IMG/VR virus record: IMGVR_UViG_3300023180_004895
Location: 1 to 20,963 of that record
DNA: 20,963 bases
Origin: a virus
Reading direction: 5' to 3' (one strand)
The position numbers and the translations under genes were made by a program. Of the stretch, positions 1 through 20,963 are shown one piece after another. The notes beneath the pieces are model-generated. The model saw only the letters and a list, made by a program, of their open reading frames with translations, was not told where the DNA came from and made no database searches. Every line of letters starts with the position of its first letter. Position 1 is the stretch's first letter.

Positions 1-1732
1 GCTTCTCGATCTTGGGATGCTTGCGGAAGAAACCCTGAAGAGACTCGGAGAACTCCATAACCTCTGAGAGAGTTGGAGTGTAGACACCAGCCTTGATGCC
101 GTGCCTTGCTTTTGCGAGAGGTGTGGCCTCAGCAAGCATCTTGGAAGTCACAGGATTGACCTCAGAGAACGGGATCTCGTAAAGACGAGAGATGTCTTTG
201 ATAAGAGACTTGAGTTGTAGCGTGTTCCAGTTTGAGATTGGAACCACAACATCATCACCCCAAGCATCGATCAACTTGTCTTTGAGAACCATTGGGTCAG
301 ATACATCATAGTCAATGTCCGGATAGTCCTTAGCATCTGAGCGAAGGAAACGAGAGAACAGAAGACCATACTTGATCGGATCAACCTGTGTGATGCCGAG
401 AGCATAAGCAACAAGAGAACCTGCTGCCGAACCACGACCGGGACCTGCGAGCTGAACCTCTGCTGTCTTGTCTACGATTGCTTTCATCGTCAAGAAGTAC
501 TTAGCGAAACCACGAGAGTTGATAACATCAAGTTCTTCGTTTAGTCGCTTGTTGTATTGTTCAAATACAACTTTACTTTCAATTTGTCTGCTCTCGAAGA
601 GTTTTACAAGACCTTCGAAAGAAAGTTGGCCCAAGTAAGTTGTAGCATCTGTCCCAGCAGGAACGACAAAATTAGGCAACCTAACAGTGTTGTCAGGGGT
701 GAACGATTCAATCCTGTCGAAAGCGATAGTGTGAGTTTCTGTAATTGAGTTAAGGATGATTTCATCGTCGTAGGTTACTCCACATTCTTCTGAATACTTT
801 TTGTAGGACCTCCACATTTGGTTGCCGTTCTTTGGATACAACTCGTATCCGATCTCTTCTGTTGAGAGAGGCAACTCCATGTCGGCCCATTCTGGCTTTC
901 TACCAAGCCAACCTAGTCGTTTATATAGTTCTCTCGACTGCCAAGCGTCCGGATTGGGATAGTGACTATCGCAAGTTGAGATCAACTTTAAGCCAGTTTC
1001 CTTTGAAATCTGGATGATATGCTGATTTAGCTCATGTTGCTCTGGGATGTTGTTCCATTGCAGTTCGCCATACCAACGGTCGCCAAGAATGTCTTGGAAT
1101 TGCTTTGTAACCTTGCGCATGCAATCAAGAACTGCTTCTGGTCCTTCGTCTCGGTTCTCCCAATAACAACCAGCATAAACACCACCAAGGCAAGCCGAGG
1201 CAGCAATAACACCTTCGCTATGCTTCGACAGCAAATCAAAATCAATGCGAGGATATCGATAGAAGTTGTCTCCGGCATAACTTTGCGAGATCATCTTGAA
1301 TATGTTGTTGAGGCCGGTCTGGTTCTGAGCAAGAAGAACCAAGTGGCGACGACGATTGATGTCGTGCTTTGTAATGCTCTTAGATGCACCTTCGTTCTCA
1401 ATAGTTGTTCCGGAGCGCTCATTGTCGATCTGCTTTGCGAGCTTCTTATCTTTTTTGTATTCCTCGAGTTGAACCTTCCAGTCCTCGACCGATGGAATAA
1501 AGTATGCCTCCACTCCAAAGATTGGCTTGAAGCTCTTGCCTTCGGCTTTCATCTTCTTAGCGTGCATAATCTGATAAGCCAAGCCGTTCATGTTGCCATG
1601 ATCGGTCAGAGCTAGAGCCTCCGCTCCATTGCTGTAAGCAAAGTTCATGTGGTCTTCTGGGTAACCAAAGCCGTCAAATGGTGAGCCCACACCGCAGTGA
1701 GCGTGCAATCCTACAAATGGTATTCGTTCCAT
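1..1732 (-). CDS. dnaE: DNA polymerase III alpha subunit (C-family replicative polymerase), 3' end outside window
   Basis: Replicative DNA polymerase. The frame is open for all 577 codons visible and runs off the left edge; bacterial DnaE is usually near 1,100-1,200 residues, so about half is present. The N-terminal PHP domain has LHAH (H10, H12), a TDHGN motif (D44, H45) and GVEAY (E75). The polymerase core follows, with GPGRGSAAGSLVAYALGIT and the palm motif YPDIDYD, whose D472 and D474 correspond to the catalytic aspartates of the family PDFDxDF motif. The start is ATG at 1732, preceded by GGAGG at normal spacing and by its own promoter. PHP metal ligands look intact, so the domain could supply proofreading; that is inference. 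Phages more often carry A- or B-family polymerases, so a DnaE-type enzyme is a minority choice. Confidence 0.95.
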   Translation of the reverse strand, partial: MERIPFVGLHAHCGVGSPFDGFGYPEDHMNFAYSNGAEALALTDHGNMNGLAYQIMHAKKMKAEGKSFKPIFGVEAYFIPSVEDWKVQLEEYKKDKKLAKQIDNERSGTTIENEGASKSITKHDINRRRHLVLLAQNQTGLNNIFKMISQSYAGDNFYRYPRIDFDLLSKHSEGVIAASACLGGVYAGCYWENRDEGPEAVLDCMRKVTKQFQDILGDRWYGELQWNNIPEQHELNQHIIQISKETGLKLISTCDSHYPNPDAWQSRELYKRLGWLGRKPEWADMELPLSTEEIGYELYPKNGNQMWRSYKKYSEECGVTYDDEIILNSITETHTIAFDRIESFTPDNTVRLPNFVVPAGTDATTYLGQLSFEGLVKLFESRQIESKVVFEQYNKRLNEELDVINSRGFAKYFLTMKAIVDKTAEVQLAGPGRGSAAGSLVAYALGITQVDPIKYGLLFSRFLRSDAKDYPDIDYDVSDPMVLKDKLIDAWGDDVVVPISNWNTLQLKSLIKDISRLYEIPFSEVNPVTSKMLAEATPLAKARHGIKAGVYTPTLSEVMEFSESLQGFFRKHPKIEK

Positions 1733-1757
1733 GTTAATCCTCCGTGTTTGTGTTTAT

Positions 1758-1786
1758 AATATAACATTGTGCTTATGCTTTGTCAA
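1758..1786 (-). promoter_or_regulatory. sigma-70 promoter for dnaE
   Basis: On the minus strand TTGACA (1786-1781), a 17-nt spacer, then TATATT (1763-1758), with TGT just before the -10 (extended -10). It lies 26 nt upstream of the dnaE start. The -35 lies inside the last codons of the methyltransferase gene ending at 1773. Confidence 0.8.
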
Positions 1787-2711
1787 CTTCTTTTATACTT
1801 TTTTCAAAAACATTTTTACCTTTTTCGGATATATCAAACATTATATAACTTCTATTTAATTTAATACATGCGCGGCCGGTTGTTCCAGAACCAGCGAATG
1901 GATCAAGTATAAGGTCGCTTTCATTGCTGAACATCTTAATAATTCTTTCTAAAAGAGCAACAGGCTTCTGCGTTGCATAATCGACCTTTTCGGCACCAGA
2001 TGTATTTTTAATATCAGACCATACATCTCTAACAGGCACTCCTTGCATTTCATCTAAATATCTTTTTATTCGCGGAACGCCTTTTGCGTTGTATTGAAGT
2101 CGATCATCATTATGAAGACTCTGCATCTTTTCTTTGTTGACATACCACTGTCTCTTATGTCCATTCCAGACATAAGTCAAGTTTGGGCGAGGGTTGATAT
2201 GTGGTTGTGAGTTGTGTATCGCTGTTGTTACATATTCTTTCTTTTTTGAAGAACACATTTTTACATTTGATTTCTTTTTATATTCTTCATCATACGGCAA
2301 ATATTGTGGATTAAATGTTGATTTATTAGATTTTTTATAGCAAACCAAAGTGTCGTGAAATCGATTCATTTTATATTTGTTCTTTGCATTGCCGCCTGTG
2401 ACCCATGCGACTTCGTTGACAAACTTTTTGGCACCGAAGATTTCATCCAATAACATTCTGACGTGGTGACTAAATGTTGGATCACAATGAACAATCAGGT
2501 TTCCTGTTTTTTTCAATACTCTGTAACACTCAATAATTCTAGGCCTTAGAAAGGTTTCTCTAAATTCTGCCATTGTCCCAAAGTCGTCTGTAAAATCAGA
2601 AAAATCTCTACCTGTATTATATGGCGGGTCCATATAGATCGTATCTATTGATTCATCTTCAAGCGAAGAAAATGATTTTAAGTTATCGCCTACAATATAT
2701 TTGTTTTTCAT
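1773..2711 (-). CDS. beta-class DNA adenine methyltransferase
   Basis: S-adenosylmethionine-dependent DNA methyltransferase, 312 residues. The catalytic motif DPPYNT (residues 28-33) precedes the SAM-binding motif DPFAGSGTT (270-278), the order typical of the beta class (N6-adenine or N4-cytosine). DPPY favours N6-adenine; the target sequence cannot be read from the DNA. The start is ATG 2711, seven codons inside a longer frame opening with TTG at 2732, because AGGAG sits at the right distance before it and the longer version would begin inside the SD region. It has its own promoter. No restriction partner is adjacent; a PD-(D/E)xK nuclease is encoded about 12.5 kb away at 15247-15831. It could protect phage DNA from host restriction or mark it as self. 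Confidence 0.92.
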   Translation of the reverse strand: MKNKYIVGDNLKSFSSLEDESIDTIYMDPPYNTGRDFSDFTDDFGTMAEFRETFLRPRIIECYRVLKKTGNLIVHCDPTFSHHVRMLLDEIFGAKKFVNEVAWVTGGNAKNKYKMNRFHDTLVCYKKSNKSTFNPQYLPYDEEYKKKSNVKMCSSKKKEYVTTAIHNSQPHINPRPNLTYVWNGHKRQWYVNKEKMQSLHNDDRLQYNAKGVPRIKRYLDEMQGVPVRDVWSDIKNTSGAEKVDYATQKPVALLERIIKMFSNESDLILDPFAGSGTTGRACIKLNRSYIMFDISEKGKNVFEKSIKEVDKA

Positions 2712-2735
2712 GTTGCTCTCCTGTAAATACAATAT

Positions 2736-2764
2736 AATATAACATGAGCAACTGTGATTGTCAA
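2736..2764 (-). promoter_or_regulatory. sigma-70 promoter for the methyltransferase
   Basis: Minus strand TTGACA (2764-2759), 17-nt spacer, TATATT (2741-2736) with TGT before the -10. It sits in the short gap between the gene ending at 2773 and the methyltransferase ATG at 2711. Confidence 0.85.
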
Positions 2765-2772
2765 GCGGTTTA

Positions 2773-3156
2773 TTAAAATTCTTTTATATGTTCTTCGCAC
2801 ATTTGCGTGTAAATCCCAATGGAGCCAAGAGCTTTTTTGCCGCATATGATACAACAATCGTTTGCATTGGCTTCGGTCTCTGCAATCAAAGAATTGATAT
2901 AGAAATCAGAGCCCGCAAGATAGATGCGCAAGGTTCCAAATTTATTCTTAACCTGCATAATCTTGTAGTCTTCTGGGTTGTATTCTTTCTCTTTCATGTA
3001 TCGATCAAACTTTACCAGAAAGTCTGCGATGTATTCGAACCATCCGGGACCAATCTCAAATCCCCAAAATGATGAGCAAAACAAATGCTCAAAGTTATTA
3101 AAAAGTTCTTCGTATTCTTCTTCTCGGGAATACTTTCTTGGATACCTAGCTGCCAC
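2773..3156 (-). CDS. Small phage protein with C-terminal zinc-binding motif
   Basis: A 127-residue protein of unknown function. A central block containing VKNKFGTLRIY (about residues 69-79) resembles a sequence pattern recalled from many phage hypothetical proteins. The C-terminus has C102-x2-C105 and C120-x2-H123, a likely treble-clef or zinc-ribbon zinc site. The start is GTG at 3156, with GAGGT five bases upstream; it overlaps the end of the preceding gene by 11 nt, consistent with translational coupling. It is the last gene of the unit starting at the 4266 promoter. Zinc binding is inferred from the cysteine/histidine spacing only, and no catalytic motif is apparent. Confidence 0.75.
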   Translation of the reverse strand: MAARYPRKYSREEEYEELFNNFEHLFCSSFWGFEIGPGWFEYIADFLVKFDRYMKEKEYNPEDYKIMQVKNKFGTLRIYLAGSDFYINSLIAETEANANDCCIICGKKALGSIGIYTQMCEEHIKEF

Positions 3157-3406
3157 TTTTTACCTCGTATAGTTTAAAATCTGGGACATCTCTCAGTTTG
3201 TATGGGCCAATAATGACGTCCGAAAGAAATTTATATCCCAAGACAGCCCATGGATATGATGTTTCATCGTATTTAAAAATGTGGATTACGATGCCAATTT
3301 GACAATGGGATATTGGAACATACCTCTGTGCGTACTCACAAAAGTAAGAACCTTCTTCGAGTCGCACCAGAGAACCAATTTCAACCTTGTCGTGATTGAT
3401 AATCAT
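3146..3406 (-). CDS. Small hypothetical protein, possibly beta-barrel
   Basis: An 86-residue protein, not recognised. It opens with a VEIGSLVRLEEG-type stretch followed by alternating hydrophobic residues and GIVIHIF, a pattern common in small SH3-like beta-barrel phage proteins; the fold is inferred. It resembles in style the 84-residue protein at 7631-7885 (FEIGELALYVE...AVIISG), though no firm homology can be claimed by eye. ATG at 3406 lies 26 nt inside the 3' end of the preceding gene, and only a weak GAG precedes it, so translation is probably coupled. No signal peptide or membrane segment. Confidence 0.7.
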   Translation of the reverse strand: MIINHDKVEIGSLVRLEEGSYFCEYAQRYVPISHCQIGIVIHIFKYDETSYPWAVLGYKFLSDVIIGPYKLRDVPDFKLYEVKSGS

Positions 3407-3593
3407 TTACCATTTTCTCAAGATCTTCTTTGCTAATTTTGACAAGCGCTCTCGATGTTGTTCCATCTTCATTTGTCCACAATTCAAATGTGCAGTCACC
3501 AATATCTTCAAGTTCAATATAAAAAGATCCATCGCTTAACTCCTCAAATAAGTGCATGTTTTTGCTGATTGATATTGTTTCTCTTGTGCTCAT
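3381..3593 (-). CDS. Small acidic hypothetical protein
   Basis: A 70-residue acidic protein of unknown function with no recognisable motif. Alternating hydrophobic and acidic residues in the middle (SFYIELEDIGDCTFELW) suggest beta strands, and the C-terminus (ISKEDLEKMVNDY) suggests a helix. The ATG at 3593 overlaps the stop of the J-domain gene (ATGA junction at 3590-3593) and is preceded by GGAGG, so expression is coupled to the J-domain gene. It overlaps the next gene downstream by 26 nt. Confidence 0.7.
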   Translation of the reverse strand: MSTRETISISKNMHLFEELSDGSFYIELEDIGDCTFELWTNEDGTTSRALVKISKEDLEKMVNDYQSRQG

Positions 3594-4231
3594 ACTTTCC
3601 TCCTAAATAAAGTAAAAATAAATTCTTTTATAACATTGTCTTTTTGTTGTTTTTCCTCGGCTTGATAAAGTTTCCAACCGAATGTTGACTTATGATGGCT
3701 GATCTCCGCATTGAGAGATTTAATCTCTTTCTTCAAATGGCCATTCATTTTTTTATAATTCATTGGCTTAATATTTAATTCACTTGCAACTCTAATCAAG
3801 ATTGACCATTTTGCATTATTATAAGCCCAAGATGCTGCTTTAAACTTTGTATTCATTTTATTAAAGTAATCCATGTCGTCTTGAGACAAACGATCAGGGT
3901 GACATTTCTTAACAATATCTTTATAAAGTTTTGCAAAAACAACCTTGGCTTCTTTATCTTCATCAGACATCTGCTCAACGACAACAAGACCAGTCTCATC
4001 GGTCTCCGGCATTTGAGGTTTGAGGACCTTCTCTTTAAAGTTTTGAAATTGCTTTGTGTCTGATTTCTCAAGCTCTTGCTTGGAGATTTCGTTCTCTTTC
4101 AAGAAGTCAGTATAGTACTGTTCGAACTCAATGTGAATCTCTCTCATTGATTCTTCAATGATCTCGAGTTCTTCGTTCTTGAACTTTAGCTCGCTTAGCA
4201 AGCGCTTATATTCTAATTCGTGAATGCCCAT
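3590..4231 (-). CDS. J-domain (DnaJ-like) co-chaperone
   Basis: A 213-residue protein with a J-domain in the middle rather than at the N-terminus. The Hsp70-stimulating HPD triad is at residues 111-113 in the context KLYKDIVKKCHPDRLS, followed by FNKMNTKFKAASWAYN, the expected helix III of a J-domain. The first 60 residues are Glu/Lys-rich and probably coiled coil. There is no Gly/Phe or zinc-finger region, so this is a specialised J-protein, likely acting on host DnaK. First in a unit with three small genes. There is no SD before ATG 4231, and the promoter at 4238-4266 would place the transcription start at about that ATG, suggesting a leaderless mRNA. A later start at residue 29 is possible but also lacks a good SD and keeps the J-domain. 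Confidence 0.85.
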   Translation of the reverse strand: MGIHELEYKRLLSELKFKNEELEIIEESMREIHIEFEQYYTDFLKENEISKQELEKSDTKQFQNFKEKVLKPQMPETDETGLVVVEQMSDEDKEAKVVFAKLYKDIVKKCHPDRLSQDDMDYFNKMNTKFKAASWAYNNAKWSILIRVASELNIKPMNYKKMNGHLKKEIKSLNAEISHHKSTFGWKLYQAEEKQQKDNVIKEFIFTLFRRKV

Positions 4232-4237
4232 ATACTA

Positions 4238-4266
4238 TATATATCATATTCAGCCTTGATTGTCAA
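4238..4266 (-). promoter_or_regulatory. sigma-70 promoter for the J-domain gene unit
   Basis: Minus strand TTGACA (4266-4261), 17-nt spacer, TATATA (4243-4238) with TGA before the -10. The -35 and part of the spacer overlap the last codons of the gene ending at 4250. The predicted start point, about 7 nt past the -10, falls at 4231, the A of the downstream ATG. Confidence 0.75.
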
Positions 4267-5200
4267 GTCCTATTTTATTAAATTCTCGATAACCCATTAC
4301 AATCGGGTTTGGGCGTTTAATTTTTTTGCTTTCCTCGCATGATAGGAATGCGCAGTACTCCTCCCAAGAGCCAACATTGTAGAACCACGCGGGCTCAACA
4401 GAATTTTCATCTGAGAGATCAAGATCGATGAAGACATCACCCAAATCAAAATGTCGGGCAGAATATCGCTCGTGAAGAGGTAGTTTCTCTGTATGTCTTC
4501 CCATTTCGTTCTTCGGACTTGAGCGGTCATACATTCCAGTGCCTTTTTGCCTAATTATTCGGCGATACTTAACGAATTCTTCCTTTCCGAATGTAAAGGA
4601 AGCATAGAGGTTGTCTTCTACCGACAATCCATTTTTTGTTACATAGAAGTTAGTTTTTGCCCTAATCTGGCGACGGTGCTTTCTGAGGTCCGGAGAGTAA
4701 AATACCGAGAAAGGAAACGACACATAATACTTGTCGGGCTTGACCCACTTGGAAAGAAAGTCCGAAACCTTGAGGCAGGTCACAGCACCATGAAGAACAG
4801 ACCAAGCAAGACAATCTCTTTTGTCTCTGTCTTTTGGGTGAACCGGTGTATAAAAAATTGGGATATGCTTTTGGTAGTTCCTCGGCATTTTCGCAAAGTC
4901 GTTGTTTACATAGATGGGATCTTGAACTCTTTCTCCGAGCCTGTAGCGGAGCAGGGGAGCCATGTCGTCATTCACGACAATCCAAATTGTATCACAGCCA
5001 GCCCAAGCACATTCGTACACAGCATTCTCGATGAGAGTGTAGTTTGGAGAAATAGGAGCAAGACTTTCGTCCCACTCCATTCCAAAATCAACCTTATGTC
5101 CTGCGACTGGAATTATTCCTGCGAGGTGGAAGTTTTTGTCGTCGAGAAAAGGTTTGTCGTTAAGTTCGTCAGGTGATTTCCCTTTTGCTTCATTTTGCAT
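4250..5200 (-). CDS. Possible sugar-nucleotidyltransferase-like (GT-A fold) protein
   Basis: A 316-residue protein. Residues 27-90 read like the start of a nucleotidyltransferase domain: a hydrophobic strand and loop LAGIIPVAGHK, a SLAPI segment, TLIENAVYECAWAGCDTIWIV, then a basic helix ending RYRLGE. This matches the family layout (strand, GxG-type loop, K-x-L-x-P-I, 'le.av..a..aG...i.iv'), but the usual G-x-G-x-R loop is altered and the lysine before L-x-P-I is Ser-Leu, so activity is uncertain. The C-terminal 200 residues are not recognised. ATG 5200 has AGAGGA eight bases upstream and overlaps the previous gene by 88 nt. It is last in the long helicase-led unit. It may modify DNA or a virion component, but that is speculation. 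Confidence 0.6.
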   Translation of the reverse strand: MQNEAKGKSPDELNDKPFLDDKNFHLAGIIPVAGHKVDFGMEWDESLAPISPNYTLIENAVYECAWAGCDTIWIVVNDDMAPLLRYRLGERVQDPIYVNNDFAKMPRNYQKHIPIFYTPVHPKDRDKRDCLAWSVLHGAVTCLKVSDFLSKWVKPDKYYVSFPFSVFYSPDLRKHRRQIRAKTNFYVTKNGLSVEDNLYASFTFGKEEFVKYRRIIRQKGTGMYDRSSPKNEMGRHTEKLPLHERYSARHFDLGDVFIDLDLSDENSVEPAWFYNVGSWEEYCAFLSCEESKKIKRPNPIVMGYREFNKIGLDNQG

Positions 5201-5967
5201 AATTCCTCTAATGTGTGTAAAGATTTTATTTCACTTTTGATCTCTCGCCAAGCATGCTCTATCTTGACAGGATAGAATCTTTGTTTGCCATGTCTGGTGT
5301 AGCCATTGGGTCCACCTTTGATGTTGTGTTGCTTGAATAACTTATAGCAAGCATACTCAATGGCGACTTCGCTGTAATCCCAAGAGTTTAGTTTGGTTTC
5401 CTTGATTTTGGAAATCGCAACAAAGTCTTTCAGGCCGTCTCTAACTTTGGGTCGCCTTGAATCGTAAAAGACCAACTTTTGGGGAGAGTCATCTTCTCCT
5501 CTCATCACATCAGGAAAATCCTTTGAACCAACCTTGACATCAAACCAATCGTAAAGATAAACATTTCCAGTTTCTCCAACATCAGGTTCAGTAACCTCTT
5601 GATATTTAACAATAAAACGAGAACTTTGTTTTGAAACAATTGTGATTGTTTTTGTTTCGGTATCGTGTCGGAAGTTTGAAATGAGATCTGGTGCGATCAT
5701 GTAACCGCCCATGCCAAGAGCAAAAGCTAAGCGATCCCACACTTGTCCATAGGTTGGTTTGTATTCAAAGTGAAGAAAGTCAAAGTCGTGTGTACTGCTT
5801 ATAAACTCAACATCGCTTGGCTTTGACGGTTCATGAATAATAACGGGCAGTTCATTCTTGTAAGCGTAAAGAAGAGTCTTGATTGTTCGCCCGAGGACAA
5901 TCTTTGGTAAATTGAGTTCTATGATTCCTCCAATTGCAGCATTTTGTTTATCTCTCCGACCATCCAC
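5113..5967 (-). CDS. Conserved-looking phage protein of unknown function; start codon uncertain (GTG 5967 or AUA 5922)
   Basis: A protein of 284 residues from GTG 5967, or 269 from codon 5922. The N-terminus after codon 16 (IELNLPKIVLGRTIKTLLYAY) reads like a natural beginning: strand, G-rich turn, helix. The first 15 codons are the other-frame image of the upstream gene's end and have no SD. A perfect GGAGG (5931-5927) lies four bases before an in-frame ATA at 5922-5920, which overlaps the upstream stop as ATAG. Middle segments are rich in beta-type and charged residues (VKYQEVTEP, YDWFDVKVG). No catalytic motif or membrane segment was recognised. The gene overlaps its downstream neighbour by 88 nt. 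Confidence 0.75.
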   Translation of the reverse strand: MDGRRDKQNAAIGGIIELNLPKIVLGRTIKTLLYAYKNELPVIIHEPSKPSDVEFISSTHDFDFLHFEYKPTYGQVWDRLAFALGMGGYMIAPDLISNFRHDTETKTITIVSKQSSRFIVKYQEVTEPDVGETGNVYLYDWFDVKVGSKDFPDVMRGEDDSPQKLVFYDSRRPKVRDGLKDFVAISKIKETKLNSWDYSEVAIEYACYKLFKQHNIKGGPNGYTRHGKQRFYPVKIEHAWREIKSEIKSLHTLEELCKMKQKGNHLTNLTTNLFSTTKTSTSQE

Positions 5968-7634
5968 TCAACGTTAGCTGGGTCATCGATATCAACATCG
6001 CCATCTTCGCCTGTTCCCTGAACGGGAGCATCTGCGAAGTTTAATTCATCCATAAAGTAAGCAAGATCGTCCATGCTGAGATCATCAAGCGACTGAATTG
6101 TGCTTGGTCTTTCTTCTTGTTCTTCTGGTTCCATGTCGGCTGGCTGGACTCTTGCCAGTTTATGAGCATAAATGTAATTTCTGTAAATCATTGATTGAAA
6201 TATTTCTTTATCGCCCTCGTTCATTCCATCGTAGGCACCTTGAATTGGATTTGGAAGCTCTCCACCGACGGCCTCAAGATATCGGTCCAAGATTCTCAAA
6301 ACATCGTCTTCGTCTTCGGTCGTTCTGTCTTTAACTCCGGTGTCTTTGAAGATGTTGGCTTGGGCGCCACCAAATGTAAGGTTTCTAAAACCTGTGCTCT
6401 GAGCATAGCCTGAGTATTGTGCTGTTCCATATCGTTTTGGGATTGGAAGGGCTCCGTCCATGCCTTCAAGTCGGTTTTCGAAGCCTTGACGGTACATGGC
6501 CATGTCTTTTCTTAACATTTTGACTCTTTTGCGTAGAATGTTTCTTTCAAGCTTTAATTTGTCAATTTGTCCTCGTAAGATTCTCTTTTCCATATCGTCA
6601 GTGGCTGTTTTTAATTGGCCTAAGAGAGCTTGGATGTCATCTTGAAGTTCGTTGGCGGCTTCTTCTGCAACTTCGACATTGCCACGAAGAAGTTCTGGAT
6701 TAAAATAATGAAGTGAACCAAATTGGTACTCATCTTTCATGAACTCACTTACGGGAATGTACTCTGTTGTCGCGCGATTAAGTTTTCTTTTAAATTGTTT
6801 CTCACCTCGAGGAATCACAACTTCATAATTGCTTTTCTTTGGAGAGAAAACAGAATTGGCAACAGGGCCGAGTTTCTCTATTGCTGCTTCGTGAGTATCT
6901 TTGAGTTCCATGTCGGCCATAGATCCCCAGATCTCACCAAGGGCTTGGTTATATTTTGAGATGCTTCTCTTTGCGAGTCCACCCTTGCGAGTTGGCTTGA
7001 ATTGCTTGCGGAGTGGCTGAAGAAGGCCTGTAAGGCCTAGTTTCTTCATTGTTTTGTCTTTCACAGAGCCAACGGGGAACGGATGCTTTGGGTCTTTTGC
7101 ACCTTTGAGAGGCTTGACAATAAGAGACTGAACAAAGTCTCGTTGCTCATCGCTATAGATTGGATCTTCTTCATAGCCTGTTTGCTTTACAAGGTCTTGG
7201 ACATATTGCAAACGACCTTCGTATGATTCATCCGGAGACTCATTTGAAATGTTAATAAATAAATCAATATACTTGTCAATCTTTCTCGAGATGTCATCAA
7301 TCTTCTGGCTTACCATTTCTCTGTCTGCGTCCATAGCATCAAAGAGCATCTCGGCGTCTTGACGGAAAAGGTTTATTTCTTCCTGAGTTGGAGATTTGAT
7401 TACCTTTGATTCACTAGCTTGGATTTGAGCGTCAGGTTGTGCCGCCAGTCTAATCCTATCATCAATAGGAGTCTGCGAGATTGAGTTCTTTCCTTGATAC
7501 ACAAAAAGGATCTCAGAGATCTTCTCGGCAAAAGAAGTTCTGAGATCCTCGTATCGATAAATGTAGTCGTAAGCAAGATCGGAATCTTGCGACTCTTTTA
7601 AAAACTTACGCCAATTTTCAATCAATAGCTTCAT
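5919..7634 (-). CDS. Large coiled-coil protein with short amphipathic N-terminus, possible internal virion protein
   Basis: A 571-residue protein. It begins MKLLIENWRKFLKES, a short amphipathic helix; from memory, similar openings occur on uncharacterised proteins of many marine phages. Residues about 320-390 form a strong coiled coil (ELQDDIQALLGQLK, then MEKRILRGQIDKLKLERNILRKRVKMLRKDM). The C-terminal 100 residues are strongly acidic. ATG 7634 overlaps the stop of the preceding gene (ATGA); the frame extends further upstream to 7694, but those codons lie inside the preceding gene. No enzyme motif was recognised. Length, coiled coil and N-terminal peptide suggest a structural or capsid-interior protein; this is inference and it could equally be a tail or assembly factor. 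Confidence 0.8.
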   Translation of the reverse strand: MKLLIENWRKFLKESQDSDLAYDYIYRYEDLRTSFAEKISEILFVYQGKNSISQTPIDDRIRLAAQPDAQIQASESKVIKSPTQEEINLFRQDAEMLFDAMDADREMVSQKIDDISRKIDKYIDLFINISNESPDESYEGRLQYVQDLVKQTGYEEDPIYSDEQRDFVQSLIVKPLKGAKDPKHPFPVGSVKDKTMKKLGLTGLLQPLRKQFKPTRKGGLAKRSISKYNQALGEIWGSMADMELKDTHEAAIEKLGPVANSVFSPKKSNYEVVIPRGEKQFKRKLNRATTEYIPVSEFMKDEYQFGSLHYFNPELLRGNVEVAEEAANELQDDIQALLGQLKTATDDMEKRILRGQIDKLKLERNILRKRVKMLRKDMAMYRQGFENRLEGMDGALPIPKRYGTAQYSGYAQSTGFRNLTFGGAQANIFKDTGVKDRTTEDEDDVLRILDRYLEAVGGELPNPIQGAYDGMNEGDKEIFQSMIYRNYIYAHKLARVQPADMEPEEQEERPSTIQSLDDLSMDDLAYFMDELNFADAPVQGTGEDGDVDIDDPANVEWMVGEINKMLQLEES

Positions 7635-7885
7635 TTCTTGGGAACCTTTTGTAAAAACTTTTGAGGCACATTTTTTTGAAGTCGACCATCGCACAAAATA
7701 TCAAATAAAGGCTCATCGATAACTTCCCAATCCTCATAAGTCATGGACATACCATAATTAGGTCCAGATATAATGACTGCCATTTTTTCAATAGTATCGG
7801 CACTGAAGATTGTGGATCCACCGTACTCAACATATAAGGCTAATTCTCCAATTTCAAACTTAGGTTCTAATTTATGATATGACAT
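7631..7885 (-). CDS. Small hypothetical protein, possibly beta-barrel
   Basis: An 84-residue protein, unknown. ATG 7885 lies 14 nt inside the 3' end of thyX; the open frame extends further upstream to 8080 but only as a shadow of thyX. The pattern FEIGELALYVE, AVIISGP, MTYEDWEVIDEP suggests a small SH3-like barrel. The C-terminus is basic (LQKNVPQKFLQKVPKK). There is no clear SD, so translation probably depends on coupling with thyX. The stop overlaps the ATG of the 571-residue gene. Confidence 0.65.
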   Translation of the reverse strand: MSYHKLEPKFEIGELALYVEYGGSTIFSADTIEKMAVIISGPNYGMSMTYEDWEVIDEPLFDILCDGRLQKNVPQKFLQKVPKK

Positions 7886-8576
7886 TTTGTCTATATGCTC
7901 CCACAGCCTCCGGCCAAAGCGTTGTCGCAATTTCCAAACAGGCTTCTGCGACTCGTTGAATCTCCCATTGAGCGCCGGCGTGACTGCGGAGGCCAATAAA
8001 CTTAAGGAGATTATTAAGATTGACCGTGCCGTAGTATTCGGTGTAAAGATTTTGCGGTAAAACCATTCTCGCTTGCTCACGACACACTCCTCGACTCATC
8101 AATGTATTAAATAGTTCTAGAGAACTCATGACATGTGCTTTAACAGCCATATTTGCTCTCCGTCCCTCACCAAAGTCTGCGAGATCAGGAACGATGACAG
8201 GATTTATTTCATCCAGATTCGATGCTTGCCTGTTCGTTTCGTGCTGCGTTCGAAATGACGCCGGTGTGTAAAACTGAAGGTCCTTATCTGTGTATCTGCG
8301 TGATATTTCGTTATAGGACCATGTTCGATGACGCATATGCTGAGATCGCACAAACATTGGAACGACAAAGCGAAAAGTAACGACGTTGTGCTCGAAGGTC
8401 GATGTGTGACGGTGCTTAACCAAGTATTTGATAAGTTTCTTGTCTCGATTGTCAAGTTTATCTTTGGTTACCCCGAAAGAAACTCGGGCAGAGTTTACGA
8501 TCGTGAGGTCATCCCCCATGTGATCGATTAAATCAACTCGCCCGATATTATCGTTGTATAAATAGATTGAATTCAC
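7872..8576 (-). CDS. thyX: Flavin-dependent thymidylate synthase
   Basis: Converts dUMP to dTMP using methylenetetrahydrofolate, FAD and NADPH. The 234-residue length is normal for ThyX. The signature RHRxxSxNExSxRY is complete as RHRTWSYNEISRRYT (residues 82-96). The C-terminal block with LPQNLYTEYYGTVNLNNLL and LRSHAGAQWEIQ carries the family's substrate-binding Arg/Ser and Gln-rich region. The start is GTG 8576 with GGAGGT before it; it overlaps the preceding stop as GTGA. It sits in the same transcription unit as ribonucleotide reductase, fitting coordinated dNTP supply. Confidence 0.97.
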   Translation of the reverse strand: MNSIYLYNDNIGRVDLIDHMGDDLTIVNSARVSFGVTKDKLDNRDKKLIKYLVKHRHTSTFEHNVVTFRFVVPMFVRSQHMRHRTWSYNEISRRYTDKDLQFYTPASFRTQHETNRQASNLDEINPVIVPDLADFGEGRRANMAVKAHVMSSLELFNTLMSRGVCREQARMVLPQNLYTEYYGTVNLNNLLKFIGLRSHAGAQWEIQRVAEACLEIATTLWPEAVGAYRQNVIS

Positions 8577-8785
8577 TTAGACCTCCGAACAAATTTAATT
8601 TTTTTATTTGGATGTTCGGATGCCTTTTGCATTGCTTCAATAACAGAATCTGGTGCTTCAATTTCAACCACCTCTTCTGTCAAAACTTCTTTGTCGGTCT
8701 CGGGAGATTCCAAGAGCATTGTCTCGTGATTCTCTTTGAGGACCTCGTTTACCATTTGTTTTAAGGTTTCTTTTGTTAATTTCAT
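8573..8785 (-). CDS. Short acidic protein with shared amphipathic N-terminus
   Basis: A 70-residue protein. The first 20 residues, MKLTKETLKQMVNEVLKENH, have the same shape as the two genes upstream (MKLTKKLIERMVREAVKQ and MKVTKKLIERMVREAVKQ): Met-Lys, Leu/Val-Thr-Lys, then an amphipathic helix with an acidic residue followed by a short variable tail. The middle is Glu-rich (DKEVLTEEVVEIEAPDS) and the end basic (KKIKFVRRSK). SD AGGAGAT precedes ATG 8785. Function unknown; possibly a capsid-targeted internal protein. Confidence 0.75.
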   Translation of the reverse strand: MKLTKETLKQMVNEVLKENHETMLLESPETDKEVLTEEVVEIEAPDSVIEAMQKASEHPNKKIKFVRRSK

Positions 8786-8797
8786 TTATATAATCTC

Positions 8798-9367
8798 CTA
8801 AAGTTTTTTAACTAAATAATCGTACACATTTGGATGCTTGTTTTTAAATTTTTGAATTATCTCAGGCATCTCGCTTTTCATTAGAGCCTCAGCGGGTGTT
8901 CTTGTTTGGCGGAGTGTTTTGTTATCCTTTTCGAATTCATCTCTGTAAAACAAATAACCCAGTTCATCTACCAAATCCTGATAGATCGGATTCCAAAGCG
9001 CCTTGTTATTTGAGTCAACTTTTTTAAGCAACAGATTGTTAATATGCGATAATTTCCAATAGGCGGCTGGTATAAAATTGTTTTTGCGATACTTTACAGA
9101 GTCGTCATAATAAAGCTCATAGAACCAATTCAATATGGGGTCAATCTCTATAAGAGGTTCGGAAAACGTACGCTCTGGTTTTTCTGGATCAATCTCCGGA
9201 GAATAGCCCAATTCGTATGCCATTTTTGGATCCACAGTTGCAAGGCTTTTCATTTTTTCGTATCCGGAGCTTCCAACGGCCGGCCGAAACGGGGTGTCTG
9301 TGTTAACAGCGTACTGCTTAACTGCCTCGCGAACCATCCGCTCAATAAGTTTTTTTGTTACTTTCAC
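8798..9367 (-). CDS. Hypothetical protein, tandem paralog of 9368-9922, shared N-terminal peptide
   Basis: A 189-residue protein of unknown function. It is a tandem paralog of the adjacent gene: the N-terminal 20 residues are almost identical, followed in both by a Y-x-K-x-K-x-LA-x2-DPK-x-A-x-ELGY-x-PEI block, and both end with a P-x-I-x(3)-FK-x-KHP-x2-Y motif. The central portions have diverged beyond easy alignment. The start is GTG 9367, immediately after the paralog's stop, with only a weak SD (AGAGA), so translation is probably coupled. No membrane segment or enzyme motif. Confidence 0.78.
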   Translation of the reverse strand: MKVTKKLIERMVREAVKQYAVNTDTPFRPAVGSSGYEKMKSLATVDPKMAYELGYSPEIDPEKPERTFSEPLIEIDPILNWFYELYYDDSVKYRKNNFIPAAYWKLSHINNLLLKKVDSNNKALWNPIYQDLVDELGYLFYRDEFEKDNKTLRQTRTPAEALMKSEMPEIIQKFKNKHPNVYDYLVKKL

Positions 9368-9922
9368 TTATTGTATCTCTTTTACAGCATTAATAACCTT
9401 GGCATAGGCCTCTGGGTGCTTTCTCTTGAATGCTTTAACAATCTTTGGCGATTTAACAAAGATTGCTTTCTGCATCGACGGAATAACTCCATCATCATAG
9501 CCTTCGTAAGTTAAGTTAATCAGCTTGTGATAAAGATTATCAGCAAAGGTATAAAACAATCTAGAGTCTTCGTCATTTCCGGTTCTCAGCAATTCTTTCA
9601 TCTTTTCAGACAATTCTTTAAGAGCCATCATAAAGTTCATCTGTAGATCAAATTCATCTGGTTCGCTGTCTAGACTCTCGCTGCGGCTGATGATGAAGCG
9701 CATGATAGGGTCACCGGTTGAACCAAAGATTCTTTCATCACCTGTGATCTCCGGAGTATAACCTAATTCTTTTGCTGTCTTTGGGTCTGTTTTAGCAAGG
9801 TCCTTAAGCTTAGCATACTGCGGATCATTGGGACTTACTGTAAAGAATTGATCTGGATCGACAGCATACTGTTTGACGGCTTCTCTTACCATTCGTTCGA
9901 TAAGTTTTTTTGTTAATTTCAT
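9368..9922 (-). CDS. Hypothetical protein, tandem paralog of 8798-9367, shared N-terminal peptide
   Basis: A 184-residue protein of unknown function, upstream member of the duplicated pair. The N-terminus MKLTKKLIERMVREAVKQYA is an amphipathic, basic helix; the following segment ends DPKTAKELGYTPEI, and the C-terminus has PKIVKAFKRKHPEAY. The central region (residues about 70-150) is helical and acidic with LQMNFMMALKELSEKMKELL. ATG 9922 overlaps the stop of the GroES-like gene (ATGA) with GGGAGA upstream. Location immediately after a co-chaperonin gene is compatible with a virion or assembly role, but nothing in the sequence proves it. Confidence 0.78.
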   Translation of the reverse strand: MKLTKKLIERMVREAVKQYAVDPDQFFTVSPNDPQYAKLKDLAKTDPKTAKELGYTPEITGDERIFGSTGDPIMRFIISRSESLDSEPDEFDLQMNFMMALKELSEKMKELLRTGNDEDSRLFYTFADNLYHKLINLTYEGYDDGVIPSMQKAIFVKSPKIVKAFKRKHPEAYAKVINAVKEIQ

Positions 9923-10200
9923 GTTATTCTCCCAAAAACATAATTTTCTAACACTAAATAGTAAGTTTCACCCTCAATTTTGATTTCTTGAAGCATTCTT
10001 CTTTCAGTTACAATACGATCAACGACCTCGCCATAGAACTTGGAGTCCTTGGCGATGGCCACCACCTCGCACACTACATGGAGTGATTGAGGTGGTTTGA
10101 AGTCGTCGGGCATTAATAGCTGAACTCTGTCGTGGTTTTGAGAGACTGGCTCTTCAATTGGATTAACCAATAGATGACGGTTTTCTGGTATTAATGACAT
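9919..10200 (-). CDS. GroES-like co-chaperonin (gp31-type)
   Basis: A 93-residue protein matching GroES layout: HLLVNPIEEP corresponds to the GroES start 'RVLVKPLEEE'; then comes a mobile-loop-like segment, LLMPDDFKPPQ like 'IVLPDTAKEKPQ', VVCEVVAIA like 'GEVVAVG', and a C-terminus IKIEGETYYLVLENYVFGRI like 'VKIDGEEYLILRESDILAII'. Phage co-chaperonins such as T4 gp31 cap host GroEL so that it can fold the large capsid protein; that role is inferred here. The segment matching the mobile loop is short and lacks an obvious GGI/V-type GroEL-binding tripeptide. SD AGGAGG precedes ATG 10200, eight bases after the RNR stop. Confidence 0.72.
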   Translation of the reverse strand: MSLIPENRHLLVNPIEEPVSQNHDRVQLLMPDDFKPPQSLHVVCEVVAIAKDSKFYGEVVDRIVTERRMLQEIKIEGETYYLVLENYVFGRIT

Positions 10201-10208
10201 TTATCCTC

Positions 10209-12182
10209 CTATACTTCGCAAGTGTCATTTGAACAAAACTTGGTTCCCGTTCCGCCTTCATTTGTTTCAATTCGTTGGATTGGGGTGACATTTTTTATCA
10301 TGTCCTCGTATTGTTCTTTGGTGATTGGCTCATATGGAGCCTGCTCGTATCCGGTTTCTTCATAGCGAAGAAAAGATACGGCCTTGAGACGAGTCTCGTA
10401 CATCTCCAATGCATCTTTGATTTGATGTGCTTCTTCGGGCTTGAATGTAACGGTGATTGATACTGAATTATCGGCCCAATAGTGCTGATATTGAGCGGCA
10501 ATCTCCAACTGCTCCCACATGCTTACGTCACGCTTTCCTTTCACAAAGTGTGGCTCTTTTACCGGAAATTCAACACAAAGAGTGTTTGGAGAGTACTTGT
10601 CCTCCTCAATGCGATAACCTGCCTCACGAAGCGGCTGGATAAGCTGAGAGTCCTTCGCAAAGCGAATGCGACGGATGTAGTACTCGTCTTCTGGGAAGTG
10701 GATGCCCGGAGTTGATCCATTAAGCAGCGACACGGTGCCCGATGGCTTGATTGAAGTTGTTCGAACCGATCTTGGAATACAAAGCCAGTCTGAATATTCT
10801 TCGTCAAGCTCTTTAACAAATTCATAAGCATTGTCGCACCACTTGTATAACTCACGACGTCCAAACTTATTGAAAGCTTGGACCACGCCGGTTTGGGACA
10901 AACCGATTCGGCGGTTTTTAAGCATAAGAGCGTTGGTCTCCGGCCAATGGGTATTTGCAAGCGTTACGGTCTTTCCATAAAGATATGCAATTTTTAGGGT
11001 TCTCAGATAATCCTCGTATGTATCATGCTTAGCGGGATAAGTTTCCACAAGGCAGCAAAGCTCGCCATCTTCCAATTGCTGCTCAACGCATGGATTGAAG
11101 CCCATAACCTTAAGATCATCGTCACGATATCCGTCCTTCATTCGTCCACGAGTTCTTGCATTCTCAAGCCAAATGTAGCCGGGCTCTCCATTCTTTTGTG
11201 ATTGCTCAGCGTGCCAAGTGTAATCCATTCCAACCTTCGCTTCAAAAGAATTGTTCGATCCCCAGCGATGAGAGTATAGCTTCTCTTGATCGTTCTTCAT
11301 TGTAAGATATTGCATGTCATCGTGCTGACCCAAAGCAAGAGCAGCAGAACGACGTACATTGCCTGCAACAACACAACGACCAATAAGGTTTTCAGTGTCA
11401 ACAATTGAAACCGAATCAATTTCTTTGCCGATAAGCGACGTGTAAAGTTCTTTAAGCGAATCATGTAGTTCCTTTAGCGGGCCATATCCCGAAGCTGTTC
11501 CTCCGAAGCCTTTGATTTCCTCTCCAGCGCCTCGAATAACCGAGTAGTCAAAGATGGGAATTTTTTTGCCGAAGAAAAATCCGTCGAGAAGGATTTGGAC
11601 CGACTTGACCCATCCTTCGCGAGAATCGGAAATAGTATATAGTTCTTCTGTGTATTGTGGTTCTCGGATAGTGCATGTACCTGCACCGAGAGTATCAAAA
11701 CCAACTCCAATACCAACCATGAGAGCATCCATCATCCAAGCGAAGATGTAACCACCCTTTGTTGAGATCTCACGAGTTGAGCGGAAAGCGCAGTTGAAAA
11801 GACCGGCACCTGTTCGTTCGTAAATGAACTTGGTTCCCATCATCCAAAGACCACGGCCCGGTGGTGTCCACTTGAGAGTGAAGAGACGCTCGTAGGCTTC
11901 TTTGGCAGTTCTCTGGGCTTTTTGATCATTCCATTCCAAACCAAGGGCGTGGACGTGACGTTTCTGAATATCAAACATACCTTCGATGACACGACGACAG
12001 GTTTGATACCATTCTTCTGTTCCTTCCGCTCCTTCTGTGAATTCGGAGAGGCGGCGAGCATAGGTTCGTTTGAATGTGATATATCCAACCGGTCCCCATG
12101 GAACTTCTCTATCTTTGTATTGACTGATGAAATTGTCCGAAAGCTTGAACTTGCGAACATTCACCTCGCTTATCTTAAACAT
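10209..12182 (-). CDS. nrdJ: Adenosylcobalamin-dependent (class II) ribonucleotide reductase
   Basis: A single-chain, B12-dependent reductase making deoxyribonucleotides, probably of the ribonucleoside-triphosphate (L. leichmannii) type. Visible are FNCAF (C131, redox cysteine), NPCVEQ (C365, thiyl-radical cysteine, and E367), the following C376/C377, the loop PSGTVSLLNGSTPGIHFP, and a C-terminal CSNDTC (C650, C655) that would relay electrons to the active site. Its 657 residues are somewhat shorter than bacterial RTPR (about 740), as common in phage versions. No small (beta) subunit is nearby, as expected for class II. SD AGGAG precedes ATG 12182; it follows the helicase by 12 nt. It implies the host makes or imports cobalamin. 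Confidence 0.93.
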   Translation of the reverse strand: MFKISEVNVRKFKLSDNFISQYKDREVPWGPVGYITFKRTYARRLSEFTEGAEGTEEWYQTCRRVIEGMFDIQKRHVHALGLEWNDQKAQRTAKEAYERLFTLKWTPPGRGLWMMGTKFIYERTGAGLFNCAFRSTREISTKGGYIFAWMMDALMVGIGVGFDTLGAGTCTIREPQYTEELYTISDSREGWVKSVQILLDGFFFGKKIPIFDYSVIRGAGEEIKGFGGTASGYGPLKELHDSLKELYTSLIGKEIDSVSIVDTENLIGRCVVAGNVRRSAALALGQHDDMQYLTMKNDQEKLYSHRWGSNNSFEAKVGMDYTWHAEQSQKNGEPGYIWLENARTRGRMKDGYRDDDLKVMGFNPCVEQQLEDGELCCLVETYPAKHDTYEDYLRTLKIAYLYGKTVTLANTHWPETNALMLKNRRIGLSQTGVVQAFNKFGRRELYKWCDNAYEFVKELDEEYSDWLCIPRSVRTTSIKPSGTVSLLNGSTPGIHFPEDEYYIRRIRFAKDSQLIQPLREAGYRIEEDKYSPNTLCVEFPVKEPHFVKGKRDVSMWEQLEIAAQYQHYWADNSVSITVTFKPEEAHQIKDALEMYETRLKAVSFLRYEETGYEQAPYEPITKEQYEDMIKNVTPIQRIETNEGGTGTKFCSNDTCEV

Positions 12183-12194
12183 TTAGTACTCCTA

Positions 12195-13550
12195 TTACTT
12201 GTTTAACAAATGTGAATATTTATTTTTAATGTGTTCTTTGGCATTAGCGACAGGGTTGGCACGCTGTTGTTCCAACTCGTCTTGATCTTCAAGGATCTTT
12301 ATGCAGACATTCGCTGTATCCATAAAAATGGGTAAAACCAGACCATCGGGACCATTACGGTTCTTCGCAAGGAAGATGCGACCCATGTTGGCTTTCTTGT
12401 CTTCAATTGTTCTTGATACAGTGAAAATAAAATCTGCGACAAAGCATTTGTTGAATGCCTCCGAGATTGCTTCCATCGTGATGACTTCAGCATTTAGCCC
12501 AGACCTATTGGTTTGTGAAGCGGTCCAGATTGGACATTCCATGGATTGGGCAATCCCACGGAGTTCTTCGTAAAGTGATTCTAACTCGTGTCGCTTCTCG
12601 GAACGACTCTTGACTGGTCTCAATAAGTCAGCATAGTCCACGATAACCATATCGGGATGAATACCTCTCTTTTTAAGTTTCTCGAGGTGATTTTTGATTG
12701 ATTGAGTTGTTGCTGACTTAGTGGGATATTCTTTAACTATGAGCGAGCCTTCAACATCAGAGATTTGGTCAAATATCTCCTCTTTGTTGTGCATCAGATC
12801 GTTAAGCGGAATGCCAGTCATACAAGAGTCATAACGAGAACCGACAACGGTGTCTGATAATTCTAATGTGTAGTGAACGACAGTTTTGCCTTCTTTGAGA
12901 GCTTGGGTTCCTAAATGGACAAGGACCATTGATTTACCAGCGCCAGTAGGAGCGATAACCACACCAAGTTCGCTACGCCCAAGGCCACCTTTACACAGCC
13001 CATCCATTCGTTCCCATCCTGTTGAGATTGGGTTTCTTGCTTTGATCTCGAACCTACGTTCAAAATCAGCCAGCCAGTCATGGCCGAAGTTGTTATCAGA
13101 ACCAAGTTTAAGAGCATCATTAATTACCTTTGAAATTTCGTCAAATGACGATGATTTTAGAAGACCAACTGACTTCATCATCGCTTGCTTTAGAACTTGC
13201 TTGCGACAGAAATCCATTGCTGTATCTTTAACAAATTGAGCGCCTTCGACCTTTCCGGAGAGGACTCGTGTGTAGTAATCTCGCACTTGCTTTTGAACGG
13301 CATCATCGTATTCTGTGATGCCAGATTTGAAGATTGTTGCGAGGATTTCATAAGTAGGATGAACTCCATATTTGTGACGATAATCTAAGATTGTCTGTAC
13401 GAAAACTTGAAGATATTTAACCTCAAGAAATTGAATGTCGAGGACCTCTGTGATTTGATCGCAGAAGGGGCGATCCTCAAGCATAAGCTGGCATAGTTTT
13501 TCTTGAAAACTCTTACCGAACTTTGAAAAGTTGTCTGTTTGTGTTTGCAT
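12195..13550 (-). CDS. Replicative DNA helicase, DnaB/gp41-like
   Basis: Hexameric 5'-3' helicase of the RecA-fold superfamily 4, 451 residues. An N-terminal helical region (residues 1-150, the primase-interacting part in DnaB) precedes the ATPase core with Walker A APTGAGKS (200-207), Walker B MVIVDYADLL (D305), and a sensor-type TASQTNRSG (343-351). There is no zinc or primase domain, so a separate primase is needed and is not seen in this window. ATG 13550 with CGGAG upstream follows a perfect-consensus promoter, and this is the first gene of the longest transcription unit. Confidence 0.93.
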   Translation of the reverse strand: MQTQTDNFSKFGKSFQEKLCQLMLEDRPFCDQITEVLDIQFLEVKYLQVFVQTILDYRHKYGVHPTYEILATIFKSGITEYDDAVQKQVRDYYTRVLSGKVEGAQFVKDTAMDFCRKQVLKQAMMKSVGLLKSSSFDEISKVINDALKLGSDNNFGHDWLADFERRFEIKARNPISTGWERMDGLCKGGLGRSELGVVIAPTGAGKSMVLVHLGTQALKEGKTVVHYTLELSDTVVGSRYDSCMTGIPLNDLMHNKEEIFDQISDVEGSLIVKEYPTKSATTQSIKNHLEKLKKRGIHPDMVIVDYADLLRPVKSRSEKRHELESLYEELRGIAQSMECPIWTASQTNRSGLNAEVITMEAISEAFNKCFVADFIFTVSRTIEDKKANMGRIFLAKNRNGPDGLVLPIFMDTANVCIKILEDQDELEQQRANPVANAKEHIKNKYSHLLNK

Positions 13551-13572
13551 AATTGCTCCGATGTATATAAAT

Positions 13573-13601
13573 ATTATAACATATTATAAAAGGAATGTCA
13601 A
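13573..13601 (-). promoter_or_regulatory. Perfect-consensus sigma-70 promoter for the helicase/RNR unit
   Basis: Minus strand TTGACA (13601-13596), exactly 17 nt, TATAAT (13578-13573) with TGT before the -10. Both hexamers are exact consensus. The helicase ATG is 23 nt further on. Confidence 0.93.
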
Positions 13602-13627
13602 GTTATTTTTTTCTTTTTTGTAGTCTC

Positions 13628-13663
13628 AAAAAAAGAAAACGCCCATTTGACCGAGGCGTTTTT
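13628..13663 (-). terminator. Bidirectional intrinsic terminator
   Basis: The 8-bp stem AAAACGCC/GGCGTTTT (13636-13643 with 13655-13662) has an 11-nt loop. On the minus strand it is followed by C and seven T, and on the plus strand by a T-rich run. It ends the nuclease/exonuclease unit before the helicase promoter. Confidence 0.88.
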
Positions 13664-13725
13664 GTATTTTCGCTAAGATGTCGTATATTACTAACTCTTA
13701 GAACTATTAGATTTTCTGATAGTTA

Positions 13726-14073
13726 TTATTTCATGAATAGCTGAACCATAACTATTGTAAATGCAAGGATTGTACAGATTACCGTTTTTAGAGTAAATGG
13801 AGATTCTCCAAGGTAATACCATGTCATTAAAGGAAATGTCAGATATGATAGAGAAAAACCTATAAATCTTGACGTCCATAGCTCTGGTGTCCATTCCATT
13901 ATATATCTTGCGCCATAAAGCCACGCAAGTCCAGTAGGAATTGAGATCAACAAGCAGAGCAATATCGAACGCTCTTTCCACCATGGCGATACGAACTGGA
14001 GGTTTGCTCCATACCACGAAAGAACGTGGCCAACTAAAAAGAAAGCAATTGCAATAAATAAATTACTGTTCAC
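13726..14073 (-). CDS. Small four-helix integral membrane protein
   Basis: A 115-residue, strongly hydrophobic protein with four predicted membrane helices: about residues 4-22 (LFIAIAFFLVGHVLSWYGA), 36-56 (SILLCLLISIPTGLAWLYGA), 68-88 (SRFIGFSLSYLTFPLMTWYYL) and 95-114 (TLKTVICTILAFTIVMVQLF). Its style (WYG early, YLGESPFT between helices three and four) resembles small membrane proteins of the DMT/DUF486 kind seen in bacteria and phages; that assignment is tentative. ATG 14073 overlaps the preceding gene by 11 nt. Possible roles include altering host membrane physiology; it is too long for a typical pinholin and no endolysin is adjacent. Confidence 0.75.
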   Translation of the reverse strand: MNSNLFIAIAFFLVGHVLSWYGANLQFVSPWWKERSILLCLLISIPTGLAWLYGARYIMEWTPELWTSRFIGFSLSYLTFPLMTWYYLGESPFTLKTVICTILAFTIVMVQLFMK

Positions 14074-14281
14074 TGAACGCCTCTCTTACAGGCGATCTGT
14101 TGAAGAGGTCGACAGTTTCTGTCTTTGTAAATGGCAATTCTTGATATGCTTTAATTTGCAGATACCGTGGTGTAGGATCTTCGCATACCCATTGATAATG
14201 ATAATCCCACTCGTCACCTTCACCAAAAGTAATAATTGGCTCGACGCAAGAGATAAGAATAGAAATTAAATAAGATTGCAT
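14063..14281 (-). CDS. Small hypothetical protein
   Basis: A 72-residue protein of unknown function. The frame is open further upstream to 14365, but ATG 14281 is preferred because AGAGGA lies seven bases before it and it begins just after the exonuclease stop; ATG 14332 would overlap that gene and lacks an SD. The sequence is aromatic and acidic in the middle (FGEGDEWDYHYQWVCEDP) with a basic C-terminal part (FNRSPVREAF). No motif recognised. Confidence 0.65.
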   Translation of the reverse strand: MQSYLISILISCVEPIITFGEGDEWDYHYQWVCEDPTPRYLQIKAYQELPFTKTETVDLFNRSPVREAFSEQ

Positions 14282-14303
14282 GTGTATGTCCTCTGGTGTA
14301 TAA

Positions 14304-15257
14304 TTATGTTGCAATTCTTCGAAACGCCGCATAAAGTTCGTCAAATCTATAAGCCACAAATCCATCTGAAATTGTCATCTTTTTTATGTCCGTTATGTTG
14401 ACCTTTGGCTGGAATTCTGTTACATTAAACATTATCTGCTTTAAGGTTAGAGGCGATATAATTGGATTATATAGTTGCATGATACCATAATTAGATTGAA
14501 TTACAGAAGAATTGTCGATAATCTTTTTATGACAAGAGAGAGCCTTTGGTACTTGTCGACAGTGTTCAACAAGAGACTGACAACTTTGACTTTCTGACTC
14601 AGCCATAAAAGGAAAACGTTTTTTAATTGTCCCAAGCCCAACACGAGGAACGCCTTTAATGTTGTCCGATGCATCCCCTGCGATTGCTCGAGCAAGGGCA
14701 AAATTATTGGGATGAATACCATATTCAGAAACAACACTATCTTCGGTAACAATCGTGTCTTGAATTGGGCGGTAAAGAGTGGTCTCCTCGTCGCAGAGTT
14801 GGAGGAAGTCTTTATCAGACGAAACAACGAGTTTACTACGTCCTCTGTAATGATTTGATCTTGCGAGAACAGCGACCACATCATCTGCTTCAATTCCGTC
14901 AACCATGATTTGTATAACTGGCATTTCATTAAGATACTCAACTAACCTATAAAATTGATATGCTTTATTTTGTTCTTGTTCCTCGGGGGATAGTTCGTAC
15001 ATTCTTCGGTTAAAGCGGACCGGAGAGCGCCCTTCTTTGTAGTTTTTGTTTTGGGCTTTGCGCCGCTGGCTTCCGCCTTGTCCGTCCCAACAGACTACAA
15101 TTTCATCTGGTTGGAACATCCGGACAACCTTCTGGAGAGATTTGAGGAATCCCATACATCCTCCGAGTGGTCGCCCTTTGGAGTCGATCGTTGGGTTTAC
15201 GATGTAACTCCGGATGAACATATTCAGTCCATCAATTAGCATTATGTCATGTTTCAT
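14304..15257 (-). CDS. 5'-3' exonuclease / flap endonuclease (RNase H-like)
   Basis: Metal-dependent FEN-family nuclease that removes RNA primers and 5' flaps, 317 residues, the size of phage T4 RNase H. Acidic metal ligands are all visible: IDGLN (D9), VCWDG (D58), GIEADD (E123, D125, D126), SSDKD (D148, D150) and GDASDN (D195, D198). A helix-hairpin-helix follows at residues about 200-216 (IKGVPRVGLGTIKKRFP), which binds duplex DNA. ATG 15257 has AGGAGG upstream and overlaps the nuclease gene by 11 nt. It works with the polymerase and SSB in lagging-strand maturation. Confidence 0.93.
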   Translation of the reverse strand: MKHDIMLIDGLNMFIRSYIVNPTIDSKGRPLGGCMGFLKSLQKVVRMFQPDEIVVCWDGQGGSQRRKAQNKNYKEGRSPVRFNRRMYELSPEEQEQNKAYQFYRLVEYLNEMPVIQIMVDGIEADDVVAVLARSNHYRGRSKLVVSSDKDFLQLCDEETTLYRPIQDTIVTEDSVVSEYGIHPNNFALARAIAGDASDNIKGVPRVGLGTIKKRFPFMAESESQSCQSLVEHCRQVPKALSCHKKIIDNSSVIQSNYGIMQLYNPIISPLTLKQIMFNVTEFQPKVNITDIKKMTISDGFVAYRFDELYAAFRRIAT

Positions 15258-15831
15258 TGTGCCTCCTATTAATGAAATCTTTCAACTGTTTGTTGAGATC
15301 TTTTTGTTTGTCTAACAGTGTGCCATGTTCTTCTAAAAATTTCCAAGATATTTTTGGATCATTTTGTTTGGTACTATGGTCAACAGATTTATCAAGCTCT
15401 TGTATATCTTCAATAGCAAAGCCGCCTTTTATCAAATGTTCACGCATCAGTTCGTATTTTCTGGTGCCGATCCTGCCGGCATGGCCGTCAATAACCTTGT
15501 TTTCTATCTTTGAAAAGAAAGGCTTAAGATCATCCCAAGTACAAATAATGTGATCGGTAAATTGGAAGCCGTCACCTTTCTTGTTAAATTTGGAAAAGAT
15601 AAATACAGAATTCTGTTGCCAATCTTTTATCTTAGCTATACCAAAATCTCTAGCAGTTGAGACTTGATTTTTTCTTGAATCGCATGATTTACATTCAACA
15701 AAATGCTTTTGTCCATCTATTACAATCCAACCATCGGGTTTGTATTTGTTTCCTCTGCCGCTTGGATCTGGTGTTAAGCCAAAAATTTGAATTTGTTTAT
15801 TCTCACGAGAATCATCTTGAGTGGATCTCAT
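15247..15831 (-). CDS. PD-(D/E)xK nuclease, restriction-endonuclease-like
   Basis: A 194-residue protein with a recognisable PD-(D/E)xK core: KPDGWIVID (D33), then HFVECKS (E46, K48), a D-x12-E-x-K spacing seen in many restriction enzymes and phage nucleases. A following FGIAKIKDWQQNSVFIFSKF segment fits the next helix and strand. The C-terminal 100 residues are helical and basic, with no known DNA-binding motif recognised. ATG 15831 has a strong SD (AAGGAGG); the longer frame to 15867 would start before it. It could be a Type II-like restriction enzyme, a host-DNA degrading nuclease or a recombination nuclease. No methyltransferase is adjacent; one lies at 1773-2711. Confidence 0.75.
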   Translation of the reverse strand: MRSTQDDSRENKQIQIFGLTPDPSGRGNKYKPDGWIVIDGQKHFVECKSCDSRKNQVSTARDFGIAKIKDWQQNSVFIFSKFNKKGDGFQFTDHIICTWDDLKPFFSKIENKVIDGHAGRIGTRKYELMREHLIKGGFAIEDIQELDKSVDHSTKQNDPKISWKFLEEHGTLLDKQKDLNKQLKDFINRRHNET

Positions 15832-15857
15832 TGTTCCTCCTTGCTTTTCATATATAT

Positions 15858-15886
15858 AATATAACATGCCCCAAGACGGTTGTCAA
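15858..15886 (-). promoter_or_regulatory. sigma-70 promoter for the nuclease/exonuclease unit
   Basis: Minus strand TTGACA (15886-15881), 17-nt spacer, TATATT (15863-15858) with TGT before the -10. It is overlapped by the inverted repeat at 15865-15894. Confidence 0.85.
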
Positions 15887-15894
15887 GGGGCATG
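15865..15894. repeat. Inverted repeat spanning the -35 and spacer of the nuclease promoter
   Basis: Perfect 8-bp arms CATGCCCC and GGGGCATG (15865-15872 and 15887-15894) separated by 14 nt containing the whole -35 hexamer. It could be an operator, or a hairpin ending the upstream unit; the sequence after it on the minus strand is AT-rich but has no pure T run. Confidence 0.7.
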
Positions 15895-15921
15895 CGTTAT
15901 TTTTATGAATTTTATTTGATT

Positions 15922-16119
15922 TTATTCTTGTTTTTCAAGTTCAATCATCGCTTTAACAATAGCGGCGGCTTCCTTCTTTACCTCACGGAGAACCTTGCGG
16001 GCTCTCGTCCCTGCTGCTCGGTTCCCTTTCTGCAAGTTCTTCAGGAGATCCACCTCGATAGATAAAAGTAGCTCCTTTAGATCTTCGTATTGTTTTTGAA
16101 TTTTTTCTGCGGATTGCAT
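15922..16119 (-). CDS. Histone H1/Hc1-like small basic DNA-binding protein
   Basis: A 65-residue, lysine/arginine-rich helical protein. Residues 14-42, with LKELLLSIEVDL and KGNRAAGTRARK, then EVKKEAAAIVK, match the Hc1-type histone H1-like proteins of chlamydiae and of several free-living bacteria ('L..sie.Dl.Ka.kGNkaAgtRvRk...elkk.a'). Those proteins bind and condense DNA. It lacks the long Ala/Lys/Pro repeat tail of chlamydial Hc1. ATG 16119 is supported by AAGGAG eight bases upstream. It overlaps the preceding gene by 137 nt in another frame. A role in compacting phage or host DNA is inferred. Last gene of the ssb-recA unit. Confidence 0.72.
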   Translation of the reverse strand: MQSAEKIQKQYEDLKELLLSIEVDLLKNLQKGNRAAGTRARKVLREVKKEAAAIVKAMIELEKQE

Positions 16120-16321
16120 AATAATACTCCTTATAAGTTTCAGGTTTATCTAAATATTTCAGTTCTGCTAATTTTGTCCATTCTATTTCCATGGATTCAA
16201 TATCCAAAACAGGTATATATTTGGTATGTCCTTCGGTTACTCGATCAAGGAGTCGGTAGGGCATCTCTTCGAATCCATCGAAGCAAACGATTGTCCCCAT
16301 TGGCCATAGCGTTTTTGCCAT
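15983..16321 (-). CDS. Small hypothetical protein, 3' third overlapping the Hc1-like gene
   Basis: A 112-residue protein of unknown function. The first 65 residues look like a folded small beta domain (GTIVCFDGF, YRLLDRV, TKYIPVLDIESMEIEWTKLAEL). The last 45 residues, coded within the overlap with the Hc1-like gene, are basic then polar (RRKNSKTIRRSKGATF, ending SRDESPQGSP) and likely disordered. ATG 16321 has a strong AAGGAG at good spacing. The first gene after the terminator downstream of recA, so its expression probably depends on readthrough. The long overlap suggests either an elongated C-terminus or a true overlapping gene pair. Confidence 0.7.
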   Translation of the reverse strand: MAKTLWPMGTIVCFDGFEEMPYRLLDRVTEGHTKYIPVLDIESMEIEWTKLAELKYLDKPETYKEYYYAIRRKNSKTIRRSKGATFIYRGGSPEELAEREPSSRDESPQGSP

Positions 16322-16365
16322 AATAACTCCTTATGTAAATAGTTCTTTGATGTTCAATACTCCTT

Positions 16366-16395
16366 AAACAAAAAACCGCCCCCCGAAGGGAGCGG
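16366..16395 (-). terminator. Intrinsic terminator downstream of recA
   Basis: On the minus strand CCGCTCCC, loop TTCG, GGGGGCGG (16395-16376; one T-G pair), followed by six T. An ultra-stable UUCG tetraloop hairpin located 27 nt after the recA stop codon. Confidence 0.93.
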
Positions 16396-16422
16396 CCAAA
16401 GGAGAAACATAAAATGAAAAAT

Positions 16423-17532
16423 TCATTCACCTATGTCGATATCACTTCCATCGTTCTCATATTTCTCAATGATCTCTTTGTCCATGATGTCATACACCGC
16501 AGCACGGAACTCATCGTTCTGTAACTGCTCAATCCACTTGGATGCTTGAAACTTAAATTCTTTTCCATCCGCACCGACAATCGTATACCACGACCCACCT
16601 CGCTTCAAACGCTCAGTGCCAGATAATTTAATCGCTTCAAGCCATGACTCTTCGTCCTGAATACCAACATCATCTCCCCACAAGATTTTGAAGGTACAAG
16701 TTCGACCGAAAGAGCCAAACCGAGATTTTTCAACTTTAACCTTGGTCTCGGAACCAATTCGAACACCCTTTTCGTTCTCAACAAAGGAAGCCTTTGCTTT
16801 TCGCTTTGTAAGCCAAATACGAAGAGAACAGAAGTACTCGATAGCTTTACCACCGGGAGCAATAAACGGAGTCGTCATTGCTTCCGCAACATTAGAAGTA
16901 ATGTTGGTTTTAAGCTGGTTAATGAGAACCATCGTTGATTGTGAATCCGCGAGCGGAATCGTCAACTTTGGAAATGCCTTAGCAAAGATACGAGGCTTAA
17001 CGGCCATAGACGATTGTGGATTGAAATCACCTTCGATATCCTTCTCCGAGGCTGTGGCAGCGATTGAGTCCCAGATAAACAAAAACTGAGTGTCAGGATA
17101 ATTTGTCATTAGGGTCTCGATCTGCTTGAGAGTCTTCTCAACAGAAACTGCCTGAACGTAAAGCAACTCGCCAATATCAACACCTGCTCTTGTGAGAAAT
17201 TCAGGGTCAATTGCCGACTCAGCATCAAAGTATACAACTTGCATACCTTTCTTCTGAGCATTGGCAGCAATTTGAGTTGCCATGAAAGATTTACCAGATG
17301 CCGAGAGGCCAGCAATCTCAGTAACCTTTCCGACGGGAATACCCGCCATTTTGCCTTTGCAGATAATTGAATCCAGCCAACGAGAACCGGTTGGGATCCA
17401 GTCCTTTACTGCTGTTGGATTATCTTCTTCGAGACTATGGGCTACGTTCAAACCCGTGGTCTTGTTTAGAAGAGACTTCATTGAATTCAAATCTAATTTA
17501 CCTGCTTTTGCCATTTTTAATACTCTTCCCAT
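16423..17532 (-). CDS. recA: RecA/UvsX-like recombinase
   Basis: ATP-dependent strand-exchange recombinase, 369 residues. Walker A GLSASGKS (residues 75-82), the catalytic glutamate in FDAESAIDP (E105), Walker B FLFIWDS (150-156), and the DNA-binding/allosteric region with VLINQLKTN and APGGKAIEYF. Size and layout lie between bacterial RecA and T4 UvsX. The start is ATG 17532, six bases after GGAGG; the frame extends upstream to 17559 but that part lies in the terminator hairpin. The acidic C-terminus (ENDGSDIDIGE) is typical of RecA regulation. It shares a transcription unit with SSB, its usual partner, although a terminator separates it from upstream genes. Confidence 0.95.
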   Translation of the reverse strand: MGRVLKMAKAGKLDLNSMKSLLNKTTGLNVAHSLEEDNPTAVKDWIPTGSRWLDSIICKGKMAGIPVGKVTEIAGLSASGKSFMATQIAANAQKKGMQVVYFDAESAIDPEFLTRAGVDIGELLYVQAVSVEKTLKQIETLMTNYPDTQFLFIWDSIAATASEKDIEGDFNPQSSMAVKPRIFAKAFPKLTIPLADSQSTMVLINQLKTNITSNVAEAMTTPFIAPGGKAIEYFCSLRIWLTKRKAKASFVENEKGVRIGSETKVKVEKSRFGSFGRTCTFKILWGDDVGIQDEESWLEAIKLSGTERLKRGGSWYTIVGADGKEFKFQASKWIEQLQNDEFRAAVYDIMDKEIIEKYENDGSDIDIGE

Positions 17533-17544
17533 ACGGGGCCTCCA

Positions 17545-17576
17545 TAAAAATAAAGGCACCTCTTACCCCGTGCCTT
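17545..17576 (-). terminator. Intrinsic terminator between the Gly-rich peptide gene and recA
   Basis: Minus strand stem AAGGCAC/GTGCCTT (17576-17570 with 17559-17553), 10-nt loop starting GGGG, followed by TATTTTT. It is homologous to the hairpin at 19055-19078 including the loop. Read from promoters upstream it would attenuate recA expression. Confidence 0.85.
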
Positions 17577-17586
17577 CCTGCGGGAG
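17565..17586. repeat. Terminator-associated repeat, copy B
   Basis: Plus-strand ACCCCGTGCCTTCCTGCGGGAG, differing from copy A at 19067-19090 by one substitution and two single-base gaps. It includes the loop and one arm of the recA-proximal terminator plus about 10 nt before it. Confidence 0.75.
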
Positions 17587-17594
17587 ACGATTAT

Positions 17595-17735
17595 CTAACT
17601 TCGTCTAGAGCCACCAGACGGGTTGTTGCTTCTGTTCCCGCCAGATGGATTTCCTGTTCTTGACGGCCATCCGCCACTATTGCCCTGTCCCCGACTTGAA
17701 TTGCCGGAATTATTGTTGCTTTGTGATTTTCCCAT
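17595..17735 (-). CDS. 46-residue Gly/Ser/Asn/Arg-rich peptide
   Basis: A short gene with an excellent SD (AGGAGG, 7 nt before ATG 17735) and a TAG stop at 17595, directly followed by the intrinsic terminator. The peptide starts MGKSQSNNNSGNSSRGQG and ends in repeats of the kind RTGNPSGGNRSNNPSGGSRRS, with two NPSGG units. It contains almost no hydrophobic residues (one Trp), so it is predicted to be disordered and positively charged, reminiscent of RNA- or ssDNA-binding RGG-type tails. No homolog was recognised. It lies between the DUF262 gene and recA in the SSB-RecA unit, which suggests, but does not prove, a nucleic-acid role. Confidence 0.72.
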   Translation of the reverse strand: MGKSQSNNNSGNSSRGQGNSGGWPSRTGNPSGGNRSNNPSGGSRRS

Positions 17736-17762
17736 ATTTACCTCCTATGGTTATTGGGTGTG

Positions 17763-17784
17763 GGGCGGATTTATCCCTCCGCCC
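17763..17784 (-). other. RNA hairpin without T tract between DUF262 gene and Gly-rich peptide
   Basis: A perfect 7-bp stem GGGCGGA/TCCGCCC (17784-17778 with 17769-17763) with an 8-nt loop, 12 nt after the DUF262 stop. There is no U run after it, so it is more likely an mRNA-stability or translation element than a terminator. Confidence 0.6.
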
Positions 17785-17796
17785 AAGGGAATCAAA

Positions 17797-18987
17797 TTAA
17801 GCTGCTGCTTTTTCTCTCATGGATTCTATAGTAGAGACCAAGCGGTCATAATTATTGCCAAAAGAGCCACAAATTTTATCTCTAAATAAAGAGAATCTAG
17901 CAGGATCTAAAACAGTGTTGGTATAACTGTGAAAGTAGTTAGATTTACTTTCCATAGTGCCGTTTTCTTCATCTTCAACAAATTGTTTGTTTGACTCTGA
18001 GTCTAATTTTGTCACAATTTGCTGAACGAAAGAAAAAAGCTCTTCATCGTTAATAGAATGCTCTTTTATCGCATTATTAAGAGACCAATGCACAATCAAA
18101 TATGCAAACAAAAAGCGTGTTTTAATTTTTGAATTATGGTGATTTTTGTGAGCACGCGCAACAGTTCTCAAAGAAGTAAAGAAATTATTACTGATATAGC
18201 TCAGTGAATCAGTATTGTAATAATCATCATTCCCAACTCCATCTTTATAAAACTTGGTTAGACTAGAGCAGCTTGTGTCTGGGTTACTTTCATTTGTCAT
18301 TTCAGTAACCATCTTGGCTATTCTACTAATTACTACACAATCATCCATTCTACCTCTACTGGCGCCTGATATTTGCTTGAACACATCTTCAAATTTATTT
18401 GATTGTTCTCGGGTCCAATGAGCAATATAAGAATTAATAGCATTTCTTTTTTCTTGCTCATTTAATGGCTGGCCGTCATTGATATCAATAAAGATTTCGG
18501 CCAAATCAACACCACGTTCTTCTACGATTCGCACTGGAATCTTGCATTTTAAGAGAAACCTTCTTTGCAGCGCTTGAGGCAATTTGTTAAACTGCGTGTT
18601 GTTAAATATCTCACCGTTTATCTTGCCAGTAAATCCAAACTCATTGTTGATGAATTTAGCAATAGTACAGCTTCGATGCTGACCATCCAAGCAAGCAAAT
18701 TTAACAGTTTGTGGCTGGTCATCCAAATTTCTTTCTTTGTCAGCAATAGGAGCAAGAATAATAGGAGTATATACTCGTCCTTTGAAAATATTGGAAATAT
18801 ATTTGCACTTTTGAGGGCTAGACCATGCACCAAAGCGCCTTTGGTATCTTGGACTGCAATATTGTCTCTGTGTTCTTTGTCCGGGTTGTAAGTTTTGACA
18901 CGTTATTTCGTTGTAAATCGAAATGTTTATCTCGGACGGACAAAAGTCCTCAATAAATTGTGTAATTGTCATATTATTATCATTCAT
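17797..18987 (-). CDS. DUF262/ParB-fold (GmrSD N-terminal-like) protein
   Basis: A 396-residue protein with the DUF262 signature: basic RYQRRF and a W (residues 47-55), a KYISNIFKG helix, TPIILAP strand, then LDGQHRSCTIAKF (DGQHRS 101-106), equivalent to the family DGQQR motif that binds or hydrolyses nucleotide. DUF262 is the ParB/sulfiredoxin-fold domain of type IV restriction enzymes such as GmrS, but the C-terminal DUF1524 HNH nuclease motif is not visible, so this is a stand-alone form. SD GGAGAAG precedes ATG 18987. Its place between ssb and recA is unexpected; it could act against host defence, against competing phage, or in DNA metabolism. Function is not provable from sequence. Confidence 0.8.
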   Translation of the reverse strand: MNDNNMTITQFIEDFCPSEINISIYNEITCQNLQPGQRTQRQYCSPRYQRRFGAWSSPQKCKYISNIFKGRVYTPIILAPIADKERNLDDQPQTVKFACLDGQHRSCTIAKFINNEFGFTGKINGEIFNNTQFNKLPQALQRRFLLKCKIPVRIVEERGVDLAEIFIDINDGQPLNEQEKRNAINSYIAHWTREQSNKFEDVFKQISGASRGRMDDCVVISRIAKMVTEMTNESNPDTSCSSLTKFYKDGVGNDDYYNTDSLSYISNNFFTSLRTVARAHKNHHNSKIKTRFLFAYLIVHWSLNNAIKEHSINDEELFSFVQQIVTKLDSESNKQFVEDEENGTMESKSNYFHSYTNTVLDPARFSLFRDKICGSFGNNYDRLVSTIESMREKAAA

Positions 18988-19054
18988 AATTTCTTCTCCA
19001 TAGTTGAATATCTAAAAATAAAATTACATCATTATTTTCAAATAAGTTGAATGA

Positions 19055-19078
19055 AAGACATCTGTAACCCCATGCCTT
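19055..19078 (-). terminator. Weak terminator-like hairpin downstream of ssb
   Basis: Minus strand AAGGCAT/ATGTCTT (19078-19072 with 19061-19055; one G-U pair), 10-nt loop starting GGGG, followed by TCATTC rather than a pure T run. Same fold and loop as 17545-17576 with a compensatory C-G to U-A change. It probably attenuates rather than fully stops transcription into the DUF262 gene. Confidence 0.6.
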
Positions 19079-19090
19079 CCCTGCGGGGAG
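19067..19090. repeat. Terminator-associated repeat, copy A
   Basis: Plus-strand ACCCCATGCC then TTCCCTGCGGGGAG; partner of copy B at 17565-17586. The gap 18988-19111 between ssb and the DUF262 gene contains this repeat and hairpin and no further gene. Confidence 0.75.
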
Positions 19091-19111
19091 CAACTAGCTC
19101 ACTGGACTTGT

Positions 19112-19879
19112 TTATTTACCCTGAAGTCGTTGCATAGCTTCTAGGACAGCATCACCGCCTGAGTTATACTTTTCAACTCCAGCACTATCATCATCGGAGG
19201 CACTCGTACTGCCAGCTAGATAGTCGCTCAGAATAACCTCCAACTCTTGAGTTGTCTTCTCGTCGAATAGAGTCGAGAAGTCAGGAACAGATTCAAGAAG
19301 AGTAGCGCAGTCTGCAACCGCATCGTCACACAATACGGAGGGACGACGACGTGGCTTAAGAGTTGTCTTTGGAAATGAGCCGGGAGTTCCGGGAACATCG
19401 TAATTCAAGACAATATCGGTGCCTGCTTCTGGGTCTGTAATATCGCCGTAGTCAGGATCGAGAACGTATCCAAGCAGAGTCTGATAAGCAGTCTTACCAT
19501 AAGCCCATACTTTTACGCCTTCGTCTTCTTGACCTCGGACCAAGATTGGAGAGTAGTAACGATTGCGTGCAAAAAGCTGTTTAGCTTCTTTCTTCGCTAC
19601 TTCATCATTGTTGTCAACGCCTTCACGCCACAACTTGGAAGCAAAGTCACAAATTGGACATTCGCCGCCATGATTCTTTTTGGGACAAAGAAGTCCCGGG
19701 TTTTTACCAACATTGTAGTGGAAAAAGTATTCCTTGAACGGATCGCCATCCGCAGTTGGTAGAATTCGTACAGTTTGGTCGCCTTGTTGAGGACGCCATT
19801 TTGTGTTGCTTGATTTCTTCTTACCTCCATTTTTAGATTGTTCGAGTTTTGCTCGCATTGCTTCTAGATCAATAGCCAT
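19112..19879 (-). CDS. gp32-like single-stranded DNA-binding protein
   Basis: A 255-residue T4 gp32-type SSB. It has a basic N-terminus (KNGGKKKSSNTKWRP), where gp32 has its cooperativity region, an OB-fold core starting QTVRILPTADGDPF, and a zinc site H54-C65-C74-C77 (HYNVGKNPGLLC, ECPICD), the H-C-C-C set of gp32. The C-terminus is acidic/Ser-rich (ASDDDSAGVE), as in SSBs that recruit partners through an acidic tail, and ends in a short helix. ATG 19879 has AAGGAG upstream after a 78-nt leader. First gene of the unit leading to recA; it coats ssDNA for helicase, polymerase and recombinase. Confidence 0.92.
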   Translation of the reverse strand: MAIDLEAMRAKLEQSKNGGKKKSSNTKWRPQQGDQTVRILPTADGDPFKEYFFHYNVGKNPGLLCPKKNHGGECPICDFASKLWREGVDNNDEVAKKEAKQLFARNRYYSPILVRGQEDEGVKVWAYGKTAYQTLLGYVLDPDYGDITDPEAGTDIVLNYDVPGTPGSFPKTTLKPRRRPSVLCDDAVADCATLLESVPDFSTLFDEKTTQELEVILSDYLAGSTSASDDDSAGVEKYNSGGDAVLEAMQRLQGK

Positions 19880-19957
19880 GATTTTATCTCCTTATTAGTT
19901 AATCATTGTGGGGATCTACCCTAACGCTAAGAGTTAAATCTCACTCTCAACTTATAT

Positions 19958-19986
19958 ATTATAGCATATTTTGACGTGTTTGTCAA
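19958..19986 (-). promoter_or_regulatory. Perfect-consensus sigma-70 promoter for ssb
   Basis: Minus strand TTGACA (19986-19981), 17-nt spacer, TATAAT (19963-19958) with TGC before the -10. It is placed right after the terminator at 19997-20029. A leader of about 70-75 nt follows before the ssb SD. Confidence 0.92.
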
Positions 19987-19996
19987 GTATTTTTTT

Positions 19997-20029
19997 AAAA
20001 AAACAGGGGGGATTTTCACGAGATCCCCC
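19997..20029 (-). terminator. Intrinsic terminator after the 82-residue gene
   Basis: Minus strand GGGGGAT/ATCCCCC (20029-20023 with 20012-20018 region, at least 7 bp), 9-nt loop, then CTG and seven T. It separates the tubulin-like unit from the ssb promoter. Confidence 0.9.
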
Positions 20030-20052
20030 GAACTCGCATTACCAGTTAGAGG

Positions 20053-20301
20053 CTACTGGAAATTAACAGATCGTTCCTGAGAACGTACTTCGCCTTGAAC
20101 AGTGTTCCAATTAAAAGCACGGAATCCCATTCGCTCAACGTCAAAGACAAGTTCATATCCTTCACGCATTTGACGCTTTGGTTTGCGCTCAAATTCAGCA
20201 AATAGATCAGTTGGAAGATCTTGGGTTCGTACAAATTCCATTGTACGTTGGGTACCATCTTGCTTGGTATAGGTACCAGTGTAGACTACAAAATTATTCA
20301 T
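20053..20301 (-). CDS. Small protein, possibly WYL_2/Sm-like SH3 fold
   Basis: An 82-residue protein. A GTYTKQDGTQRTMEFV segment, then a basic middle, then YELVFDVERMGFRAFNW near the C-terminus resemble the layout of small phage proteins of the WYL_2/DUF2693 kind (strand-turn-strand, then 'V.D.e..g.R.F.w'). That family match is by eye and tentative. The ATG at 20301 overlaps the upstream stop as TAATG with AGGAGG before it, so it is translated with the tubulin-like gene; an internal promoter at 20466-20494 could also express it alone. It ends 23 nt before a strong terminator. Confidence 0.72.
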   Translation of the reverse strand: MNNFVVYTGTYTKQDGTQRTMEFVRTQDLPTDLFAEFERKPKRQMREGYELVFDVERMGFRAFNWNTVQGEVRSQERSVNFQ

Positions 20302-20963
20302 TATACCTCCTGAATGTGATGAGTGTAGTGGACTCCGTATGCGTATGATTGATCATACGGAGATTCGTAAACTGTAAATGAAGAGATGATATCCTCATCA
20401 AGCTTACTTTTTATCTCAGAGATTAAATTTGAGTTATTCTCAATTTCGCTCTTTTTGATATTATTAATATAACACGTTTCGGTTATATTGTCAAGTGGAA
20501 AAAATAACTTTTTTTCACTTTTATTGATCTCGGAAAATGAGAAAGTTCTTATCCGAGATATTGTCTTTGGTTCATGCAATTGTCCGAAGACAGGGTCTGT
20601 ATGAGTAAAGACATTCATTGAATGCACGCAGTTAAATAGCAACTCGTTCATCTTTGAATAATAAGATGCTAACGGGGCTTCTCCAACAATATCCTGAAGA
20701 CAATCATTAGAAACAAGATAGATACATTCAACTAATCCAGACCTAGCGTATTGTTGTAGAACTCCAGCGCCAACTCTATTCCTTTTTATAGCGACGTCTG
20801 GTAATATTGATGTATCAGGAACAATATAGACAATGTTTATTTTGTTTTCTTTGATTTGCTCAAGTAATCGTAGAGTCGCCCCAGCAATCTTTCCTGCACC
20901 GCAAACAAAAAACCAGATAGTTTCGTTTTTAATCTTTTTAAGTTCTCTTTTGTTGGGGAACTT
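20301..20963 (-). CDS. C-terminal part of a tubulin/FtsZ-superfamily-like protein (5' end outside window)
   Basis: The frame is open for 220 codons from the right edge. Visible residues 20-120 follow the order of the second half of a tubulin/FtsZ GTPase domain: a glycine loop and helix CGAGKIAGATLRLL (compare the T4 loop GGGTGTGAAPVVA), strand INIVYIVPD, a helix with VGAGVLQQYARSG, strand VECIYLVSNDCLQ (compare FtsZ 'VDTLITIPNDKLL'), then a long helix ASYYSKMNELLFNCVHSMN like FtsZ H7. The canonical GGGTGSG is not conserved, so GTP binding is uncertain. Phage tubulins (PhuZ, TubZ types) position or segregate DNA. Other Rossmann-like folds remain possible without the N-terminal half. Confidence 0.5.
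   Translation of the reverse strand, partial: KFPNKRELKKIKNETIWFFVCGAGKIAGATLRLLEQIKENKINIVYIVPDTSILPDVAIKRNRVGAGVLQQYARSGLVECIYLVSNDCLQDIVGEAPLASYYSKMNELLFNCVHSMNVFTHTDPVFGQLHEPKTISRIRTFSFSEINKSEKKLFFPLDNITETCYINNIKKSEIENNSNLISEIKSKLDEDIISSFTVYESPYDQSYAYGVHYTHHIQEV
20466..20494 (-). promoter_or_regulatory. sigma-70-like promoter inside the tubulin-like gene
   Basis: Minus strand TTGACA (20494-20489), 17-nt spacer, TATATT (20471-20466) with TGT before the -10. It lies within coding sequence, 165 nt before the next gene's ATG, giving that gene an independent transcript. Confidence 0.7.

Follow-up and report, generated by a model that had tools for sequence, protein, structure and literature searches.

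A core-only Hc1 (PF07432) protein encoded between UvsX and a 5'-3' exonuclease in a marine-type tailed phage

What could a 65-residue protein of the histone-like Hc1 family do in a tailed phage? The question was raised by an ORF in a stretch of 20,963 nucleotides (IMG/VR virus record IMGVR_UViG_3300023180_004895, positions 1 to 20,963, referred to as the window), the source of which is a marine-type tailed phage. In an earlier note the product was described as a histone H1/Hc1-like protein in the same unit as SSB and RecA, with the proposal that it could compact injected or packaged DNA, silence the host nucleoid or modulate recombination. Family membership, expression and possible function were analysed here, and the features of the locus are collected in Table 1.

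The Hc1 gene and its missing tail

The ORF starts with an ATG at 16119 on the minus strand and its stop ends at 15922 (product MQSAEKIQKQYEDLKELLLSIEVDLLKNLQKGNRAAGTRARKVLREVKKEAAAIVKAMIELEKQE); the coordinates given by the earlier note hold, provided that this strand is read, and the plus-strand reading of 15922-16119 is interrupted by internal stops. The GGAG core of its Shine-Dalgarno sequence is present in 11 of 11 close relatives, and dN/dS was about 0.10 among nine close sequences, which represents purifying selection. The Pfam profile search named by the earlier note as a check on its family claim gave a full-profile match to PF07432 (E=4e-13; 49.4 bits, the cut-off being 23.5; profile positions 2-56 of 57), and this claim is upheld. 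With a bacterial-only Hc1 profile built here, the ORF scored 59.2 bits, against a top score of 13.4 bits for 2000 residue shuffles of the ORF and at most 2.4 bits for every other frame of the window, so that the match lies far above chance and a chance match or over-annotation was excluded. The gene is thus confirmed as real and correctly assigned to its family. A PHROGs search with the protein gave no significant family, and an Rfam search gave no match anywhere in the window.

Table 1. Features of the window around the Hc1 gene
Feature	Coordinates	Strand	Remark
Hc1 (PF07432) core protein	15922..16119	minus	65 aa, without basic C-terminal tail
Shine-Dalgarno AAGGAG	16132..16127	minus	7 nt 5' of Hc1 ATG
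Partner ORF (MAKTLWP...)	15983..16321	minus	112 aa, upstream of Hc1
ACTATTTA box (ACTAWTTA class)	16336..16343	minus	22 nt 5' of partner ORF start; putative late-type promoter element
Intrinsic terminator after UvsX	16374..16397	minus	parts Hc1 pair from SSB/UvsX unit
UvsX/RecA-type recombinase (PF00154)	16423..17559	minus	
gp32-type single-strand DNA-binding protein (SSB; PF08804)	19112..19879	minus	
Consensus sigma-70-type promoter (12 of 12)	19958..19986	minus	5' of SSB
Sigma-70-type promoter (TTGACA, 17 nt, TATATT) in CATGCCCC...GGGGCATG dyad	15858..15886	minus	just after Hc1
5'-3' exonuclease (PF02739)	14304..15257	minus	conserved neighbour downstream of Hc1
DnaB-like replicative helicase	12195..13550	minus	
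Class II (B12) ribonucleotide reductase (RNR)	10209..12182	minus	

For chlamydial Hc1, the N-terminal domain is reported to dimerise, the lysine-rich C-terminus is the DNA-binding part, and nucleoid compaction results when the protein is made in E. coli (PMC2848022). Only positions 8-55 of the 121 positions of the HctA equivalog model (NCBIfam NF051889), corresponding to its N-terminal part, were aligned with the phage protein, at 17 bits where the equivalog cut-off is 100, and no full-length match was obtained. The phage protein is therefore like Chlamydia HctA in this homologous N-terminal domain (model 8-55) and unlike it in being without the lysine-rich C-terminal DNA-binding domain (PMC2848022); it stops right after the core, and a lysine-rich, acid-free C-terminal domain is absent. 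Its net charge is +3, composed of +7 in residues 31-49 and -2 on each side (residues 50-65, -2). Because the DNA-binding tail is missing, H1-type compaction is not transferable by homology, and the proposed H1-like compaction of DNA found no support on this ground, the HctA match being limited to the N-terminal domain. No Pfam match of the phage protein to the winged-helix domain of eukaryotic linker histone H1 was obtained, and no winged-helix H1 fold was present among the Foldseek matches listed, the predicted fold being a two-helix hairpin. Judged by sequence, the name 'histone H1-like' overstates the conservation, which covers the Hc1 core alone and not the DNA-binding tail.

The monomer was modelled with AlphaFold2 from 84 viral and bacterial sequences as a helical hairpin (helices 2-31 and 34-64, pLDDT 95.5). 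No match at E<0.001 was found for this model by Foldseek against the PDB or by a BFVD structure search, the latter being uninformative, and no solved structure of an Hc1 relative was found by sequence search; the nearest Foldseek neighbours, designed helical homo-oligomers and T4-type small terminases, are generic hairpins. The GN[KR].AG.R.RK core of the PF07432 family is found in the window protein. The 84 sequences show no variation at N33, A36, G37, R39 and R41 and have only K or R at position 34; a basic residue occupies each of the positions K27, K42 and K48 in 95% of them or more. The conserved basic residues gather at the hairpin turn of the model, which suggests a polyanion as ligand.

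Relatives in phages and bacteria, and the host

Relatives were collected from IMG/VR by an exact-peptide scan (18 relatives) and by an alignment scan (at least 80 loci with Hc1 relatives). Each of the 50 viral records tested (50/50) was found to have a single Hc1 gene scoring above the Pfam cut-off, at least one per record being expected because the records were chosen for having Hc1. In a maximum-likelihood tree of 148 proteins, based on only 65 columns with unsettled bootstrap and on the best 80 of at least 277 bacterial members, the window protein was placed within a 45-row all-viral clade (support 97/89). The labels virus and bacterium switch at least three times across the tree, which indicates several transfers between viruses and bacteria. 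By sequence, the window protein is part of a large branch of the family that is confined to phages and has hardly been described.

In bacteria, core-only Hc1 proteins are frequent among Bacteroidota, Balneolota, Ignavibacteria, Chlorobiota and Planctomycetota; the bacterial members found here were mostly tail-less, with K/P/A-rich tails in a few members from Bacteroidia, and no paper on core-only Hc1 proteins of Bacteroidota was found in the literature accessible to the search. The window protein resembles these bacterial core-only PF07432 proteins (about 57-70 aa, GN[KR].AG.R.RK, mostly without a long basic tail), whereas the all-viral clade is set apart from them by a typical GNK(S/A)AG(V/T)RARKGLR and an (I/L)VK stretch in the C-terminal helix.

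Divergent Hc1 homologues, unnamed or unannotated, are also present in Flavobacterium phage immuto (gp196, cultured, annotated as 'hypothetical'), in Prevotella Lak megaphages and in the huge uncultured phages LR756500, LR745206 and LR756502. With the window protein as query, LR756500 was the only one of these annotated phages to be found (51% over 39 residues). Their gene neighbourhoods differ from that of the window, the immuto gene following groES-groEL, and immuto, Lak-A1 and LR756500 show little or no Shine-Dalgarno use, unlike the window lineage. In moraphages, which are likewise large aquatic tailed phages with PF07432 proteins, histone H1-like (Hc1) proteins were reported in 2025 and compaction for packaging was proposed for them too (PMC12619734). 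Moraphage hosts were predicted to be mostly Bacteroidota (PMC12619734), and the window lineage, set apart here from moraphages by their published description, differs from Bacteroidota phages in its sigma-70 promoters and Shine-Dalgarno use. Phage Hc1 proteins are thus already published, and what is new is the 45-row all-viral clade, its apparently non-Bacteroidota hosts and the late-promoter link described below. A contig of 83,794 bases (L142/L049) from the Prochlorococcus single-cell genome AG-409-L21 is viral and carries Hc1, with 0% Shine-Dalgarno use and 28% G+C; it resembles Bacteroidota phages and may represent a co-sorted phage, not a cyanophage.

Bacteroidota have unusual promoters and make little use of Shine-Dalgarno sequences. 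In the stretches read, Shine-Dalgarno-like starts amounted to 5% in immuto and 0% in Lak-A1 versus 54-73% in the window and its relatives G004 and G015, and sigma-70-type promoters numbered 1 and 0 in immuto and Lak-A1 and 6, 32 and 14 in the window, G004 and G015, respectively. Shine-Dalgarno sequences precede 37 of 43 Hc1 genes in the 45-row clade versus 10 of 25 in other viruses (p=0.0001). The hosts of the all-viral clade are apparently outside Bacteroidota. Close cultured relatives were not found, the RNR, UvsX and DnaE matches all having less than 60% identity and being scattered over hosts, and no tRNAs were present as a host clue in the contigs of the relatives.

Gene neighbourhood, promoters and timing of expression

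The order SSB, UvsX, partner ORF, Hc1, 5'-3' exonuclease, helicase and RNR is kept in the relatives, with the other genes varying. For the partner ORF, no Pfam or PHROG match was obtained. In each of the close relatives, its frame stays open past the Hc1 ATG and runs, as the +2 frame, through approximately the first 45 codons of Hc1. In the overlap, dN/dS was 0.12 for Hc1 and 1.14 for the partner frame, and synonymous changes of Hc1 were not suppressed, so that the overlap looks passive and a selected double-coding overlap was excluded.

Two inserted genes lie near the UvsX-Hc1 block, namely one for a GmrSD_N-domain (DUF262-like) protein (17797-18987, minus strand), found elsewhere only in locus L014, and one for a protein that by eye is nuclease-like (15247-15867, minus strand), in no relative examined. 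In the larger sister group of the phage Hc1, the gene lies near PrkA, PhoH and SpoVR, and in immuto right after groEL. PrkA kinase and SpoVR are normally stationary-phase or sporulation genes. Phage-borne PrkA kinase, SpoVR and PIN-PhoH were seen at 34 loci (L104-L162; median -4.3 kb to +0.6 kb of Hc1), together with an unannotated protein of 433 aa that by eye resembles a divergent chaperonin; PrkA and SpoVR co-occur in the Ralstonia jumbo phage RsoM2USA (PMC8504454).

The terminator after UvsX is strong and is kept in nearly all relatives with varying stem sequence. Because of this terminator and of a promoter-like box unlike that of SSB, Hc1 probably lies outside the SSB/UvsX transcription unit; of the statement that Hc1 is in the same unit as SSB and RecA, the proximity stands and the shared unit is not supported. 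SSB, helicase, polymerase and many small genes have TTGACA-N17-TATAAT promoters (32 in the 73-kb relative G004 versus 0.15 expected), and no sigma-70-type promoters were found 5' of the structural-module genes in G004 or G015. The sigma-70-type promoter just after Hc1 serves the next gene, not Hc1. This promoter with its dyad, CATGCCCCTTGACA(N)nGTCTTGGGGCATGTTATATT, is repeated (window 15858-15900, minus strand; L100 12226 and 12853; L101 10234, 10784 and 11423) before variable genes and looks like a shared operator/promoter cassette travelling with inserted genes.

The Hc1 pair (partner ORF and Hc1) has a box of a different type. ACTAATTA and ACTATTTA are among the top enriched 8-mers upstream of structural-module genes in a set without the Hc1 pair. 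ACTAWTTA was found upstream of the tail sheath gene in 3 of 3 contigs and also of tail tube and head-tail adaptor genes, and it shows a strand bias of 41 on the gene strand versus 3 on the other strand. It precedes 13 of 58 structural-module ORFs versus 14 of 231 others, of which 5 are from the Hc1 pair, with a p-value (0.0005) that is descriptive because the data from which the W of the consensus and the counts were derived overlap with those used for the test. Of 13 sequences of the Hc1 pair, 12 have ACTAWTTA at -22/-23 and one has ACTACTTA instead, and the box is kept in L101 though an inserted gene has replaced the terminator and the flank differs. The gene following Hc1 in G004, with 36% identity to a G015 structural-module gene, also has the box. 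A T4-type late box (TATAAATA) was considered and rejected because most contigs show no enrichment of it 5' of genes, and a late sigma factor was not identified. Since the ACTAWTTA box is common to the Hc1 pair and the structural genes, Hc1 is likely a late gene lodged in the replication module and made with the tail proteins, as far as promoter-like sequences tell; by terminator read-through from UvsX, it could be expressed earlier too. Short late-box genes of the structural module in L189 (10036-10317) and L181 (42-272) encode K/R/A/P-rich or basic proteins (MKVKQKRLYAKRQAKLAAEAAK... and MGKSFKRYKLRKKLEAQ..., respectively), possibly further DNA-handling proteins.

Possible functions

The explanation preferred here, tentatively and at somewhat less than an even chance, is that the protein is a core-only Hc1 which is made late, self-associates and binds phage DNA that has just been made, ahead of or during packaging. 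The hairpin would self-associate like its homologous counterpart at the N-terminus of chlamydial Hc1, and the resulting oligomer, with many basic turns on display, would bind DNA through the folded core instead of a disordered tail. Its expression would be late, together with that of the tail and head-tail genes, as the common promoter-like boxes suggest, and the protein would act on newly replicated phage DNA and coat or condense it before or during packaging. Counting against this explanation, DNA binding by the sole characterised relative depends on the tail that the phage protein is without, the hairpin is of a generic fold, several non-structural ORFs also have ACTAWTTA upstream, and Hc1 lies among replication genes, in a context that is not uniform across phage lineages.

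A first rival is an accessory role in replication or recombination: the position of Hc1 between UvsX and the 5'-3' exonuclease, fixed in all close relatives, would fit a protein that binds phage DNA with gp32 and UvsX during replication. Such a role is nevertheless judged unlikely, as the conserved terminator parts Hc1 from UvsX, its promoter-like box is of another class, and in other phage lineages Hc1 does not adjoin recombination genes. A weaker case can be made for a protein without DNA binding, in which the hairpin scaffolds a phage protein, perhaps the partner ORF, and the Hc1 name misleads. The homologous HctA domain is described as dimerising, not as DNA-binding (PMC2848022), many of the generic or designed helical hairpins nearest by Foldseek are homo-oligomers, and Hc1 is always paired with the partner ORF among the close relatives of the window clade. 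This is held to be improbable: the most conserved positions are basic, which a polyanion ligand would explain more easily than a structural role would, and the partner ORF was not recovered beside Hc1 in other phage lineages.

An action on the host, by binding or silencing of its nucleoid or by mixed oligomers with host Hc1 that disturb host chromatin, is likewise given a low probability. The nucleoid compaction in E. coli mentioned above (PMC2848022) and the bacterial phyla with core-only Hc1 speak for it, as does lambda NinH, a small phage protein resembling the nucleoid protein Fis (PMC7166090); NinH is a precedent, like the phage Hc1 in resembling a bacterial nucleoid protein and unlike it in belonging to an unrelated family. 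However, the phage Hc1 is without the compaction tail and has a late-type box, not the sigma-70 promoters of the presumed early genes, and the sigma-70 and Shine-Dalgarno use of the lineage is unlike that of Bacteroidota phages, so that an Hc1 to be mimicked may be absent from the host. Of the proposals in the earlier note, an early silencing of the host nucleoid and a modulation of recombination become less likely, and a late role near packaging becomes more likely. Compaction of injected or packaged DNA, also proposed there, loses its basis as H1-type compaction by homology.

The broader form of the late packaging explanation, in which a widespread phage-only, late, tail-less Hc1 coats or condenses DNA for packaging or in the capsid in non-Bacteroidota hosts, is considered doubtful. 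To our knowledge, tailed phages are generally held to package their DNA without histone-like proteins; if true, this Hc1 would be a tailed-phage counterpart of virion DNA-condensing proteins. An Hc1-core family conserved across many large aquatic phages, including the cultured immuto, together with a predicted late promoter, raises the directly testable question of whether a chromatin-type protein is used late in infection by some phages.
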